Source of the DNA: Herbiconiux sp. VKM Ac-1786
GTDB taxonomy: Bacteria > Actinomycetota > Actinomycetes > Actinomycetales > Microbacteriaceae
Assembly: GCF_015350805.1 (NCBI RefSeq)
Contig: NZ_JADKSG010000001.1
Location: forward strand, 1,474,513-1,538,512
DNA length: 64,000 nt
Reading direction: 5' to 3'
A program made the translations under genes and the position numbers. Shown piece by piece: positions 1 to 64,000 of the stretch; the stretch's first letter is position 1, and each line of letters begins with the position of its first letter. The notes below the pieces were generated by a model. That model did not search any database. It was not told the origin of the DNA and was given only the letters and a program-made list of their open reading frames with translations.

Positions 1-188
1 CCCCGTGCGGCGGCCTCCGTCTCGGCGCTGGCCCCGTGCGGCGGCCTCCGTCTCGGCGCTGGCCCCGTGCGGCGGCCACCGTCTCGGCGCTGGCCCCGTG
101 CGGCGGCGGCTGTCTCGGCGCCGGGCCCGCGGGCCGGCCGCTGTCTCGGCGCCGGGCCGCGGCGCGGTGACCACCGTCTCGGCGCCGG
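1..188. repeat. 31-bp tandem repeat, about six copies
   Basis: Copies start at 1, 32, 63, 94, 125 and 156. The first two are identical, the third differs at one base, and later ones drift (the sixth is 33 bp); a partial seventh runs to about 212. All share the core GTCTCGGCGC. The period is not a multiple of three and the array lies past the csoR stop, so it looks intergenic. The window begins inside the array, so the true copy number is unknown. Confidence 0.9.
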
Positions 189-241
189 GCCCGTGGGGCG
201 GCCGCTGGTCGGGCGGCGGTGAACGCGTCGTGCGGCTCGAG

Positions 242-667
242 TCAGGAGCGGACGAGGCGCGCGATGGCGTCGGTGGCCTCCTTGAGCTTCTGCTCGGCGA
301 CCGGGCCGCCCTCGGCGACGGCCTCGACGACGCAGTGGTTCAGGTGGTCGTTCAGGAGGCCGAGGGCGACCGACTCGAGCGCGCTCGTCATCGCGGAGAT
401 CTGGGTGAGGATGTCGATGCAGTACTTCTCGTCGTCGACCATGTTCTGCAGACCGCGCGCCTGGCCCTCGATGCGCTTGAGGCGCTTGAGGTAGGCGGTC
501 TTGTCGGCGATGTAGCCGTGGTGCTCGTGGATCAGGTCGACCGGGCCGGGGCCCGGGCGGCGGCCGGGCGTGGCAGGCGTCGTGGTCGGCGGTTCAGTCG
601 GTGCGAGGGCGGCCCCGGTCGTGGTCTCGATCTCGGTGGAGTGCGGGGATGCGGGCGACGTGCTCAT
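242..667 (-). CDS. csoR: CsoR-type copper-sensing repressor
   Basis: 141-aa metal-sensitive repressor of the CsoR/RcnR family. The Cu(I)-binding triad Cys-His-Cys is intact at C83 (EKYC), H108 and C112 (HLNHC), within the usual all-helical domain at residues 45-141. A Thr/Pro-rich tail of about 40 residues precedes the domain. Family members are apo-repressors released from DNA by Cu(I). The ATG overlaps the stop of the upstream ATPase gene (ATGA, 664-667), so the two are translationally coupled in one operon. A CsoR-like box at 3067-3083 in front of the ATPase implies autoregulation. Another thiol sensor of the same family is possible, but the CopB partner favours copper. Confidence 0.92.
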   Translation of the reverse strand: MSTSPASPHSTEIETTTGAALAPTEPPTTTPATPGRRPGPGPVDLIHEHHGYIADKTAYLKRLKRIEGQARGLQNMVDDEKYCIDILTQISAMTSALESVALGLLNDHLNHCVVEAVAEGGPVAEQKLKEATDAIARLVRS

Positions 668-3054
668 GCGTCGATTCTCGTCGATGGGGCGCCGGTGGTG
701 TCGGCCGCGGGCGCGCCGGTGGGGCCGGTCGTCGATGCATTCGCCGCCGGGAGCGGCGCGGGGCGGAGGTCGAGGCGGCGGAGGAGCTGCGCGTTGAGGG
801 CCACGATGATCGTCGAGAGCGACATCAGGATCGCGCCCACCGACATCGGCAGGATGAAGCCGATCGGGGCCAGCACCCCGGCCGCGAGCGGCACCGACAG
901 CAGGTTGTAGCCCGCGGCCCACCAGAGGTTCTGGGTCATCTTGCGGTAGCCCGCCTTCGAGAGGCGGATGACCGACAGCACCGAGCGCGGGTCGTCGCTC
1001 GCCAGGATGACGCCCGCGGACGCGATGGCGACGTCGGTTCCGGCACCGATCGCGATGCCGACGTCGGCGCGGGCCAGCGCCGGGGCGTCGTTCACGCCGT
1101 CGCCGACCATGGCGACCGTGCGGCCCTCGGACTGGAGCTCGGCGACCTTGGCCGCCTTGTCCTCGGGGCGCACGCCGGCGAACACGCGGGTGATGCCGAG
1201 CTCGGCGGCGACCGCCTGGGCCACCGGCTCGGCGTCGCCGGTGATCATGACGACCTCGACGCCCTGACGGTGCAGACCGTCGACCGCGGTGCGCGACTCG
1301 GGACGGATCTCGTCGGCGAGGGTGATCCGCCCGATCACCTCGTGGTCGCGCAGCACGTGAAGCACGGTGTCGCTCGTGGCCGTCGCGACCGCGGTGGCGT
1401 CGTGAGCGGTGGTGCCGTGAGCGGTGGCGTTGTGAGCGGTGGCGTCGTGGGCGGTGGCGCCGTGAGCAGTGGTGTCGTGAGCGGTGGCGTTGTGAGCGGT
1501 GGCGTCGCGGGCGGTCGCCTCGCGCGCAGGTGCGGCGAGCGGATGCGCGGCGTGCTGCTCGAGCAGGCGGGGGCCGCCCACGTGCACGGTCGCGGTGCGG
1601 CCCCTGGCGTCGGCGATGCGGGCCGAGACGCCGACCGCGGGGGATGAGGTGAAGGCGGTGGCGGCCGGGAGGGTGAGGCCGCGCATCCGGGCGGCCTCGA
1701 CGATCGCTCGGGCGAGCGGGTGCTCGCTGTCGGATTCGGCGGCGGCCGCCAGGGCGAGCAGTTCGGACTCGTCGATGCCGGCGGCCGGGGTGATCGAGGT
1801 GACGACCGGGGCGCCCTTGGTGAGGGTGCCGGTCTTGTCGAAGAGCGCGGTGTCGACGGTGCGCATGGTCTCGAGGGCGAGGCGGTCTTTGACCAGGATG
1901 CCCGCCTTCGCGGCGCGTTCGGTGGCGATCGAGACGACCAGCGGGATGGCGAGGCCGAGGGCGTGCGGGCAGGCGATGACGAGCACGGTGATGGTACGGA
2001 TGACGGCGTCGTCGGGGCTGCCGACGAGCGTCCACACGACGGCCGTGATGATCGCGGAGCCGAGGGCGAACCAGAACAGCCAGCCGGCGGCGACGTCGGC
2101 GATGCGCTGGGCGCGGGAGCTCGAGTTCTGCGCCTCGGTGACCAGGCGCTGGATGCCCGCGAGGGCGGTGTCGTCGCCGACGGCGGTGATGCGGATGCGC
2201 AGGGCGGTGTCGGTGGCGACGGTTCCGGCGACGACGTGGGCGCCGGGGCCGCGGGTGACGGGCTTGGACTCTCCGGTGATCATGGACTCGTCGAGGTCGG
2301 CGGTGCCCTCGGCGATCTCGCCGTCGGCAGGGACGCGGCCGCCGGGGCGCACGATCACGAGGTCGCCGACGACGAGGTCGGCGGGGGCGACGGTGGTGGT
2401 GCCGGTGCCGTCGGCGTCGATGCGCTCGGACTCGTCGGGGAGGAGGGCCGCGAGGGAGTCGAGGGCGGAGGTGGTCTGGGCGAGGGAGCGCATCTCGATC
2501 CAGTGGCCGAGGAGCATGATCACGATCAGGAGTGCGAGCTCCCACCAGAAGTCGAGCTGGTGGTCGAGGAGGCCGAGCGTGGCGCCCCAGCTGGCGACGA
2601 AGGCGACCGTGATCGCGAGTGCGATCAGGAGCATCATGCCGGGCTGCTTGGCGCGAAGCTCGTCGACGCCGCCGGTGAGGAAGGGGCGGCCGCCGATGAC
2701 GAACATGACGGTGCCGAGGATGGGGGAGATGAAGGTCGTGGGGCCGTCGGCGGGCAGCTCGTAGCCGAGGATCTCGGCGAACATGCTGCTGAACGCGACC
2801 ACCGGCACGGCGACCACGAGCATCACCCAGAACAGGCGCCGGAACATGGCGACGTGGCCGGAGTGGTCGTGCCCGTCGTGCCCCCCGTGGCCACCGTGAC
2901 CCGCATGGGCGGAGTGGTCGTGCGCGTCGTGCCCGCCGTGATCGTGCCCGGCGTGCGCGTCGTGCCCGCCGTGACCGTCCTCGTGTTCGGAGTGGGCGTC
3001 GGCGTGCTCGTGCGCGTCGTGCTGGGGTGCAGGGGAGTGCTGGTGCTCGGGCAT
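664..3054 (-). CDS. copB: CopB-type P1B-3 heavy-metal (copper) translocating ATPase
   Basis: 796-aa inner-membrane ATPase that exports copper. Residues 1-67 form a His/Asp/Gly-rich metal-binding tail with no CxxC domain. TGES (actuator) is at 270-273, CPH in the metal-binding helix at 362-364, DKTGT at 406-410 (phospho-Asp D406), the SEHP motif at 443-446 and GDGVNDAP at 651-658. The helix 7/8 signatures N-x6-YN-x4-P and MSxST-x5-N are present, which with CPH define subgroup P1B-3 (CopB, Cu(II)/Cu(I)/Ag). Residues about 511-555 are an expansion of ATAHx pentapeptides inside the ATP-binding domain. The ATG at 3054 is preferred over an in-frame ATG at 3150 because the latter would run through the operator. 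It is followed by csoR with a 4-bp overlap. Confidence 0.95.
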   Translation of the reverse strand: MPEHQHSPAPQHDAHEHADAHSEHEDGHGGHDAHAGHDHGGHDAHDHSAHAGHGGHGGHDGHDHSGHVAMFRRLFWVMLVVAVPVVAFSSMFAEILGYELPADGPTTFISPILGTVMFVIGGRPFLTGGVDELRAKQPGMMLLIALAITVAFVASWGATLGLLDHQLDFWWELALLIVIMLLGHWIEMRSLAQTTSALDSLAALLPDESERIDADGTGTTTVAPADLVVGDLVIVRPGGRVPADGEIAEGTADLDESMITGESKPVTRGPGAHVVAGTVATDTALRIRITAVGDDTALAGIQRLVTEAQNSSSRAQRIADVAAGWLFWFALGSAIITAVVWTLVGSPDDAVIRTITVLVIACPHALGLAIPLVVSIATERAAKAGILVKDRLALETMRTVDTALFDKTGTLTKGAPVVTSITPAAGIDESELLALAAAAESDSEHPLARAIVEAARMRGLTLPAATAFTSSPAVGVSARIADARGRTATVHVGGPRLLEQHAAHPLAAPAREATARDATAHNATAHDTTAHGATAHDATAHNATAHGTTAHDATAVATATSDTVLHVLRDHEVIGRITLADEIRPESRTAVDGLHRQGVEVVMITGDAEPVAQAVAAELGITRVFAGVRPEDKAAKVAELQSEGRTVAMVGDGVNDAPALARADVGIAIGAGTDVAIASAGVILASDDPRSVLSVIRLSKAGYRKMTQNLWWAAGYNLLSVPLAAGVLAPIGFILPMSVGAILMSLSTIIVALNAQLLRRLDLRPAPLPAANASTTGPTGAPAADTTGAPSTRIDA
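1391..1525 (-). repeat. 15-bp coding tandem repeat (His pentapeptides) in copB
   Basis: Eight clear 15-bp units from 1391 to 1510 and a decayed ninth to 1525 encode (A/T)TAH(D/N/G)-type pentapeptides, giving seven evenly spaced histidines. The repeat is in frame, so copy-number change would alter protein length without a frameshift. Confidence 0.9.
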
Positions 3055-3066
3055 GGCGTCCACGCT

Positions 3067-3083
3067 ATACCCCTGGGGGGTAC
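3067..3083. promoter_or_regulatory. CsoR operator (copper box)
   Basis: TACCCCTGGGGGGTA at 3068-3082 is a G/C-run inverted repeat flanked by A/T, the form of actinobacterial CsoR boxes. It lies 13 bp upstream of the copB start codon in the 77-bp gap to the divergent gene, so bound CsoR would block copB-csoR transcription and perhaps the divergent promoter. Confidence 0.8.
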
Positions 3084-3119
3084 CGCGCAACGTCCGCGCG
3101 GAGCGGGCGGCCGCGATGC

Positions 3120-3125
3120 TACCGT
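3120..3125 (+). promoter_or_regulatory. -10 element of a leaderless promoter
   Basis: TACCGT followed by six bases and the GTG at 3132. This spacing places transcription start at the start codon. Confidence 0.55.
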
Positions 3126-3131
3126 GAGCGC

Positions 3132-3719
3132 GTGACTGAGGCTCGAGCATCCGGAACCCCCGTGGGCGACCGCCGCGACCACGGCGACGGCAAGGCCGCG
3201 CGCATCGCCGGGGTGATCGTCGTGGGCATGTGCGCCGCCGTCTGGTGGCCCGCCTTCACGCTCGGTGCCTGGGGCGACTTCTTCTTCGACCAGCTGCTCA
3301 CGATCTGGGCGGCGGCGACCGGCGCGTTCTTCGTGGTGGTGCTGTTCGGCCGCAGCCGACGGCGCTGGTGGCGCGCCGCGGCGCTGCTCGCCCCGAGCCT
3401 CTACCTGGCCGCGAACTTCGTGGTGCAGCCCGACGCCGAGGACGCCGCGACCCTCGCCGTCGCCGTGCTGGGCGCCCTGGTGGCGGTGCTCGCGGTGCCG
3501 ACGACCGTGTGGGTGCTCGCCCGCATCATCTGGCCCGAGTTCGGGGAGGAGGTGTCGCGGCGGCGACGCTTCGTGGTGATCGGCGTCGTCGCCTTCGTCG
3601 CGGTGACGTCGTTCCTGCTCGGCGCGAACCAGGCGCGGTTCATGACCTGCGGCGAGTTCACCCTCAGCGGCAACTCCGAGCCACCCGGATGCACGCCCGA
3701 CTCGGTCTACGAGGAGTGA
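3132..3719 (+). CDS. putative four-helix membrane protein
   Basis: 195 aa, no recognised family. There are about four hydrophobic segments (roughly residues 24-45, 53-70, 80-98 and 106-128) and another near 145-165, then a short C-terminal tail with two cysteines (MTCGEF and PPGCTP). The GTG at 3132 follows a TACCGT -10 by six bases, a leaderless arrangement. An upstream ATG at 3027 would place the N-terminus inside the copB coding region and the copper box. The 3' end overlaps the convergent aldolase gene by 13 bp. Function unknown. Confidence 0.75.
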   Translation: MTEARASGTPVGDRRDHGDGKAARIAGVIVVGMCAAVWWPAFTLGAWGDFFFDQLLTIWAAATGAFFVVVLFGRSRRRWWRAAALLAPSLYLAANFVVQPDAEDAATLAVAVLGALVAVLAVPTTVWVLARIIWPEFGEEVSRRRRFVVIGVVAFVAVTSFLLGANQARFMTCGEFTLSGNSEPPGCTPDSVYEE

Positions 3720-4768
3720 ACTGCGAGCGCCGACCTGAGCGCCGCCGCGAACCCGTCGACGTCGGCCTCGGTGGTGTCGAAGGCGCACATCCAGCGCACC
3801 TCGCCGGCCGCGGCGTTCCAGTCGTAGAACCGATAGGACGAGCGCACCGCGTCGGCCACCCCGGGCGGCACGATCGCGAACACGGCGTTCGCCTGCGTCT
3901 CCTGCGTGAGGGTGACGCCGGGCAGGTCGACGACGGCGGCCCGCAGCCGCGCCGCCATCGCGTTGGCGTGCGAGGCCGAGCGCAGCCAGAGGTCGGAGCC
4001 GTACAGCGCGATCAGCTGCGCCGACACGAAGCGCATCTTCGAGGTGAGCTGCATGTCGAGCTTGCGGAGGAAGGGGATGCCGGCCACCGCATCCGGATTC
4101 AGCACCACGACCGCCTCGCCGTACAGCAGCCCGTTCTTGGTGCCGCCGAGCGACAGCACGTCGACCCCGGCATCGGTCGTGAACTCGCGGAGCGGCACGC
4201 CGAGCGACGCGGCCGCGTTCGAGATGCGCGAGCCGTCGAGGTGCACGGTCATGCCCAGCGAATGAGCGTGCGAACTGATCGCGGCGATCTCGTCGGGCGT
4301 GTAGGCCGTGCCGAGCTCGGTGGTCTGCGTGATCGACACGGTCAGCGGCTGCGCGCGGTGCTCGTCGCCCCAGCCCCAGGCCTCGACGTCGATCAGCTCG
4401 GGCGTGAGCTTGCCGTCGGGCGTCGGCACGGTGAGCAGCTTCAGGCCGGCGACGCGCTCGGGGGCGGCGTTCTCGTCGGTGTGGATGTGCGCGGTCGTCG
4501 AGCACACCACCGCACCCCAGCGGGGCAGCATCGACTGCAGGCCCACGACGTTCGCGCCGGTGCCGTTGAACACGGGGAAGGCCTCGGCCCGGTCGCCGAA
4601 GTGGCCCTTGATGACCTTCTGCAGCTCGGCGGTGTAGACGTCCTCGCCGTAGGCCACCTGGTGCCCGCCGTTCGCCCGGCCGATCGCCTCGAGCACCTCG
4701 GGGTGCGCCCCGGCGTAGTTGTCGGATGCGAAGCCGCGGTAGTCCAGGTCGTGCAGTGTCTCGGTCAC
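3707..4768 (-). CDS. ltaE: low-specificity L-threonine aldolase
   Basis: 353-aa PLP enzyme of fold type I (beta-eliminating lyase family) that cleaves L-threonine or allo-threonine to glycine and acetaldehyde in the cytosol. The PLP lysine is K211 in SLGGTKNG, the pyridine-nitrogen Asp is D178 in HLDGSR, and stacking histidines lie in TTAHIHTDE (H94/H96). Length is normal for the family. The start is GTG, placed by a CAGAAT -10 six bases upstream (4775-4780, leaderless). It overlaps the convergent membrane-protein gene tail to tail by 13 bp. Some actinobacterial homologues may prefer other beta-hydroxy amino acids. Confidence 0.9.
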   Translation of the reverse strand: MTETLHDLDYRGFASDNYAGAHPEVLEAIGRANGGHQVAYGEDVYTAELQKVIKGHFGDRAEAFPVFNGTGANVVGLQSMLPRWGAVVCSTTAHIHTDENAAPERVAGLKLLTVPTPDGKLTPELIDVEAWGWGDEHRAQPLTVSITQTTELGTAYTPDEIAAISSHAHSLGMTVHLDGSRISNAAASLGVPLREFTTDAGVDVLSLGGTKNGLLYGEAVVVLNPDAVAGIPFLRKLDMQLTSKMRFVSAQLIALYGSDLWLRSASHANAMAARLRAAVVDLPGVTLTQETQANAVFAIVPPGVADAVRSSYRFYDWNAAAGEVRWMCAFDTTEADVDGFAAALRSALAVHSS

Positions 4769-4790
4769 CCATCGATTCTGCCATCCGCCG

Positions 4791-4866
4791 ACGGGCGGTC
4801 GACGCAGAGACGGGCGGTCGACGCAGGAACGGGCGGTCGACGCAGGAACGGGCGGTCGACGCAGGA
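4791..4866. repeat. 19-bp tandem repeat, four copies
   Basis: Four adjacent 19-bp units beginning ACGGGCGGTCGACG start at 4791, 4810, 4829 and 4848, almost identical, in the 150-bp gap between the ltaE start and a small divergent gene. GTCGAC in each unit is a palindrome. Confidence 0.9.
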
Positions 4867-4905
4867 GGGTGAGCGCAAGGGGGTGTGCGCCGGGCGGCGC
4901 AGGCG

Positions 4906-4911
4906 TAGGTT
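4906..4911 (+). promoter_or_regulatory. -10 element of a leaderless promoter
   Basis: TAGGTT ends seven bases before the ATG at 4919 of the 45-aa membrane peptide. Confidence 0.5.
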
Positions 4912-4918
4912 CGCGACC

Positions 4919-5056
4919 ATGATGATGACCGAGACGGAGCCGGACCCGTACTTCTGGCTCGAGATGTTCTACATCGGCCTGCTGGGCCTCGCCACGCTCG
5001 CGATCGTGTGGGTCTCGGTGATCGTGCTGCTGCGCCTGTACCGCGGGCAGCGCTAG
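4919..5056 (+). CDS. 45-aa single-span membrane peptide
   Basis: The gene starts with three consecutive ATG codons (4919, 4922, 4925). It encodes an acidic N-terminus (TETEPDP), one hydrophobic helix of about 27 residues with aromatic residues at its edge, and a basic C-terminus (LYRGQR), so an N-out/C-in orientation is likely. A TAGGTT -10 seven bases upstream supports a leaderless transcript. The frame is open for 1.8 kb upstream over unrelated genes, but only this part has membrane-protein composition. Function unknown. Confidence 0.6.
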   Translation: MMMTETEPDPYFWLEMFYIGLLGLATLAIVWVSVIVLLRLYRGQR

Positions 5057-5087
5057 CGCTTCCCCACCGACAGCGCCGGCCGAGGAA

Positions 5088-5873
5088 TCAGCGGGCGGCG
5101 GTGGGCACGGCCGAGATCATGCCGAGACCGACGCTGATGCGGTCGGCCGTCTCGATCAGCTGCTCGGCCAGTTCGTCGTGGTCGAGTTCGCGCACCACCG
5201 ACAGCCGGCCCGAGACCGAGATGCCCGCGACGACCCGCCCGTCGGCGTCTCGCACCGGGGCCGCGACCGACAGGCGCCCCAGGGCCAGTTCCTGATTCTC
5301 GGTGCAGTAGCCGCGTTCGGCCGATTCGGCCAGAGCGGCGGTCAAGGCGGCGTGGTCGGTCAGAGTGTGCACGGTGTACCGCTCGAGGTCGTCGCCGAGC
5401 AGGGCCCGTCGTCCGGCCTCGTCGAGATCGAGCAGCAGGCACTTCCCGAGCCCCGAGGCGTGCAGCGGCTGGCGCATGCCCACCATGGTGTGCGACTTGG
5501 GCGCGAGGGCTCCCTCGAAGTGGCACAGGTAGACCAGGCTCGTCCCGTCGAGAACCCCGACGTTCACACCGAGGCCCGTGCGCTGGGCGAGCGCTTCGGC
5601 CGCCGCTCTCGACTCACGGTGCACCGGGTTGTGGTTCAGAGCCTGCGACCCCAGCGACAGGATGGCCGTGCCGATCGCATAGAGCTGGGAATCCCGTTCG
5701 CGCCTCACGTAGCCGAGCTCCTCGAGCGAGGCCAGCAGCCGTGCTGTGGTCGACGCCCCGAGGCCGATCGCGCGAGCGATGTCGCTCGCCCGCAGCGCGC
5801 CCGACTTCGCGTCGCCGAGGGCGGTCAGCACGGCGGCGGCCCGTCCGATCCCCTGCTGCACCTCTCCGGCCAT
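5088..5873 (-). CDS. IclR-family transcriptional regulator
   Basis: 261 aa: winged helix-turn-helix at about 8-70 (SDIARAIGLGASTTARLL) and an IclR effector domain at about 75-250, with the LHASGLGKCLL motif at about 137-147 that lines the ligand pocket. It lies 10 bp downstream of the FAD oxidoreductase gene. A TAGAGT -10 at 5881-5886, seven bases before the ATG, overlaps that gene's stop codon, so it may also have its own leaderless promoter. The multi-copy operator at 8194-8242 between the oxidoreductase and the transporter is its probable target. The inducer is unknown. Confidence 0.88.
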   Translation of the reverse strand: MAGEVQQGIGRAAAVLTALGDAKSGALRASDIARAIGLGASTTARLLASLEELGYVRRERDSQLYAIGTAILSLGSQALNHNPVHRESRAAAEALAQRTGLGVNVGVLDGTSLVYLCHFEGALAPKSHTMVGMRQPLHASGLGKCLLLDLDEAGRRALLGDDLERYTVHTLTDHAALTAALAESAERGYCTENQELALGRLSVAAPVRDADGRVVAGISVSGRLSVVRELDHDELAEQLIETADRISVGLGMISAVPTAAR

Positions 5874-5883
5874 GTCGGGAACT

Positions 5884-8172
5884 CTATCGCTCCCTGCCGA
5901 CGGCGACCGGGTAGGCCTTGACCGCGCTCACGGAGGCGTACGGCGCTCCGCCCGTCGCGAGGCAGACGAGGCGCAGCGCATCCGTCAGAACGGGGCCGAC
6001 ATGGTGCACCCGGTGACGCTGCCGATTGCCCGCCACCTCGGCGATCGCCTGCCAGGCGCCGTCGATGAAGGCTTCGAGCCGGTAGTCGGTGACCAGCTCG
6101 GGGACCACGTCGTAGTCGGTGCGGTGGTGGTGCAGGTTGATCAGGTCCTCGTCGACGTCGTCGTTGAACACGAGCCGTACCGAGGCGATGGTCACCGGAT
6201 GCGCCCACGAGAGCTGCACGTGCTCCGGCGACGCCAGTCCGGGCGCCGTCGACGGCGTCGCCCAGAGGTGGGGCCCGCCGTACGGGCGCTGCAGGCCGTC
6301 CGTGATCCGCTCCGGCCGGTACGCCCGAGTGGCCGGAGTCGCCGAGAACGCGAAGGCGCGGCGGCGGAGCCCGCGGGCGACCCAGTCGAGCACCGGATCG
6401 CCCGCGGCCTCGGGGATGTGCTCGTCGAAGGGTCGGTCGCCGTCGATCCGGCGCTCGAGGGCGAGCACGCCGTAGGGGCGCTCGCCGACCAGGCGGGCCG
6501 AGACTCCGGGTGCGGCACGGAGCACGACCACCGCGTTCTGCGCTGTCGCGGGGTGCCAGTCGAATCGGGCGGTGGCCGTGCCCGGCCCTGCGACGACCGG
6601 CACCGTACGGGTGAGCACGTGGTCGAGGGGGACGTAGTTCTGCGGGCGCCCGGTGCCCCAGAGCTCCACGGTCACCTCGGTGTCGTGCTCGCTGTCCAGC
6701 TCGAAGGTCACCGAGTCGAGGGCGGGGTCGACGGGCAGCAGCAGTCCGACGTCGCGCGTGAGCGGGTAGGGCTCGAAGCCGGAGTCGGACGTGACGGCGA
6801 GGGTGGTCAGAGCGCTCGAGGCCGTGACCGCCGCCGACGGTGCCAGATCGTCGGGATCGTCGGCCCGGAGTCCGACGACCGGGGCGTCCTCGCGGGCCAG
6901 GGTCTGCCGCAGGCGCTCGAGGTGATGCGTGCCGAGCTCGCGGGGTGTCACGCCGAGGGACACCGCGAGTGCCGCCGCGGTGCCGGCCGCCTGGCCGAGC
7001 GTGGAGCAGGTCGCCATCACCCGGGTCGACCCGAAGGCGATGTGCGAGGCCGAGATGTCGCGGCCGGCGAACAGGAGGTTCGGCACGGTGGCGGAGTAGA
7101 GCGAGCGGTACGGGATGCCGTAGGTGCCGGCGGGGTGGCGCTGCTCGGCACCTGCCGTCTCGGAGTACACGCCCTGCACCGGGTGCAGGTCGATCGACCA
7201 GCCGCCGAACGCGACCGCGTCGTCGAACTCCCGCTGCTCGACGATGTCGTTCTGGGTGAGGGTGTAGTCACCCACGAACCGTCGGTACTCGCGCTTCCCG
7301 GGCACCGAGCCCACCCATTCCAGGCTCAACGTGTCGGCATCGAAGTCGCCCGAGTTCTTCACGTGGTCCCAGATGCCGAAGACCACCGACCACAGCTCGT
7401 CGCGGATCCGTTCGTTGTCGGTGACCGTGTCGAGCTCACCGCCCCACTCGATCCACCAGTAGTCGCAGCCGTTGTCACCCGTGCGGATGACCCTGTTGCG
7501 CAGGATCGGTGTGGCCGCGATGTCCTTCGCGATGCTGGGCGCCACGTACTTCGACGGCCGCCCGGTGTCCTTCGTGTAGAAGAAGATCGAGTTGCCGAGA
7601 AGCTCCCCGTCGGCCTGCTCGGGCGCCCAGCTCTCGCCGTGTTCGCTCCGAGCCTCACGGCCGATGCGGTACGGGGCTCCGGCGAGGTGTCCCACGAGCC
7701 CGTCGCCCGTGCAGTCGAGGAACATCGGGGCCGTGAAGGTGGTCTCGATCTCGCTGCCCATCGTCCAGCCGGTGACGGAGGCGATGGCGGCGGCCTCGCC
7801 GGTGCGGGCGGTCTCGTGCATCCGGAGCTGACGCACGTCGGTGTTCAGGTGCAGGGTGAGGTTCGGTTCGGCGCGCACGAGATCGAGCACCACCTGATCC
7901 CAGTAGTAGGGATTGCCTTCGGCGTTGCGGTACTGGTTCTCGAGGAACAGCTCGCCCATGATGCCGGTCTCCCGCGCGAAGCGCTGGTGTCCGTGAGCGG
8001 TGGCGCCCACCACCCACACGCGCACCTCGCTCGAGGAGTTGCCGCCGAGGACGGGCCTGTTGGTGATCAGTGAGACGGATGCGCCCAGCCGCGCCGCGGC
8101 GACGGCGGCCGATACCCCGGCCAGTCCTCCGCCCACGACCACGATGTCGCTCGCAATGGTTCGCTTCTGCAT
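5884..8172 (-). CDS. FAD-dependent oxidoreductase with C-terminal discoidin-like domain
   Basis: 762 aa. The N-terminal part (about 1-430) is an FAD_oxidored-type flavoprotein with a dinucleotide-binding VVVGGGLAGVSAA near residue 12, RPVLGGNSSSEVRV and a late FAGRDISASHIAFGSTRV motif. Residues about 440-560 form a beta-rich linker, and about 600-755 resemble an F5/8-type C (galactose-binding-like) domain (ITDGLQRP...W..., DYRLEAFIDGAWQ, ALRLVCLATGG). No signal peptide is seen. Neighbours (MHS transporter, NAD-dependent epimerase, IclR) suggest uptake and catabolism of a small organic acid or sugar-like compound. The substrate is unknown. The ATG at 8172 lies just past the operator region. 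Confidence 0.8.
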   Translation of the reverse strand: MQKRTIASDIVVVGGGLAGVSAAVAAARLGASVSLITNRPVLGGNSSSEVRVWVVGATAHGHQRFARETGIMGELFLENQYRNAEGNPYYWDQVVLDLVRAEPNLTLHLNTDVRQLRMHETARTGEAAAIASVTGWTMGSEIETTFTAPMFLDCTGDGLVGHLAGAPYRIGREARSEHGESWAPEQADGELLGNSIFFYTKDTGRPSKYVAPSIAKDIAATPILRNRVIRTGDNGCDYWWIEWGGELDTVTDNERIRDELWSVVFGIWDHVKNSGDFDADTLSLEWVGSVPGKREYRRFVGDYTLTQNDIVEQREFDDAVAFGGWSIDLHPVQGVYSETAGAEQRHPAGTYGIPYRSLYSATVPNLLFAGRDISASHIAFGSTRVMATCSTLGQAAGTAAALAVSLGVTPRELGTHHLERLRQTLAREDAPVVGLRADDPDDLAPSAAVTASSALTTLAVTSDSGFEPYPLTRDVGLLLPVDPALDSVTFELDSEHDTEVTVELWGTGRPQNYVPLDHVLTRTVPVVAGPGTATARFDWHPATAQNAVVVLRAAPGVSARLVGERPYGVLALERRIDGDRPFDEHIPEAAGDPVLDWVARGLRRRAFAFSATPATRAYRPERITDGLQRPYGGPHLWATPSTAPGLASPEHVQLSWAHPVTIASVRLVFNDDVDEDLINLHHHRTDYDVVPELVTDYRLEAFIDGAWQAIAEVAGNRQRHRVHHVGPVLTDALRLVCLATGGAPYASVSAVKAYPVAVGRER

Positions 8173-8193
8173 GATGCGTCCGACTGTATCACC

Positions 8194-8242
8194 CAGTGGT
8201 GCTTAAGTACCGCTCAGTGGTAACGTGCTCGCAACCAGTGGT
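8194..8242. promoter_or_regulatory. Triple CAGTGGT operator with 20-bp palindrome, probable IclR target
   Basis: CAGTGGT occurs at 8194-8200, 8215-8221 and 8236-8242, exactly 21 bp apart (two helical turns). The first copy is also the left arm of an imperfect 20-bp palindrome at 8195-8214 centred on CTTAAG. The array fills the 111-bp gap between the oxidoreductase and transporter starts. IclR relatives such as PcaU and PobR are known to use a palindrome plus an extra direct repeat. Assignment to the IclR gene here is inference. Confidence 0.72.
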
Positions 8243-8283
8243 GAACAGCCGCTCCAACCCCGACAATGACGTGGGAGACACGC

Positions 8284-9618
8284 ATGACAGATTCCTCAAG
8301 CCCGGTCGCGGTCGCCGAAGCGGCACCGCTCGACGACGCCTCACGGGCGCGGCGTGTCCGGAAGGTCATCCTGGCCGCCGGCACCGGCCACTTCGTCGAG
8401 TGGTTCGACTTCGGCCTGTACGGCACGCTCGCGACGGTGATCAGCCTCAACTTCTTCCAGCAGGGCGATCCGCAGGCGGCGCTCCTCTCCGCCTTCGCCG
8501 TGTTCGGCGCCGGCTTCGTGATGCGGCCGCTGGGAGGGCTGTTCTGGGGCTCGCTGGGCGACCGTGTCGGACGGAAGTCCACGCTGGCGACGGTCATCCT
8601 CGTCACCTCGGGAGCGACCGTGGTGATGGGCATCCTGCCGACCTACGGCATGATCGGCATCTGGGCGCCGCTCCTGCTGGTGCTCGTGCGCCTCGTGCAG
8701 GGCTTCGCCGCCGGCGGCGAGAGCTCGGGCGCCACCACCCTGCTGGCCGAGTACGCCCCATCGAACCGGCGCGGCTTCGTGACGAGCTTCGTCGACGTGT
8801 TCGGCTTCGCCGCGTTCGTGGTCGGGGCGGGGCTCGTGCTGCTCTTCACCGCCACGCTCGGATCCGACGCGCTGAACGATTGGGGCTGGCGTGTCCTGTT
8901 CCTGCTCGCCCTGCCGCTCGGCCTGGTGGGGGTCTACCTGCGGCTGAAGCTCGAGGACACCCCGGAGTTCCAGGCCGTGAAGCAGAAGGGCGAGGTGGCC
9001 AAGGCGCCGCTGCGCACATCGTTGCGGACGTCGTGGCGCGCGCTGCTGTTCTGCGTGGGCTTCGTCGTGATCAAGGCGGTGGGCCACTGGATCCTCCAGA
9101 CGTTCATGCCGTCGTACCTGCAGACCACGCTCGGATTCTCCCAGCCGCTCAGCTACGCGGCGACCGTGATCGGGCTGCTCGTGATCGCCGTGCTCGTGCC
9201 CTTCATGGGCCTGCTCAGCGACCGCATCGGACGGAAGCCCGTGATGATCGCGGGCTGCGCGGGCTTCATCCTGCTCACCTATCCGGCGCTCATGCTGATG
9301 AGCGGGGGCAACTTCCTCGGCGCGACGGTCGCGATGATCCTCCTCGGCATCTTCATGGCCGCTTACGACGGGGCGTCGAGCGCGGCCATGGCCGAGCTGT
9401 TCCCCACGAACATCCGCTACGGCTCGATGGCGATCGCCTACAACCTCTCGGTGGCGGTGTTCGGCGGCATCACGCCGCTGCTGGCCACCTTCCTGATCGG
9501 GGCCACGGGCAACTCGTTCGCACCGGCGTTCTACGTGATGGCCGCTGCGGCCATCAGCCTCGTGGTGGTGCTGCGCGCCCGTGAGACCGCCAAGCTGCCG
9601 CTGCGATCGGAGGCGTGA
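8284..9618 (+). CDS. MFS transporter, metabolite:H+ symporter (MHS) family
   Basis: 444 aa, 12 predicted membrane helices. The first helix carries GHFVEWFDFGLYG, the hallmark of the MHS subfamily (citrate, alpha-ketoglutarate, proline/betaine, shikimate carriers), and loop 2-3 has GDRVGRK; a second copy of the loop, SDRIGRKP, lies after helix 8. The start at 8284 has GGGAGA upstream at suitable spacing; an ATG at 8266 is less well placed. It diverges from the FAD oxidoreductase across the triple operator and is followed by the epimerase gene with a TGATG overlap. It probably imports the substrate of this cluster. Confidence 0.88.
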   Translation: MTDSSSPVAVAEAAPLDDASRARRVRKVILAAGTGHFVEWFDFGLYGTLATVISLNFFQQGDPQAALLSAFAVFGAGFVMRPLGGLFWGSLGDRVGRKSTLATVILVTSGATVVMGILPTYGMIGIWAPLLLVLVRLVQGFAAGGESSGATTLLAEYAPSNRRGFVTSFVDVFGFAAFVVGAGLVLLFTATLGSDALNDWGWRVLFLLALPLGLVGVYLRLKLEDTPEFQAVKQKGEVAKAPLRTSLRTSWRALLFCVGFVVIKAVGHWILQTFMPSYLQTTLGFSQPLSYAATVIGLLVIAVLVPFMGLLSDRIGRKPVMIAGCAGFILLTYPALMLMSGGNFLGATVAMILLGIFMAAYDGASSAAMAELFPTNIRYGSMAIAYNLSVAVFGGITPLLATFLIGATGNSFAPAFYVMAAAAISLVVVLRARETAKLPLRSEA

Positions 9619-10601
9619 TGAGCAGGATCGCCGTGACCGGCGCCTCGGGTCGGGTCGGACGGGCGGTGGCAGCGCTGCTCGTCGAACGCGGGCATCACGT
9701 GCTCGGCCTCGACCTCGTGGCACCCGCGGCCCCCGTGCCCGGGGTCGACTACCTCGTCGGCGACCTCGCCGAGCTGCCGCCCCAGGACCCACGTCTGGCC
9801 GACGTCGAGGCGGTCGCCCATCTGGGGGCGTTCATGTCATGGCGACCGGAGGACGCGTCGCGCGTGTACGACGCGAACGCCACCGCCACGCAGCGTCTCG
9901 TGCGGGCGCTGGACGGGTCGGCGCTCCGGCGATTCGTGCTGGCGAGTACGGGGGAGGTGTATCCCGAGAACGCGCCGGTGTACCAGCCGCTGGACGAGCA
10001 GCATCCGCGGCTCCCCGTCACCTGGTACGGCTTGAGCAAGGTGCTGGCCGAGGAGATCACGGCGTTCGCCGGCCGGGCGAACGGCTGGGCGACCGTGGTG
10101 CTGCGCTTCTCGCACACGCAGGATCCGGCGGAGCTGCTCGACCCCGACTCCTTCTTCTCGGGCCCGCGGTTCTTCGCCGGTCGGCGCCTCCCGCGCGAGC
10201 GGGCCGCCGGACACGACGAGGTCGCCGACGTGCTCGAGCCGTACGCCGACGACGACTCGACACTGCTGGTCGCATCGCGGGCCGACGGCGAACCGGTGCA
10301 GATGGGCATCCTCGCCACGGCCGACCTCGCACGGGGAGTGGTCCTGGCGCTCGAGGCGTCGACGACCGGTCACGAGGTGATCGGCTTGGGACCGGACGAG
10401 CCGACCGACCTCGGCGCGTTCGCGCGGCGCCTGGCGGCGGCAGCGGGACTCGGGACCGTCGACGTGATGCTCCCCGTCAGTGCGCCGAGCTACCGCACCT
10501 CGAACGCCCGGGCGCGCGAGCTGCTCGGCTTCGTCCCGCTCCTCGGCGAGGAGGACCTGGTGCGGGCGGCCGTCGCGGCGAGGGAGGCCCGCCTGGCGTG
10601 A
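9618..10601 (+). CDS. NAD-dependent epimerase/dehydratase (extended SDR)
   Basis: 327 aa, extended short-chain dehydrogenase. The Rossmann motif ITVTGxxGxxG appears as VTGASGRVGRAV near the N-terminus, and the catalytic YGLSK (Tyr-x3-Lys) lies near residue 137. The start shares one base with the transporter stop (TGATG), with a GGAGG site upstream at 9610, so it is co-transcribed with and coupled to the transporter gene. A role in oxidising or isomerising the imported compound is inferred from position only. Confidence 0.85.
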   Translation: MSRIAVTGASGRVGRAVAALLVERGHHVLGLDLVAPAAPVPGVDYLVGDLAELPPQDPRLADVEAVAHLGAFMSWRPEDASRVYDANATATQRLVRALDGSALRRFVLASTGEVYPENAPVYQPLDEQHPRLPVTWYGLSKVLAEEITAFAGRANGWATVVLRFSHTQDPAELLDPDSFFSGPRFFAGRRLPRERAAGHDEVADVLEPYADDDSTLLVASRADGEPVQMGILATADLARGVVLALEASTTGHEVIGLGPDEPTDLGAFARRLAAAAGLGTVDVMLPVSAPSYRTSNARARELLGFVPLLGEEDLVRAAVAAREARLA

Positions 10602-10619
10602 CCCCTTTCGGGCTGGGCG

Positions 10620-11822
10620 TCAGCCCTTGAGGGCGTCGGCCAGCTTCACGCGGGGGCCCGTGCGGAGCAGCGAGTTCGCGTAGATGCGCGAGCCGATCAC
10701 CACGACGACCGCGGTGGTCGCGAGCAGGATGACGAGCGAGACGAGCGGCTCCCACCACTCGGCGTCGCCGAGGAACAGTCGCAGCGGCATGCCGATCGGC
10801 GCCGAGAACGGGATGTAGGACATCACGGCCATCACCGTCTCATTCGAGTTGAAGAAGATCACCAGGAAGTAGGGCAGCATCACGAGGGTGGTGACCGGCG
10901 AGGTGACCGAGCCGACGTCCTCCTGACGCGAGACCAGGGCGGCGCTCGCCGAGTACAGTGCGGCGATCAGCACGAAGCCGAAGACGAAGAACACCACGAA
11001 CCAGGCGATGGCCGGGCCGAGGAGGCCGAGCAGGCCGGACTGTCCGGTGGTGGCGAGGCCGAGCACCGCCGCCAGGCCGATCAGGGCCGTCTGCCCGAAG
11101 GCGAGCACGCTGTTGCCGAGCACCTTGCCCGCCAGCAGTTCACGGGCGTTGATCGTCGACAGCAGGATCTCGACGACCCGCGTCTGCTTCTCCTCCACCA
11201 CGCTCTGCGCGATCGTGGAGCCGAAGGTGACGGCGGCCATGAAGAACACGATGCCGAAGGCGATGCCGACGATGTAGGCGAGGAACCCGTCGGAGTCGCC
11301 CGGCTCGAGCAGCTGCACGGGCGGGGCGAGGCTGAGCAGCGAGACCACGGTGGTGGGGGTGTCGCTCAGGGCGAGCACCTCGTAGGCGGCCTCGGGGCCT
11401 CCGGGTGTGCCGGTGGTGCCGGTGGTGCCGGTGGTCCCGGTGCTGCCGGTTCCGGCCGCCGGGGTCGCGCCCTCGACCGTGCCGGGCAGCACGATGGCCG
11501 CCTCGACGTCGCCGTCGCGCACGAGCTGCTCGGCATCCGCGACCGTGGCGGCCTGGGTGATATCGAGGCGGTCGCCGAGGCCGGTGACGAGCGGCGCCGT
11601 CTGCGGCACCACGGCGACCTTCGGCGCCCCCGCGTTCGCCGCGAAGATGCCGCTGGCGACGATCGAGCCGAGCACGACGACGAGCAGGATGCCCGTGGAG
11701 ATCAGGAAGGCCTTGCTGCGCAGTCGCATCGAGATCTCGCGGGACGCCACGAGGCGGGTGCCCTGCACCGCCGAGAGGGCGGCGGGGCGGGCGGGGCGCG
11801 TGGTGCGGGTGTCGGCGCTCAT
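10620..11822 (-). CDS. ABC-2 type permease of a NatAB-like exporter
   Basis: 400-aa membrane subunit. One helix at about 36-58 is followed by a large extracytoplasmic domain (about 60-190) and five or six C-terminal helices, the layout of NatB/ABC-2 permeases. The extracytoplasmic part holds a Gly-Thr tract encoded by a 9-bp tandem repeat (11407-11451). The ATG overlaps the stop of the ATPase gene (ATGA, 11819-11822). Family members export Na+ or unknown peptides and lipids; the substrate is not predictable here. Confidence 0.87.
   Translation of the reverse strand: MSADTRTTRPARPAALSAVQGTRLVASREISMRLRSKAFLISTGILLVVVLGSIVASGIFAANAGAPKVAVVPQTAPLVTGLGDRLDITQAATVADAEQLVRDGDVEAAIVLPGTVEGATPAAGTGSTGTTGTTGTTGTPGGPEAAYEVLALSDTPTTVVSLLSLAPPVQLLEPGDSDGFLAYIVGIAFGIVFFMAAVTFGSTIAQSVVEEKQTRVVEILLSTINARELLAGKVLGNSVLAFGQTALIGLAAVLGLATTGQSGLLGLLGPAIAWFVVFFVFGFVLIAALYSASAALVSRQEDVGSVTSPVTTLVMLPYFLVIFFNSNETVMAVMSYIPFSAPIGMPLRLFLGDAEWWEPLVSLVILLATTAVVVVIGSRIYANSLLRTGPRVKLADALKG
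11407..11451 (-). repeat. 9-bp coding tandem repeat in the ABC permease
   Basis: Five 9-bp units, three of them identical (GTGCCGGTG on the plus strand), encode alternating Gly and Thr in the extracytoplasmic domain. Confidence 0.85.
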
Positions 11823-12769
11823 CGCACGACCTCCTTGAAGATCTGGGACAGGGTGGGCAGGACGGGGGCGAAGCGGCGCACGGGGCCGGTCTCGAGGGCG
11901 CGGCGCAGCACGGCCTGGGCGGCATCCTGGCCCTGCTGGCTCGACTGGCCCTGCTGGCTCGACTGGCCCGGCTGGCTCGACTCGCCCGGCGCGCCTCGGT
12001 CGACCTCGAACACGGCGTAGTCGCCGTCGAGCTCGACCACGCGCACCCCGGGCATCTCGCGCACCCACCCGGCGTCGTGCGCCAGGTCGATCTCGTAGCG
12101 GGCCTCGGAGTGCTGCTCCCGCAGCTCCTCGCGCGAGCCCTGCGCGCGGATCGTGCCGCCCGCGATCACCACGAGGTCGTCGCAGATGCGCTCCACGATG
12201 TCGAGCTGGTGCGACGAGAACAGCACGGGCACCCCGGTCGCCGCGTGCTCGGTGAGCACGGTCTGCACGGTCTCGACGGCCATCGGGTCGAGGCCCGAGA
12301 AGGGCTCGTCGAGCACCAGCACGCTCGGGTCGTGCACGAGGGCCGCGGCGATCTGGGCACGCTGCTGGTTGCCGAGCGAGAGGCTCTCGACGGTGGCGTT
12401 CGCGCGCTCGCCGAGGCCGAGGCGCTCGAGCAGGTCGTCGGTGCTCGCCTTCGCGGCGGAGGCCGACATGCCGTGCAGGCGCCCGAGGTAGACGATCTGC
12501 TCGGCGACCTTCATCTTCGGGTACAGCCCGCGCTCCTCGGGCATGTAGCCGAAGAGGGCACGATCGGCGGGCGTCAGCCGCGTGCCGTCGAGGGTCACGG
12601 TGCCCGTGTCGCTCGCGAGCACCCCGAGGATGATCCGCATCGTCGTGGTCTTGCCGGCCCCGTTGCCGCCGACGAACCCGGTCATCCGCCCGTCGCCGAC
12701 CGTAAAGCTCACGCCGTCGAGCACCCGGTTCTTGCCGAACGACCGGCTCACGTTCTCGATCTCGAGCAT
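11819..12769 (-). CDS. ABC transporter ATPase subunit, NatA-like
   Basis: 316 aa. Walker A GGNGAGKTT is at 34-42, Walker B VLVLDE at 150-155, and the H-loop His is in SSHQLD. The signature is SLSLGNQQ rather than LSGGQ, common in this subfamily. After the ATPase domain comes an accessory region (about 215-316) with a Gln/Ser-rich linker made by an 18-bp repeat (11927-11980). The gene has GGAGGGC before its ATG and a TAGCGT -10 at 12812-12817. It is the first gene of a two-gene operon with the permease. Confidence 0.9.
   Translation of the reverse strand: MLEIENVSRSFGKNRVLDGVSFTVGDGRMTGFVGGNGAGKTTTMRIILGVLASDTGTVTLDGTRLTPADRALFGYMPEERGLYPKMKVAEQIVYLGRLHGMSASAAKASTDDLLERLGLGERANATVESLSLGNQQRAQIAAALVHDPSVLVLDEPFSGLDPMAVETVQTVLTEHAATGVPVLFSSHQLDIVERICDDLVVIAGGTIRAQGSREELREQHSEARYEIDLAHDAGWVREMPGVRVVELDGDYAVFEVDRGAPGESSQPGQSSQQGQSSQQGQDAAQAVLRRALETGPVRRFAPVLPTLSQIFKEVVR
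11927..11980 (-). repeat. 18-bp coding tandem repeat in the ABC ATPase
   Basis: Three 18-bp units starting at 11927, 11945 and 11963 encode a QSSQQG-type hexapeptide linker near the C-terminus. The first two are identical. Confidence 0.85.
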
Positions 12770-12811
12770 GCTGCCCTCCGCTCCCGCGCCGCGAGGTGCC
12801 GCGCTGCCTTC

Positions 12812-12817
12812 ACGCTA
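12812..12817 (-). promoter_or_regulatory. -10 element for the NatA-like ATPase
   Basis: TAGCGT on the minus strand, about 42 bases before the ATG at 12769, leaving a short leader that contains GGAGGGC. Confidence 0.4.
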
Positions 12818-12886
12818 ACGAGCGGATGCGCGGCGGCGGATCAGCCGCGAGACGGGTCTCGGCGCGAAAGGGTCCGCCGCGCGGCG

Positions 12887-12923
12887 GAGGGCGGGGCGGG
12901 CATCCTGAACCCACCCCGCCCTC
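12887..12923 (-). terminator. Hairpin terminator after the MFS gene
   Basis: A 13-bp stem with one mismatch (12887-12899 with 12911-12923) and an 11-nt loop begins 11 bp past the MFS stop on the minus strand. No U-run follows, as is usual in GC-rich actinobacteria. Confidence 0.65.
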
Positions 12924-12934
12924 AGCCGTGAGGA

Positions 12935-14449
12935 CTACTTGCGTGCCGCGCGCTCGCGGGTGGTGCGCTCGCCCTCGACCTTCACCTTGCCGGGGTTGAC
13001 GGCGGAGAGCGGACTCGTGATCGCCTCGAGCGGTTTGCGTTCGGCGTTGACCCCGAAGATGAAGGCCACGATCCCACCGATCAGCATCACGATGCCGGCG
13101 CCGATGTAGCCGATCGAGATCGGGCCGCGGTCGGAGCCGTCGCCGATCAGGGTGCCGAACAGCACGGGGGCGATGGCGCCGACGATCTGGCCGATCGAGA
13201 AGAAGTACGAGATGACCTGCGAGCGCATCTCGAGCGGGAACAGCTCGCTCACGGTCAGGTAGGCCGACGAGGCCCCGGCGCTGGCGAAGAAGAACGACAC
13301 GCACCAGAAGATCGTCTGCGTGGTCGCGTTCAGCACGTCGGCCTGGAACAGGAAGCCCGAGATCGTCAGGATGATGCCGGCCAGCCCGTAGGTGAGCAGG
13401 ATCATCTTGCGCCGGCCCCAGGTGTCGAACAGGTGCCCGAGTACGAGCGGCCCGAGCAGGTTGCCGATGGCGAACGGGAAGAAGAAGTACTGCACCGCGT
13501 CGTTCTCGACACCGTAGAAGTTCTGCAGCGCCAGCGCGTAGGTGAAGAAGATCGCGTTGTAGAGGAACGACTGCGTGATCATCATCGTCAGGCCCACGAC
13601 CGTGCGGTTGGGGTAGTCGCGGATGAGCACGCTGGCGATCTTCTTGAACGGGATGCGGTCGAGCGGCGTGACCTCGATCGACTGGTCGTCGGGCACCGGA
13701 TCGAGCTTCTTGCCCGTCGACTTCTCGACCTGGGCCTCGATGTCGTCTACGGTCTTCTCGGCGATCTCCTCCTTGCCGTGCGTCATCAGCCAGCGCGGGC
13801 TCTCGGGGATGTGCCGGCGCATGTAGATCATGATCAGACCGACCACCGGGCCGATGAAGAACGCCAGCCGCCAGCCGATGTTCTCGGCGAAGTTGTCGGG
13901 GTTCAGGAAGAACAGGTTCGCCACCGAGCCGAGGGCGGCGCCGCCCCAGTAGGTGCCGTTGATCGCGATGTCGACGCGGCCGCGGTAGTGGCTCGGGATG
14001 AGCTCGTCGATCGCCGAGTTGATCGCGGCGTACTCGCCGCCGATGCCGAGACCGGCGACGAAGCGCATCGCGAACAGGAACTCCATGTTCGGGCTGAGGC
14101 CGGCGAGGGCGGATCCGACCAGGTAGATCGCGAGGGTGATGATGAAGAGCTTCTTGCGGCCCCACTTGTCACTCAGGCGCCCGAAGACGAGGGCTCCGAC
14201 CACCTGACCGACGAGGTAGATGGTTCCGGCGAGGCCCACCTGGGACGAGTCCATGCCGAGCGACTCCTGGAAGCCGTTCGAGGCGATGATCTGGATCTCG
14301 AGGCCGTCGAGGATCCAGGAGACCCCCAGTCCGAACACGACCATCCAGTGGAACCTCGTCCACGGCAGCCTGTCCATCCTGGCCGGGACCAGGCTCCGGA
14401 CGGCCTTGGACGCGGGCGATCCCCCCGCAGCATCTGTCTTCGCAGCCAC
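12935..14449 (-). CDS. MFS transporter (sugar-porter-like)
   Basis: 504 aa, 12 helices. Sugar-porter-type motifs are GRLSDKWGRKK in loop 2-3, GIGGEYAAINSAIDELIP in helix 4, PESPRWL in the central loop and DTWGRRK after helix 8. A cytoplasmic insertion of about 60 charged residues separates the halves. GGAGG lies 7 bp before the ATG. A TAGCAT -10 (14498-14503) sits in the 129-bp gap after the response-regulator gene, so it is probably transcribed separately. It could carry a sugar, an aromatic acid or another organic anion. Confidence 0.85.
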   Translation of the reverse strand: MAAKTDAAGGSPASKAVRSLVPARMDRLPWTRFHWMVVFGLGVSWILDGLEIQIIASNGFQESLGMDSSQVGLAGTIYLVGQVVGALVFGRLSDKWGRKKLFIITLAIYLVGSALAGLSPNMEFLFAMRFVAGLGIGGEYAAINSAIDELIPSHYRGRVDIAINGTYWGGAALGSVANLFFLNPDNFAENIGWRLAFFIGPVVGLIMIYMRRHIPESPRWLMTHGKEEIAEKTVDDIEAQVEKSTGKKLDPVPDDQSIEVTPLDRIPFKKIASVLIRDYPNRTVVGLTMMITQSFLYNAIFFTYALALQNFYGVENDAVQYFFFPFAIGNLLGPLVLGHLFDTWGRRKMILLTYGLAGIILTISGFLFQADVLNATTQTIFWCVSFFFASAGASSAYLTVSELFPLEMRSQVISYFFSIGQIVGAIAPVLFGTLIGDGSDRGPISIGYIGAGIVMLIGGIVAFIFGVNAERKPLEAITSPLSAVNPGKVKVEGERTTRERAARK

Positions 14450-14578
14450 AGCGCACCTCCGTCTCGCCGGACGGTCAGCGGGCGGTTGCGGATGCGGATG
14501 CTAGCGACGCCGGCGGCGAGACAGAACGTACGCCGAAGTTGCAGTTTGCGCACTGTTTTCGATTCCGGGCGATTATCC

Positions 14579-15316
14579 TCAGGGGCGGCCGGGCACGGCG
14601 ACCCCCGTCTCGTAGGCGAAGACGACGGCCTGGATGCGGTCGCGGAGGCCGAGTTTCTGCAGGATCTTGGAGACGTGGGTCTTCACGGTGGCCTCGCCCA
14701 GGTAGAGCTCGCGGGCGATCTCGGCGTTGGAGCGGCCGGCGGCCAGGAGCTCGAGCACCTCGCGCTCGCGATCGGTGAGGGCGTCGAGCTCGGGGGCGGG
14801 AGTGAGGGTCGGGGTGGGCTCTCCGGCGGGCGCCTTGACTCCGGCGGGTGCCTTGATTCCGGCGGGAGCGGTCGCGGGCGCTGCCGGGCGGCGGGCGAAG
14901 CTCTCGATCACGCGCCGGGTGACGTCGGGCGAGAGCAGCGCGTCACCACGGGCCACCACCTGCACCGCGTCGACGAGGCTCTCGGGCGAGGAGTTCTTCA
15001 GCACGAAGCCGCTCGCGCCGGCCTCGAGGGCGGCGAACAGGTAGTCGTCACGATCGAAGGTCGTGAGGATCAGGATGCCCGCGGCCGTGCCCTCTCGCAG
15101 CAGCTGCCGCGTGGCCTCGAGCCCGTCGAGCTCGGGCATCTGCACGTCCATGCAGATGACATCGGGGGCGAGCTCGCGGCCGAGCGTCACGGCCTCGCGG
15201 CCGTTGCGGGCCTCGCCGACAACCTCGATGCCGTCCTCGGACTCGAGGATGATGCGGAGGCCGACCCGCACCAGGTCTTGGTCGTCGGCCAGCAGCACAC
15301 GGATCGGGGTGCTCAT
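14579..15316 (-). CDS. NarL/LuxR-family response regulator
   Basis: 245 aa. The receiver domain (1-120) has the acidic pair D11/D12, phospho-acceptor D57 (CMD), T85 and K107. The C-terminal LuxR-type helix-turn-helix (about 176-240) carries LTDREREVLELLAAGRSNAEIA. A linker of about 35 residues contains three repeats of (I/V)KAPAG. The ATG overlaps the stop of the histidine-kinase gene (ATGA), so kinase and regulator are coupled and form one two-component system. Target genes are unknown; the downstream MFS gene is one possibility. Confidence 0.92.
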   Translation of the reverse strand: MSTPIRVLLADDQDLVRVGLRIILESEDGIEVVGEARNGREAVTLGRELAPDVICMDVQMPELDGLEATRQLLREGTAAGILILTTFDRDDYLFAALEAGASGFVLKNSSPESLVDAVQVVARGDALLSPDVTRRVIESFARRPAAPATAPAGIKAPAGVKAPAGEPTPTLTPAPELDALTDREREVLELLAAGRSNAEIARELYLGEATVKTHVSKILQKLGLRDRIQAVVFAYETGVAVPGRP

Positions 15317-16644
15317 GCGGTCTCCTTCGGAGCGAGGGGGAGCCGGGCTCGCACCCTGTAGCCCCCACGGGGCTTGGGGCCGAGTTCGAGCTCTCCGCCG
15401 GCGGCGGCCACGCGCTCGCGCATGCCGATCTGGCCGAGGTGCGCGCCGCCGGCGCCGCCCCCACCCCCGCCACCGCCTCCGGCAGGCCCGCCGGGCGACG
15501 CCGCTCCCGCACCGGCGCCCGTATCGCTCACCTCGAGCTCGACCGCGTCGGCGAGGAAGCGCAGCCGCACGTCGGCCGTCGCGCGCGGGCCGGCGTGCTT
15601 CCGCACGTTGGTGAGCGACTCCTGAGCCAGGCGGTACACGGTGAGACCGACGGCGGTGGGCACGGGGCGCTCGGCTCCGACGGTGGAGAAGCTCACGGGC
15701 AGGCCCGACGCGCGGGCCTCGTCGACGAGTTCGTCGAGCTGCGCGACGCCTCGGGTCGAGGTGGTGGTCGAGGGGTCGTCGTTTCGCTCGCGGAGGGCCC
15801 CGAGCATCCGCTGCAGTTCGTCGACCGCCTCGCGGCCGTTCTCCTCGATCACCGACAGCGCCTGCACCGCCCGCGGGTCGACGCCGGACCCCGCCTGGCC
15901 GCGCTCGAGCACGCGCCGTGCGGCACCCGCCTGCAGCCCCATCACCGAGACGTGGTGCGCCACGACGTCGTGCAGCTCGCGGGCGATGCGCGAGCGCTCG
16001 AGCTCGACGGCCTGGCGGCTGCTCACCTCGCGCTCCCGCTCGAGCTCGAGGGTGCGCTGCTCGAGCGCCTCGCGCTGCCGGGCCGAGGCCCAGGCGGCGT
16101 TGCCGAAGACGTAGGAACCGCCGAAGTAGAGCAGGTTCGTGATGATCTGGATCAGCCCGATCGCGGCGAACTGCGACAGCGGCCCGTCGCGCGAGACGTC
16201 GGGGGTGGTGTCGGGGTTGAGCGCCTGGAAGATCAGCACGCCGGCCAGCCAGAGCAGCATGCCGACACTGATCAGGATGCGCAGCGCCGTCGCCAGCGTT
16301 CGGTTGCGGCCCCACGCGCCCACCGTGTAGAGCGCGATGAACAGGCAGATGTTGTTGAACAGCTGCTCCCAGATGCCCGAGTACTGCGCCACCACGAAGG
16401 TGACGGCGACCACGAGCGCCACGATCTCGGGCCACCGCCGCCGGAACGCCAGCGACCCCGCGACCAGCACCGAGAAGACGGCCGCGCCCCACCAGGGCGC
16501 GTGGGTCTGACCGGTCATGGCGCTCGAGAACAGCAGCCAGCTGAGGAACGTCGCGACGGCGAGCCCGGCGGCCGCGACGGCGTCGCGCCGGTAGCCGGCG
16601 GCGCCGGGGCGGGGCCGCTGCCAGTCGTCGGGGGCTGTGCTCAT
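15313..16644 (-). CDS. Sensor histidine kinase, HisKA_3 family
   Basis: 443 aa. Four or five membrane helices lie in residues 20-185, followed by a coiled coil (186-218), the dimerisation/phosphotransfer region with ARELHDVVAHH (phospho-His H225) and an HATPase domain with N-box QESLTNVRKH (N346), DTGAG (374) and LGQIGMRERV. A run of glycines at 389-400 sits in the ATP lid between the G1 and G2 boxes, an unusual low-complexity insertion. It is the NarX/DesK type, and with no large sensor loop it probably senses a membrane signal. TAGCGT at 16651-16656, six bases before the ATG, marks its promoter. Confidence 0.92.
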   Translation of the reverse strand: MSTAPDDWQRPRPGAAGYRRDAVAAAGLAVATFLSWLLFSSAMTGQTHAPWWGAAVFSVLVAGSLAFRRRWPEIVALVVAVTFVVAQYSGIWEQLFNNICLFIALYTVGAWGRNRTLATALRILISVGMLLWLAGVLIFQALNPDTTPDVSRDGPLSQFAAIGLIQIITNLLYFGGSYVFGNAAWASARQREALEQRTLELEREREVSSRQAVELERSRIARELHDVVAHHVSVMGLQAGAARRVLERGQAGSGVDPRAVQALSVIEENGREAVDELQRMLGALRERNDDPSTTTSTRGVAQLDELVDEARASGLPVSFSTVGAERPVPTAVGLTVYRLAQESLTNVRKHAGPRATADVRLRFLADAVELEVSDTGAGAGAASPGGPAGGGGGGGGGAGGAHLGQIGMRERVAAAGGELELGPKPRGGYRVRARLPLAPKETA

Positions 16645-16650
16645 GCCTCC

Positions 16651-16656
16651 ACGCTA
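16651..16656 (-). promoter_or_regulatory. -10 element of the two-component operon
   Basis: TAGCGT then GGAGGC then ATG on the minus strand. The six-base spacing predicts a leaderless message; GGAGG would act only if transcription started upstream. Confidence 0.5.
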
Positions 16657-16754
16657 GCGACCGGCCGCCCCGCGCCCATCCCTCGCTCGGCGGATGTGGA
16701 GAGCCGGGCGCGACCGGCGGGCGGTGCAGGAGCGGCCACGCGCACCGGCGTGCG

Positions 16755-17378
16755 TCAGTGGGGCGCGAGCGGGAACCAGGAGGGGACGAGCCGCCGGTAG
16801 CTCCGAAGGAAGGCCTCCGGGTCGCGCGGCTCGGGCTGCTCGAGCCAGGCCGCGATCGCCCCGACGCTGCCGTTCGCGACGAAGGGCCCGACCATGGCGG
16901 CGAGGAGGGGGTCGGCCGCCTCGTCCTCGTCGCTCGGGAAGAGCGCGTGCTGGGCGAGCAGCTGCCGGCTCGACTCCTCGAAGTGCGCCGCGAGCATCGG
17001 GCGCAGGCTGGTCTCTCCGCGATGACCGCCGTCGGCGCGCCCGTCGGCGCGTCCATCGGCGAGCAGCCCGCGCTCGTAGATCGCGGCGTGCGACTCGATG
17101 TTCGACAGCACCGCCAGCGTCACGGCGGTCACCGCCTCCGCCGCTCCGGCCCGTGGAACGGAGGCGAGGTGCCGGTCCCGCAGGGTATCGAGCTCCTCGC
17201 GCAGCACGCTCTCCAGGAGTGCCAGCGGCGAGGCGGCATGGGCGTAGAACGTCGACCGGTTCACCCCGGCCGCCGCCGCGATCTCGGACGCCGTGACCTC
17301 GTCGATCGGGCGCTCCGAGGCCAGGCGCAGCACCGCCTCCGCGAGCTTGGCGCGGCTGCGCCTGTGACGTGCATCCAT
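16755..17378 (-). CDS. TetR-family transcriptional regulator
   Basis: 207 aa. The N-terminal helix-turn-helix (about 8-55, ASEIAAAAGVNRSTFYAHA) is of the TetR type with a divergent C-terminal ligand domain. An ADGR tetrapeptide is repeated near residue 110 by a 12-bp DNA repeat. A GGAGG site lies 4 bp before the ATG. It diverges from an SDR gene with 98 bp between them that holds an inverted repeat (17413-17432), so it probably controls the SDR and itself. Confidence 0.88.
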   Translation of the reverse strand: MDARHRRSRAKLAEAVLRLASERPIDEVTASEIAAAAGVNRSTFYAHAASPLALLESVLREELDTLRDRHLASVPRAGAAEAVTAVTLAVLSNIESHAAIYERGLLADGRADGRADGGHRGETSLRPMLAAHFEESSRQLLAQHALFPSDEDEAADPLLAAMVGPFVANGSVGAIAAWLEQPEPRDPEAFLRSYRRLVPSWFPLAPH

Positions 17379-17412
17379 GGATCCTCCGCAGGAAGCCTAA
17401 GGGGAATACAAT

Positions 17413-17432
17413 TATCCGACAAACGTTGGATA
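17413..17432. promoter_or_regulatory. Inverted repeat, probable TetR operator
   Basis: TATCC..AC....GT..GGATA, with 14 of 20 positions symmetric, stands in the unusually AT-rich gap between the TetR and SDR genes. Assignment to the adjacent regulator is by position. Confidence 0.6.
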
Positions 17433-17476
17433 TATCGACACCACAGAACACCACTGACAAGAGAGAGAAGAGAATC

Positions 17477-18232
17477 ATGGCTGCATACGACGTCGCCGGA
17501 CGATCCGCGATCGTGACGGGAGCCGGCTCGGGCATCGGGCGCGCCGTCGCGCTCGAACTGGCCGCGAACGGGGCCGCCGTGCTCGTCAGCGACGTGCGCG
17601 AGGAGCCGGCCCAGGCGGTCGTCGACGAGATCCGCGCCGCCGGCGGCACCGCCGAGGTGCTCGTGGGTGACGTGAGCGACCCCGAGTTCGCCGAGGCGAG
17701 CGTCGTGGCCGCCGAGAAGCTCGCCCCGCTCGGCATCGCGGTGAACAACGCCGGCATCGGCGGAGAGGCCGCCACGATCGGCGACTACTCGCTCGACGGC
17801 TGGCGCAAGGTCATCGAGATCAACCTCAACGCGGTGTTCTACGGCCTCAAGGCGCAGCTGCCCGCGATGGCGAAGAACGGCGGCGGCGCGATCGTCAACA
17901 TGGCGTCGGTGCTCGGCTCGGTGGGCATCCCGATGTCGTCGGCCTACGTCACCGCGAAGCACGGCCTGGTCGGCCTGACCAAGAACGCCGCCCTCGAGTA
18001 CGGCGCCCAGAACGTGCGCGTCAACGCGGTGGGCCCCGGCTTCATCCACACCCCGCTCGTCGACGCGAACCTCTCCGCCGAGGCGCAGCAGGCGCTCGCC
18101 GCGAAGCACGCGCTCGGCCGCCTCGGCACCGCGGAGGAGGTCGCTGCCCTCGTCGCCTTCCTCTCCAGCGACGCCGCGTCGTTCATCTCGGGCAGCTACC
18201 ACCTCGTCGACGGCGGCTACGCGGCCCAGTAG
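17477..18232 (+). CDS. SDR-family oxidoreductase (3-ketoacyl reductase-like)
   Basis: 251 aa, classical short-chain dehydrogenase. It has the cofactor motif TGAGSGIG at residues 15-22, NNAG near 92, a catalytic Ser in NMASVLGS, and YVTAK (Tyr-x3-Lys) near 158-162. D40 at the end of beta-2 (VSDVRE) favours NAD(H). A purine-rich GAGAGAAGAGA stretch precedes the ATG. It diverges from the TetR gene and is followed by a hairpin at 18273-18305. The substrate is not predictable. Confidence 0.9.
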   Translation: MAAYDVAGRSAIVTGAGSGIGRAVALELAANGAAVLVSDVREEPAQAVVDEIRAAGGTAEVLVGDVSDPEFAEASVVAAEKLAPLGIAVNNAGIGGEAATIGDYSLDGWRKVIEINLNAVFYGLKAQLPAMAKNGGGAIVNMASVLGSVGIPMSSAYVTAKHGLVGLTKNAALEYGAQNVRVNAVGPGFIHTPLVDANLSAEAQQALAAKHALGRLGTAEEVAALVAFLSSDAASFISGSYHLVDGGYAAQ

Positions 18233-18272
18233 CGCGAGAGCCCGGCCCCGGTCCGGCCCGTCCCGTCCCGTC

Positions 18273-18305
18273 CCGGCCACCCTGGCAATCCGCCTGGGCG
18301 GCCGG
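18273..18305 (+). terminator. Hairpin after the SDR gene
   Basis: A 10-bp stem with one mismatch (18273-18282 with 18296-18305) and a 13-nt loop, 40 bp past the SDR stop. Confidence 0.5.
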
Positions 18306-18373
18306 CGGGCGCGCTCGCAGGCCATACCCTTCGGGTACCGAGCCGTCCGTGGCCCGCGATGGAGGTAACGATC

Positions 18374-18511
18374 ATGGCCGAGAAGACCCAGCGCAAGGCG
18401 GTGGCCAAGCCGGCCGCCCGATCGCTCAAAGAGAAGCGCGCCGACAAGAAGGCCAAGAGCGACAAGGCCGACCACTCGGCCGACGCCGTGACGAACGTCA
18501 AGAAGAAGTAG
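18374..18511 (+). CDS. 45-aa lysine-rich basic protein
   Basis: A short frame with a strong GGAGGT 8 bp before its ATG. The product is highly charged (13 Lys, 3 Arg), has no hydrophobic segment and ends in three lysines. The composition suggests nucleic-acid or ribosome binding, but no family is recognised. CATACCCT upstream near 18323 could hold a -10. It is preceded by the SDR terminator and followed 40 bp on by the 3' end of a convergent gene. Confidence 0.7.
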   Translation: MAEKTQRKAVAKPAARSLKEKRADKKAKSDKADHSADAVTNVKKK

Positions 18512-18551
18512 CCCCACCCGAAGAACCTGCCGAGCGGATGCGCGGCTGCTG

Positions 18552-19265
18552 CTACTCCAGCACCAGCCGCCGTCCGTTCAGCTCGCCCGCGGGGGCGTTC
18601 CAGAGCCCGACGACCGCCTCGGCGAGGGTGCCGACGTCGGTGGCCCCGGCGAAGGTCTTCTCGGGCGCCGCAGCGCGCATCCGCTCGTCGACCAGCGATC
18701 GCACGGCGAAGATCACGGCTGCCGCATCGGGGGCGCTCTTCGCGAAGCCCTGGGCGACCGAGCGCAGCCATGACTCGGAGGCGGCCTTCGCCGCGGTGTA
18801 GTCGGCCCCCGACGCGGTGGGCGCGTCGACCGAGACCGACGACACGAAGGCGGCGCGGCCGGCCGGCGACGTCACGAGCGCCGGGTAGAACGAGCGCAGG
18901 GCGTTGCGCAGCGTGCGGAACGACCGCTCCATCGCCGCCCAGCCCTCGTCGCTCTGCCCCGGGATGCCCGCACCGCCGACCCAGCCGCCCACGAGGTGGA
19001 TCAGCCCGTCGACCTCCGTTCCTGCGGCCAGCAGGCGGAGGGCGAGCGCGTCGACGGCGGCACTGTCGCTGAGGTCGCAGACCTCGGTGGCCACGCCCGG
19101 CACGCGCGCCGCGACCGCCGCCACCCGCTCGGCGTTCGAGCCCACGGCCACCACGTGGGCGCCGGCGGCGACGAGCGCGGCGCAGACCGCGACGCCCGAC
19201 TCGCTCGTCGCACCCGTCACGAGCACGTGCCGCCCGGCCACCCCGGGCCCGCCCGCCGCAGTCAT
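18552..19265 (-). CDS. SDR-family protein paired with DUF6421
   Basis: 237 aa. The Rossmann-like start VLVTGATSESGVAV lacks the usual second glycine of TGxxxGxG, while a YTAAK (Tyr-x3-Lys) near residue 151 and an upstream Ser (SSVSV) keep the catalytic pattern. The C-terminus is short (NGRRLVLE). Its ATG shares a base with the stop of the DUF6421 gene (TGATG), so the two are translated as a pair. Substrate and partner are unknown; the tight coupling suggests one pathway or a complex. Confidence 0.82.
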   Translation of the reverse strand: MTAAGGPGVAGRHVLVTGATSESGVAVCAALVAAGAHVVAVGSNAERVAAVAARVPGVATEVCDLSDSAAVDALALRLLAAGTEVDGLIHLVGGWVGGAGIPGQSDEGWAAMERSFRTLRNALRSFYPALVTSPAGRAAFVSSVSVDAPTASGADYTAAKAASESWLRSVAQGFAKSAPDAAAVIFAVRSLVDERMRAAAPEKTFAGATDVGTLAEAVVGLWNAPAGELNGRRLVLE

Positions 19266-20683
19266 CAGCCGCGGCCCGTGATGCCGGCCGTCGAGGAGAT
19301 GACGTCGCGCATCTTCTTCTCGAGGGCCTCGTAGAACATCGAGAGGGGGAACTCGTCGTCGAGCACGGCGTCGGTGAGGCCGCGCGGCGGACCGTCGAGG
19401 GGCAGCGCCTTCGGCCCCTCGGCCCAGACCGAGGCCGGGTTCGGGGTGACGGTCGCGGTGATCAGCTCGTAGGCGGCCAGCCAGTGGGCCGTCTTCGGCC
19501 GGTCGATCGAACGCCAGTAGAGCTCGTCGATCGCGTCGCCGAGCGCGGTCACGGCGTCGGCCACCTCGGGCCAGTCGATGGTGAGGCGGGTGTCGGTCCA
19601 GTGCAGCACACCGCGCTGGTGCAGCCAGGCGAACAGCAGCTGCCCGCCGAGCCCGTCGTAGTTGCGCACCCGCGAACCGGTGATGGCGAAGCGGAAGATG
19701 CGGTCGAACAGCACCGCGTACTGCACGAGCTTCGCGTGCTCGAGCAGCGTCGCGTCCTCGTCGGACAGTGCGGCGGTCGAGGCGGCCAGCCTCCGCTCGA
19801 TCTTCACGGCCTCGCGGAACGCGGTGAGGTCGCACCGCAGCTCCTCCAGGGAGTACAGGAAGAAGGGCATCCGCTGCTTGATCATGAACGGGTCGAAGGG
19901 CAGGTCGCCGCGCATGTGGGTGCGGTCGTGGATGAGGTCCCACATCACGAAGGTGCGCTCGGTGAGCTCCTGGTCGTCGAGCAGGCGCGCCGCGTCGGCC
20001 GGCAGCTCGAGCCGGGTGACCTCGGCCGCCGCCCGCACCACGCGGCGGAAACGCGCGGCCTCCCGGTCGGCGAAGATGCCGCCCCAGGTGTACGCCGGGA
20101 TGCTCGACGTCGCCACCGACTCGGGGAAGAGCACGGCCGAGTTGGTGTCGTAGCCCGCCGTGAAGTCGAGGAAGCGGATGGGCAGGAACAGCGCGTTCGA
20201 GTAGTCGCCGGCCTCGAGCTCGGCGATGAACGACGGCCAGAGCACCTCGATCAGCACCGCCTCGACGTGCCGGTCGGTGCTGCCGTTCTGCGTGTACATC
20301 GGGAAGACCACGAGGTGGCGCACCCCGTCGGCACGGTGCGAGGCGGGCGCGAAGGCGACCAGCGAGGCCAGGAAGTCGGGCACCGTGAAGCCCGAGGAGA
20401 CCCAGCGCGCGAAGTCCTCGCGCACGGCCTCGAGGTAGGCGGCGTCGTGCGGGAAGTGGGGGGCGAGCTCGGCGACGGCGTCGACGATGGTCTCGACATG
20501 GGCGCGCGCGGCGGGGTGGTCGACGGGATCGGGCACCGAGCCGTCCTTCACCTGCAGCGGCTGCAGGGCGGCGACGGCGGCCTTGAGGCTCAGCCAGGCC
20601 GGCAGCTGGGCGAGGTCCTCCACGACCTCGGGTTCTCCGATGATGGACTCGGCGCTGACGGCGGAGACGGGGCGTGCGGACAT
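19265..20683 (-). CDS. DUF6421-family protein
   Basis: 472 aa, cytosolic, resembling the DUF6421 family of unknown function. The most striking stretch is HDRTH at 252-256 followed by EELRCD at 280-285, which recalls the His-His...Glu zinc sites of gluzincin peptidases (HExxH; EExxAE in the M49 family). It deviates from HExxH (Asp for Glu), so enzymatic activity is only a suggestion. GGAGG lies 6 bp before the ATG at 20683. An in-frame ATG at 20971 is rejected because it would enter the divergent acyltransferase gene. It is the first gene of a pair with an SDR. Confidence 0.82.
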   Translation of the reverse strand: MSARPVSAVSAESIIGEPEVVEDLAQLPAWLSLKAAVAALQPLQVKDGSVPDPVDHPAARAHVETIVDAVAELAPHFPHDAAYLEAVREDFARWVSSGFTVPDFLASLVAFAPASHRADGVRHLVVFPMYTQNGSTDRHVEAVLIEVLWPSFIAELEAGDYSNALFLPIRFLDFTAGYDTNSAVLFPESVATSSIPAYTWGGIFADREAARFRRVVRAAAEVTRLELPADAARLLDDQELTERTFVMWDLIHDRTHMRGDLPFDPFMIKQRMPFFLYSLEELRCDLTAFREAVKIERRLAASTAALSDEDATLLEHAKLVQYAVLFDRIFRFAITGSRVRNYDGLGGQLLFAWLHQRGVLHWTDTRLTIDWPEVADAVTALGDAIDELYWRSIDRPKTAHWLAAYELITATVTPNPASVWAEGPKALPLDGPPRGLTDAVLDDEFPLSMFYEALEKKMRDVISSTAGITGRG

Positions 20684-20876
20684 GGTGGAACCTCCAATCG
20701 GTCGTTCTCCCGAGCCTAGGCGCAGGGCATCCGCTCTTCTTTGACAGCGGCGGCGATTAGCTGCGCCAGAGCCACGGATGAGCGCAAGGAACCACCGAAC
20801 GCACGAAACGACGCCGTCTCGCCCCACCCGCGGCGCGCTCAGGAACGCCACCGGCCCCCGGGTACCATGAGACCCG
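20684..20876. other. 193-bp divergent intergenic region
   Basis: It contains the GGAGG of the DUF6421 gene, a TTGACA at 20740-20745 with no matching -10 at standard spacing, and the leaderless -10 TACCAT (20863-20868) of the acyltransferase. No other structure was seen. Confidence 0.4.
20863..20868 (+). promoter_or_regulatory. -10 element of a leaderless promoter
   Basis: TACCAT ends eight bases before the ATG at 20877; no Shine-Dalgarno site is present. Confidence 0.5.
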
Positions 20877-22991
20877 ATGGAGAAGCACACGGCCGCGCCC
20901 CCGGCGAGACACCGCGCCGCGGCCGAGCGACCCGACCACTTCCTCCCGCACATCCAGGGCCTGCGCGCCATCGCCGTGCTGCTCGTGGTGGTCTATCACT
21001 TCTGGCCCGGCCGCCTCACCGGCGGGTACATCGGCGTCGACGTCTTCTTCGTGATCTCGGGCTTCCTCATCACGCAGCAGCTCGCCCGCCAGCTCGAGCG
21101 CACCGATCGCATCGCCCTGCCGTCGTTCTACGCCAAGCGGGCCCGTCGCCTCCTTCCGGCCGCCGTCACGGTGCTCGTCTTCGCGAGCCTCGCGACGCTG
21201 TTCATCATGCCGCTGTCGAGTCTGACCGAGAACGTGCGCGAGATCCTCGCCTCGACGTTCTATGTGGAGAACTGGGTCCTAGCCCTCAACTCTGTGGATT
21301 ACTTGGCGGCGGCCAACGAGGCGAGCCTCGTGCAGCACTACTGGTCGCTCTCGCTGGAGGAGCAGTTCTACCTGTTCTGGCCCGTGGTGATGCTGGCCGC
21401 CTCGGTGTTCGCGGTGAAGGTGCTGAAGCGCCGCAAGTGGGTCGGCCTGATGGCCGTGCTCGCGATCGTCGGGATCGGCAGCTTCGCGCTGTCCGTGTTC
21501 GTCACCGCGACCGACCCGGCGGCCGCCTACTTCGTCACCTACACCCGGGTGTGGGAGTTCGCGGTGGGCGGCGCCCTCGCCCTGCTGCCGAGGCTGCGGC
21601 CGACGCGGGCGTGGCAGTCGAACATCCTGGGCTGGGGCGGCATCGCCGTGGTGCTCGGCTGCGGCTACTTCTTCACGGCCGCGACGCCCTTCCCGGGCTA
21701 CATGGCGGCGCTGCCCGTGCTCGGCACCGCGGCGATCATCGTGGCGCACCACCGGGAGAAGCCGTGGGACGCGGGCCGCGTGCTGAGCTGGCGCCCCGTC
21801 AGCTTCATCGGCGACATCTCGTACTCGCTCTACCTCTGGCACTGGCCGCTGATCGTGATCGCCCCGTACATCCCGGGCTGGGGCCTCAGCATCTACAACC
21901 GCATCGCGCTGTTCCTGTTCTGCTTCGTGCTGGCCTGGCTCACCAAGCGCTTCATCGAGGATCCGGCCCGCGGCTGGCGCTTCTTCACCACCCGGCGCCC
22001 GCGCACGACGCTGATCGGCGTGCTGGCCGCGATGGCCGTGTCGACGCTCTTCGTCACCGGCGCCTGGGCCGTGCAGCAGCCGAAGTACGACGCCGAGGCG
22101 ACACAGCTCGCGCAGACCCTCGCGGATCCGCCGGAGTGCTTCGGCGCCGCCTCCGGCCCCACCGACGGTCTCGCGCCGATCGACCCGGCCTGCACGAACC
22201 CCGAGCTCGACGGCCTGATCATCCCGAGCCCCGGCTTCGGCAACGCCGACCGCCCCGAGCACCCCGACTGCCTCTCCACCCTCAACGACGCCACCGTGCG
22301 CGACTGCCAGTTCGGCAGCGACGATGCCGACGCGCCCCAGATCGCCCTGATCGGCGACAGCCATGCCTACGCCCTGATGGACCCGTTCATCCAGATGGCC
22401 GAGACCAACGGCTGGCACCTCACGACGTACCTGAAGGGCGGATGCCCGTGGACCACGACCCCGCTGGCCGCGCGTGACGCCTTCGCCGCCTCGTGCGACT
22501 CGTGGCGCTCATCGCTCACCTCGGCCCTGACGTCGCACGAGCCCTTCGACGCGGTGTTCACGGCCGCGCTGACCGACCGCAACGTGCCGGGCACCTCCGA
22601 CGACGAGACCGTCGCGGCCGCCGGCTACGGCGAGGCCTGGACCACCGTGCTCGACGCCGGCACCCCGATCGTGACCGTCGTCGACAACCCGGCCTGGGAC
22701 GACGACCCGAACAAGTGCCTGCGCACCGAGGACGCCTCGCTCTGCACCACCCCCCGGGAGGACGGTCTCGCGACCTTCGACCCGATCGCGATGGCCGCCT
22801 CGGCCGCCGTCGCCGAAGGCCGGGACGTCACGCTGCTCGACTTCAGCGACACCTACTGCACCGCCGACGAGTGCCCCGCCGTCGTGGGCGGCGCCAACGT
22901 CTACCGCGACGTCGACCACCTCACCCGCACCTTCGCGTTCACGCTCGAGCCGTTCCTCGGCCGCGCGATGGCCGACGCGATCGGGCGCTGA
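20877..22991 (+). CDS. Acyltransferase-3/SGNH membrane O-acyltransferase
   Basis: 704 aa, OafA/YrhL type. The N-terminal acyltransferase-3 domain (about 24-395, 10-11 helices) has HIQGLRAIAVLLVVVYHF, YIGVDVFFVISGFLI and SLEEQFYLFWP; the C-terminal SGNH-hydrolase-like domain (about 440-700) has IALIGDSHAYAL (nucleophile Ser) and a terminal DVDHLT (Asp-x2-His). Such fusions O-acetylate cell-surface glycans: the membrane part passes an acyl group across and the SGNH part transfers it. The pairs of cysteines in the SGNH domain fit an extracytoplasmic location. It is followed 11 bp later by an AEC permease gene. Confidence 0.92.
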   Translation: MEKHTAAPPARHRAAAERPDHFLPHIQGLRAIAVLLVVVYHFWPGRLTGGYIGVDVFFVISGFLITQQLARQLERTDRIALPSFYAKRARRLLPAAVTVLVFASLATLFIMPLSSLTENVREILASTFYVENWVLALNSVDYLAAANEASLVQHYWSLSLEEQFYLFWPVVMLAASVFAVKVLKRRKWVGLMAVLAIVGIGSFALSVFVTATDPAAAYFVTYTRVWEFAVGGALALLPRLRPTRAWQSNILGWGGIAVVLGCGYFFTAATPFPGYMAALPVLGTAAIIVAHHREKPWDAGRVLSWRPVSFIGDISYSLYLWHWPLIVIAPYIPGWGLSIYNRIALFLFCFVLAWLTKRFIEDPARGWRFFTTRRPRTTLIGVLAAMAVSTLFVTGAWAVQQPKYDAEATQLAQTLADPPECFGAASGPTDGLAPIDPACTNPELDGLIIPSPGFGNADRPEHPDCLSTLNDATVRDCQFGSDDADAPQIALIGDSHAYALMDPFIQMAETNGWHLTTYLKGGCPWTTTPLAARDAFAASCDSWRSSLTSALTSHEPFDAVFTAALTDRNVPGTSDDETVAAAGYGEAWTTVLDAGTPIVTVVDNPAWDDDPNKCLRTEDASLCTTPREDGLATFDPIAMAASAAVAEGRDVTLLDFSDTYCTADECPAVVGGANVYRDVDHLTRTFAFTLEPFLGRAMADAIGR

Positions 22992-23002
22992 GGCCGGTCG
23001 GC

Positions 23003-23923
23003 ATGCTGGGGGTCCTGACCGGGTTCGGCATCATCGGGTTCGTCATCGCGGTGGGCTACGGGGTGCAGCGGCTGGGCATCCTGCCCCCGGATGCCCGGCT
23101 CGTGCTCAACCGGATCGCCTTCTTCGTCGCGACCCCCGCCCTGCTGTTCACCGTGCTGTCGCGCTCGCATCCGGCCACCGTGTTCTCGGCGCCGCTGCTC
23201 GTGACGCTGATCAGCGTGGTCGTGTCGGCCTCGGTGTACCTGCTGGCCTCGCGGATCTGGTTCCGCCAGCCGGTCGCCGAGACCGCCGTGGGGATGGCCT
23301 CGTCGGGGTACGTCAACGCGAACAACATCGGGCTGCCGGTCGCCATCTACGTGCTCGGCAGCGCCCAGCTCGTGGCGCCGCTGCTGCTGCTGCAGCTGAT
23401 CGTGCTGGCGCCCGTGACGCTGACGGTGCTCGACATCGCGACGCGCGGGAAAGCGTCGGTGGGGGCGATCCTGTCGCAGCCGGTGCGGAACCCGATGATC
23501 ATCGCCTCGCTGATCGGACTGCTGCTCGCGCTGCTCGGGGTGGAGCTGCCCGCACCGGTGCTGGCGCCCTTCGAGCTGATCGGCGGGGCGGCGGTGCCGC
23601 TGGTGCTGATCGCCTTCGGCATGTCGCTCGTGGGGCAGAAACCGCTCGCGCCGGGCTCGGGTCGGGCGGCGATCATCGTCGCCAGCGCGGTGAAACTCGT
23701 GGTCATGCCGCTGACGGCATATCTCCTGGCGCAGTTCGCGTTCCACCTGCCGGCGCACCAGGTGTTCGAGGTCGTGGTGCTGGCGTCGCTGCCGACGGCG
23801 CAGAACATCTACAACTTCGCGGCGCGGTACCAGCGCGGGGTCACACTGGCGCGGGACACCGTGCTCGTCACGACGATCGGGTCGGTGCCGCTGCTCGTGG
23901 CGGTGGCGGCGCTGCTGGCCTGA
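23003..23923 (+). CDS. AEC-family transporter (auxin efflux carrier-like)
   Basis: 306 aa, about ten helices in two five-helix halves. SGYVNANNIGLPVAIYVLG in helix 4 matches the N-x2-G-x-P region of AEC carriers, and SLPTAQNIYNFA in the second half is its counterpart. Family members move organic acids or amino acids. The ATG at 23003 has only a weak GGTCGG upstream. It starts 11 bp after the acyltransferase stop, so co-transcription is likely although no functional link is obvious. Confidence 0.85.
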   Translation: MLGVLTGFGIIGFVIAVGYGVQRLGILPPDARLVLNRIAFFVATPALLFTVLSRSHPATVFSAPLLVTLISVVVSASVYLLASRIWFRQPVAETAVGMASSGYVNANNIGLPVAIYVLGSAQLVAPLLLLQLIVLAPVTLTVLDIATRGKASVGAILSQPVRNPMIIASLIGLLLALLGVELPAPVLAPFELIGGAAVPLVLIAFGMSLVGQKPLAPGSGRAAIIVASAVKLVVMPLTAYLLAQFAFHLPAHQVFEVVVLASLPTAQNIYNFAARYQRGVTLARDTVLVTTIGSVPLLVAVAALLA

Positions 23924-23960
23924 TCCGGCCTGAACCGGCCTGAACCGGCCTGATCCGCTA
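23921..23960. repeat. 10-bp tandem repeat spanning two convergent stop codons
   Basis: Four 10-bp units of the form TGAWCCGGCC begin at 23921. The first TGA is the stop of the AEC gene, and the last unit carries the TAG of the convergent gene on the minus strand. Confidence 0.85.
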
Positions 23961-24917
23961 GTCGTCGAGTCGGTCGAGCCGCGTGCGGGCGCGGGCGGCG
24001 AGACGCTCGGCCGCTTCGGCGGAGCGCACGGAGGCGGCTCGCTCCTTGCGCAGGCGGGCGGCCGTGACGTTCGTGTCGGTGAGCTCGCCCTGCAGTTCGT
24101 CGAGGCGTTCGCGCAGTTCCTGCTGCTCGTCGGCCAGCTGTTCGTGCCGCGCGCGGTTCTCGCGGATGCGCAGGTCGAGCGTCGCCAGCTCGGCCTGGGC
24201 GTCCTCTGCGTCCTGGCGCGCCTCCTCCGCCTCGCGCTTGGCGACGGCCAGCGCTCGCTCGGCGCGTTCGTCGGAGGCGCGCTCGCGGGCTTCCTCGCGC
24301 GACTCCCCCGTGGCGTTCGGGGTCGTCGCCGTCTTCCCTGGTGCCTTCGTCCCCGCGGCGCGGGGACGGGAGCCGGGTGATGACGTGGCGACCGGCTCCA
24401 CGGCGCCGGCCCCGGCCAGCGCCACCGCGCCGTCGAGGTCGACCGGGTCGACCCCGGTGCTCGAGAACGTCCGCACGAGCAGCCCGGTGCGCACCGCGGC
24501 CGCGGCGGCGCGGTCGACCACCGCCGCCTGCAGCGTCTGCTGCACCTCGACGGCTGCCGCGTGCGAGACCGGTACGCCGAGCTCGGCGCCGAGCGCGCGC
24601 GCCGCGGACGCGGCCGTCGCGAGCAGCTGCTGCCGTTCGCGGCCGAGCTGCCGCACGGCGTCGCGGTCGCCGGAGTCGGTGGCGTCGCGCATCCGCTCGC
24701 CCAGGTCGAGCAGGGGCTGCACGTCGCCGTGCCGGTGCCGCACCAGCGCGTTCACGGCCCAGGCCGCGACCGAGGGCTTCGCCAGAGAACGGATGCCCGC
24801 CGCCAACTCGCGCTCACCCGCCGCCTTGGCCTCGGCGGCTCGGGCGTTGCGCGCCGCGATGAACCCGGAGGGGGCCTCCCCGTAGAGCTGCCCCGCCGCC
24901 TGCTCGAGCGGATCCAC
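23958..24917 (-). CDS. Coiled-coil protein of unknown function
   Basis: 319 aa, Ala/Arg/Glu-rich. Residues about 1-140 are predicted helical with a recurring RSLAKPSVAAWAVNAL region, about 170-205 are a Pro/Ala/Thr linker, and about 205-319 form a long heptad-like coiled coil (AELATLDLRIRENRARHEQL...). No signal peptide or membrane segment. The start is a GTG with GGAGG four bases upstream; in-frame frames further upstream would run into the divergent phosphoesterase gene. Homologues are usually annotated hypothetical. Function unknown. Confidence 0.78.
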   Translation of the reverse strand: MDPLEQAAGQLYGEAPSGFIAARNARAAEAKAAGERELAAGIRSLAKPSVAAWAVNALVRHRHGDVQPLLDLGERMRDATDSGDRDAVRQLGRERQQLLATAASAARALGAELGVPVSHAAAVEVQQTLQAAVVDRAAAAAVRTGLLVRTFSSTGVDPVDLDGAVALAGAGAVEPVATSSPGSRPRAAGTKAPGKTATTPNATGESREEARERASDERAERALAVAKREAEEARQDAEDAQAELATLDLRIRENRARHEQLADEQQELRERLDELQGELTDTNVTAARLRKERAASVRSAEAAERLAARARTRLDRLDD

Positions 24918-24984
24918 CCGACCTCCCGCCGTCGAACCTGCCCCGAGCCTACGGGGAGCGCCCGGACGGGGCCACGATGGAGGC

Positions 24985-25494
24985 ATGCCCACGCGACTGC
25001 TGCTGCTCGCCGACACCCATCTGCCCAAGCGGGCCAAGGTGCTGCCGGACGAGGTGTGGCGGGCGGTCGACTCCGCCGACGTCGTGTTCCACGCGGGGGA
25101 CTGGGTCGACGAGGCGACGCTCGACGCGCTCTCGGAGCGGGCTGCGCGGCTCGTCGGGGTGTGGGGCAACAACGACGGCGCGGGGCTGAGGGCGCGGCTG
25201 CCCGAGATCGCGCGGGTGGAGCTCGAGGGGCTGCGGTTCGCGATGATCCACGAGACCGGGGCGCGCGAGCGGCGGGAGCTGCGGATGGAGCAGGCGTTCC
25301 CCGAGACCGACGTGCTGGTGTTCGGGCACAGCCACATCCCGTGGGACAGCACCGCACCCGGCGGGCTGCGCCTGCTCAACCCTGGGTCGCCGACCGACCG
25401 GCGCCGTCAGCCCGTCTGCACGATGATGACGGCGGTCGCCGACGACGGGGTGCTGCGCGACGTCTCACTCGTGCCACTGCCGCCACGGGCATGA
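24985..25494 (+). CDS. YfcE/MJ0936-type metallophosphoesterase
   Basis: 169 aa, the full length of the small phosphodiesterase family. Di-metal ligands are visible in order: ADTH (residues 9-12), HAGDWVD, GNND, a His in MIHETG and GHSH near 113-116. These cytosolic enzymes hydrolyse phosphodiesters with Mn or other divalent metals. A CACGAT -10 at 24973-24978 lies six bases before the ATG, or GGAGG could serve as a ribosome site. It diverges from the coiled-coil gene. Confidence 0.88.
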   Translation: MPTRLLLLADTHLPKRAKVLPDEVWRAVDSADVVFHAGDWVDEATLDALSERAARLVGVWGNNDGAGLRARLPEIARVELEGLRFAMIHETGARERRELRMEQAFPETDVLVFGHSHIPWDSTAPGGLRLLNPGSPTDRRRQPVCTMMTAVADDGVLRDVSLVPLPPRA

Positions 25495-25525
25495 CGGCGC
25501 GGGCGGGCCGTGGTAGATACATTCC

Positions 25526-26023
25526 ATGAGTGATGTCGACGCCAGCCCGGGCGACGGGCGCGACGAGAGCGAGAACGAGCGCCTCGACCGCAACTGGAAC
25601 GAGATGCTGCAGGAGCTGCGGGTCATCCAGACGGGCACGCAGATCCTCACGGGCTTCCTGCTCGCGGCCGCCTTCCAGTCGCGCTTCGAGGACCTCGACG
25701 ACTACCAGCGGGCGGTCTACCTGTGCCTCGTGGTCGCCTCGATCCTCACGACGGTCTTCGGGCTCGCCCCGGTGAGTCTGCACCGGGCCCTGTTCCGGAT
25801 GCGCGCGAAGGATCGCATCGTGCACCTGACCGACCGCATCCTGCAGTTCACGATGATCGGGGTGGCGATCACGCTCGCGGGCACGGCGCTGCTGATCTTC
25901 GACTTCGTGCTCGGGCGCGTGGCGGGGATCGTCGTGGGGGCGGTGGTGCTCGTGATCGTGCTGGCGCTGTGGGTCGTGCTGCCGCGGGTCTCGCGTCGCA
26001 GCCTGCCTCTCGAATCGCCCTAG
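25526..26023 (+). CDS. DUF6328-family membrane protein
   Basis: 165 aa. A charged N-terminus with NEMLQELRVIQTGTQILTGFLL (residues about 26-47), typical of DUF6328, is followed by four membrane helices (about 35-55, 66-88, 108-130 and 133-155). TAGATA at 25514-25519 with six bases to the ATG suggests a leaderless transcript. It ends before a long hairpin shared with the convergent HNH gene. Function unknown. Confidence 0.82.
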   Translation: MSDVDASPGDGRDESENERLDRNWNEMLQELRVIQTGTQILTGFLLAAAFQSRFEDLDDYQRAVYLCLVVASILTTVFGLAPVSLHRALFRMRAKDRIVHLTDRILQFTMIGVAITLAGTALLIFDFVLGRVAGIVVGAVVLVIVLALWVVLPRVSRRSLPLESP

Positions 26024-26052
26024 CCACTCTCCGACCCAGCCATACCCATCTC

Positions 26053-26110
26053 GGGCAAGCGCGTCAGCGCGCGGCAGCCGGGTGTGCTGCCGCGCGCTTC
26101 GCGCTTGCCC
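26053..26110. terminator. Long bidirectional hairpin terminator
   Basis: Arms 26053-26077 and 26087-26110 pair over 24-25 nt with one small internal mismatch and a 9-nt loop. The hairpin sits between two convergent genes and could terminate both. Confidence 0.8.
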
Positions 26111-26128
26111 TCGGGATGCGGTGGTCGG

Positions 26129-27487
26129 CTAAGCGGCGGGTCGGTGGATGGTGCGTCGGCGGGTGGTCGGGATCGGCTTCTGTTCCGTGTCCACCCATCT
26201 CGGCGGAATCAGGTGGGGCACCCCGCCTTGCATGGTCAGTCTCCATGGTGATTTGTGCAGGTGGGAATGGTGGAAGTGGCAGAGAAGCACGCCGTTGTCG
26301 ATGTCGGTTCTGCCGGGCGGATGATCGTCCGAGACCCACTCGTTCGCGTGATGTGTCTCGCAGAACGAGGGTGGCCGGTCGCAACTGGGCCACACGCACC
26401 CGCCGTCGCGGGCGGCGAGGGCCCGGTTTTGCGCTGCGGTGAAGAGCCGCTTGGCCTTGCCGTGGTAGAGGATCTCGCCCTTGTCGCCGAACAGTGTCGC
26501 CGCGACCGGTGACGAGCACCGCAACTGCGCCACGGTCGAGGCGGGAACGGGCTGGTCGATGCCATCGATCCACCCGACGCCCCGGCCCTTCTCGAGATCG
26601 TCGAGCGTCATGTGCACATTCACGGTGGTAGCGCCGTTGATGCGAGGCATGTCATCCGCGGCAGCGGCGCGGGCGATGAGTTCGGTCACCGTGTCGGCGT
26701 TCTTCTGCGCCTGAGTGCGGCCATCGGCAGTCACGTACTCGTCCCCATCGACGAACCGCGGCCTCGTCACTCGTGGGCTCTGCATCGCCCGGATGCTCGA
26801 GAACCACACTCCGCCCTGCTCGGGGGTGAGCGCGAACTTCCCCCGATACATCCCATCCGCCGATTGCGTGATCGTGAGTGATCGCTGCATCTGCAGCACT
26901 TCGTCGCGCGGTTCGGCGCCGTCGGGGTCGAGCACCTCGCGCAGGTGGATGGCGAGCTTGGCGGTCTCGTCGGCCGACAGCCGGCACGCGATGGTCTCGT
27001 CGACGAGGGTCTGCTCGGCCGTCGCCACGACATCGGCCGAGCAGCCGAGATCGGCCAGTTCGGTGCACCGCCCGACGATGCTCGCCGCGGCTTCGACGCC
27101 GAGCACGCCCTCATCCAACCCGCGGGCGACCACCGGGAACGGCGCCGGGCCCTCGCCCCCACCCAGCAGCACCGACCCGCGAAGCTTCCGCCCCAGCTCG
27201 AGCCGCGCCTTGCACGCCCGCGCCGACGCACCGGTGACCTTCGCAACGAGCGCGACCGGGGTGGTGAAGTTCTGCGACCGGCTCAACCCTTCGTCGCCGA
27301 GCTCGGTGCGCGACCGCACCCCGACCTCACCCGCACACCGCACCTGCTGCGCCGACACCGCCCGGCCGATGGCCTCGTAGGCGGCCATCGTTTCGAGCAG
27401 CTCATCGTCGCCCAGACCAGCCAGACCCGCGCCGGAACGGCCGCAGACCTCGGCGGCGATCTCCAGGAGGCGGGCGACTGAACTCAT
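26129..27487 (-). CDS. DUF222/HNH-endonuclease (13E12-type) protein
   Basis: 452 aa: an N-terminal DUF222 domain (about 30-330) and a C-terminal HNH nuclease-like domain (about 345-415) with CVWPSC, CETHHANEW, NGVLLCHFHH and a conserved Cys pattern for zinc. The layout matches the REP13E12 family, present in many copies in actinobacterial genomes and of unproven role. TAGAAT (27494-27499) six bases before the ATG is a strong leaderless -10. No transposon ends or target duplication flank it. Confidence 0.9.
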   Translation of the reverse strand: MSSVARLLEIAAEVCGRSGAGLAGLGDDELLETMAAYEAIGRAVSAQQVRCAGEVGVRSRTELGDEGLSRSQNFTTPVALVAKVTGASARACKARLELGRKLRGSVLLGGGEGPAPFPVVARGLDEGVLGVEAAASIVGRCTELADLGCSADVVATAEQTLVDETIACRLSADETAKLAIHLREVLDPDGAEPRDEVLQMQRSLTITQSADGMYRGKFALTPEQGGVWFSSIRAMQSPRVTRPRFVDGDEYVTADGRTQAQKNADTVTELIARAAAADDMPRINGATTVNVHMTLDDLEKGRGVGWIDGIDQPVPASTVAQLRCSSPVAATLFGDKGEILYHGKAKRLFTAAQNRALAARDGGCVWPSCDRPPSFCETHHANEWVSDDHPPGRTDIDNGVLLCHFHHSHLHKSPWRLTMQGGVPHLIPPRWVDTEQKPIPTTRRRTIHRPAA

Positions 27488-27493
27488 GCTGAG

Positions 27494-27499
27494 ATTCTA
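27494..27499 (-). promoter_or_regulatory. -10 element of a leaderless promoter
   Basis: TAGAAT, five of six matches to TATAAT, then six bases and the ATG of the DUF222/HNH gene. Confidence 0.6.
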
Positions 27500-27528
27500 T
27501 CAGAAACAGCTGATGAATGCTCGTTTAT

Positions 27529-28071
27529 CTACGTCAGGGTGAGACCCGAGATGATCTCGGCGACGACCGTCTCCGGCCCCGCCGAGACGACGACGGCGAG
27601 GCCCGCCTCGTCGGCGCCGAGCGGCTCGAGCGTCGCCAGCTGCGAGCCGAGCAGCGTCGCGGGCATGAAGTGATGCTGCCGGGCGCGCAGTCGGTCGCCG
27701 ATCAGCTCGGCCGATCCGACGAGCTGCACGAACACTGCCCCCGGATCGGCCTCGCGCAGCACGTCGCGGTAGACGCGGCGCAGGGCCGAGCACGCGACGA
27801 CGACGCCGGCGGGCTCGCCGGAGGTGCCTGCGGTGCCGGCCGCATCCGCCTGCTCGACACCCGAGGCGGCGGCCGCCCCGACCGCGCGCAGCCACGGCCA
27901 GCGGTCGTCGTCGGTCAGCGGGATGCCCGCCGCCATCTTCTCGACGTTCGCCTCCGGGTGCAGGTCGTCGGCGTCGACGAAGGCCCAGCCGAGCCGGTCG
28001 GCGAGCAGAACGCCGATCGTCGACTTGCCCGATCCCGAGACCCCGGTGGTGAACACGACCCGATTGCGCAT
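27529..28071 (-). CDS. gntK: Gluconokinase
   Basis: 180-aa GntK-type kinase that phosphorylates D-gluconate to 6-phosphogluconate. The P-loop is GVSGSGKST at residues 10-18, with VDADDLHPEANVEKMAAGIPLTDDDRWPWL carrying the family signature, CSALRRVYRD and RQHHFMPATLLGSQLATLEPL. About 25 Ala/Gly-rich residues in the middle (about 70-90) are longer than usual. It lies 32 bp downstream of the dienelactone-hydrolase-like gene on the same strand, with no gluconate permease nearby. Confidence 0.92.
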   Translation of the reverse strand: MRNRVVFTTGVSGSGKSTIGVLLADRLGWAFVDADDLHPEANVEKMAAGIPLTDDDRWPWLRAVGAAAASGVEQADAAGTAGTSGEPAGVVVACSALRRVYRDVLREADPGAVFVQLVGSAELIGDRLRARQHHFMPATLLGSQLATLEPLGADEAGLAVVVSAGPETVVAEIISGLTLT

Positions 28072-28103
28072 GCGTCAAGTCCACCATGCCCGCGCGGCGT
28101 CGA

Positions 28104-28907
28104 CTACGTCAGCTGCTCGCGCAGGAAGCGCACCACGCGCTCCCGGGCCACGAGCGCCGGGTGCCCGGACACGTCGCGCACCTCGCTCGTCAGCACCGAG
28201 TGGGCCGTCTTCGAGAAGCCGCCGGCGTTGCCGGGCGAGGAGTCGAGCTCGATCACCTCGAAGCGGTCGCCGAGTGCCGCGGCGAGGGTGTCGAAGCGGG
28301 CGCGAGGAGCGTTGCGGTCCTCGGAGAAGCGCAGGCCGATCGCGCAGAACGGGGTCTCGCGCGAGCGCTCGGCCACGCGGGCCAGCTCGTTTCGCGACAT
28401 CGAGGGGTCGGCCTGCCGCGCCCGCCCGAGCGGGAACGGCGCAGCCGGCTGGCTGACCACCGAGGCGAGCACGCTGTCGTCGACCGCCGTGGCAAGGGCG
28501 AAGCCGCCGGTGAAGCACATGCCGATCACGCCGACTCCGGATGCGGGGGTGCGGCCGGCGAGGTCCGCCGCGACCGCGCGCAGCCAGGCCGTGATCGGGC
28601 GTTTCGCGTCGACCGCGAAGGCCCGGAGCTCTGCGCTGACGCACAGCCGCGCCACGGTGCCGAGCACGTAGCCGGGCGAGGATGCCCGTTCCGGCACCCC
28701 GAACGGAGACGGCACCACCACGGTGAAACCCTCGTCGACGAGGTGCTGGGCGAGTCCGAGCACTTCGGGCGTCATGCCGGGGAGCTCCAGGATGAGCACG
28801 ACGCCCGGGCCCGCGCCCTTCTCGTAGCAGTCGTGGGTGATTCCGACCGCGCTGAAGGGGCTGCGCGCCCAGCCGGCGAGGGTGGCGGTGGGGGCGGAAG
28901 AGGCCAT
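28104..28907 (-). CDS. Dienelactone-hydrolase-family protein
   Basis: 267-aa alpha/beta hydrolase with a cysteine nucleophile: VIGMCFTGGFAL (C131) is the dienelactone-hydrolase elbow, with a probable catalytic His in KTAHSV (H236). The ATG at 28907 is preferred to 28922 because CAGACT (28914-28919) lies six bases upstream, the leaderless pattern of this region. It follows the TetR gene by 42 bp and precedes gntK. A role in xenobiotic or aromatic lactone hydrolysis is family inference. Confidence 0.82.
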   Translation of the reverse strand: MASSAPTATLAGWARSPFSAVGITHDCYEKGAGPGVVLILELPGMTPEVLGLAQHLVDEGFTVVVPSPFGVPERASSPGYVLGTVARLCVSAELRAFAVDAKRPITAWLRAVAADLAGRTPASGVGVIGMCFTGGFALATAVDDSVLASVVSQPAAPFPLGRARQADPSMSRNELARVAERSRETPFCAIGLRFSEDRNAPRARFDTLAAALGDRFEVIELDSSPGNAGGFSKTAHSVLTSEVRDVSGHPALVARERVVRFLREQLT

Positions 28908-28949
28908 GGGCCCAGTCTGCACCCGGGCGCTCGGTGCTCGTGCCGCCGC

Positions 28950-29558
28950 TCAGGCCAGGCGGCGCACGATGTGCTCCCACGAGTCCGCGATCCGCGGGAG
29001 CATGAGCGTCAGGTCCTCGTCGGGCAGCCAGACCACCGCGTCGAGGATCGCGAGCAGGTCGAACGACAGCGCCGGCAGGTCGCCCTCGACCGCGGCCTGC
29101 GTGAGCAGCCCGCGGATGTGCGTCGCCGCCAGGCGGCGGGCCGGCACGGCGTAGCGCTCGGCCGCCGGGCGCTCGGCGGCGCGCAGCAGCGGCACCTGGC
29201 CCGCGGCGGTGGCGAGCCGTTCCCGCCCGAACGCCACGAGGCGCTCGATCGGCGGTGCGCCGGGGCCGAGGGGCGGCGGTCCGCTCAGGAAGCCCGCCTG
29301 GAAGGTGCGCTCCGACTCGTCGACCAGTGCCTGGAACAGTCCGGCCCGGGAGCCGAAGCGGCGGAAGATCGTGCCCTTGCCGACGCCGCAGGCCGCGGCG
29401 AGACCGTCCATCGTGAGCGAGCCGACGCCCTCGGCGTCGATCAGGCGCCGGGCCGTCGAGAGCAGCAGCTCGCGGTTGCGCGCCGCGTCCGACCGCTCGG
29501 GGGCGAGGGGCCCGATCGTGGGGGTCAGCGCGCCGGGTGGGGCGCCGATCGGATCCAT
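28950..29558 (-). CDS. TetR-family transcriptional regulator
   Basis: 202 aa. The helix-turn-helix (about 25-70) reads TMDGLAAACGVGKGTIFRRFGSR, followed by a ligand domain with a C-terminal helix WEHIVRRLA. The ATG at 29558 is set by TACAGT six bases upstream (29565-29570); an in-frame ATG at 29630 would cover that promoter. It diverges from the FMN reductase, and a perfect inverted repeat at 29593-29606 lies between them. It probably represses the reductase and itself. Confidence 0.88.
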   Translation of the reverse strand: MDPIGAPPGALTPTIGPLAPERSDAARNRELLLSTARRLIDAEGVGSLTMDGLAAACGVGKGTIFRRFGSRAGLFQALVDESERTFQAGFLSGPPPLGPGAPPIERLVAFGRERLATAAGQVPLLRAAERPAAERYAVPARRLAATHIRGLLTQAAVEGDLPALSFDLLAILDAVVWLPDEDLTLMLPRIADSWEHIVRRLA

Positions 29559-29564
29559 GCCCGG

Positions 29565-29570
29565 ACTGTA
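29565..29570 (-). promoter_or_regulatory. -10 element of a leaderless promoter
   Basis: TACAGT then six bases and the ATG of the TetR gene. Confidence 0.55.
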
Positions 29571-29592
29571 GCACGGGGCATCCGGGAATAAA

Positions 29593-29606
29593 CGGACCAG
29601 AGTCCG
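29593..29606. promoter_or_regulatory. Inverted repeat, probable TetR operator
   Basis: CGGAC-CAGA-GTCCG: perfect 5-bp arms with a 4-bp spacer, between the divergent TetR and FMN reductase genes and just upstream of the TetR -10. Confidence 0.6.
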
Positions 29607-29660
29607 GTTGTACCCCGTGACCGCGGGCATCAGCCTGCCCTATCCACTCCAGGAGACATC

Positions 29661-30236
29661 ATGACCCAGAAGTCCGTCCTCGTCCTCGTCGGCAGCCTTC
29701 GTGCCGCCTCCACCAACCGTCAGCTGGCCGAGGCCGCCGTCGATCTCGCCCCCGAGGGCATCGAGCTCGCCATCTCCGACCAGCACCGCGAGCTGCCCCT
29801 CTACAACGAGGACATCGACGTCGAGGGCACCCTGCCCGCCTCCGTCGTCGCCTTCCGCGAGGCCGTGGCCGCCGCCGACGCCGTGCTCGTCGTCACCCCC
29901 GAGCACAACGGCACCATGCCCGCCAACCTCAAGAACGCCATCGACTGGTCGTCGCGCCCCTTCGGCACCGGCGCCATCGTCGGCAAGCCCGTCGCCGTGA
30001 TCGGCACCGCGTTCGGCCAGTACGGCGGCGTCTGGGCCCAGGACGAGGCCCGCAAGGCCCTCGGCATCGCGGGCGCGAAGGTCATCGAGCCCACCCTCTC
30101 GGTGCCCAACTCGGTCGTGCGCTTCGCCGAGACCCACCCGAAGGACGACGCCGAGATCGTCGCCCAGCTCGAGGAGTTCATCAACGCCTTCGCCGCCTCG
30201 CTCGACGCCGTCGAGGCCGAGCAGCAGGCCGCGTAG
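29661..30236 (+). CDS. NADPH-dependent FMN reductase-type flavoprotein
   Basis: 191 aa, flavodoxin-like fold. FMN phosphate-binding GSLRAASTNRQLA is at residues 11-23 and PEHNGTMPANLKNAIDW near 80-96 is the second FMN loop. Such enzymes reduce FMN, quinones or azo dyes with NADPH. CAGGAGA precedes the ATG at good spacing. It diverges from a TetR gene over a shared operator, the usual arrangement for quinone or electrophile stress response. A strong terminator follows. Confidence 0.9.
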   Translation: MTQKSVLVLVGSLRAASTNRQLAEAAVDLAPEGIELAISDQHRELPLYNEDIDVEGTLPASVVAFREAVAAADAVLVVTPEHNGTMPANLKNAIDWSSRPFGTGAIVGKPVAVIGTAFGQYGGVWAQDEARKALGIAGAKVIEPTLSVPNSVVRFAETHPKDDAEIVAQLEEFINAFAASLDAVEAEQQAA

Positions 30237-30253
30237 AGCCGGCACCGATAACA

Positions 30254-30287
30254 CGAAGGGCCCCCACCGCGAGGTAGGGGCCCTTCG
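30254..30287. terminator. Bidirectional rho-independent terminator
   Basis: A 15-bp stem (30254-30268 with 30273-30287, one mismatch) with a GCGA tetraloop stands between the convergent FMN reductase and thioredoxin genes. Confidence 0.85.
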
Positions 30288-30304
30288 TCGTTCCAGCGGT
30301 GCGG

Positions 30305-30697
30305 CTACTCGCCGACCGGCTGCTCGCCGGCCTGCTGCTTAGCCACGGCCTCGGCGTAGTCCTTCTTCACGGCCTCCATGTCGAGCGCGCGCACCTGGGC
30401 GATCACGTCGTCGAGCACCTGGCCGGGCAGGGCTCCGGGCTGCGCGAAGATCGGGATGCCGTCGCGGTAGCCGACCAGCGTCGGGATCGAGGTGATGCCG
30501 TAGCTCGCGGCCAGCTGCTGCTGGTCTTCCGTGTCGACCTTCGCGAAGGTGATGTCGCTGTTCGCCTCGGACGCCTTCTCGAAGACGGGCGCGAACTGCT
30601 TGCACGGGCCGCACCAGTCGGCCCAGAAGTCGATCAGGACGATGCCGTCGGCGACCGTCTCGTCGTGGTTGTCAATGGTCAGAGTCTTCGTGGACAT
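30305..30697 (-). CDS. trxA: Thioredoxin
   Basis: 130 aa: a thioredoxin fold with the redox site WCGPC (C29/C32), the cis-Pro in SIPTL and a longer, charged C-terminal tail (KKDYAEAVAKQQAG). It is a cytosolic disulfide reductase. No thioredoxin reductase gene is adjacent. Its 3' end faces the FMN reductase with a shared hairpin. TGGAGC before the ATG is the ribosome site. Confidence 0.93.
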   Translation of the reverse strand: MSTKTLTIDNHDETVADGIVLIDFWADWCGPCKQFAPVFEKASEANSDITFAKVDTEDQQQLAASYGITSIPTLVGYRDGIPIFAQPGALPGQVLDDVIAQVRALDMEAVKKDYAEAVAKQQAGEQPVGE

Positions 30698-30777
30698 GCT
30701 CCATTCAACACCCGGCGTGCCTTAAAGCTTCCGGATGCGCGAGCCGCCCCCCGAGCATCCGGAACCCCCACCCGGCC

Positions 30778-32772
30778 TCAGCTGACATGCACCTCGGGCC
30801 GATGGCGCCGGTCGTGCTCGGCCCGGCGCAGCACCTCACGGGTCACCGGAGCGACCTCGCCCGTGCCCGTGACGAGGTACTTGAACATGTTGGAGATGGG
30901 GCTGCCCTCGGTCCACTCGAAGTAGATGCCGGGCACGACGCCCGTCAGGTCGCGGATCTCGAGCAGCACCGTGGCGATCGTGTTCGGGATGTTGCCGCTG
31001 GTCACACGCAGCACCCGGTAGCCGTGCACGGCCTCGCCGCGCACCAGCAGGTCCTCCTCGAAGTCGGAGGAGTCGGAGGGGTAGACCTCGAGGAAGATCA
31101 CGGGCGAGCGCATCGGGATGCCGCTGTCGCGCCGCTCCTCGCTGATCTTCTGGCGGTACTCCTCGGCCGAGCCGTCGTCGGGCTCGTTCGCGATGATGCG
31201 GATGGAGTCGTACTCGTCGGCGTCGCTCAGCACGAAGTCGAGCGCCATGGCGTCGAGGGTCACCGAGGTGGCCCGCAGCTGGAACGAGCGATGCACGCGC
31301 GACACGATCGAGACCACGATGATGCCGAGGATGAACAGCCCCGCGATGCGCACACCGTCGGGCCGTTCGATGATGTTCGCGACGGTCGTGTAGAGGAAGA
31401 CGACCGCGATGGCGCCGAAGCCGATGGCCGCCGCCCGCTGCTTCTTGCGCGCGGCCGAGAGCGTGACGGCCACCGAGGCCGAGGTGATCAGCACCAGCAC
31501 GCCCGTGGCGTAGGCGCCGGCCTGGGCGTCGACGTCGGCCTGGAAGACGAGGGTGATGACCACGGCGATCGCCGCGAACACGAGCACCAGGGGGCGAACG
31601 GCCGCGGCCCAGTGCGGGGCCATGCCGTAGCGCGGCAGGTAGCGCGGCACCAGGTTCAGCAGCCCGGCCAGGGCCGAGGCGCCGGCGAACCAGAGGATCG
31701 CGATCGTGGCGATGTCGTACGCCGTGCCGAAGCCGTCGCCGAGGAACTGGTGCGCCAGGTACGCCAGCGCCCGCCCGTTGGCCGGCCCGCCCGACTCGAA
31801 GTCCTTCTGCGGGATCAGCAGGGTCGTCACGATCGACGAGGTGATGAGGAACGCCGACATGGTGATGGCCGCCGTCGTGAGCAGCCGCTTCGCCCCGCGG
31901 ATGCGCGCCACGGGCTTCTGGGGCGTGTCACCCGGGGCGCCGTCGATCTGCGGCATCACGGCCACACCGGTCTCGAAGCCCGAGAGCCCGAGCGCGAGCT
32001 TCGGGAAGGCGATCAGCGCGATGCCCACCATGACGAGCGGGTTGCCGTGCTGGGCGGTCAGCGCCGTCCACCAGTTGCCGATCACGACCGTGTTCTCGGC
32101 GACGTGCACGAGCGAGACGACGATCACCACGGCGTTCAGCAGCAGGAAGACCGCGACCAGCACGACGGCGATGTTGATGGCCTCCTTGAAGCCGCGGAGG
32201 AACACCACGGCCAGGGCGAGCACCAGCACGAGCGTGAGCAGCACCTCGTTGCCCTCGAACCACGAGGGGGCGAACGGATTCTCGATGGCGTGCGCCGAGG
32301 CGTCGGCCGCCGAGAGGGTGATGGTGATCATGAAGTCGGTGGCGGCGAAGCCGAGCAGCACCAGAACCACGAGCTTGCCGCCCCACCAGGGCAGCAGCCG
32401 CTCGAGCATGGCGATCGAACCCTCGCCCTTGAAGCTCTCGCGGGCCACCCGCCGGTAGACCGGCAGGGCGCCGAGCAGGGTGACCAGCACCAGCACGATC
32501 GTCGCGATCGGGCTGAGCAGCCCGGCGGCGAGCGCGGCGATCGCGGGCTGGTAGCCGAGGGTCGAGAAGTAGTCGACGCCGGTCAGGCACATCACGCGCC
32601 ACCACGAGTGGGTCTTCTCGGGCTTGGACGCCCCGGGCCCCGGATGCCGGCCCGCGGTGTCCTGCAGCCCGTCGGTCAGCCACCGCCGCAGGCGGCTCGG
32701 GGGCGGTGGCGCATCGGGCCACGGCTGCCCGGGCACCAGCGGCGAACCGGCGCCGACCGTGGGTGAACTCAT
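30778..32772 (-). CDS. APC-superfamily permease with large cytosolic tail
   Basis: 664 aa. About 12 helices lie between residues 60 and 470, with the motif [22 protein letters not shown] in helix 1 and [15 protein letters not shown] in helix 6, typical of APC amino-acid permeases. About 190 C-terminal residues form a soluble domain ([36 protein letters not shown]). TAGAGT (32779-32784) six bases before the ATG gives a leaderless start. Substrate unknown; amino acid or cation uptake are both possible. Confidence 0.85.
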
Positions 32773-32778
32773 GCGCTC

Positions 32779-32784
32779 ACTCTA
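32779..32784 (-). promoter_or_regulatory. -10 element of a leaderless promoter
   Basis: TAGAGT then six bases and the ATG of the APC permease. Confidence 0.5.
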
Positions 32785-32814
32785 TGTCTCCGGATCGGCC
32801 GGGGATCGCGGCTC

Positions 32815-33669
32815 TCAGCCGAAGATCATGGGGCGGTCGTCGTCGTCGATCGCGAGCTCCGACGAGAGGTCGAGATCGAGGTCGACCACGACCGGCACGT
32901 GGTCGGAGGGGGCATCGCCCTTCCGCTCGTTGCGGTCGATCCGCGCATCCGTCACCAGGTCGGCGAAGGGCTGCGAGCCCATCACGAAGTCGATGCGCAT
33001 GCCCTCGTTGCGCGGGAAGCGCAGCTGCTTGTAGTCCCAGTAGGTGTAGCCGGTGGGCACGAGGGGGCGCACGACGTCGGCCAGGCCGATGCGCTCGAAC
33101 TCGGCGAAGGCCGCGCGCTCGGGGGCCGAGACGTGGGTCGACTCGGCGAAGACGCCGATGTCCCAGACGTCGCTGTCGAGCGGCGCGATGTTCCAGTCAC
33201 CCATCAGGGCGAGCGGCTGCGTCGGGTGCGCCGACATCCAGGAGGCCGTCTGCGTGGCCAGCTCGCGGAGCCAGGTCAGCTTGTACTCGTAGTGCGGGTC
33301 GCCGAGGGCGCGGCCGTTGGGCACGTAGAGACTCCACAGGCGCACGCCGTCGACCGTCACCCCGAGGGCGCGGGCCTCCAGCGGCAGCGAGCCGTCGTCG
33401 AGGGCCTTGCCGAAGCCGGGCATGCCCGTGAAGGTGTTCGCCACGTCCTCCATCGGCAGCCGGCTCGCGAAGGCGACGCCGTTCCACTGGTTCAGGCCGT
33501 GCAGCACCACGTCGTAGCCCGCCTCCTGGAAGGCCTCGAACGGGAACTGCGACTCCTTGCACTTGATCTCCTGCATGGCGAGCACGTCGACGTCCTCCCG
33601 CACCAGCCAGTCGACGACACGGCCCACTCGGGCTCGGATCGAGTTCACGTTCCAGGTCGCAACACGCAT
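32815..33669 (-). CDS. xthA: Exodeoxyribonuclease III
   Basis: 284-aa Mg-dependent AP endonuclease/3'-5' exonuclease of base-excision repair. The motifs are complete: ATWNVNSI (N7), QEIK (metal Glu), GDWNIAP (Asp/Asn pair), GMRIDFVMG and SDHVPV (catalytic Asp-His). An acidic tail (ELAIDDDDRP) ends the protein. TAGCGT (33676-33681) six bases before the ATG suggests a leaderless message. It diverges from the YihY gene with 54 bp between them. Confidence 0.95.
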   Translation of the reverse strand: MRVATWNVNSIRARVGRVVDWLVREDVDVLAMQEIKCKESQFPFEAFQEAGYDVVLHGLNQWNGVAFASRLPMEDVANTFTGMPGFGKALDDGSLPLEARALGVTVDGVRLWSLYVPNGRALGDPHYEYKLTWLRELATQTASWMSAHPTQPLALMGDWNIAPLDSDVWDIGVFAESTHVSAPERAAFAEFERIGLADVVRPLVPTGYTYWDYKQLRFPRNEGMRIDFVMGSQPFADLVTDARIDRNERKGDAPSDHVPVVVDLDLDLSSELAIDDDDRPMIFG

Positions 33670-33711
33670 GCCTCCACGCTACCGCCCGGCGATGCCGAGC
33701 CCGGCGGCGCG

Positions 33712-33717
33712 TAGGCT
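33712..33717 (+). promoter_or_regulatory. -10 element of a leaderless promoter
   Basis: TAGGCT then six bases and the ATG of the YihY gene at 33724. Confidence 0.55.
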
Positions 33718-33723
33718 GACGGC

Positions 33724-34896
33724 ATGGCGGGCCGGGACGACGACGAGACCCTGCGTGCCCGTCTCGAGCAGCGCTTCGAGCTGCCCCTCGAGCGCGTGAC
33801 GAACGTCACCCAGCAGACCCTCGCCCTCTTCCCCACCCGCGTCTGGCGCCGCTTCCTCGCGGGCAACGGCTTCCTGCTCTCCTCTGGCATGAGCTACCAG
33901 GCCCTGTTCGCGGTGTTCGCCGCGGTCTACCTCGTCTTCGCGGGGGCGGGCATCTGGCTGGTGCAGTCACCCGAGACGATGGATGCGCTGGTCGTCCTGA
34001 TCAACACCTACGTGCCCCGGCTGATCGGCGAGAAGGGCATCATCTCGCCCGCCGACCTCTCGATGATCGCCACGTCGAGCACCTCGCTCCTCACCATCAC
34101 CGGCGTCGTCGCCCTCCCCGTGCTGATCTGGACCGCCATCGGCTGGATCACCTACTCCCGCATCGCCGTGCGCACCATCTTCGGCATGCCCCGCGACTCC
34201 CGCTCCTACCTCCTGCTGAAGGCGCGCGACCTCGTGGTCTCGCTCGTGATCGGGCTGGTGCTGTTCGCGGCGGCGTTCCTCAGCGTGGCGAGCACCTCGG
34301 CGGTGGACTGGTTCACCTCCTTCCTCGGCGGCGGCTTCCGCGACTGGTCGCGCCCGCTGGTCACCGCGGTCAGCCTGCTGGTCGTCTACCTCATCGACGC
34401 GGCGGCCCTCGGCGTGCTGTTCCGCTTCCTGGCCGACGCCCGACTGACACTGCGACGGATGCTCGGCGGCACCCTCCTCGGCGGGGCCGCCCTGCTCGGC
34501 CTGCAGCTGCTCGGCAGCACCCTGCTCGGCGGGGCGAGCCGCAACCCGCTGCTGTCGACCTTCGTGGTCTTCATCGCCCTGCTGCTCTGGTTCCGGCTGA
34601 CCAGCGTCGTCACCCTCGTGGCCGCCGCCTGGATCGCGGTCGCCACCGAGGACCACGGCGGCAGCCTCTACGAGCCGAGCGCCGCGGAGAAGGCGGCGCT
34701 CGAGCACGAGGCGCTGCTGATCGCGGCCGAGGTGCGGCTGCGTGACGCGCAGCGCGAGCTCGACGCGGCGGGCTGGTGGCGCCGGGCGGCCGCGCGCTGG
34801 CGGCGGGACGCCGCGCTCGAGGAGCTGCGCTCGCTCGAGTCGGCGCGCCCGACGGCCGCGCTGCCGGCCTCCCGGGCGTCGGGGGCGGAGGATTAG
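33724..34896 (+). CDS. YihY/BrkB-family membrane protein
   Basis: 390 aa with six predicted helices between about residues 50 and 305; the family signature region GNGFLLSSGMSYQALFAVFAAVY begins near residue 45. The C-terminal 80 residues are a charged helix (EVRLRDAQRELDAAG). The family was once called RNase BN, now considered wrong; its function is unknown and a transport role is suspected. TAGGCT six bases upstream marks a leaderless start. The next gene begins 3 bp after its stop. Confidence 0.88.
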   Translation: MAGRDDDETLRARLEQRFELPLERVTNVTQQTLALFPTRVWRRFLAGNGFLLSSGMSYQALFAVFAAVYLVFAGAGIWLVQSPETMDALVVLINTYVPRLIGEKGIISPADLSMIATSSTSLLTITGVVALPVLIWTAIGWITYSRIAVRTIFGMPRDSRSYLLLKARDLVVSLVIGLVLFAAAFLSVASTSAVDWFTSFLGGGFRDWSRPLVTAVSLLVVYLIDAAALGVLFRFLADARLTLRRMLGGTLLGGAALLGLQLLGSTLLGGASRNPLLSTFVVFIALLLWFRLTSVVTLVAAAWIAVATEDHGGSLYEPSAAEKAALEHEALLIAAEVRLRDAQRELDAAGWWRRAAARWRRDAALEELRSLESARPTAALPASRASGAED

Positions 34897-34899
34897 CGC

Positions 34900-35811
34900 A
34901 TGACCTCTCCCACTCCCGTCGCCGTCACGGGCGCGACCGGCGCCGTCGGCGGCCGCGTCGCGCAGCAGCTGCACGCGGCCGGCATCCCGCTGCGCCTCGT
35001 GGTGCGCGACGCATCCCGGGCACCGGACTTCGCGGGCGTGGCCCCGGTGGAGGTCGCCGAGGCGTCCTACGGCGACACGGGCGCGGTGCGGCGTGCGCTC
35101 GAGGGGGTCGAGCTGGTCTTCATGGTCTCGGCGGCGGAGAGTGCGGACCGGGTCGCGGAGCACGCCGCGTTCATCGAGGCGGCACGGGCATCCGGAGTTC
35201 GTCATCTCGTCTACACCTCGTTCTTCGGGGCGGCGCCCGACGCGGTCTTCACACTGGGGCGAGACCACTTCGCGACGGAGGAGCTGCTGCGCGCATCGGG
35301 CCTGGGCTTCACCGCGCTGCGGGACAACTTCTACGCCGACTTCCTGCCGCTGCTGGCGGGGGAGGACGGCGTCATCCGCGGGCCGGCGCGGGACGGGCGG
35401 GTCGCCGCAGTGGCGCGGGCCGACGTGGCCGACTCGGCGGTGGCGGTGCTGCGCGAGCTGCACGCGGGCGGGGCGGGCGCGACCTCGCCGCACGCGGGGG
35501 CGGTCTACGAGCTGACGGGGCCCGAGGCGCTGACGCTCGCAGAGGTCGCCGGCCTGGTCTCGGAGCTCGGCGGCCGCGGGCCCGTCGTCTTCCACGACGA
35601 GACGATCGACGAGGCCTACGCCTCCCGCGCCTCCTACGGGGCGCCGCCGTGGCAGCTCGACGCCTGGGTCAGCACCTACACGGCGATCGCGACCGGAGAG
35701 CTCGCGCGCACCACCGCCGACGTCGAACGCCTCACCGGGCACCCGCCGCTGTCCCTCCGCACCTTGCTCGAGGCCGCCCGCGCACCCCAGCCGGCCGCCG
35801 ACCCCGTCTAG
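34900..35811 (+). CDS. NmrA-like SDR (NAD(P)H-binding)
   Basis: 303 aa, atypical SDR. N-terminal VTGATGAVGGRVAQQL is the NAD(P)-binding motif, followed by VVRDASRAPDF with an Arg likely to hold the NADP phosphate. Residues LVYTSFFGAAPDAVF and FYADFLPLL match NmrA/quinone-reductase-2 relatives. The gene starts 3 bp after the YihY stop, so co-transcription is likely. It may be a redox sensor or a quinone reductase. Confidence 0.82.
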   Translation: MTSPTPVAVTGATGAVGGRVAQQLHAAGIPLRLVVRDASRAPDFAGVAPVEVAEASYGDTGAVRRALEGVELVFMVSAAESADRVAEHAAFIEAARASGVRHLVYTSFFGAAPDAVFTLGRDHFATEELLRASGLGFTALRDNFYADFLPLLAGEDGVIRGPARDGRVAAVARADVADSAVAVLRELHAGGAGATSPHAGAVYELTGPEALTLAEVAGLVSELGGRGPVVFHDETIDEAYASRASYGAPPWQLDAWVSTYTAIATGELARTTADVERLTGHPPLSLRTLLEAARAPQPAADPV

Positions 35812-35896
35812 CGGTCGGCACCTACCCCGCGTGCGCGAAGCCTCGGCGGCACGCGCACGGGCCGGCCGACGGGCGCGTGGCCGGCGGCCCGGTCGG

Positions 35897-35902
35897 TAGG
35901 CT
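35897..35902 (+). promoter_or_regulatory. -10 element of the pyrE leaderless promoter
   Basis: TAGGCT then six bases and the GTG start at 35909. Confidence 0.55.
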
Positions 35903-35908
35903 GGGCGG

Positions 35909-36457
35909 GTGACCGACGCGCGCAGCAGACTCATCGAGTACATCAAGGCCGATGCCGTGTTCCACGGCGACTTCACCCTCACCAGCGGCAAGAAGGCGAG
36001 CTACTACGTCGACCTGCGCAAGGTGTCGCTCGACCACCGGGTCGCGCCGCTGATCGGGCAGGTCATGCTCGACCTGATCGCGCCGATCCACGACGTGGCC
36101 GCGGTCGGCGGGCTCACCATGGGCGCCGACCCGATCGCCTCGGCCGTGCTGCACCAGGGCGCCGCCCGCGGGCTCGAGTACGACGCCTTCGTGGTGCGCA
36201 AGGAGCCGAAGGACCACGGCCGCGGCCGCCAGGTCGAGGGACCCGACGTCGCCGGCAAGCGCGTGATCGTGCTCGAGGACACCTCCACCACCGGCGGATC
36301 TCCCCTCGCCGCCATCGCCGCCCTCGAGAAGGCCGGCGCGATCATCGCGGGTGTCGCCGTGGTCGTCGACCGCAACACCGGTGCCGGTGAGCGCATCGAG
36401 GAGGCCGGCTACCCCTACCACTACGCGATCGGCCTGAGCGACCTCGGGCTGGAGTAG
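35909..36457 (+). CDS. pyrE: Orotate phosphoribosyltransferase
   Basis: 182-aa pyrimidine-synthesis enzyme joining orotate and PRPP to OMP. The PRPP motif VIVLEDTSTTGGS is at 119-131, the flexible catalytic loop RKEPKDHGRG at 97-106 and the N-terminal TSGKKASYYVDLRK at 25-38. Start is a GTG six bases after TAGGCT. No other pyr gene is adjacent, as is common in this family. The next gene begins 3 bp downstream. Confidence 0.95.
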   Translation: MTDARSRLIEYIKADAVFHGDFTLTSGKKASYYVDLRKVSLDHRVAPLIGQVMLDLIAPIHDVAAVGGLTMGADPIASAVLHQGAARGLEYDAFVVRKEPKDHGRGRQVEGPDVAGKRVIVLEDTSTTGGSPLAAIAALEKAGAIIAGVAVVVDRNTGAGERIEEAGYPYHYAIGLSDLGLE

Positions 36458-36460
36458 CCG

Positions 36461-37141
36461 ATGGCGCCGACGAGCCGCCGCCGCACCCGCCTGATGGTGG
36501 GGGGCGGGGTGCTGCTCGCGGCGGTGCTGGTCGTGGGGCTGTTCGTGCTCGGGCTGCGGGTCGGGCAGGGTGGGCCGGGCGGCGGGGCGGGCGACGGGGG
36601 CGCAGACACGACGAGCGGCGCCGGCGTGGGAGCGGGCGAAGCCGCGACGGCCGTGCCGAGCGAGACGGCGGTCGCGAGCGAGACGGCTGCGCCGGGTGCG
36701 AGCGGTGCGCCGGATGCTCAGCCCGACCCGGGCGTCGGTGCGCTGCCGCCCGCGCCCACCGCTCCGGCGGCGGCCGGCGAGCATCCGTTCACCGAGCTGT
36801 TCGGCGGCGAGTGCCTCGGCGCCTTCGCCTCGCCCTGGGCCGAGACGTTCACCGTGGTCGACTGCGCCGCCGAGCATCCGGCGCAGCTCACTCAGCGGGG
36901 GCTCTTCCCCGAGGCCGCCGGAACGGCGTACCCCGGTGAGGCGGCCCTGGCGTCGCGCCTGAACCTGCTCTGCACCGCCCCGACCGCGCTGAACACGGCA
37001 GCCGTGCCCGACGTGGCCGACCTGCGCTGGCAGGCATCCTTCCCCGCGACGGCGGAGGCCTGGGACGCCGGCGACCGCGTCTTCCAGTGCTTCTTCAGCA
37101 CGGCCTCGGGCGCGCCGCTGACCGGCTCGCTGGTGCCCTGA
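36461..37141 (+). CDS. Membrane-anchored septum-formation-domain-like protein
   Basis: 226 aa. Basic N-terminus, one membrane helix (about 12-33), then a Gly/Ala/Pro/Ser/Thr-rich extracytoplasmic linker (about 35-105) and a compact C-terminal domain with four cysteines: ECLGAF, VVDCAAEHPAQL, LLCTAP and VFQCFFS. The VxCxxxHxxQ pattern resembles the Septum_form domain of actinobacteria. The ATG is 3 bp after the pyrE stop. Role in the envelope inferred. Confidence 0.75.
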   Translation: MAPTSRRRTRLMVGGGVLLAAVLVVGLFVLGLRVGQGGPGGGAGDGGADTTSGAGVGAGEAATAVPSETAVASETAAPGASGAPDAQPDPGVGALPPAPTAPAAAGEHPFTELFGGECLGAFASPWAETFTVVDCAAEHPAQLTQRGLFPEAAGTAYPGEAALASRLNLLCTAPTALNTAAVPDVADLRWQASFPATAEAWDAGDRVFQCFFSTASGAPLTGSLVP

Positions 37142-37190
37142 TCGGCTCCACCCCCGCAGAACCCACCCGCTGAGGATTGCTCGCCGCGGG

Positions 37191-37196
37191 TAGGCT
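37191..37196 (+). promoter_or_regulatory. -10 element of a leaderless promoter
   Basis: TAGGCT then six bases and the ATG of the DUF2207 gene at 37203. Confidence 0.55.
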
Positions 37197-37202
37197 GGGC
37201 GC

Positions 37203-39203
37203 ATGCGCACGCTCGCCCGGTTCCGGATGCTCGCCGCCCTCCTGCTCGTCGCCGCCCCCGCCCTGGCGGCCACCGAGGCGGCCGCCGCCGCCCCCGCTTT
37301 TGCCGCCGAGGCGCCCGCGCTCGCAGCGGCCCCCGTCGCCGTGCCGGCCGCGCCCGCCGCCGAGGCACTCGCCGCCGTGCCCCGCGACGTCAACGACTTC
37401 AGCTTCGACTCGTTCGACGCCCGCTACGACCTCGGCATCGATGACGACGGCCACTCGACGCTGCGCACCACCGAGACCTTCGTGGCGCGGTTCCCCGAGA
37501 GCGATCAGAACCGCGGCATCCAGCGGGCGATCCCCCGGGTCTACCAGGGGCATCCGACCGATCTCGAGCTGGTCTCGGTGACCGATGGCGACGGAACCCC
37601 GCGCGACTACGAGACCGAGACCGACGACGAGAACCTCGTCGTCACGATCGCGGCCGACGACTACGTGCACGGCGAGCAGACGTACGTGCTCACCTACACC
37701 CAGCGCGACGTCACGGCCTACTTCGCGAACACCGACGACGACGAGTTCTACTGGGACACCAACGGCACCCTCTGGAAGCAGCCCTTCACCGAGCACCGCA
37801 CCACGACCGTCGTCGCCCCCGAGCTCGTCGACGCGCTGACCGGTGACACCGGCTGCTTCGTGGGCGAGGAGGGCTCGACCGCCCAATGCGAGATCGTCGA
37901 GGCGCAGGGTGACCCGACCGCCGAGTTCGGCACCGACACGGGCAGCGGCGCCGGCAGCGGCAGCGCGAACGACGGCACCGTCGAGATCGACGAGGCCATC
38001 GCCGACGGCGCGGCCGTCTTCACCACCGACAACCAGAACCTGGCCGCCGGCGAGAACGTCACGATCGGCATCGCCTTCGCCCCCGGCACCTTCACCGAGC
38101 GCGAGACCGGCTACCTCTCGGCGCCGTCGGGCTGGATCCAGCTCGTCGCGGTGGTGCTCGCGATCGCCACGGCGATCGCCGCCCTGGTCCACCGGCTCAC
38201 GCGTCTCCGCGACGCGAAGGGCCGGCCGGTGATCGTGCCGGAGTACACGCCGCCGCGCGGCGAGGACCTGCTGATCGCCTCCGTGGTCACCAAGCGCACC
38301 AACCGGGCCGCGGCCGCGTCGTTCGTCGACTACGCCGTGCGCCGGGTGCTGCAGATCGTCGAGCAGACCGAGCCCGGCCTGTTCGGCCCCTCCACCCAGT
38401 ACTGGCTGCAGCTGAAGTCGGCCGACACGCTGAACCCGAACGAACGCGAACTGGCGGCGGCCCTGTTCGGTCCGGGTCTCGCTCCCGGCAGCTGGCGCGA
38501 GCTGAAGAAGAAGGACGCGCAGCTCGCCAAGGAGATCTACGCCCTGCTGCAGAAGACCCGCAAGCGGGCCCGCACCGAGGGCTACCTCGGTCGCAGCGTC
38601 ACCGGCATCGGTTCACTGCTGCTGATCGCGGCCATCGTGCTCGCGGCCGTGGGATTCGTGACCGGCATCGTCACGGGCGAGGCGGGGCTCGGCGGTGGCC
38701 TTCCGGTCCTCATGGTCGTGCTGCTGTTCGTGCTGATGGTGTTCACCGGCATCGTCGCGTTCCGCACGCCGCTCACGCAGAAGGGCGCCGAGCTGCGCGA
38801 CTACATCGCCGGCATCGAGATGTACGTGAAGTGGGCCGAGGAGGAGCGCTTCCGGGTGCTGCAGAGCCCCGAGGGGGCACTCCGCACGGGCGTCGACGCA
38901 CCCGACTGGGGCCAGGTGGTGAAGCTCTACGAGAAGCTGCTGCCCTACGCGGTGCTGCTGAACCTCGAGACCGAGTGGGCGAAGGTGCTCGGCACCTACT
39001 ACGAGAGCCTCGGCAGCCAGCCCGACTGGTACGGCGGCAGCGGCGCCTTTAACGCGGCACTGTTCGCGTCGAGCATGTCGTCGCTCAGCTCCACGTCGGC
39101 CTCGGCCTACTCGGGCAGCTCGTCGAGCAGCTCGAGCGGATTCTCGGGCGGCGGCGGTTCGTCGGGTGGCGGCGGAGGAGGAGGTGGGGGCGGAGGAGTC
39201 TGA
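37203..39203 (+). CDS. DUF2207-family membrane protein
   Basis: 666 aa. A signal peptide (1-about 25) is followed by an Ala-rich segment, an extracytoplasmic DUF2207 domain (about 60-300), a helix near 305-325, a cytosolic region, two helices near 470-525, and a C-terminal Ser then Gly tract ending in eleven Gly and Val. DUF2207 proteins in actinobacteria usually have this Gly-rich end; function unknown, possibly in envelope stress. TAGGCT lies six bases before the ATG. A hairpin follows at 39236-39256. Confidence 0.87.
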   Translation: MRTLARFRMLAALLLVAAPALAATEAAAAAPAFAAEAPALAAAPVAVPAAPAAEALAAVPRDVNDFSFDSFDARYDLGIDDDGHSTLRTTETFVARFPESDQNRGIQRAIPRVYQGHPTDLELVSVTDGDGTPRDYETETDDENLVVTIAADDYVHGEQTYVLTYTQRDVTAYFANTDDDEFYWDTNGTLWKQPFTEHRTTTVVAPELVDALTGDTGCFVGEEGSTAQCEIVEAQGDPTAEFGTDTGSGAGSGSANDGTVEIDEAIADGAAVFTTDNQNLAAGENVTIGIAFAPGTFTERETGYLSAPSGWIQLVAVVLAIATAIAALVHRLTRLRDAKGRPVIVPEYTPPRGEDLLIASVVTKRTNRAAAASFVDYAVRRVLQIVEQTEPGLFGPSTQYWLQLKSADTLNPNERELAAALFGPGLAPGSWRELKKKDAQLAKEIYALLQKTRKRARTEGYLGRSVTGIGSLLLIAAIVLAAVGFVTGIVTGEAGLGGGLPVLMVVLLFVLMVFTGIVAFRTPLTQKGAELRDYIAGIEMYVKWAEEERFRVLQSPEGALRTGVDAPDWGQVVKLYEKLLPYAVLLNLETEWAKVLGTYYESLGSQPDWYGGSGAFNAALFASSMSSLSSTSASAYSGSSSSSSSGFSGGGGSSGGGGGGGGGGGV

Positions 39204-39235
39204 CCCGACTCAGCTCCCCCGCCCCGGTCGAAAGG

Positions 39236-39256
39236 GGCGCGGGCTCGGCCCGCGCC
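39236..39256. terminator. Bidirectional hairpin terminator
   Basis: A perfect 9-bp stem GGCGCGGGC/GCCCGCGCC with a 3-nt loop between convergent DUF2207 and DUF4190 genes. Confidence 0.75.
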
Positions 39257-39263
39257 TGACGGC

Positions 39264-39746
39264 CTAGTAGCCGTAGCCGGCGCCGGCGGCCGCACCGATC
39301 ACGGCGAGGCCGGCGACCGCGACCCAGAAGAACGCCACGATGAGCCAGCCGGCCAGCGTCACGTAGCCCAGGATGAGGCCGGCGAGCGTGAGCCCGCGCC
39401 CGTCCTCGCCGGTGCGCTTGATCTGGTTCAGCGCGATGTGGCCGGTGATCACGGGCACGAGGCCGAAGCCGAGCACGCCGAGCACGAGGGTGATGATGCC
39501 CAGCACGTTGGTGCGGGGCTGGGCGGGCAGAACGGATGCCGGCTGCGCCGCGACGGGCTGGCCGGGGAAGGCGGGCGCGCCGCTCCCGGTGGCCGGCCCG
39601 GCGCCGGCGTAGCCGCCGGTGCCCGAGGTGCCGGGGCCCGAGGTAGGCGCACCGGCGCCGCCGGTGGTCTCCGCCTCGTCGAGGGGGATGACCGCGGTGG
39701 TCTGGGTGGAGGTGGTCTGGTCGGGGGTGGGGGTCGAAGTCGTCAT
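39264..39746 (-). CDS. DUF4190-domain membrane protein
   Basis: 160 aa. A Thr/Pro/Gly-rich cytosolic N-terminus (1-80) precedes two membrane helices flanking GHIALNQIKRTGEDGRGLTLAGLILGY, the conserved core of DUF4190. The C-terminus is Ala/Gly/Tyr. TAGCGT (39753-39758) lies six bases before the ATG. Function unknown; such proteins are often small membrane partners of envelope systems. Confidence 0.82.
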   Translation of the reverse strand: MTTSTPTPDQTTSTQTTAVIPLDEAETTGGAGAPTSGPGTSGTGGYAGAGPATGSGAPAFPGQPVAAQPASVLPAQPRTNVLGIITLVLGVLGFGLVPVITGHIALNQIKRTGEDGRGLTLAGLILGYVTLAGWLIVAFFWVAVAGLAVIGAAAGAGYGY

Positions 39747-39800
39747 GCTTCGACGCTACGCAGGGCCGGGCATCCGCTCATCGGACCACGGGCTCATCGC

Positions 39801-39854
39801 GGTGGTACCCGGGTCTGAGATCGACGGTGCCGCGTATCGCACCCGGGCACCACC
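39801..39854 (-). terminator. Inverted repeat after the LCP gene
   Basis: 14-bp arms (39801-39814 with 39841-39854, one mismatch) around a 26-nt loop, 22 bp past the LCP stop. The loop is longer than in typical terminators. Confidence 0.5.
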
Positions 39855-39876
39855 ACCCGGCCGGACGCCGCCGGCC

Positions 39877-41145
39877 TCAGTTGTCGTTCGGGTTCGCGCA
39901 GGTCTGCTGCGCGGCCGTCTGACCCTTCAGCCCCTCGATGACCTCGGGCGCCGCCTCGGTGGCCGGTGTGGCGGGCGCGGCGGTCGCGTCGGGAGCCGGA
40001 GTGGCGTCGGGCGCCGGCTCGACGGGAGCCGCCGGGTCCTCCACCACGGTCGAGCCCGTCGTGGTCGCGTCGGCCCCGAGCGTGAACGGCTGGTCGGCGA
40101 CGATCTTCGCGAACATGGCGTCGGCCAGGTACTGGGCCGGCACCACCTTGTTCACGTCGTCCGGGTCCTCCTCGGAGGGGTACTGCACGAACACGATGTT
40201 GTTGAGGTCGACGTCCTTCAGGGTGAGCGCCAGCGACACCATGGCGTCGGGGCTCGCGAGCGACTGCGACGGCTTGATGTTCGACGCGGCCGCCCGGGCG
40301 AGGCCGTAGAGCTTGCCGAGGTCGCTCAGCGTGTCGGCGCTCTTCATGGTGCGCATGAGCGACGAGAGGTACTGCTGCTGCGAGCCGATGCGGGAGAGGT
40401 CGCTGCCGTCGCCGACGCCGTGCCGGTTGCGCAGGAACGCGAGCGCCATCTGGCCCTCGATCACGCTGGTGCCGGCGGGCAGGTCGAGGCCGGAGTCCGA
40501 GTCGAAGATGGGGGCCGTCAGGCAGACCGGCACGCCGCCGACGGCGTTGGTCATCTCGATCACGCCGTCGAAGGAGGTGGCGGCCGCGTACTGGATCGAG
40601 AGCCCGGTGAGGTTCGAGACCGTGTTCGCGACGCAGGCGATGCCGCCGCGCGCGTAGGCGTCGTTCAGCGGCTGGGCGCTCATGGCGTCGAAGGTCTCGC
40701 CCGTCTCCGGGTCCTGGCAGTCGGGGTGCGAGATCACCAGGTCGCGCGGGAAGCTGACGACCACGGCGTTCTTGTGGTCGGCCGAGACGTGCAGCAGGAT
40801 GTTGACGTCGTTCAGCGTGGCGTCGCGCTCGCCGAAGCTGTCGCCCTGGTTCGGGTCGTTGTCGGTGCCGATGACGAGCATGTTGAAGCCGCCCTCGAAC
40901 GCCGAGAGCAGGGGCGGCGGGGCCGGGGCCGCCTCGCCGTTGCTGATGTCGACGGCGTTCGCGGTGAACTGCGTGGTGACGCTGCTGACCGCGTAGGCGG
41001 TGATGGTGCCGACGCTCACGAGGGCGACGGCGGCGACCACCGCCAGGCCCTTCAGGGCCGTCGCGACAGGGGAGGAGCTGCGCAGCCGGCCGTGCCGCAC
41101 GGGGCCTGAACTCGGGCGCCGGGGGCGTCGGTCGGTCTCGTTCAC
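39877..41145 (-). CDS. LCP-family (LytR-CpsA-Psr) cell-wall ligase
   Basis: 422 aa. Basic N-terminus, one membrane helix (about 30-55), then an extracytoplasmic LCP domain (about 85-290) with MLVIGTDN, RDATLNDVNILLHVSADHKNAVVVSFPRDL (the conserved Arg/Asp cluster that binds pyrophosphate-lipid), GLSIQYAAATSFDGVIEM and ALAFLRNRHGVGDGSDLSRIGSQQQYL. A Pro/Ala/Thr tail ends with CANPNDN. LCP enzymes attach glycopolymers to peptidoglycan. The start is a GTG with GAAGGA upstream and a TATGAT -10 at 41184-41189. Confidence 0.92.
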   Translation of the reverse strand: MNETDRRPRRPSSGPVRHGRLRSSSPVATALKGLAVVAAVALVSVGTITAYAVSSVTTQFTANAVDISNGEAAPAPPPLLSAFEGGFNMLVIGTDNDPNQGDSFGERDATLNDVNILLHVSADHKNAVVVSFPRDLVISHPDCQDPETGETFDAMSAQPLNDAYARGGIACVANTVSNLTGLSIQYAAATSFDGVIEMTNAVGGVPVCLTAPIFDSDSGLDLPAGTSVIEGQMALAFLRNRHGVGDGSDLSRIGSQQQYLSSLMRTMKSADTLSDLGKLYGLARAAASNIKPSQSLASPDAMVSLALTLKDVDLNNIVFVQYPSEEDPDDVNKVVPAQYLADAMFAKIVADQPFTLGADATTTGSTVVEDPAAPVEPAPDATPAPDATAAPATPATEAAPEVIEGLKGQTAAQQTCANPNDN

Positions 41146-41183
41146 GCAGCTGTCCTTCGGTGTGGTGCGGGGGTCAGCGGTCG

Positions 41184-41189
41184 ATCATA
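41184..41189 (-). promoter_or_regulatory. -10 element of the LCP gene
   Basis: TATGAT on the minus strand, 38 bases before the GTG, with a weak ATGACG -35 sixteen bases further up. Confidence 0.5.
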
Positions 41190-41284
41190 TCCGAGCCTCC
41201 TATCACGTCATCGGGGATTCTCCCAGCCTCCCCGAGCCGTGTCGGGCGGCAGGATTCACCCGGTGACCCTCTTGCGGGGGTCAC

Positions 41285-41317
41285 TAAACCGGTATAGTTT
41301 TGACCTAAACCGGTTCA
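41285..41317. promoter_or_regulatory. Two phased LacI operators with overlapping promoter
   Basis: Palindromes TAAACCGGTATA (41285-41296) and TAAACCGGTTCA (41306-41317) are centred on CCGG 21 bp apart. A further AACCGGT lies at 41334-41340, just before the repressor start. The -10 TATAGT (41293-41298) overlaps the first operator, with a weak TTGCGG 15 bp upstream. Bound repressor would block its own promoter and the transport operon behind it. Confidence 0.75.
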
Positions 41318-41365
41318 ACCGCGCTCGACGTGGAACCGGTCGAGGCGACCACGAGGAGGTGGACG

Positions 41366-42496
41366 ATGAAGCGCAAGGCCACGATCACCGACGTCGCCCG
41401 GGCGGCGGGCGTCAGCAAGGGCCTCGTCTCGTTCGCCCTGAACGACCGCCCCGGCGTCTCGCCCGACACCCGCGACCGCATCCTCGACGTCGCCCGCGAG
41501 CTCGACTACCGGCCGAGCCTCAGCGCCCGGTCGCTCTCGACCCGAACCTCCTACGCGCTCGGGCTCGTCATCGCCCGCGACCCCGAGATCCTCGGGGCCG
41601 ACCCCTTCTTCCCCTCCTTCATCGCGGGCGTCGAGCGCGTGCTCTCGACCGAGGGCCGCGCCCTGGTGCTGAGCGTGGTCGGTGACGACGCGCACGAGGA
41701 GACCGTGTACCGCACGTTCACCTCCGACTCCCGCGTCGACGGCATGTTCCTCACCGACCTGCGGCATGACGATCCCCGCATCCCGCTGCTGCAGTCGCTC
41801 GGCATGCCGGCCGTGACGCTGGGTGATCCGGATGCGCGGGCGGACGCCCCGGCGTCGGCCGACGGGTCGGGGCGCCCCGCGCATCCGTTCCCCTCCGTCG
41901 TGCTCGACGACACCCCGGGCGTGGTCGAGCTCGCCCGCCACCTCGCGGAGCTCGGCCACCGCCGCATCGCCCACGTCATCGGCCCGCGCCGCATGATGCA
42001 CGCGACCCGCCGCGACGCCGCCTTCGCCGGCACGCTCGCCCAGGCCGGCTGCCCGGCTCCGATCGTCGTCGAGACCGATTTCACCGCGGCCGAGGGCGCC
42101 GCCGCCACCGAGCGGCTGCTCGACCTCGCCGACCCGCCGACCGCGATCGTGTTCGGCAATGACCCGATGGCCATCGCCGGCATCGGCATCGCCCACGAGC
42201 GCGGGCTGCGGGTGCCGCGCGACCTCTCGGTCGCCGGCTTCGACGACTCCGAGCTCGCCCGCTACGTCTTCCCCTCCGTCACCTCGGTGCGCTCCGACCC
42301 GCTCGTCTGGGGCGAGCAGGCGGCGCGCACGCTGCTGCAGCTCGTCGCCACCGGCTCGGCCGACGACGTCGCCCTGCCGCCGGCGCGGCTCGTCGTGCGC
42401 GCCTCCACCGGCCCTGTGCCAACGTCCACTGGCCCCGTGCCGACCCCCTCCGGCCCCGTGCCGTCCCCCTCCGGCCGCCCCGGCGGCGCCCACTGA
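41366..42496 (+). CDS. LacI-family repressor of the carbohydrate locus
   Basis: 376 aa. The helix-turn-helix ATITDVARAAGVSKGLVSFALN lies at residues 5-26, then a hinge and a periplasmic-binding-like ligand domain. The ATG at 41366 is set by GGAGG upstream; an in-frame ATG at 41330 is less likely as it precedes operator-like sequence. The C-terminus is extended by about 25 residues of TGPVPT/SGPVPS heptapeptides made by a 21-bp repeat. It precedes the transport genes on the same strand, with two CCGG-centred operators upstream. Confidence 0.9.
   Translation: MKRKATITDVARAAGVSKGLVSFALNDRPGVSPDTRDRILDVARELDYRPSLSARSLSTRTSYALGLVIARDPEILGADPFFPSFIAGVERVLSTEGRALVLSVVGDDAHEETVYRTFTSDSRVDGMFLTDLRHDDPRIPLLQSLGMPAVTLGDPDARADAPASADGSGRPAHPFPSVVLDDTPGVVELARHLAELGHRRIAHVIGPRRMMHATRRDAAFAGTLAQAGCPAPIVVETDFTAAEGAAATERLLDLADPPTAIVFGNDPMAIAGIGIAHERGLRVPRDLSVAGFDDSELARYVFPSVTSVRSDPLVWGEQAARTLLQLVATGSADDVALPPARLVVRASTGPVPTSTGPVPTPSGPVPSPSGRPGGAH
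42404..42466 (+). repeat. 21-bp coding tandem repeat at the LacI C-terminus
   Basis: Three 21-bp units from 42404, 42425 and 42446, plus a partial fourth, encode (S/P)(T/S)GPVP(T/S) heptapeptides beyond the usual end of LacI proteins. Confidence 0.8.
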
Positions 42497-42555
42497 ACCG
42501 CCCTCCGGGGCCCACCGAATCGCGGCGACGACGCCGCCACCGAAAGGAGCACATC

Positions 42556-43872
42556 GTGAAGAACCCCTCAGTGCCGAGGAGGCTCACCCCTCGCCGCACC
42601 ATCGCCCTCGCCGCCACCGTGGCGGCCGGCCTCGCCCTCACCGCCTGCTCGGGCGGCGGAGGCGGCGCGGCCTCCGACGACCTGACCGCGACCGGCCCGA
42701 TCACCATCTGGTACTCCAACAACGAGGCCGAGGTCGGCTGGGGCAAGCAGATGGTCGAGGCCTGGAACGCCGAGCATCCCGACGAGGAGGTCACCGCTCA
42801 GGAGATCCCCGCCGGAAAGTCGAGCGAAGAGGTCATCGGCGCCGCGATTACCGCCGGCAACGCCCCCTGCCTGGTGCTCAACACCGCGCCGAGCGCGGTC
42901 GGCCAGTTCGAGAAGCAGGGCGGGCTGGTGAACCTCTCCGACTTCCCCGACGGCGCCTCCTACATCGAGGAGCGCTCCGGCGACCTCGCGAAGCAGTACC
43001 AGAACGCCGACGGCGACTACTTCCAGTTCCCCTGGAAGTCGAACCCCGTGGTCATCTTCTACAACAAGGACCTGTTCGCGAAGGCCGGCATCGACGCCGA
43101 GAACCCGCCGCTGTCGACCTACGACGACTTCCTGGCGACCTCGAAGAAGCTGGTGGATGCGGGGGTCGCCCCGTACGCGATCCAGCCGGCTCCCACGAGC
43201 GAGTTCTTCCAGATGCAGTTCGACTTCTACCCGCTCTACGCGGCGGCGACCGGCGGCACCCAGCTCGTCGAGGACGGCAAGGCCACCTTCGCCGACGACG
43301 CGGGCTACGAGGTGGCCCAGTTCTGGCGCGACCTCTACGACCAGGGCCTCTCGGGCCAGGAGCAGTACCAGGGCGACTCCTTCGCCGACGCGCAGGCCGC
43401 GATGGCCATCGTCGGACCGTGGGCGATCTCGGTCTACGAGGGCGTGAACTTCGGTTCCGTTCCGGTGCCGACCCCCGAGGGCACCCCGGCGGATGAGACC
43501 TGGACCTTCAGCGACGCGAAGAACATCGGCCTGTTCTCGGCCTGCGAGAACAAGGGCACCGCCTGGGAGGTGCTGAAGTTCGCGACCAGCCAGGAGCAGG
43601 ACGGCCAGTTCCTCGAGGCCACCGGCCAGATGCCGCTCCGCCAGGACCTGCCGACCGTCTACGCCGACTACTTCGCCGCCAACCCGGCCTACGTGGCCTT
43701 CGGCGACCAGGCCAGCCGCACCGTCGAGGTGCCGGCCGGACCGAACACGGTGCAGATGATGCAGACCTTCCGCGACGCGTGGAGCAAGTCGGTCATCTTC
43801 GGCGAGGGCGACGTGAAGACCGCCCTCGACGACGCGGCCTCCAGCATCGATACTCTCGCCACCCAGCCGTAG
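42556..43872 (+). CDS. ABC sugar-transporter substrate-binding lipoprotein
   Basis: 438 aa, solute-binding protein family 1. Signal peptide with lipobox LALTAC (acylated C31), then a Gly/Ser linker and mature part ITIWYSNNEAEVGW. The start is a GTG with AAGGAG 6 bp upstream. It begins 59 bp after the LacI stop and is followed 9 bp later by the first permease. The family binds mono- or oligosaccharides outside the membrane; with a GH130 gene in the operon, a mannose-containing oligosaccharide is a reasonable guess. Confidence 0.93.
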   Translation: MKNPSVPRRLTPRRTIALAATVAAGLALTACSGGGGGAASDDLTATGPITIWYSNNEAEVGWGKQMVEAWNAEHPDEEVTAQEIPAGKSSEEVIGAAITAGNAPCLVLNTAPSAVGQFEKQGGLVNLSDFPDGASYIEERSGDLAKQYQNADGDYFQFPWKSNPVVIFYNKDLFAKAGIDAENPPLSTYDDFLATSKKLVDAGVAPYAIQPAPTSEFFQMQFDFYPLYAAATGGTQLVEDGKATFADDAGYEVAQFWRDLYDQGLSGQEQYQGDSFADAQAAMAIVGPWAISVYEGVNFGSVPVPTPEGTPADETWTFSDAKNIGLFSACENKGTAWEVLKFATSQEQDGQFLEATGQMPLRQDLPTVYADYFAANPAYVAFGDQASRTVEVPAGPNTVQMMQTFRDAWSKSVIFGEGDVKTALDDAASSIDTLATQP

Positions 43873-43881
43873 GAGGCGCTG

Positions 43882-44763
43882 ATGAAGCGCATCCTCGGCC
43901 GGCAGCCGCTCGGACTGCTGTTCAGCTCGCCGTACCTGGCGTTCGTGATGGTCGTGTTCGCCTTCCCCATCGTCTACGCGGTGTGGATCTCGTTCCACGA
44001 CTTCTTCTTCGCCGCCCCCGGCGCGGAACCTGCCCGGCCCTTCGTGGGGCTGGACAACTACGTCGCCGCCTTCTCGAACCCCGCGGTCATCCGCTCGTTC
44101 GGCAACGTCGGCGTCTTCCTGATCATCAACGTGCCGCTCACCGTGGTACTGGCGCTGCTGCTCGCGACGGCGCTGAACAAGGTGGTGCACGCCCGTACCT
44201 TCCTGCGGGTGAGCTACTACGTGCCCTACGTCACGGCGAGCGTCGCGGTGGTGGCGGTGTGGCTGTTCCTGTTCAACGGCAACGGGCTGGTGAACAGCAT
44301 GCTCGGGCCGCTGGCGCCCGACCCGTCGTGGCTGATCAACGACAAGCTGGCGATGCCGATCATCGCCCTGTACGTGACGTGGAAGCAGCTGGGGTTCTAC
44401 ATCCTGCTGTACCTCGCCGCGCTGCAGAACGTGCCGAAGGAGCTCTACGAGTCGGCGGAGATGGACGGCGGCGGCAAGGTGCGGCAGTTCTTCTCGGTCA
44501 CCGTGCCGGGCGTGCGGCCGGCGACCCTGCTGGTGCTGCTGATCTCCACGGTCACCGGCGCCAACCTGTTCACCGAGCCGTACCTGCTCACGGCGGGCGG
44601 CGGACCGAACGGCGCCTCGGCGTCGCCGGTGCTGATGATGTACCAGCTGGGCATCCAGCAGGGGCAGCCCGACGTGGCCTCGGCCATCGGCATCGTGCTG
44701 GTGCTCGGGGTGCTCGTGATCGCGTTCATCCAGAACCGCTTCGTCGGGGAGAGGGAGTCATGA
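43882..44763 (+). CDS. ABC sugar-transporter permease (MalF-like)
   Basis: 293 aa, six helices. The ATPase-contacting EAA loop reads ESAEMDGGGKVRQFFSVTVPGVRP near residues 191-214. AGGAGG precedes the ATG. Its stop overlaps the start of the second permease (ATGA, 44760-44763), so both subunits are made together. No ATP-binding subunit gene is in this operon. Confidence 0.93.
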   Translation: MKRILGRQPLGLLFSSPYLAFVMVVFAFPIVYAVWISFHDFFFAAPGAEPARPFVGLDNYVAAFSNPAVIRSFGNVGVFLIINVPLTVVLALLLATALNKVVHARTFLRVSYYVPYVTASVAVVAVWLFLFNGNGLVNSMLGPLAPDPSWLINDKLAMPIIALYVTWKQLGFYILLYLAALQNVPKELYESAEMDGGGKVRQFFSVTVPGVRPATLLVLLISTVTGANLFTEPYLLTAGGGPNGASASPVLMMYQLGIQQGQPDVASAIGIVLVLGVLVIAFIQNRFVGERES

Positions 44764-45644
44764 CGACCGTCCAGAAAGCGCCCGCCACCCGTCGGGCGAG
44801 GGTCGGCGGCATGAGCCGCTTCCAGACGGTGCTGCGCGGGGTCGTGCTCGCGCTCGGCGCCGTGGTGTTCCTGTTCCCCTTCTACTACATGGTGGTCGGG
44901 GCGCTGCAGACGAAGCCCGACCCGACGCTCGCCGGAGCGTTCCCGAACCCGTCGAACCTCTCGTTCGACAACTTCGTGAACGTCAACGAGCGCATCGACC
45001 TCGTCAGCGGGCTGGTCAACTCGGGCATCTTCACCGGCGGGGTGCTGCTGTGCACCGTCGTGTTCGGAGTGCTCGTGGGCTACGCCCTCGCGATGCTGGA
45101 GTGGCGGGGCCGCAAGGCCACGTTCGCGCTGGTGCTGCTGGTGCAGGTCATCCCGTTCCAGCTGCTGCAGATCCCGCTGTACGTGCTGATCGCCCGGGAC
45201 TACGGTCTCGCCGACACGCACCTCGGCATGATCCTGCCGTTCGCCATCAACTCCACCGCGGTGATCATCTTCCGGCAGTACTTCCTGCAGCTTCCGAAGG
45301 AGCTCTTCGAGGCGGCCCGGATCGACGGGGCGGGCGAGCTGCGCCTGCTCTGGAGCGTGGCGCTGCCACTCGTGCGGCCGGCGCTCGTCACCGCCGTGCT
45401 GCTCACCTTCATCGGCCCCTGGAACGAGTTCCTCTGGCCGTTCCTGATCACCAAGGACGCGTCGCTGCAGCCGCTCGCCGTGTCGCTCGCCAACTACATC
45501 TCCACGGTCGCAGCGTCGACCGACAACCCCTTCGGCGCGATCCTCGCCGGCGCGGTGGTGCTCGCGGCCCCGGTGGTCGTGCTGTTCATCGTGTTCCAGC
45601 GCTACTTCGTGTCGAACGAACTCGGATCCGGAGTGAAAGGATGA
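44760..45644 (+). CDS. ABC sugar-transporter permease (MalG-like)
   Basis: 294 aa, six helices. The EAA loop reads EAARIDGAGELRLLWSVALPLVRPAL near residues 185-210. The ATG overlaps the previous gene's stop and its own stop overlaps the start of the GH130 gene (ATGA, 45641-45644), giving a tightly coupled operon. A second ATG (MSRF) 21 codons in is an alternative start but lacks the coupling. Confidence 0.92.
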   Translation: MTTVQKAPATRRARVGGMSRFQTVLRGVVLALGAVVFLFPFYYMVVGALQTKPDPTLAGAFPNPSNLSFDNFVNVNERIDLVSGLVNSGIFTGGVLLCTVVFGVLVGYALAMLEWRGRKATFALVLLVQVIPFQLLQIPLYVLIARDYGLADTHLGMILPFAINSTAVIIFRQYFLQLPKELFEAARIDGAGELRLLWSVALPLVRPALVTAVLLTFIGPWNEFLWPFLITKDASLQPLAVSLANYISTVAASTDNPFGAILAGAVVLAAPVVVLFIVFQRYFVSNELGSGVKG

Positions 45645-46720
45645 CCATGCCCACCACCACCTCGACGAACGTCCCCTACCGCCTCGAGCGCGCCGGCATC
45701 GTGATGGAGCCGGAGCCCGGCAACGAGCTGGAGGCCGAGGGGGTGCTGAACCCCGGCTCCGGCCACGACGCCTCGGGTGCGCTGTACCTGCTGCCCCGGC
45801 TCGTCGCCACCGGCAACGTCTCCCGGGTCGGCCTCGCCCGCGTCCTCGTCTCCGACGAGGGCGTGCCGGTCGGCGTCGAGCGCGAGGGGGTCGTGCTGGC
45901 CCCCGACCGCGGCTTCGAGCGCGGCGCGAACAACGCCGGTGTCGAGGACCCGCGCGTGACGTTCATCCCGGCCCTCGGCCTGCACGTCATGACCTACGTC
46001 GCGTACGGGCCGCTCGGCCCGCGCACCGCGATCGCCGTCTCGGACGACCTGCGGGAGTGGCGCCGCCTCGGCCCCGTCACCTTCACCTACGACGACGCCC
46101 TCGACATCGACCTCGGCCTGTTCCACAACAAGGACACGGTGTTCTTCCCCGAGCCCGTCACCGCCCCCGACGGAACCCCGTCGTACGCGGTGCTGCACCG
46201 CCCCATGTGGGACCTCGGCGAGACGCGCCCCGGCGAGGGCGTTCGCCTCCCGGCGGGGGTGACGGATGCCCGGCAGAGCATCTGGATCAGCTACGTGCCC
46301 GTGGAGGCCGTCGAGCGCGACCTCGCCGAGCTCACGCGCTGGACGCGGCACCGCTTCCTCGCGGGCCCCGAGTTCGACTTCGAGGAGGTGAAGATCGGCG
46401 GCGGGCCGGCACCCCTCCGGGTGCCCGAGGGCTGGCTGCTCATCCACCACGGCGTCACCGGCGTGATCGACAACGCCTTCGCGCAGCAGCAGAGGGTGAA
46501 CTACGCGGCCGGCGCCATCCTGCTCGACGGCGACGACCCCTCGAAGGTCATCGCCCGCACGGCCGTGCCGCTGCTGGCGCCCGAGACCGAGGAGGAGCGC
46601 AGCGGCATCGTGCCGAACGTCGTCTTCCCCACCGCGATCGAGGAGATCGACGGGCAGCACTTCGTCTTCTACGGCATGGCCGACTCGAAGATCGGCGTCG
46701 CCCGGCTGCTGCACACCTAG
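45641..46720 (+). CDS. GH130-family glycoside phosphorylase/hydrolase
   Basis: 359 aa, five-bladed beta-propeller family GH130. NAGVEDPRVT (98-107) carries the conserved Asp-Pro-Arg, FHNKDTVFFPE (161-171) the phosphate/sugar-binding Lys-Asp, and GWLLIHHGV the late family motif. GH130 enzymes act on beta-mannosides, many by phosphorolysis to mannose-1-phosphate. No signal peptide, so it should process imported sugar in the cytosol. A second ATG at 45647 is possible. Exact linkage specificity cannot be read here. Confidence 0.88.
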   Translation: MTMPTTTSTNVPYRLERAGIVMEPEPGNELEAEGVLNPGSGHDASGALYLLPRLVATGNVSRVGLARVLVSDEGVPVGVEREGVVLAPDRGFERGANNAGVEDPRVTFIPALGLHVMTYVAYGPLGPRTAIAVSDDLREWRRLGPVTFTYDDALDIDLGLFHNKDTVFFPEPVTAPDGTPSYAVLHRPMWDLGETRPGEGVRLPAGVTDARQSIWISYVPVEAVERDLAELTRWTRHRFLAGPEFDFEEVKIGGGPAPLRVPEGWLLIHHGVTGVIDNAFAQQQRVNYAAGAILLDGDDPSKVIARTAVPLLAPETEEERSGIVPNVVFPTAIEEIDGQHFVFYGMADSKIGVARLLHT

Positions 46721-46754
46721 ACCGACCCACCCCCCTCACTGGAAGGCGCATTCG

Positions 46755-48884
46755 ATGACGAGCACGCTGAGAACGAGACGAACGACGGCCGCCCTGGCGG
46801 CCCTGGCGCTGGTGGCGGGGGGTGCGGCCGTCGCGGCCCCGGCGTCGGCGGCTCCCGGCACCCCGGCCGCCGGGAGCCCACCGGGTGCGCTGACCAATAC
46901 GGCGCACCTCGACTTCCTGCTCGACGAGGTGAGCCCGGCCGCGGTCGAGGGTCACTCGAGCTACCGGCTCGACGCCGACCCGTCGCTCACGCTGCCCTGG
47001 ACCTATGCCGACGCCCGCGACGCCGGCACCTTCGAGCGCGTCGGCGGTGGGCCCCTCGACCCCGCCACGGGCGACTACGGCCAGGGTGCCTTCAACAGCG
47101 ACGACGTCTCCCGTGCCGCCGTGGTCTACCTGCGGCACTGGCAGCAGACGGGCGACGAGGCCAGCCGCGAGAAGGCCTACGAGGTGCTGCGCGCGCTCGC
47201 CTACTTCCAGACGACGACCGGAGCCGACACCGGCAACGTGGTGCTCTGGATGCAGCCCGACGGCGAGCTGAACCCGAGCGCCGAGCCGGTCGAGCTGCCC
47301 GACCCGAGCGACTCCGAGGAGAGCTACTGGCTGGCCCGCTCGCTCTGGGCCCTCGGCGAGGGCTACGCGGCGTTCCGCGACAGCGACCCCGCGTTCGCGG
47401 CGTTCCTGCAGCAGCGCCTGCAGCTCGGCGTCGCCGCGGTCGACCGCGAGGTGCTCGACCGCTACGGCGAGTACGAGCAGGCCGACGGCGTCGAGGTGCC
47501 GGCCTGGCTGATCGTGAACGGGGCGGATGCCACGGCCGAGGCCGTGCTCGGCCTTTCCGCCTACGTCGAGGCCGCACCCGGCGACGAGGCCGTGCGCGAC
47601 AGCACGGCGAAGCTCGCCGAGGGCGTCGCGGCGTACGCCGGCATCACCGCAGGTGCCTCGGGGGAGGCGGCACGCGGCTCCGGCGGGGCGGGTTCGAGCG
47701 GGGACGCCGCCCAGTCGTGGCCCTACGGTGCGGCACTGCCCTGGGCGGAGTCGCGGTCGATGTGGCACGCCTGGTCGTCGCAGATGGCGGGAGCCCTGGC
47801 GCGCGCATCCGTCGCCCTGGACGATGAGAGCCTTCGGGCGCCCGCGATCGTCGAGAGCGCCCAGTTCGCGCCGACCCTGCTCACCGCGGGCGGGCCCGAC
47901 AACGGCTGGTACCCCTCGCCGACCGAGCGGGTGCAGATCGCCTACGGCGCCGACTCGCGCGTGCAGAACCTGCTCGCCACGGCCGACGCCGCCGGCCTGC
48001 CGGGTCTCGCCGACCTCGCGGGCGTGCAGGCGGCCTGGTTCTTCGGGCTCAACCCGGCGGCCGAGCCCATGTACGACCCGGCCACAGGGGTGACCTACGA
48101 CGGCATCCAGCCCGACGGGTCGATCAACCGCAACTCGGGCGCCGAGTCGACGATCCACGGGCTGCTGTCGATGCTGGCGCTGGATGCCCATCCCGACGTC
48201 GCGGCGCTGGCGACGTCGCTCACCACGCTCGAGGCCCGCGACGGGCTCACCGTCGTCGAGGCCGAGACCGCCGGATCGGGCGGCACGGTCGGGACCCCGG
48301 AGTCGAGCTGGACGGGCGAGTCGTCGTGGAGCGGCTCGTACCTCGCGGTGGCGAAGGGGCAGACGGCGAGCCTCGCGCTGCCCGCGCCGGCCTCGGGGCA
48401 GGCGGCGGACCGCATCGTCGAGCCGGTGCTGTGGCAGGTGGAGAAGGGCGGCACGACCCCGACGCCCAAGTCGCAGTGGAAGGCGGGGAACAAGCCGCTC
48501 GGCACGGTGAAGGCCGAGGTGGGGCCGCAGGGCATCACCGCGGTTCCGGGCGCGCTGCTGCCGGTGGCGCTCGACCGGCTCGTGCCGGCGGGTACCTCGG
48601 CGCTGACCGTGCGCGGCATCGGCGGCGAGACGAAGATCGACGCACTGCTCGTGCGGCCGACGGTGTCGAGCCTCCGCGCATCGGGCGCGAACGGCGGCTC
48701 GGCGGCGCTGGTGCAGAACTCGCTCGCCTCGGCCCAGGACGCGGTGGTCGGCTCGGCCGGCAGCGCGCAGACCCTCAGTGTCTACGACGGCAGCGGGGCG
48801 CTGGTCGCCACGCAGTCGATCGACGGGCCCACCACGGTGCGGCTGCCGGCGGCCGGGTTCGCGCTGGCGCTGGCGACCGACTGA
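46755..48884 (+). CDS. Secreted (alpha/alpha)6-barrel-like glycosidase candidate with CBM-like C-terminus
   Basis: 709 aa. Signal peptide (1-about 33, cleavage near ASAAPG). Residues about 45-485 have the repeated helix-hairpin pattern of (alpha/alpha)6 glycosidases, with WFFGLNPAAEPMYDP and INRNSGAESTIHGLLSMLALDAHP at its end. Residues about 490-600 begin TVVEAETAGSGG, as in CBM6/35-like modules, and the rest is a beta-rich tail. GGAAGG precedes the ATG, 34 bp after the GH130 stop. It probably acts on the polysaccharide whose fragments the transporter imports. No family could be assigned with certainty. Confidence 0.75.
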   Translation: MTSTLRTRRTTAALAALALVAGGAAVAAPASAAPGTPAAGSPPGALTNTAHLDFLLDEVSPAAVEGHSSYRLDADPSLTLPWTYADARDAGTFERVGGGPLDPATGDYGQGAFNSDDVSRAAVVYLRHWQQTGDEASREKAYEVLRALAYFQTTTGADTGNVVLWMQPDGELNPSAEPVELPDPSDSEESYWLARSLWALGEGYAAFRDSDPAFAAFLQQRLQLGVAAVDREVLDRYGEYEQADGVEVPAWLIVNGADATAEAVLGLSAYVEAAPGDEAVRDSTAKLAEGVAAYAGITAGASGEAARGSGGAGSSGDAAQSWPYGAALPWAESRSMWHAWSSQMAGALARASVALDDESLRAPAIVESAQFAPTLLTAGGPDNGWYPSPTERVQIAYGADSRVQNLLATADAAGLPGLADLAGVQAAWFFGLNPAAEPMYDPATGVTYDGIQPDGSINRNSGAESTIHGLLSMLALDAHPDVAALATSLTTLEARDGLTVVEAETAGSGGTVGTPESSWTGESSWSGSYLAVAKGQTASLALPAPASGQAADRIVEPVLWQVEKGGTTPTPKSQWKAGNKPLGTVKAEVGPQGITAVPGALLPVALDRLVPAGTSALTVRGIGGETKIDALLVRPTVSSLRASGANGGSAALVQNSLASAQDAVVGSAGSAQTLSVYDGSGALVATQSIDGPTTVRLPAAGFALALATD

Positions 48885-48909
48885 GTGTTTGGCAGTAAAT
48901 GAGCGGACT

Positions 48910-48943
48910 GGGGCAGTCCTGCCACTCGTGGCGGGATTGCCCC
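48910..48943 (+). terminator. Strong terminator of the carbohydrate operon
   Basis: Arms 48910-48925 and 48928-48943 pair over about 15 bp including two G-U pairs, with a small loop. It starts 26 bp past the stop of the secreted enzyme gene. Confidence 0.8.
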
Positions 48944-48948
48944 TTCCG

Positions 48949-48954
48949 TAGCGT
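48949..48954 (+). promoter_or_regulatory. -10 element of a leaderless promoter
   Basis: TAGCGT ends seven bases before the ATG at 48962, directly after the operon terminator. Confidence 0.5.
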
Positions 48955-48961
48955 TGCTGCC

Positions 48962-49117
48962 ATGACCTTCTTCTTCGTGCTCCTCGTCCTGGCGGCCGTC
49001 GCGGTCGTCGCCTCGGTGGTCGTCGTGCTGCGTGACGGCTACCGCCGCGTGCCGGTCCGTGCCGGCTGCGCCACGGCACCCGCCCTCGGCCCCGACGAGA
49101 AGTGGACGGCCGGGTGA
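48962..49117 (+). CDS. 51-aa single-span membrane peptide
   Basis: An N-terminal hydrophobic helix (residues 2-24) is followed by a basic segment (RDGYRRVPVRAG) and an acidic tail (GPDEKWTAG). TAGCGT seven bases upstream of the ATG supports the start. It stands between the carbohydrate-operon terminator and the FBP leader. Function unknown. Confidence 0.6.
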   Translation: MTFFFVLLVLAAVAVVASVVVVLRDGYRRVPVRAGCATAPALGPDEKWTAG

Positions 49118-49131
49118 CGTCGACCCGGGCG

Positions 49132-49137
49132 TAGACT
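49132..49137 (+). promoter_or_regulatory. -10 element in front of the FBP leader
   Basis: TAGACT with seven bases to the GTG at 49145, so the transcript would begin at the upstream reading frame. Confidence 0.55.
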
Positions 49138-49144
49138 TCTCAGC

Positions 49145-49234
49145 GTGCATCCGCTCGTCTCGCGCCCCTCAGGGGCACCCCTCACGGCCTCGGGCCGGCA
49201 GGAGGTCGTCGGCCGCTCGGCCGGCGGCAGGTAG
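49145..49234 (+). CDS. Candidate leaderless leader peptide (uORF), 29 aa
   Basis: A GTG seven bases after TAGACT opens a 29-codon frame (MHPLVSRPSGAP..., ending GGR then TAG). It has no membrane segment. Its position at the 5' end of a 200-nt leader with several stable hairpins, in front of an EF-G-binding protein gene, is what ribosome-mediated attenuation would require. It could also be a chance frame; composition alone does not prove coding. Confidence 0.4.
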   Translation: MHPLVSRPSGAPLTASGRQEVVGRSAGGR

Positions 49235-49297
49235 AGCCGTTCCCTCTCGCGCACCTTCGGCACCCCGGTGCCGCCTGGCGCGGCCTGTCGCCGCGCC
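49194..49297 (+). promoter_or_regulatory. Structured leader with hairpins upstream of the FBP gene
   Basis: Inverted repeats include GCCGGC at 49194-49199 with 49220-49225 (overlapping the uORF end), CGGCAC/GTGCCG with a 4-nt loop within 49259-49274, and a perfect 8-bp stem with a 5-nt loop at 49277-49297. They could form alternative structures, the last resembling a terminator. Confidence 0.45.
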
Positions 49298-49344
49298 CTG
49301 AACGAGACCAGCCCGCGGCCGCGTGCCCGGGCGACCGGAACAGG

Positions 49345-49860
49345 ATGACCATGACCCCCTTCACCGACGCGCAGCTGCGTGCCTCCTTCGTCAACACCTC
49401 CCAGCGCGAGCGGGCCGGCATCGTGCTGCCCGGCGCGGCCGGCGGCCCCGGTGCCCTCGCCGAGCTCCGCTGGGACGATCTCGACTACCTCGGCTGGCGC
49501 GACCGCCGCCAGCCCCAGCTCGGCTACGTCGTGGCCGATGTCGACGGCGAGCCCGTCGGCGTGCTGCTGCGCCAGGCCGAGGCCTCGACCCGCAGCCGGC
49601 CGCAGTGCTCGTGGTGCGACGACGTCACGCTGCCGAACGACGTCGTGTTCTTCGGCGCCAAGCGCGGCGGGCGGGCCGGGCGCAACGGCGACACGGTCGG
49701 GGCACTCGTCTGCGACGAGTTCCAGTGCTCGGCGAACGTGCGGAAGCTTCCGCCGCTCGCCTATCCGGGCTTCGATCGCGACGCGGCGCGGCTGCAGCGC
49801 ATCGAGGGGCTCCGGATGCACGTGCGGGCGTTCGCGCTCGGCATCCGCGACAGCGCCTGA
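49345..49860 (+). CDS. FBP-domain protein (EF-G-binding, FusB-like zinc finger)
   Basis: 171 aa. The C-terminal treble-clef zinc finger has CSWC (C88/C91) and CDEFQC (C123/C128), flanked by LRWDDLDYLGWRD and GRNGDTVG, as in FBP-domain proteins. FusB-type relatives bind elongation factor G on the ribosome and protect against fusidic acid; the role of chromosomal actinobacterial members is less clear. The ATG at 49345 or 49351 is possible. A 200-nt leader with a uORF precedes it. Confidence 0.85.
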   Translation: MTMTPFTDAQLRASFVNTSQRERAGIVLPGAAGGPGALAELRWDDLDYLGWRDRRQPQLGYVVADVDGEPVGVLLRQAEASTRSRPQCSWCDDVTLPNDVVFFGAKRGGRAGRNGDTVGALVCDEFQCSANVRKLPPLAYPGFDRDAARLQRIEGLRMHVRAFALGIRDSA

Positions 49861-49866
49861 CGCCGC

Positions 49867-50679
49867 TCAGCGCACCGAGCGGCGCTCGTACAGGATGCGC
49901 GACCACACGTACCCGCCCACCGCGAGCACGAGGCACCAGCCGACCGCGAGCACCGGGCTCCAGCCGAGCGGCGTGCCGAGCAGCAGCCCGCGCAGGGTCT
50001 CGATGATCGGCGTGAACGGCTGGTAGGCGGCGAAGCCCTGCAGCCAGCCGGGCATCGAGTCGGCGGGCACGAAGCCGCTGCCGAGGAAGGGCAGGAAGGT
50101 CAGCACGAGGGGGAGATTGCTCGCCGTCTCGACCGACTTCGCCTGCATGCCCATGGCGACGCCGAGCCAGGTGATCGCGAAGGCGGTCAGGGCGAGCACC
50201 CCCGCGACGGCGACCCACTCCAGCGGCCCGGCGGTCGGGCGGAAGCCGATCGCGAGGCCGACGCCGAGCACGAGCGCCACGGCGATCAGCGCCTGCAGCG
50301 TGTTGCCGAGCACGTGCCCCGCGAGCACCGCCGACCGGGCGACCGCCATGGTGCGGAAGCGGGCGGTGATGCCCTGGGTCATGTCCATCGAGACGGTGGT
50401 GGCGGTGCCGCCGGCCGTGCCCGCGATGGTGATGGCCAGGATGCCCGGCAGCACGTAGGCGAGATAGGCCTCCCGCCCGCCCGCCGGGTCGACCCCCGGC
50501 AGACCTGCGCCGAGGGTGCCGCCGAGCACGAACACGAACAGCAGCAGGATGACGACCGGGCCGATGATCGTGAAGATCGACAGGCCGGGGTAGCGCACCA
50601 TGTGCAGCATCGTGCGGTCGAGCATGGTGACCGCGTCGGCGATCACGTGGGACGGCCGCTGCGGAGTGATCGTCGTCAT
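49867..50679 (-). CDS. ABC-2 type exporter permease, DrrB-like
   Basis: 270 aa, six helices of the ABC-2 type with the conserved region DMTQGITARFRTMAVARSAVLAGHVLGN in the middle and MQAKSVETASNLPLVLTFLPFLGSGFVP later, as in daunorubicin-type exporters. Its ATG overlaps the ATPase stop (ATGA). It is the last gene of the RHH-DUF4097-ABC operon. Substrate unknown. Confidence 0.9.
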   Translation of the reverse strand: MTTITPQRPSHVIADAVTMLDRTMLHMVRYPGLSIFTIIGPVVILLLFVFVLGGTLGAGLPGVDPAGGREAYLAYVLPGILAITIAGTAGGTATTVSMDMTQGITARFRTMAVARSAVLAGHVLGNTLQALIAVALVLGVGLAIGFRPTAGPLEWVAVAGVLALTAFAITWLGVAMGMQAKSVETASNLPLVLTFLPFLGSGFVPADSMPGWLQGFAAYQPFTPIIETLRGLLLGTPLGWSPVLAVGWCLVLAVGGYVWSRILYERRSVR

Positions 50680-51680
50680 GATGCCGATCCCTTCGTCGTG
50701 CCGGCCCCGGTCAGCGCGAAGAACACGTCGTCGAGGTCGGGGGTGCGTATGCTCAGGTCCTCGATCGCGACGCCGGCCGCGTCGAGGCGGTCGAGCACGG
50801 TGCGGAGGGTGCCCGTGCCGCCGTCGCTCGGGACGGTCAGCACGAGGGAGGAGTCGTCGCGGGCGGCGCCGGGGAACAGGGTGGCGGCGGAGTCGTAGGC
50901 GGGAGCATCCGCGAATCTCAGGCGCAGGTGGCCACCGGGCACGAGCCGTTTCAGCTCCTCGGGGGTGCCCTCGGCGACGATGCGGCCGCCGTCGAGCACC
51001 GCGATGCGGTCGGCCAGGGCGTCGGCCTCGTCGAGGTACTGCGTGGTGAGCAGCACGGTCGTGCCCTCGGCGACGAGCTCGCGCACGATGCCCCAGAGGG
51101 TGCGGCGGCTGCGCGGGTCGAGGCCGGTGGTGGGCTCGTCGAGGAAGATCACGGCGGGCCGCTCGACGAGGGTCATCGCGAGGTCGAGGCGGCGCTGCAT
51201 GCCGCCCGAGTAGGTGGCGAGCGGCTTGCGAGCGGCCTCGACGAGGTCGAACTGCTCGAGCAGCTCGGTCGCGCGGGCCTTCGCGGCGCGGCGGCCGAGG
51301 TGGCGCAGGCGGCCCATCAGCAGCAGGTTCTCCTCGCCCGTGAGCAGGGTGTCGACGGCCGAGAACTGTCCGGTCAGGCCGATGGATGCGCGCACCGCGG
51401 CCGTGGCCCGCACGACGTCGTGGCCCGCGACCGTGACGGAACCGGCATCCGGTCGCACGAGGGTCGAGAGGATGTGCACCGCGGTCGTCTTGCCGGCGCC
51501 GTTCGGGCCGAGCAGGGCGGTGACCGTGCCGGGTGCCACCGTGAGGTCGACGTCGTCGAGCACGACCTTGTCGCCGTAGGACTTGCGGAGGCCGCGCACC
51601 TCGATGGCGGGGGTGATGGCGGTGCCCCCTGCCGTGGCTGCACCTCGCGCGGCGGCTGCGGAGGCGGCCGGGCGGGTCAT
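50676..51680 (-). CDS. ABC exporter ATPase, DrrA-like
   Basis: 334 aa. Walker A GPNGAGKTT near 58-66, signature YSGGMQRRLDLAM, Walker B VIFLDEPTTGLD and an H-loop counterpart in LLTTQYLDEAD, as in DrrA (Gln replaces the His). A C-terminal region of about 90 residues matches the drug-exporter subfamily. An Ala-rich 20-residue extension precedes the domain. Both ends overlap neighbours by 4 bp (ATGA). Confidence 0.92.
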   Translation of the reverse strand: MTRPAASAAAARGAATAGGTAITPAIEVRGLRKSYGDKVVLDDVDLTVAPGTVTALLGPNGAGKTTAVHILSTLVRPDAGSVTVAGHDVVRATAAVRASIGLTGQFSAVDTLLTGEENLLLMGRLRHLGRRAAKARATELLEQFDLVEAARKPLATYSGGMQRRLDLAMTLVERPAVIFLDEPTTGLDPRSRRTLWGIVRELVAEGTTVLLTTQYLDEADALADRIAVLDGGRIVAEGTPEELKRLVPGGHLRLRFADAPAYDSAATLFPGAARDDSSLVLTVPSDGGTGTLRTVLDRLDAAGVAIEDLSIRTPDLDDVFFALTGAGTTKGSAS

Positions 51681-52522
51681 CGGGCCCTCCGGATGGTGAT
51701 GTCGCCGAACTGGGTGCGGGCGCGCACCGCGACGGTCTGCTCGCCGGCGGCCGGGGCGTGGTCGCCCTCGAGTCCGTTGCGCACGTGGCCCTCCTTCGAC
51801 GCGAGGTCGAGCCAGGCCGGGATGCCCGCCCGCACCCCGATCGTGAGCTGGCCGTAGCCGCTGTCGACCTGGATCGAGCCGCTCGACACCTCGTGCAGCT
51901 GCACGCTGCCGTAGGCGGTGCGGCCGGTCACCGAGGCGAGCGCCCGGGTGATCTCGAGGTCGCCGTAGGAGAGCTTCGCATCGACGTCGCCGCCGGACTC
52001 GCCGATCGTGACCGTGCCGTGAGAGGCCTTGAGCAGGGTGTCGCCGCTCACCGCCCCGAGCCGGATCTGGCCGTGGTCGGCGGTGATCTCGGCCGAGCCC
52101 TGCGCGGCGGCGACCGTGACGTTGCCGTGGCCGGCCCGCACCCAGAGGTCGCCGGTGGAGTCGAGCTCGACCCAGCCGGTGGAGCTCTTGACCCGGGTGG
52201 CGCCGAGTGGGCCCGAGCTGCGCACGCCGCCGACGGCGATCTCGGCCGTCAGCCGCGACCCCGCCGGGAGCTCGACGCGGAGGTCGACGGATTCGGTGGG
52301 GCCGATCCAGCTGAGGCGCGGCTTCGGGCCGGTGACCGTGAGGCGGGTGCCGTCGAAGTCGACCCGCGTCTCGTCGGCGCCGCGCCGGTCGACGGCCTTG
52401 GCGGGATTGGTGGGGGTGACCGTCACGACGGTGTCGGCGCGGTCGGAGGCGACGACGTCGATCGCGCCGACGGGCAGGTCGATCGCGAGGTCGATGGGGG
52501 AGGGGGTGTCGAAGACAGGCAT
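51677..52522 (-). CDS. DUF4097-family beta-strand repeat protein
   Basis: 281 aa, almost entirely short beta strands in the DUF4097 pattern (GHGNVTVAAAQGSAEITADHGQIRLGAVSGD, SYGDLEITRALASVTGRTAYGSVQL), suggesting a beta-helix. No signal peptide or membrane anchor. It lies between the RHH gene and the ABC exporter and overlaps the latter's start by 4 bp. In many actinobacteria DUF4097 proteins travel with an ABC exporter; their role is unknown. Confidence 0.88.
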   Translation of the reverse strand: MPVFDTPSPIDLAIDLPVGAIDVVASDRADTVVTVTPTNPAKAVDRRGADETRVDFDGTRLTVTGPKPRLSWIGPTESVDLRVELPAGSRLTAEIAVGGVRSSGPLGATRVKSSTGWVELDSTGDLWVRAGHGNVTVAAAQGSAEITADHGQIRLGAVSGDTLLKASHGTVTIGESGGDVDAKLSYGDLEITRALASVTGRTAYGSVQLHEVSSGSIQVDSGYGQLTIGVRAGIPAWLDLASKEGHVRNGLEGDHAPAAGEQTVAVRARTQFGDITIRRAR

Positions 52523-52635
52523 GCTGAAGCGACCCTTTCTGGGCGTGGAGGAGTGGAGGAGGGCGCGACCGATCGACCCCGCGGCGGGCGGGGCTCGGCG
52601 ATGTGGTGGGGCGGTTGTGGGGTGGGTGCGGTGAG

Positions 52636-53124
52636 CTATCGCGCCCAGCCGGCGAAGTTGTCGCCGGTGCGGAGGCTGCGCTGCGCCGAGCGGCGCTGCT
52701 TGGGCTGGAGGGCCGAGGCGACCGCGCGCACCAGCCAGGTGTTGACCGACAGGCCGTCGGCCGCGGCGGCGTCGTCGACCTGGGACTTCAAGGCGTCGGG
52801 CAGGCGGAGCGTGGTGCGGGAGGTGCTCGCGTCGTTCAGGTCGACGGTCGCACCGGGCTGCTCGTCGGGCTCGGCCTCGGCACCGGGTGCCGTGACCACG
52901 AACTCGACCTCGCGGCCGCGCAGGCGGAGGTCGACCGATCCGGGGGCGAGGTCGCGCGTGATCTCGCCGGCGGCGGCCGACAGGGCGTCGAGCAGCACGA
53001 TCCGCGTCGCCGCGTCGAGCCCGGCCGCGATCCGCTCCGCGACGGCCCGGGTCTCGCCCGTGCCGTTCTCGGCGGTGTCGGTGAGCTGACGCTGCAGCTC
53101 GGTGACGTACTGTCCGATGTCCAT
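52636..53124 (-). CDS. Ribbon-helix-helix (HicB-like) protein, probable autoregulator
   Basis: 162 aa. The C-terminal third (about 103-140) is a ribbon-helix-helix: SRTTLRLPDALKSQVDDAAA then GLSVNTWLVRAVASAL. The N-terminal part (1-80) resembles the HicB-like fold. The ATG at 53124 lies six bases after CATAGT, with TTGACG 17 bp further up; an in-frame ATG at 53154 lies inside this promoter. No HicA toxin is adjacent, so a regulator of the DUF4097-ABC operon (113-bp gap) fits better than a toxin-antitoxin. Confidence 0.78.
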   Translation of the reverse strand: MDIGQYVTELQRQLTDTAENGTGETRAVAERIAAGLDAATRIVLLDALSAAAGEITRDLAPGSVDLRLRGREVEFVVTAPGAEAEPDEQPGATVDLNDASTSRTTLRLPDALKSQVDDAAAADGLSVNTWLVRAVASALQPKQRRSAQRSLRTGDNFAGWAR

Positions 53125-53173
53125 GTCACCACTATGACACCACAGTGGTGTCACGTCAACACCGTTGTGGTGT
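53125..53173. promoter_or_regulatory. Promoter with palindromic operators for the RHH-DUF4097-ABC operon
   Basis: Minus-strand -35 TTGACG (53154-53159) and -10 CATAGT (53131-53136) are 17 bp apart. The spacer is filled by a perfect 19-bp palindrome with 9-bp arms (53135-53153, ACACC-N5-GGTGT). A second ACACC-N5-GGTGT lies at 53159-53173, 22 bp centre to centre, with a third half-site GGTGT to 53183. Any protein bound here would exclude RNA polymerase. Confidence 0.78.
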
Positions 53174-53182
53174 CAGGTGGTG

Positions 53183-53869
53183 TCAGGCCGGCGTCGACTC
53201 CACGATCGCGATGCCGCGGCCGCGCATCCGTCGCCGCTCGTCGGTGAGGTGCGCGAGGATGCGGTCGCGCGTGCCGCGGCCGTGCGCCACCACCAGGTCG
53301 CGGGCGCGCTCGCCGTCGCGGGCGGCCAGCGCCTGGACGATCGCGAGGTGCTCCCGGCGGGCGGAGGCGCGCGACTCGGCGGTGCGCACGTCGAGCCAGC
53401 GGGTGCGGCTGAGCCGCGTGAGCACGTCGCGCATCGCCTGCACGAGGAACGGGTTGCCGCCGAGCCCGGCGAGCGCGAGGTGGAAGGCGTCGCCGGCCCG
53501 CACCCCCGCCTCCTCGTCGTCGCCGCCCGGTGCTTCCGCGCGGGCGAGCTCGGCCAGGGCCTCGAGCTCGTCGTCGGTGGCGCGGGTCGCGGCGAGCAGC
53601 GCGATGGCGCCCTCCACGGCCTCGCGGTACTCGGCGACCGCCCGCACCTCGGTGAGGTCGATCGGCGTCACCTGCCAGCCCCGGCCCTCCCGCCGCACGA
53701 GCCCCTCGGCCTCCAGCCGCATCAGCGCCGCCCGGATCGGCGTGCGCGACGCCCCGAGCAGCCCCTCGAGCCCGCGTTCGCTCAGACGCTCCCCGGGCAC
53801 CTGGTCGAGGTTCAGGATGCCCGCCCGCAGCACCGCGTAAGGGCTCCGCCCCGCCTCCGCCATCATCAT
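53183..53869 (-). CDS. GntR-family regulator, FadR/FCD subfamily
   Basis: 228 aa. The winged helix (about 10-70) has LSERGLEGLLGASRTPIRAALMRLEAEGLV, and the FCD ligand domain (about 80-215) has GDAFHLALAGLGGNPFLV and a late REHLAIVQAL, giving the Asp/His metal site. Three successive ATG codons at 53869, 53866 and 53863 could each start it. It diverges from an MFS gene, with TGGTATACCA between them. It likely represses the transporter; ligand unknown. Confidence 0.9.
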   Translation of the reverse strand: MMMAEAGRSPYAVLRAGILNLDQVPGERLSERGLEGLLGASRTPIRAALMRLEAEGLVRREGRGWQVTPIDLTEVRAVAEYREAVEGAIALLAATRATDDELEALAELARAEAPGGDDEEAGVRAGDAFHLALAGLGGNPFLVQAMRDVLTRLSRTRWLDVRTAESRASARREHLAIVQALAARDGERARDLVVAHGRGTRDRILAHLTDERRRMRGRGIAIVESTPA

Positions 53870-53886
53870 CCCCGTTTCCCGTCAAC

Positions 53887-53896
53887 TGGTATACCA
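53887..53896. promoter_or_regulatory. GntR/FadR-type operator
   Basis: TGGTATACCA is a perfect 10-bp palindrome of the FCD-regulator type, between the GntR and MFS genes. It overlaps a possible TACCAT -10 (53892-53897) of the MFS gene. Confidence 0.7.
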
Positions 53897-53926
53897 TCAC
53901 GGTACCCCATCAGAACGGAGCCGTCC

Positions 53927-55204
53927 ATGTCCGCGCCCCACTCACTCCGAACCTCCCGAACCACGGTTCCCGCCGGTGCCTGGCGGATGCTCGGGCTCGG
54001 GGTCGCCGGGCAGTCGGCGGGCACCTTCCTCGTCAGCACCCCGGCCTTCCTGATCCCGTACCTGCACGTCGAGCAGGGCGTCGCCCTGACCACCGCCGGC
54101 TGGCTCGCGGCGGCGCCGACGATCGGCATGGTGCTCACGCTGGTGGCCTGGGGTGCGCTCGCCGACCGACTCGGGGAGCGCGGGGTGATCGCCGGCGGGC
54201 TGGCCCTCACGGCCGTCTTCGCCGGGCTGGCGGCATGGGCGGCGTCCGCGCCGGGAGCCCTGGCCGCACCGGGGCTGCTCGTGCTCTTCCTCGTGCTGGG
54301 TGGAGCGGCGTCGGCCAGCACGAACTCGGCCAGCGGCCGGGTGGTCGTCGGCTGGTTCCCGCGCGAGCGGCGCGGGCTGGCGATGGGCATCCGGCAGATG
54401 GCGCAGCCGCTCGGCACCGCCGTCGCCGCCCTCGTGGTGCCGCCGCTCGCCGCGAGCGCCGGCTTCGGGGCGCCGCTCGCCGTGGCGGCGGTCGCCGCGG
54501 CGCTCCTGGCGGTGGGGTGCGCCCTGGGCATCCGCAACCCGCCCCGCCCGGCCACCGCCGCCGCGCCCGCCCCTGCCAGCGGCACTGCCGCCGCGTCGGC
54601 CGCGGGCCCGGAGCGGTCGGCGAACCCCTACCGGCGCGATCGGTTCCTGGTGCGCATCCACGCGGTGTCGGTGCTGCTCGTGCTGCCGCAGTTCACGCTT
54701 TCGACGTTCGGGCTGCTCTGGCTGGTGGCCGGGCTCGGGGTCGAGCCGCTCGTCGCCGGGCTCGTGGTGTCGGTCTCGCAGTTCGTGGGCGCCGGCGGGC
54801 GCATCGCGATCGGCGCGCTGAGCGACCGGGTCGGCAGCCGGGTGCGAGTGCTCCGCGCCGTGTGCGTCGCCGGCATCGCGCTGCTGGCCGCGATGGCGGT
54901 GCTCGGCGGGTTGCAGCTCACGGTCGCCGCGGCCATCGTCTTCGTGCTGGCCACCACCGTCAGCGTGGCCGACAACGGACTGGCCTTCACCTCGGTCGCC
55001 GAGGCCGCCGGCCCCGCGTGGGCCGGCCGGGCGCTCGGCGTGCAGAACACCGGCCAGTTCCTCGCGGCCTCGGCCGTCGGCCCGGGAGTCGGCGCTCTCA
55101 TCGCGCTCGTCGGCTACCCGTTCGCGTTCGCGCTGGTCGCGCTCGCGCCCCTCGCGGCGCTGCCCCTCGTGCCCCGCCGAGACGCCGACCGCACGGCGGC
55201 CTGA
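53927..55204 (+). CDS. MFS transporter
   Basis: 425 aa, 12 helices. GALADRLGERG in loop 2-3 and GALSDRVGSRVRV in loop 8-9 are the MFS repeats; the central loop is Ala/Pro-rich. ACGGAG precedes the ATG. It diverges from the GntR-FCD gene over a shared operator, so its substrate is probably related to that regulator's ligand, an organic acid being usual for the family. An Ala/Gly tract near 205-230 is low complexity. Confidence 0.88.
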   Translation: MSAPHSLRTSRTTVPAGAWRMLGLGVAGQSAGTFLVSTPAFLIPYLHVEQGVALTTAGWLAAAPTIGMVLTLVAWGALADRLGERGVIAGGLALTAVFAGLAAWAASAPGALAAPGLLVLFLVLGGAASASTNSASGRVVVGWFPRERRGLAMGIRQMAQPLGTAVAALVVPPLAASAGFGAPLAVAAVAAALLAVGCALGIRNPPRPATAAAPAPASGTAAASAAGPERSANPYRRDRFLVRIHAVSVLLVLPQFTLSTFGLLWLVAGLGVEPLVAGLVVSVSQFVGAGGRIAIGALSDRVGSRVRVLRAVCVAGIALLAAMAVLGGLQLTVAAAIVFVLATTVSVADNGLAFTSVAEAAGPAWAGRALGVQNTGQFLAASAVGPGVGALIALVGYPFAFALVALAPLAALPLVPRRDADRTAA

Positions 55205-55230
55205 CCGCGGCTGCCCGTCGCCCGGCCAGC

Positions 55231-55278
55231 CACACCGCCGCCCACACCGCCGCCCGCACCGCCGCCCGCACCGCCGCC
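55231..55278. repeat. 12-bp tandem repeat, four copies
   Basis: Four units of CRCACCGCCGCC-like 12-mers (two CACACCGCCGCC then two CGCACCGCCGCC) fill most of the 91-bp gap between two convergent genes. Confidence 0.85.
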
Positions 55279-55295
55279 CGCGAGAGCGAGCAGCA

Positions 55296-56324
55296 TCACC
55301 CCACCTGCGACGACGCCGCCCACAGGTCGATGTCCCGGTCGCCCGCGAACTCGTCGATCGCCGCCAGCTCCTCCGCCGAGAACGCCAGGTTCTGCACGGC
55401 TGCCAGGTTGTCGTCGAGCTGCCGAACCGACGACGCCCCGATCAGCACGCTCGTCACCCGCTCGTCCCGCAGCGCCCACGACAGCGCCAGCTGCGCCAGT
55501 GTCTGCCCGCGCCCCGACGCGATCTCGTTCAGCCCGCGCACGCGGGCCAGGGTGTCGTCGCTGAGCATCCGCGTCGACATCGAGCCCTCGCGGGCCGCCC
55601 GCGAGTCGTCGGGCACGCCGTTCAGGTAGCGGTCGGTGAGCAGCCCCTGTGCGAGCGGCGAGAAGGCGATGCAGCCCACGCCGAGCTCGCCGAGGGTGTC
55701 GATCAGCCCGTCCTCGATCCAGCGGTTGAACATCGAGTACGAGGGCTGGTGGATCAGCAGCGGCGTGCCGAGATCGCTCAGGATGCGCGCCGCCTCCCGC
55801 GTGCGCTCGGGCGAGTAGCTCGAGATGCCCGCGTACAGCGCGCGGCCCGACTGCACCGCCGTGTGCAGCGCGCCCATCGTCTCCTCGAGCGGGGTCTCGG
55901 GGTCGGCGCGGTGGGAGTAGAAGACGTCCACGTAGTCCACGCCCATCCGCACGAGCGACTGGTCGAGCGAGGCGAGCAGGTACTTGCGCGAGCCCCAGTT
56001 GCCGTACGGCCCCGGCCACATGTCGTAGCCGGCCTTCGTCGAGAGCACGATCTCGTCGCGGTGCGCGGCGAAGTCCTCGGCGAAGATGCGCCCGAAGTTC
56101 GTCTCGGCGCTGCCGTAGGGCGGGCCGTAGTTGTTCGCGAGGTCGAAGTGCGTCACCCCGGTGTCGAACGCCCGCCGCAGGATCGCCCGCTGCGTCTCGA
56201 TCGGCTTGTCGTCGCCGAAGTTCTGCCACAGCCCCAGCGACACCGCGGGCAGCTTCAGCCCGCTCCGCCCCACGCGGCGATAGGGGAAAGACTCGTACCG
56301 GTCAGGGTCGGCGACATAGCTCAT
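55296..56324 (-). CDS. Aldo-keto reductase, YghZ-like
   Basis: 342 aa, TIM-barrel NADPH-dependent reductase. The tetrad is visible: D and Y in HFDLANNYGPPYGSAE, K in VLSTKAGYDMW, H in VDVFYSHRADPETPLEE. The sequence resembles YghZ (AKR14), which reduces L-glyceraldehyde-3-phosphate and methylglyoxal. The ATG at 56324 is preferred over an upstream frame that enters the amidohydrolase gene. It lies 25 bp downstream of that gene on the same strand and may be co-transcribed. Confidence 0.9.
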   Translation of the reverse strand: MSYVADPDRYESFPYRRVGRSGLKLPAVSLGLWQNFGDDKPIETQRAILRRAFDTGVTHFDLANNYGPPYGSAETNFGRIFAEDFAAHRDEIVLSTKAGYDMWPGPYGNWGSRKYLLASLDQSLVRMGVDYVDVFYSHRADPETPLEETMGALHTAVQSGRALYAGISSYSPERTREAARILSDLGTPLLIHQPSYSMFNRWIEDGLIDTLGELGVGCIAFSPLAQGLLTDRYLNGVPDDSRAAREGSMSTRMLSDDTLARVRGLNEIASGRGQTLAQLALSWALRDERVTSVLIGASSVRQLDDNLAAVQNLAFSAEELAAIDEFAGDRDIDLWAASSQVG

Positions 56325-56349
56325 CCCCCCATCCTGCCCCGACGCGCCG

Positions 56350-57999
56350 TCAGGCGGGGGCGCCTCCGACGTAGGTGGCGGTGACGCGGGCCTCGCCGAG
56401 CGCGTCGGAGGGCAGCTCGAAGAGGTCGCGGTCGACGACCGCGAGGTCGGCGAGGTAGCCCGGCGCCAGGCGGCCCGTCGTGCTGCCGCGGCCGTTCGCG
56501 TGCGCGCTGCCGGCCGTGAAGCCCGCGAGCGCGGTCGCCAGGTCGAGGGCGTCGACCATTCCACCGAGCGGTTCGGGCGCCGCGTCGAAGCCGGTGCGGT
56601 TCACCGCCACGTGGACGGCCGCCAGCGGGTCGGCCGTCGACACCGGCCAGTCGCTGCCGAACGCGAGCGCCGCTCCCGCCCGCGCCAGCCGCCCGAACGG
56701 ATAGGTGCGCGACAGCGCGTGCGCCGGCAGGAACGGCAGGCACAGCTCGAGCAGTTGCTCGTCGGTGCGCGCCCAGAACGCCTGCAGGTTCGCGATCGCC
56801 CCGACGGCGGCGAAGCGCGGGATGTCGGCCGGGTCGACGAGCTGCAGGTGCGCCAGCTGGTGACGGCGAGCGGATGCGCGGCCGCCGCCCGCCCTCAGCC
56901 CCTGCAGCGCATCCAGAGCCTGCGTCACCGCACGGTCGCCGAGCGCATGGAAGTGCACCGACAGCCCCCGCGCGTCGAGCGCCGCGACGTACCCGCCGAG
57001 CGCCGCCGGATCGATGAAGTCGATGCCCGACGACGGCGGGTGCACCCCGTAGTGCCCGTGGATCGAGGCGGTCCGGTTCTCGACGATGCCGTCGAGCATC
57101 ATCTTCACCGTGTCGGCGAGGAACAGGGCGGGCTGCCCGAGCGCCTCCGCCTCGTCGCGCCGCGCGACCAGGCGGTCGATCTGCGACGCGCCCTCCGACC
57201 GCTCCCACCAGAGCGCGGCGGTGACCCGGGCGCGCAGCTCGCCCGACTCGACGGCCGAGCGGTAGACGGGGAAGGCGTCGACGAAGCCCAGCCCCGAGCC
57301 CACCAGCGCGTCCTGCCAGCCGGTGATGCCGAGCGAGAGGAGGTGCTCCTGAGCGGCGAGCAGCCCGGCCCGCGCGAGCGCCGCATCCGGAACCGGCTTC
57401 ACGCCGTCGAGCAGGGTCATCGCGCCCTCGTGCAGGGTGCCCGACGGGGTTCCGTCGGCGGAGCGCTCGAGCAGCCCGTCGGCCGGGTCGGGCGTCGAGG
57501 CGGTGATGCCGGCCAGGGCGAGCGCGGTCGAGTTCGCCCAGGCGCTGTGGTGGTCGCGGCTGAGCAGCACGGCGGGCCGGCCGCCGGTCACGGCGTCGAG
57601 CGCCTCCCGGGTCGGTGCGCCGCCGGCGAAGTGGTCCATCGTCCAGCCGCCGCCGAGGATCCAGCTACCGGGCCCGTCCGTCGCCGGGTGCGCCGCCGCG
57701 TAGGCTCCGACGAGCTCCAGCGCGTGCGCCGCCGACACCGCTTCCGACAGGTCGCACTGCAGCATCTCGATCCCCGCGGGCAGCGGATGCACGTGCGCGT
57801 CCTGGAACCCCGGCAGCACGAGTCCCCCGCCCACGTCGACCCGCGTCACGGCCCGGCCGCCCTCGCCGGCCCGCGACCGCAGCTCCCCGGCCTCGCCGAC
57901 CGCCACGATCACCCCGTCGCGCACGAGCACCGAAGCGGCCCGACTGCGCTGCATCCCCGCGGTGAAGACCGACCCGTTCTCGAACAGGAGCTCCATCAT
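56350..57999 (-). CDS. YtcJ-like amidohydrolase
   Basis: 549 aa, amidohydrolase_3 family. QDAHVHPLPAG holds the HxH metal pair, HFHALGDRAVTQALDA and HQLAHLQLVD carry the later histidines, and FGSDWPVSTADPLAAVH the metal Asp. YtcJ-type enzymes hydrolyse formamide or amide substrates. ATGATG at 57999 offers two starts, with AAAGG upstream. It diverges from the amine oxidase-aldehyde dehydrogenase operon, suggesting a common nitrogen-compound pathway. Confidence 0.88.
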   Translation of the reverse strand: MMELLFENGSVFTAGMQRSRAASVLVRDGVIVAVGEAGELRSRAGEGGRAVTRVDVGGGLVLPGFQDAHVHPLPAGIEMLQCDLSEAVSAAHALELVGAYAAAHPATDGPGSWILGGGWTMDHFAGGAPTREALDAVTGGRPAVLLSRDHHSAWANSTALALAGITASTPDPADGLLERSADGTPSGTLHEGAMTLLDGVKPVPDAALARAGLLAAQEHLLSLGITGWQDALVGSGLGFVDAFPVYRSAVESGELRARVTAALWWERSEGASQIDRLVARRDEAEALGQPALFLADTVKMMLDGIVENRTASIHGHYGVHPPSSGIDFIDPAALGGYVAALDARGLSVHFHALGDRAVTQALDALQGLRAGGGRASARRHQLAHLQLVDPADIPRFAAVGAIANLQAFWARTDEQLLELCLPFLPAHALSRTYPFGRLARAGAALAFGSDWPVSTADPLAAVHVAVNRTGFDAAPEPLGGMVDALDLATALAGFTAGSAHANGRGSTTGRLAPGYLADLAVVDRDLFELPSDALGEARVTATYVGGAPA

Positions 58000-58099
58000 C
58001 TGCCTTTCACCCCCGTCGGCTATCGTTTTCCACGGTCGGGTGCCACCATGGTTACTGATTCGTCATTCTGACACCACAAACACTGCGGAAAGAGTCGTG

Positions 58100-59479
58100 A
58101 TGCTCCACCTGAACCGAGACGTCGTCGTCGTGGGGGCGGGCGCCACCGGCCTGACCGCTGCCACCGAGCTCAAGGCGGCGGGCCTCGACGTCATCGTGCT
58201 CGAGGCCCGCGACCGTGTCGGCGGGCGCCTGCACACCGACGAGATCGACGGCCAGATGTACGAGCTCGGCGGCCAGTGGGTCTCGCCCGACCAGACCGCC
58301 CTGATCGACACGCTCGAGACCCTGGGCCTGCCCACCTACGAGCGCTTCCGCGACGGCGAGAGCGTCTACGTCGGCCCCGGCGGGGTCGCCGCGCGCTTCA
58401 CCGGCGACATCTTCCCCGCCTCCGACGCCACCCAGGCCGAGCTCGAGCGCCTGATCGCGCTGCTCGACGAGCTCGTCGCCCAGACCGACCCGGCCGCCCC
58501 CTGGGAGCACCCCCGCGCCGCCGAGTTCGACCGCATCACCTTCCGGGCCTGGCTCGAGGCCGAGAGCGACGACTCCGAGGCCGTCGAGAACATCGCCCTG
58601 TTCATCGCCGACGCGATGCTCACCAAGCCCGCGCACTCGTTCTCCCTGCTCCAGGCGCTCCTGATGGCGGCCTCCGCGGGCAGCTTCAGCCACCTGGTCG
58701 ACGCCGACTTCATCCTCGACAAGCGGGTCGTCGGCGGGCTGCAGCAGGTGCCGCTGCGCCTCGCGGAGGGCCTCGGCGACGACGTGCGGCTCGGGCATCC
58801 GGTGCGCACCATCGAGTGGGCCGACGGCGGTGTCACCGTGTCGACGGATGCGCTGACCGTCGCCGCCCGCCACGTGATCGTCGCCGTTCCGCCGAACCTC
58901 TACGACCGCATCACCTACGTGCCGCCGCTGCCGCGCCTGCGTCAGCAGCTGCAGCAGCACCAGTCGCTCGGCCTCGTGATCAAGGTGCACGCCACCTACG
59001 AGACGCCCTTCTGGCGCGAGGACGGGCTCTCGGGCACCGCCTTCAGCCCCTACCAGCTGGTGCACGAGGCCTACGACAACTCCAACCACGGCGAGACACG
59101 AGGCACCCTGGTGGGCTTCGTCAGCGACCAGAAGGCGGATGCGCTGCTGCAGCTCTCGGCCGTCGACCGCCGCCGCGCCATCCTCGACTCCCTCGCCGCG
59201 TACTACGGCCCGAAGGCCCTCGAGCCGGTCGTCTACTACGAGAGCGACTGGGCCGCCGAGGAGTGGACGCAGGGCGCCTACGCCGCGAGCTTCGACCTCG
59301 GCGGGCTGACCCGCTACGGGGCGCTGCAGCTCGAGCCGGTGGGCCCGATCCGGTTCGGGTCGAGCGACCTCGCCGCCGAGGGGTACCAGCACGTCGACGG
59401 CGCCATCCGGGTGGGCCGCCGGCTCGCCCGCGAGATCCTCGAAGAAGCATCCGTCCAGACCGAAGGAGCATCAGCATGA
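58100..59479 (+). CDS. Flavin amine oxidase (putrescine/monoamine oxidase-like)
   Basis: 459 aa. FAD-binding [16 protein letters not shown] near residues 8-23, [13 protein letters not shown] and [11 protein letters not shown] are the amine-oxidase N-terminal motifs; [17 protein letters not shown] ends the protein. The enzyme oxidises a primary amine to aldehyde, hydrogen peroxide and ammonia. The ATG at 58100 follows GGAAAGAG; the GTG three bases earlier is less likely. Its stop overlaps the aldehyde dehydrogenase start (ATGA). Putrescine or another diamine is a likely substrate. Confidence 0.88.
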
Positions 59480-60855
59480 GCCAGTACGCCGTCGTCAACC
59501 CCGCCACCGGGGAGACCCTGAGCGAGTACCCGACCATCACCGATGCCGAGCTGACCGAGGCGATCGGCGCCGCGTCGTCGGCGTTCGAGGACTGGTCGCG
59601 CCGCGCATCCGTCGCCGACCGGGCCGCCCTGATCGCCCGGGTCGCCGCGCTGCACGAGGAGCGCAAGGACGCGCTCGCCGAGATCATCGTGCGCGAGATG
59701 GGCAAGCCGCTCGACCAGGCCGTGGGCGAGGTGGAGTTCGCCGCGGCGATCTACCAGTACTACGCCGACCACGCCGAGGAGTTCCTGGCCGACGAGAGGA
59801 TCGAGCTGAGCGACGGCACGGGGCAGGCCTTCATCCGCCGCGCGGGCCTCGGGGTGCTGCTCGGCATCATGCCGTGGAACTTCCCGTACTACCAGGTGGC
59901 GCGCTTCGCCGGCCCGAACATCGTGGCGGGCAACACCATCCTGCTCAAGCACGCGCCGCAGTGCCCCGAGTCGGCCGCGGCGATCGCGCAGATCTTCGAC
60001 GACGCCGAGGCCGAGCTGGGCGCGCACGACAGCGTCTACGTGAACATCTACGCCACGAACGAGCAGATCGCGACCGTGATCGCCGATCCGCGGGTGCAGG
60101 GTGTCTCGGTCACCGGCTCCGAGCGGGCGGGCGCCGCGGTGGCGCAGCTGGCCGGGCAGAACCTGAAGAAGGTCGTGCTCGAGCTCGGTGGCTCCGACCC
60201 GTTCATCCTGCTCTCGACCGCCGACCTCGACGCCGCCGTGCAGGACGCGGTGAACGCGCGCCTCGACAACAACGGCCAGTCCTGCAACGCCGCCAAGCGC
60301 TTCATCGTCATCGACGACCTCTACGAGGAGTTCGCGGCGAAGTTCACCTCGGTGTTCACGGATGCCCAGCCCGCCGATCCCTTCGCCGAGGGCACCCTGC
60401 TCGGCCCGCTCTCCTCGGCGGCCGCCGCCGACCGTCTCGAGGAGCAGCTCGACCGCGCGATCTCGCAGGGAGCCACCGTGCTGGCGAAGGGCGAGCGCAT
60501 AGGCAACTACTTCCCGCCCGCCGTGCTCGCCGACGTCAGCCCCACCATGGACGCGTACCGCGAGGAGTTCTTCGGCCCCGTCGCCGCGCTCTACCGCGTC
60601 TCGTCGGAGGACGAGGCGATCGCGATCGCGAACGACACCCCGTTCGGCCTCGGCTCCTACGTCTACACGACCGACGAGGAGCAGGCGCTGCGGGTCGCCG
60701 ACCGCATCGACGCCGGCATGGTCTGGGTGAACCTGGTGCTGGGCGACGCGGCCGAGCTGCCGTTCGGCGGCGTCAAGCGCTCGGGCTCGGGCCGTGAGAT
60801 GGGGCGCTTCGCGGTCGAGGAGTTCGTCAACAAGAAGCTCATCCGCATCGCCTAG
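59476..60855 (+). CDS. NAD(P)-dependent aldehyde dehydrogenase, succinate-semialdehyde type
   Basis: 459 aa. The oxyanion Asn is N135 (MPWNFPYYQ), the general base E236 (LELGGSDPF) and the nucleophile C270 ([12 protein letters not shown]). Length and motifs match the shorter succinate-semialdehyde dehydrogenase group. Coupled by a 4-bp overlap to the amine oxidase, it would oxidise the aldehyde that enzyme makes, for example aminobutyraldehyde or succinate semialdehyde. Natural substrate not certain. Confidence 0.92.
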
Positions 60856-60926
60856 CGGCGGCATGCACACTCGACGCCCGTAGGACAGTCCCTGCGGGAT
60901 CGGCTTTGCGGGCGCAGGGTAGGGGT

Positions 60927-61280
60927 ATGGACAGAATTCACTACGTGGGCGATTCCGTCCTGACGGGCAGCGCGATCGCCGAGGCGCTGCTCGATCTCGC
61001 CCGGGCCCTGGCCCAGGCGCAGACGGCGGAGACCGTCGAGATCCCGACCCGGCTCGACGACGGAGCGGTGGGCCGGTCGACGCTGCTGCTCGGGCCGGCG
61101 AGCCAGATGGTCGCCGACACCGAGGAGAGCCCGTACGACGAGATCGTCGACGACGCGCTGGTGCAGCGGCTGCACGAGCAGGCCGACGAGCTCGTCGCGG
61201 GCAGCCGGGTCGTGGTGGCCGCGCCGATCCCGGCGGGCGACGAGCAGACCGTCGACATCGACGGGCTGTCGCTGCGCTGA
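60927..61280 (+). CDS. Hypothetical protein
   Basis: 117 aa, acidic, no membrane segment or signal. Two alternating helix/strand regions are visible (ALLDLARALAQAQTAETVEIPTRLDD; VVVAAPIPAGDEQTVDIDGLSLR). The ATG at 60927 follows AGGGG; an earlier in-frame start at 60906 lacks a ribosome site. No family recognised. Confidence 0.6.
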   Translation: MDRIHYVGDSVLTGSAIAEALLDLARALAQAQTAETVEIPTRLDDGAVGRSTLLLGPASQMVADTEESPYDEIVDDALVQRLHEQADELVAGSRVVVAAPIPAGDEQTVDIDGLSLR

Positions 61281-61335
61281 CGGGCCGACGCGCGGCTGAA
61301 TCGGCTCGGGCTCGGGCTCGGGCGCCCGGCCGCGC

Positions 61336-61968
61336 CTACGGCAGGGCGATGACGAGGCCGCGGCGCTCGGCCGCGATCTCGGAGGCGCCGACCGTGACCG
61401 CCTGCGCCACCCGGGCGGCGAGGTCGGGCGCGACGGGCTGGGCGTCGGAGCCCGGCCAGACGACCGCCGTGATGTTCGGCGCCGGGGCGAGCGGCTGGGC
61501 GCCCACCACGAGGAACTGCCGCTCGGGGGCGGACGCGGCCACCTGCTGCAGTGCATCGAGCCCGGTCGGACCCACCGTGACGACCACGTCGGGGTCGGAG
61601 TCGAGCGCCCGCTCGTAGATCGTGCCCGCGTTCGAGGACACCGCGAGGTCGAGCAGGGTGACGGAGGCCGCGTTGGCGGTCGCCAGCCCGGTGACCTCCT
61701 GGCGCACGGCGTCGGCCTGCTCGGCGCCGGCCGATCCGAGCCCCGGCAGCACGACGACGAGCGCCAGCCCGGAGGGGACCGCCGGCGACTCCGGGGCGGC
61801 CACCGTCGGCGCCGGCTCGGGCGGTGTGGTCGCGGCTGCCGCGCTCGGGGTCGGGCTGGGGGTCTTGGTGAAGACGATGTCGCCGCCGGGCGCGCATCCG
61901 CTCATCGACGCCAGCAGCGCCCCGGCCACGAGCGCCGCGCCCAGGAGCTGGGCGGATCGGTTCGCCAC
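61336..61968 (-). CDS. Lipoprotein of unknown function
   Basis: 210 aa. Signal peptide with lipobox SMSGC (C25), a Pro/Ala/Thr linker to about residue 66, then a domain with alternating strands and helices (ALVVVLPGLG, DVVVTVGPTGLDAL, PERQFLVVGAQ) that recalls a periplasmic-binding (BMP-like) fold but is too short for a whole one. The GTG start lies 3 bp past the HAD stop, suggesting coupling to that gene. Confidence 0.72.
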   Translation of the reverse strand: MANRSAQLLGAALVAGALLASMSGCAPGGDIVFTKTPSPTPSAAAATTPPEPAPTVAAPESPAVPSGLALVVVLPGLGSAGAEQADAVRQEVTGLATANAASVTLLDLAVSSNAGTIYERALDSDPDVVVTVGPTGLDALQQVAASAPERQFLVVGAQPLAPAPNITAVVWPGSDAQPVAPDLAARVAQAVTVGASEIAAERRGLVIALP

Positions 61969-61971
61969 CGC

Positions 61972-62769
61972 CTAGAGCTCGGTCTCGAAGGGCTCGGTCA
62001 CGAGCAGGTCGGCGACCGAGTCGAGCACCTCGTCGGGGCGGAACGGGTACTTCGCGATCTCGCTCTCGTCGCTGATGCCCGTCATCACGAGGATGGTGTG
62101 CAGGCCGGCCTCGATGCCGGCGACCACGTCGGTGTCCATGCGGTCGCCGATCATGCCCGTGTTCTCGGAGTGCGCGCCGATGCGGTTCATGGCCGAGCGG
62201 AACATCATCGGGTTCGGCTTGCCCACGATGTAGGGCTCCTTGCCGGTGGCCTTGGTGATCAGGGCGGCGATCGCACCCGTCGCCGGCAGCGGGCCCTCGG
62301 TGCTCGGGCCGGTGGCGTCGGGGTTCGTGACGATGAAGCGCGAGCCGTTGCCGATCAGGCGGATGGCCTTGGTGATCGCCTCGAAGGAGTAGTTGCGGGT
62401 CTCGCCGACCACCACGTAGTCGGGGGCGGTCTCGGTCATGATGAAGCCGGCCTCGTGCAGGGCGGTGGTGATGCCGGCCTCGCCGATGACGAAGGCGCTG
62501 CCGCCCGGCATCTGGTCGGCGAGGAAGGTGGCGGTCGCCAGGGCGCTCGTCCAGATGAACTCCTCGGGCACCTCGAGGCCGCTCGAACGCAGGCGGGCGC
62601 TCAGGTCGCGGGGCGTGAAGATGGAGTTGTTCGTGAGCACCAGGTAGGGCTTGCCCTGGTCGCGCCACTGCTGCAGCAGCTCGGCGGCCCCCGGGATGGG
62701 ATGGTTTTCGTGCACGAGCACGCCGTCCATGTCGGTGAGCCAGCATTCGATCTCGTCGCGGCGGGGCAT
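61972..62769 (-). CDS. HAD-IIA phosphatase, NagD-like
   Basis: 265 aa. HAD motif I reads WLTDMDGVLV (nucleophile Asp), motif II VLTNNS, motif III Lys in VGKPNP and motif IV GMIGDRMDTDV. The cap has the NagD topology (NYSFEAITKAIRLI). These cytosolic enzymes dephosphorylate small sugar or nucleotide phosphates. GAAGGA precedes the ATG. It is followed by a lipoprotein gene 3 bp on. Confidence 0.9.
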   Translation of the reverse strand: MPRRDEIECWLTDMDGVLVHENHPIPGAAELLQQWRDQGKPYLVLTNNSIFTPRDLSARLRSSGLEVPEEFIWTSALATATFLADQMPGGSAFVIGEAGITTALHEAGFIMTETAPDYVVVGETRNYSFEAITKAIRLIGNGSRFIVTNPDATGPSTEGPLPATGAIAALITKATGKEPYIVGKPNPMMFRSAMNRIGAHSENTGMIGDRMDTDVVAGIEAGLHTILVMTGISDESEIAKYPFRPDEVLDSVADLLVTEPFETEL

Positions 62770-62836
62770 GCTCGTCCTTCCTTCGTCGTCACGCCCAGGC
62801 TAGCGGCCCCGCCTGAGCATCGGGGCCGGTCGGGCC

Positions 62837-62842
62837 TACCAT
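62837..62842 (+). promoter_or_regulatory. -10 element of a leaderless promoter
   Basis: TACCAT ends five bases before the GTG at 62848. Confidence 0.5.
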
Positions 62843-62847
62843 GAGCT

Positions 62848-63624
62848 GTGCCTCGCCTCCCTTCCGCCGTCGCGGTCGCCCTGCTGTCGGTCGCGCTGCT
62901 CGGTGGGGTGAGCGGATGCGCGCCCGCCGCTCCCGTCGCCGCCCCGGTCTCCTCCCCGTCGTCCTCCCCCTCCCCGCGGCCCATCGAGCAGGTGGTGCCC
63001 CTCGACCCCGAGGCGCCGCAGCTCGTGCAGGCGGCCCGCGACCTCGTGGCCGGCACGGACGGCTTCGCCCCCGGAGACGCGCGCACCGCCCTGCTCGCGG
63101 CCGCCGATCGGCTCGACGCCGACATCCAGGTCGTTCAGCTGTCGATGGCCGGCGGCCCGGCCGCCTCGCAGGCCACCCCTCCGGTCGACGAGGCGCTGCT
63201 CGCGACCCACACGGCCGAACTGCTCGCGGCGGTCGGCGCGGTGCGCGACGGTGTCGTCACCACTGCCGGCCAGGTCGTGAACGTCGACGCGGCCCAGGCC
63301 GAGCAGCCGCTCCGCGACGCGGTCTTCGCGGCGATCCAACCCGTGCAGACGGCGGCCCCCACCGCCGACACCCCGCGGCTCCTGCTCGAGCTCGTGCAGC
63401 AGGCCCGCGCGGCGCAGACCTCTCAGGCCGCCTACCTCGAGGAGCAGGCGCGCCTCGCGGCCGAGGCGGCTGCCGCTGCCGAATCCTCCGGCTCGTCGGA
63501 CTACACGGGCTCGCTCGATCCCTCCGCGCCCCTCGCCCCGCCAACCCCGCCCGCGTGGTTCTACGACCCTCCGGTCATCCACCTCCCCTGTCCGTTCGGC
63601 ATCTGTCCCGAACCGACGCCCTGA
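62848..63624 (+). CDS. Lipoprotein of unknown function
   Basis: 258 aa. Lipobox GVSGC (C24), a Ser/Pro linker, then an Ala-rich helical domain (about 55-205) and a Pro-rich end with two cysteines (HLPCPFGICPEP). The GTG start is read from a leaderless TACCAT five bases upstream. It diverges from the HAD gene. No family recognised. Confidence 0.72.
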   Translation: MPRLPSAVAVALLSVALLGGVSGCAPAAPVAAPVSSPSSSPSPRPIEQVVPLDPEAPQLVQAARDLVAGTDGFAPGDARTALLAAADRLDADIQVVQLSMAGGPAASQATPPVDEALLATHTAELLAAVGAVRDGVVTTAGQVVNVDAAQAEQPLRDAVFAAIQPVQTAAPTADTPRLLLELVQQARAAQTSQAAYLEEQARLAAEAAAAAESSGSSDYTGSLDPSAPLAPPTPPAWFYDPPVIHLPCPFGICPEPTP

Positions 63625-63651
63625 GGGGAGACCATCTGGCAGGGTGGGGGG

Positions 63652-63945
63652 ATGGATGACCGCCGGGCCGCCGAGGTGTACGACGTCGTGATGGTCGATC
63701 GGGAGGGCGGGCCGCTCAGGCGGGCCGCGCGGTGGGGCGGCACACTCGTGGCCGGGCTGCTCGACGGCGGCACGATGGCGCCGGCCGTGTCCGAGCTGGT
63801 CATCCGGCGTGAGGGCGTCGAGCTCCGACGGATCACCCCGTCGGACGTGGGGGAGCTGAGCAACCTGCACGAGCGCATCCTGCTGGAGCTCGAGACGAGC
63901 TCGCCCGAGGAGTTCGCAGCGTCGTGGGACCTCGCGGGGCGCTGA
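63652..63945 (+). CDS. Hypothetical protein
   Basis: 97 aa. The first half (RRAARWGGTLVAGLLDGGTM) has a short, weakly hydrophobic stretch; the second half is charged and helical (GELSNLHERILLELETSSPEEF). A run of six G precedes the ATG and may act as the ribosome site. It follows the lipoprotein by 27 bp. Function unknown. Confidence 0.55.
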   Translation: MDDRRAAEVYDVVMVDREGGPLRRAARWGGTLVAGLLDGGTMAPAVSELVIRREGVELRRITPSDVGELSNLHERILLELETSSPEEFAASWDLAGR

Positions 63946-63973
63946 CGCGCCGGCGCGCGGCAGACGGGGCCGC

Positions 63974-64000
63974 TCAGGCCTCCGCGATCTCCATGTCGAA
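63974..64000 (-). CDS. 3' end of a minus-strand gene cut by the window edge
   Basis: A minus-strand frame ends ...FDMEIAEA then TGA at 63976-63974. Only nine codons are visible, so the product cannot be named. Convergence with the preceding gene makes it plausible. Confidence 0.35.
   Translation of the reverse strand, partial: FDMEIAEA

Follow-up and report, generated by a model that had tools for sequence, protein, structure and literature searches.

FusB-type proteins are fusidic-acid resistance factors of staphylococci, and the staphylococcal LP-fusB leader peptide acts by translational attenuation. FusB releases EF-G locked by fusidic acid (PMC8161019), and a short leader frame that precedes a FusB-family gene of staphylococci is named aj1-leader peptide (LP)-fusB (PMC12561750). 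In other systems, the ribosome-binding site of ermC and ermA of S. aureus stays masked as long as no ribosome is held on the leader frame (PMC9332259), the toiL uORF of E. coli topAI senses several ribosome-targeting antibiotic classes and relieves translational repression (PMC12121999), and leuL, trpL and ilvL of Streptomyces lividans are leaderless attenuator peptides, some of them without U-rich terminators (PMC8079986). In the literature searched, we found no published description of the leader element of FBP genes that is reported here.

The leader that we analysed lies upstream of an FBP gene of Herbiconiux sp. VKM Ac-1786. Like LP-fusB, it has a short leader frame 5' of a FusB-family gene, but it belongs to a different phylum, and its product has the C-domain only whereas the staphylococcal FusB has two domains. 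By description, features of the Herbiconiux-type leader are its leaderless start, the conserved hairpins and predicted base pairing between the ribosome-binding site and either end of the uORF. The erm-type systems share with our proposal a leader frame and a hidden ribosome-binding site released by a held ribosome; they differ in that the masking strands of the FBP leader would be the start of the uORF and the segment at its stop codon. A similar uORF-based relief of translational repression is described for toiL, but toiL controls a toxin-antitoxin operon and couples to Rho, whereas the uORF analysed here has a leaderless start and goes with FBP. The S. lividans peptides are likewise leaderless short uORFs in actinobacteria; they differ in that they contain codons for the amino acid that regulates them and precede biosynthesis or tRNA ligase genes, with none of the eight listed preceding FBP. 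The FBP leader would be a leaderless attenuator in which the 5' end of the transcript itself masks the downstream start.

The window, i.e. the whole stretch of 64,000 nt that was analysed, contained the following features, numbered from its first letter.

49132..49137, plus strand: -10 element TAGACT, 7 nt 5' of the uORF start codon
49145..49234, plus strand: leaderless uORF of 29 codons (MHPLVSRPSGAPLTASGRQEVVGRSAGGR, then stop), GTG start at 49145, TAG ending at 49234
49145..49152, plus strand: segment N, the uORF start GUGCAUCC, paired in the predicted fold to 49343-49349, across the first AUG of FBP
49185..49197, plus strand: hairpin 1 of the consensus fold, CGGCC-UCG-GGCCG, with pairing in 94.0% of cells and changes on both sides in 3 of 5 pairs
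49201..49206, plus strand: GGAGGU within the uORF, conserved in the leader comparison
49208..49225, plus strand: hairpin 2, GUCGGCCG..CGGCCGGC, with pairing in 97.5% of cells and changes on both sides in 4 of 7 pairs
49229..49234, plus strand: rare Arg codon AGG and stop TAG; AGR is kept at this place across leaders
49229..49244, plus strand: segment P2, the stop codon with the bases 3' of it; the minimum-energy fold has GUUCC (49239-49243) paired to GGAAC (49337-49341)
49277..49297, plus strand: 8-bp spacer stem of the earlier note, at chance level in shuffles
49333..49353, plus strand: ribosome-binding region of FBP, GACCGGAACAGGATGACCATG, which contains two in-frame ATGs; putative target of N and P2
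49345..49860, plus strand: FBP gene (FBP_C, FusB/FusC-like treble-clef domain) by Pfam, PDB profile and predicted fold; start possibly 49351

The earlier note had read a TAGACT, seven further bases and a GTG opening a 29-codon frame that ends 110 nt before an FBP gene. This layout was borne out at 49132-49234, and the next gene indeed encodes FBP_C (PF16571, E 7e-46), a protein of 169-171 aa. The uORF stop is 110 nt from the ATG at 49345 and 116 nt from the second in-frame ATG at 49351. The latter is probably the likelier FBP start, because the starts of the relatives align there and an AACAGG was seen by eye 6 nt before it. Four cysteines (C86, C89, C121 and C126) were invariant among 37 sequences, as in the treble-clef zinc domain of FusB and FusC. 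A profile of the 37 relatives gave FusB-family chains as top matches (2yb5, E 7e-5) in the C-terminal half, from about residue 100, and the predicted fold (pLDDT 93.8) had FusC and FusB as its top structural matches. The N-terminal EF-G-binding domain of FusB (PF07299) had no match in the genome. By profile and predicted fold FBP matches FusB/FusC, but without the FusB N-domain.

A protein search found FBP in 16/16 genomes of the genus. The FBP of the window has an ortholog in 14 of them, and the uORF was present at 14/14, the kind of conservation in relatives that the earlier note had proposed to look for. It is this conservation and not the stability of the leader fold that excludes chance for the uORF; the whole-leader fold was ordinary (z -0.59), with 52/200 shuffles equally stable. 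The uORF core in the leaders consists of GGAGGU, then a 7-bp hairpin, then AGR close to the stop. A pattern of this core matched 29/398 genomes of the family, and a reversed control matched none. FBP followed at 27/29 of these matches, five of the 27 being genus places already known, and the other two (L032, L033) lay within a long coding frame, presumably that of a glutamine synthetase. With the covariance model R1, matches at E <= 0.01 were found in 81/396 genomes of the order. Of the best 30 places (L060-L089), three of which belonged to the training set, 29 precede FBP; 20 weaker matches, selected partly with FBP positions in view and not a random sample, comprised 10 that precede FBP and 10 that were coding or unrelated. 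FBP itself was found in 171 of these 396 genomes, so many FBP genes have no such leader.

In GTDB genomes, 58/62 matches of an exact pattern precede FBP. The 59th, in Demequina (L172), ends at the edge of the locus, and FBP stands there in L088; the other three look like chance matches. Genera with the leader include Leifsonia, Frigoribacterium, Clavibacter, Agrococcus, Arthrobacter, Paeniglutamicibacter, Kineosporia, Pseudokineococcus and Gordonia, so that outside Herbiconiux the leader precedes FBP genes of other Microbacteriaceae and of Kineosporia, Pseudokineococcus, Demequina, Arthrobacter and Gordonia. A class-wide search of 394 genomes with model R2 (E <= 0.001) gave matches in 16 genomes; L203 was the one real new case from beyond the order, and four further weak matches were not FBP leaders. 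The sole strong match in the own genome was the place in the window, the next of eight matches having E 0.004. Among the places inspected, no downstream gene other than FBP was seen under leaders of this type (class I), and the exact pattern had no match in viral contigs. A class I leader is also carried by the public record of 'Corynebacterium-like bacterium B27' (L123). A divergent class I-like leader with GGGGGT for GGAGGT and a frame end ..AAMR before the stop (L111) precedes an FBP gene that the core pattern missed.

Alignment A2 comprised 96 leaders in 93 distinct rows, 40 of them obtained via a pattern demanding GGAGGT and AGRTAG, 13 via a pattern demanding GGAGGT, 34 via model R1 and 9 via protein; the last subset is unbiased and the R1 subset in part so. 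The 9 protein-found leaders all had GGAGGT and TAG, and the 34 R1-found leaders had GGAGGT in 33, TAG in 15, AGR in 29 and an in-frame start in 30. The first 36 leaders had TANNNT 6 or 7 nt 5' of a GTG or ATG opening a short frame, although their uORF starts had been picked partly by this context, and their peptides end in [GR]RxEVxG, two or three residues, and [AV][GD]xR. A fairer test is the count over all 96: in 86 of them TANNNT at a spacing of 5-8 preceded a leaderless start that shares the frame of the core, in 3 such a start was found only off-frame, and in 7 none was found. Among these ten without an automatic in-frame start, six had by eye an in-frame GTG after a degenerate -10 element, and L082, L085, L142 and L173 had none. 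A stop within 16 codons of the conserved GAG was found in frame 0 in 91/96 leaders and in the other two frames in 18 and 0, with 40 of the 96 having been chosen for TAG. For the two uORF hairpins, 96.2% of paired cells in the 96 leaders were standard pairs and 7/12 hairpin pairs changed on both sides, a value reached by 0/500 shuffles, with the reservation that A2 was aligned to model R1 and the pair counts therefore favour its structure.

Pairing between the uORF and the FBP ribosome-binding site was analysed by comparing each segment against the site of its own leader with the same segment against the sites of other leaders. Three of the 96 leaders were dropped for an unusable uORF-FBP gap and similar ones were merged to 82, of which 74 had an assigned uORF start. 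For N, a 15-nt window beginning with the uORF start codon gave -1.88 kcal/mol (p 0.0002, 74 leaders), and six windows from -60 to +5 of the uORF start gave no signal (p 0.15-0.84). The N signal sets in with the uORF start codon; around the FBP start it extends from about -30 to +12 and is strongest at -18..0. P2 gave -1.43 in 82 leaders (p 5e-5, peak -18..-6; reversed control p 0.05). With 21 strictly non-redundant leaders the residual was -2.85 kcal/mol for N (first ~18 nt, p 5e-5) and -1.36 for P2 (p 0.006), and seven controls in the same test had p 0.07-0.56. These p-values for N and P2 include some window choice, as the windows were first located by scanning. Hairpin 1, the core and the codons beyond +9 showed weaker matched complementarity too, so part of the pairing signal may be general to the uORF. 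Examples of predicted P2 pairing are GTCCTGTCGA/TCGACAGGAC (L158) and GTCCTGTCTG/CAGACAGGAC (L133), and one for N is TGAACACC/GGTGTTCA (L181).

In full folds, N and P2 pairing together exceeded 0.3 in 38/73 leaders (52%) as compared to 28% of 361 ribosome-binding-site swaps. P2 pairing alone was not above the swapped control (p 0.75); the swap test thus supports N and the sum of N and P2, but not P2 alone. In 36/74 leaders neither N nor P2 paired 3 kcal/mol better than expected. In the minimum-energy fold of the leader in the window the N and P2 pairs close the uORF into a domain, and in the centroid fold only the N pairing is kept, with CAUCC (49148-49152), and the P2 pairing is lost. GGAGGUNNYC was also tried as an anti-ribosome-binding-site sequence and set aside as weak (p 0.03).

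Comparison of the leaders shows a conserved leaderless uORF, hairpins 1 and 2, complementarity of N and P2 to the ribosome-binding region, and a FusB-like product. As in an attenuator, the ribosome-binding site is complementary to leader sequence that a ribosome would cover, and the short uORF has its start, frame and stop kept. We propose that the leader is probably a ribosome-occupancy switch acting mainly on FBP translation, i.e. a translational attenuator. Transcription would start at or beside the uORF start codon, as the conserved spacing of the -10 element suggests. With no ribosome on the uORF, N and P2 would pair with the FBP ribosome-binding region, giving a closed domain in which the FBP start is hidden. 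Slower elongation, termination or recycling, as under an EF-G-directed drug, would keep ribosomes on the uORF, where they would mask N and/or P2 and so allow FBP to be translated. The FBP protein, as a relative of FusB and FusC, would then free EF-G. GGAGGU, hairpin 2, the rare AGR codon and the stop probably set the place and length of the ribosome wait. The direction of the switch, its inducer and the function of FBP in these bacteria are what we infer from this comparison; since FusB frees fusidic-acid-locked EF-G, EF-G-directed stress would by analogy be the likeliest inducer.

As an alternative, the element could be a structured RNA bound by a ligand or protein (e.g. FBP, or the 30S subunit via GGAGGU) that controls FBP, with the uORF incidental. 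In favour of this reading, the constraint acts at the nucleotide level. The base 5' of GAG was G in 96/96 leaders whatever the residue, and in 43/43 of those not selected by a pattern, and AGR is preferred over CGN. Two leaders, L082 and L085, have a leaderless start that does not share the frame of the core (by eye, the frame opened there ends near the usual place of the stop), and pairing of N and P2 would by itself need no translation. Against it, the start codon, -10 spacing, frame and stop are kept while the length from start to GAG varies from 4 to 19 codons, segment N is the uORF start itself, and the hairpin loops are variable by eye. We consider a ligand- or protein-bound RNA unlikely. 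A search against Rfam 15 gave no match at gathering score or with a convincing E-value, the hits being a tRNA in L110 and three weak ones below gathering.

Translation of the uORF could instead drive transcription attenuation through Rho-dependent or unusual terminators. C/T-rich stretches were seen by eye after the uORF stop in many leaders, and E. coli topAI couples uORF-controlled translation to Rho termination (PMC12121999). No intrinsic terminator-like site was found in 48850-49950, so intrinsic termination is not indicated, and the best-fitting partners of the uORF ends among those tested were the FBP ribosome-binding site, which makes this mode of control, in our judgement, distinctly unlikely. 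A transcription start downstream of 49234 is also unlikely, given the conserved -10 element and the pairing of the uORF start. The earlier note had sought the control structure in the stems of the spacer, including an 8-bp stem just before the gene. Such a stem exists (49277-49284 with 49290-49297), but it ends 47 nt 5' of the ATG at 49345, and perfect inverted repeats of 8 bp or longer occur in 507/2000 base-composition shuffles of the 117 nt at 49235-49351. GC-rich sequence readily yields such stems by chance, and we rejected the spacer stems as a regulatory structure. Covariation lies instead within the uORF and in the matched pairing of its two ends to the ribosome-binding site of FBP. The idea of a uORF-controlled attenuation leader is otherwise supported by the conserved leaderless uORF, the FusB-like gene and a fitting structure, without the spacer stems. 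A frameshift fusion of the uORF and FBP was rejected as well, as the distances between the two have no common frame. A strong hairpin, GGGGCAGTCC..GGATTGCCCC at 48910-48943 of the window, lies 3' of a 709-aa gene and is terminator-like but without a T-run.

It was also considered that the uORF could encode an arrest peptide that senses one drug by its nascent-chain sequence (PxGR.EVVG...AG.R). The peptide residues E-V and the distal A-G-x-R are kept across several families, and all four Val codons are used (GTC 64, GTT 13, GTG 12 and GTA 6 of 96). However, the PxGR part falls on the arms of hairpin 1, and short leaders such as MSSQEVVGARCADIR (then stop) lack it; hairpin 1 is absent from the shortest leaders, e.g. 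L088, L089, L182-L185 and L190-L192. GAG was kept in 95/96 leaders, and the distal Arg was AGA or AGG in 89/96 by one expression and in 85 by another, 40 of the 96 having been selected for AGR, with replacement by CGN seen only once (CGA). For comparison, AGR made up 4% of Arg codons in 41 ORFs of the window picked by GC3. This constraint on codons, together with the two off-frame leaders, suggests a translated uORF whose RNA shape and ribosome position outweigh the peptide, and leaves a drug-specific arrest peptide quite improbable. That the uORF encodes a small functional protein with no role in FBP control would account for the conserved reading frame, but is highly improbable given its adjacency to FBP (29/30 top R1 places, 58/62 matches of the GTDB pattern), forms as short as 15 codons and the pairing with the FBP ribosome-binding site.

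In other families, a different uORF (class II) often precedes FBP, mostly with its own Shine-Dalgarno-like sequence. Its peptide is mostly ..[GE][VA]A..AC.. and its RNA core mostly GRGGYGGCC-n5-GGCCUGC, and the core was found in 27/33 upstream regions inspected (upstream of FBP in L093-L095, L097, L100-L110, L112-L115, L118, L119, L217, L218, L221, L222, L231 and L232), six of the 33 having been picked by eye from 20 fetched. In 22 non-similar leaders, a segment 12-30 nt 5' of the uORF matched its own FBP ribosome-binding site (-2.40, p 0.0001), and so did the 18 nt 3' of the uORF stop (-1.68, p 0.002), both windows being the best of 13. Leaderless mRNA starts are preferred by 70S ribosomes. 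A bolder form of the translational attenuator, which we put forward tentatively and hold to be rather unlikely, is that the uORF senses ribosome recycling: its leaderless start codon lies within the strand that would cover the FBP start, so unsplit 70S ribosomes left over from failed EF-G/RRF recycling would load at the bare 5' end or linger at the AGR-stop and so free the gene of the EF-G-releasing protein, and classes I and II would make the same fold as part of an actinobacterial EF-G-distress regulon. If this were true, the FBP genes would form a widespread native regulon of this kind, and the leaderless class I and the Shine-Dalgarno-led class II cores would have converged on the same fold.

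A sequence-defined leader that is conserved in front of FBP genes in several actinobacterial families suggests that these bacteria have a native, inducible response to EF-G trouble, and the leader could serve as a ready reporter for finding inducers of FBP. Herbiconiux also has a second FBP paralog (L015-L030; G000:C2:1235491 in the own genome) with no uORF core upstream. Its start was leaderless at the FBP codon itself in 14/14 resolved of 16 loci, L027 and L029 being left out of the count, and three further FBPs (L090-L092) were likewise leaderless at the FBP codon. Downstream of the FBP gene of the window and convergent with it, an ABC exporter pair is encoded on the minus strand (49867-51680); its ATPase scored above the NCBIfam drrA cut-off and its permease matched DrrB models below the cut-off.
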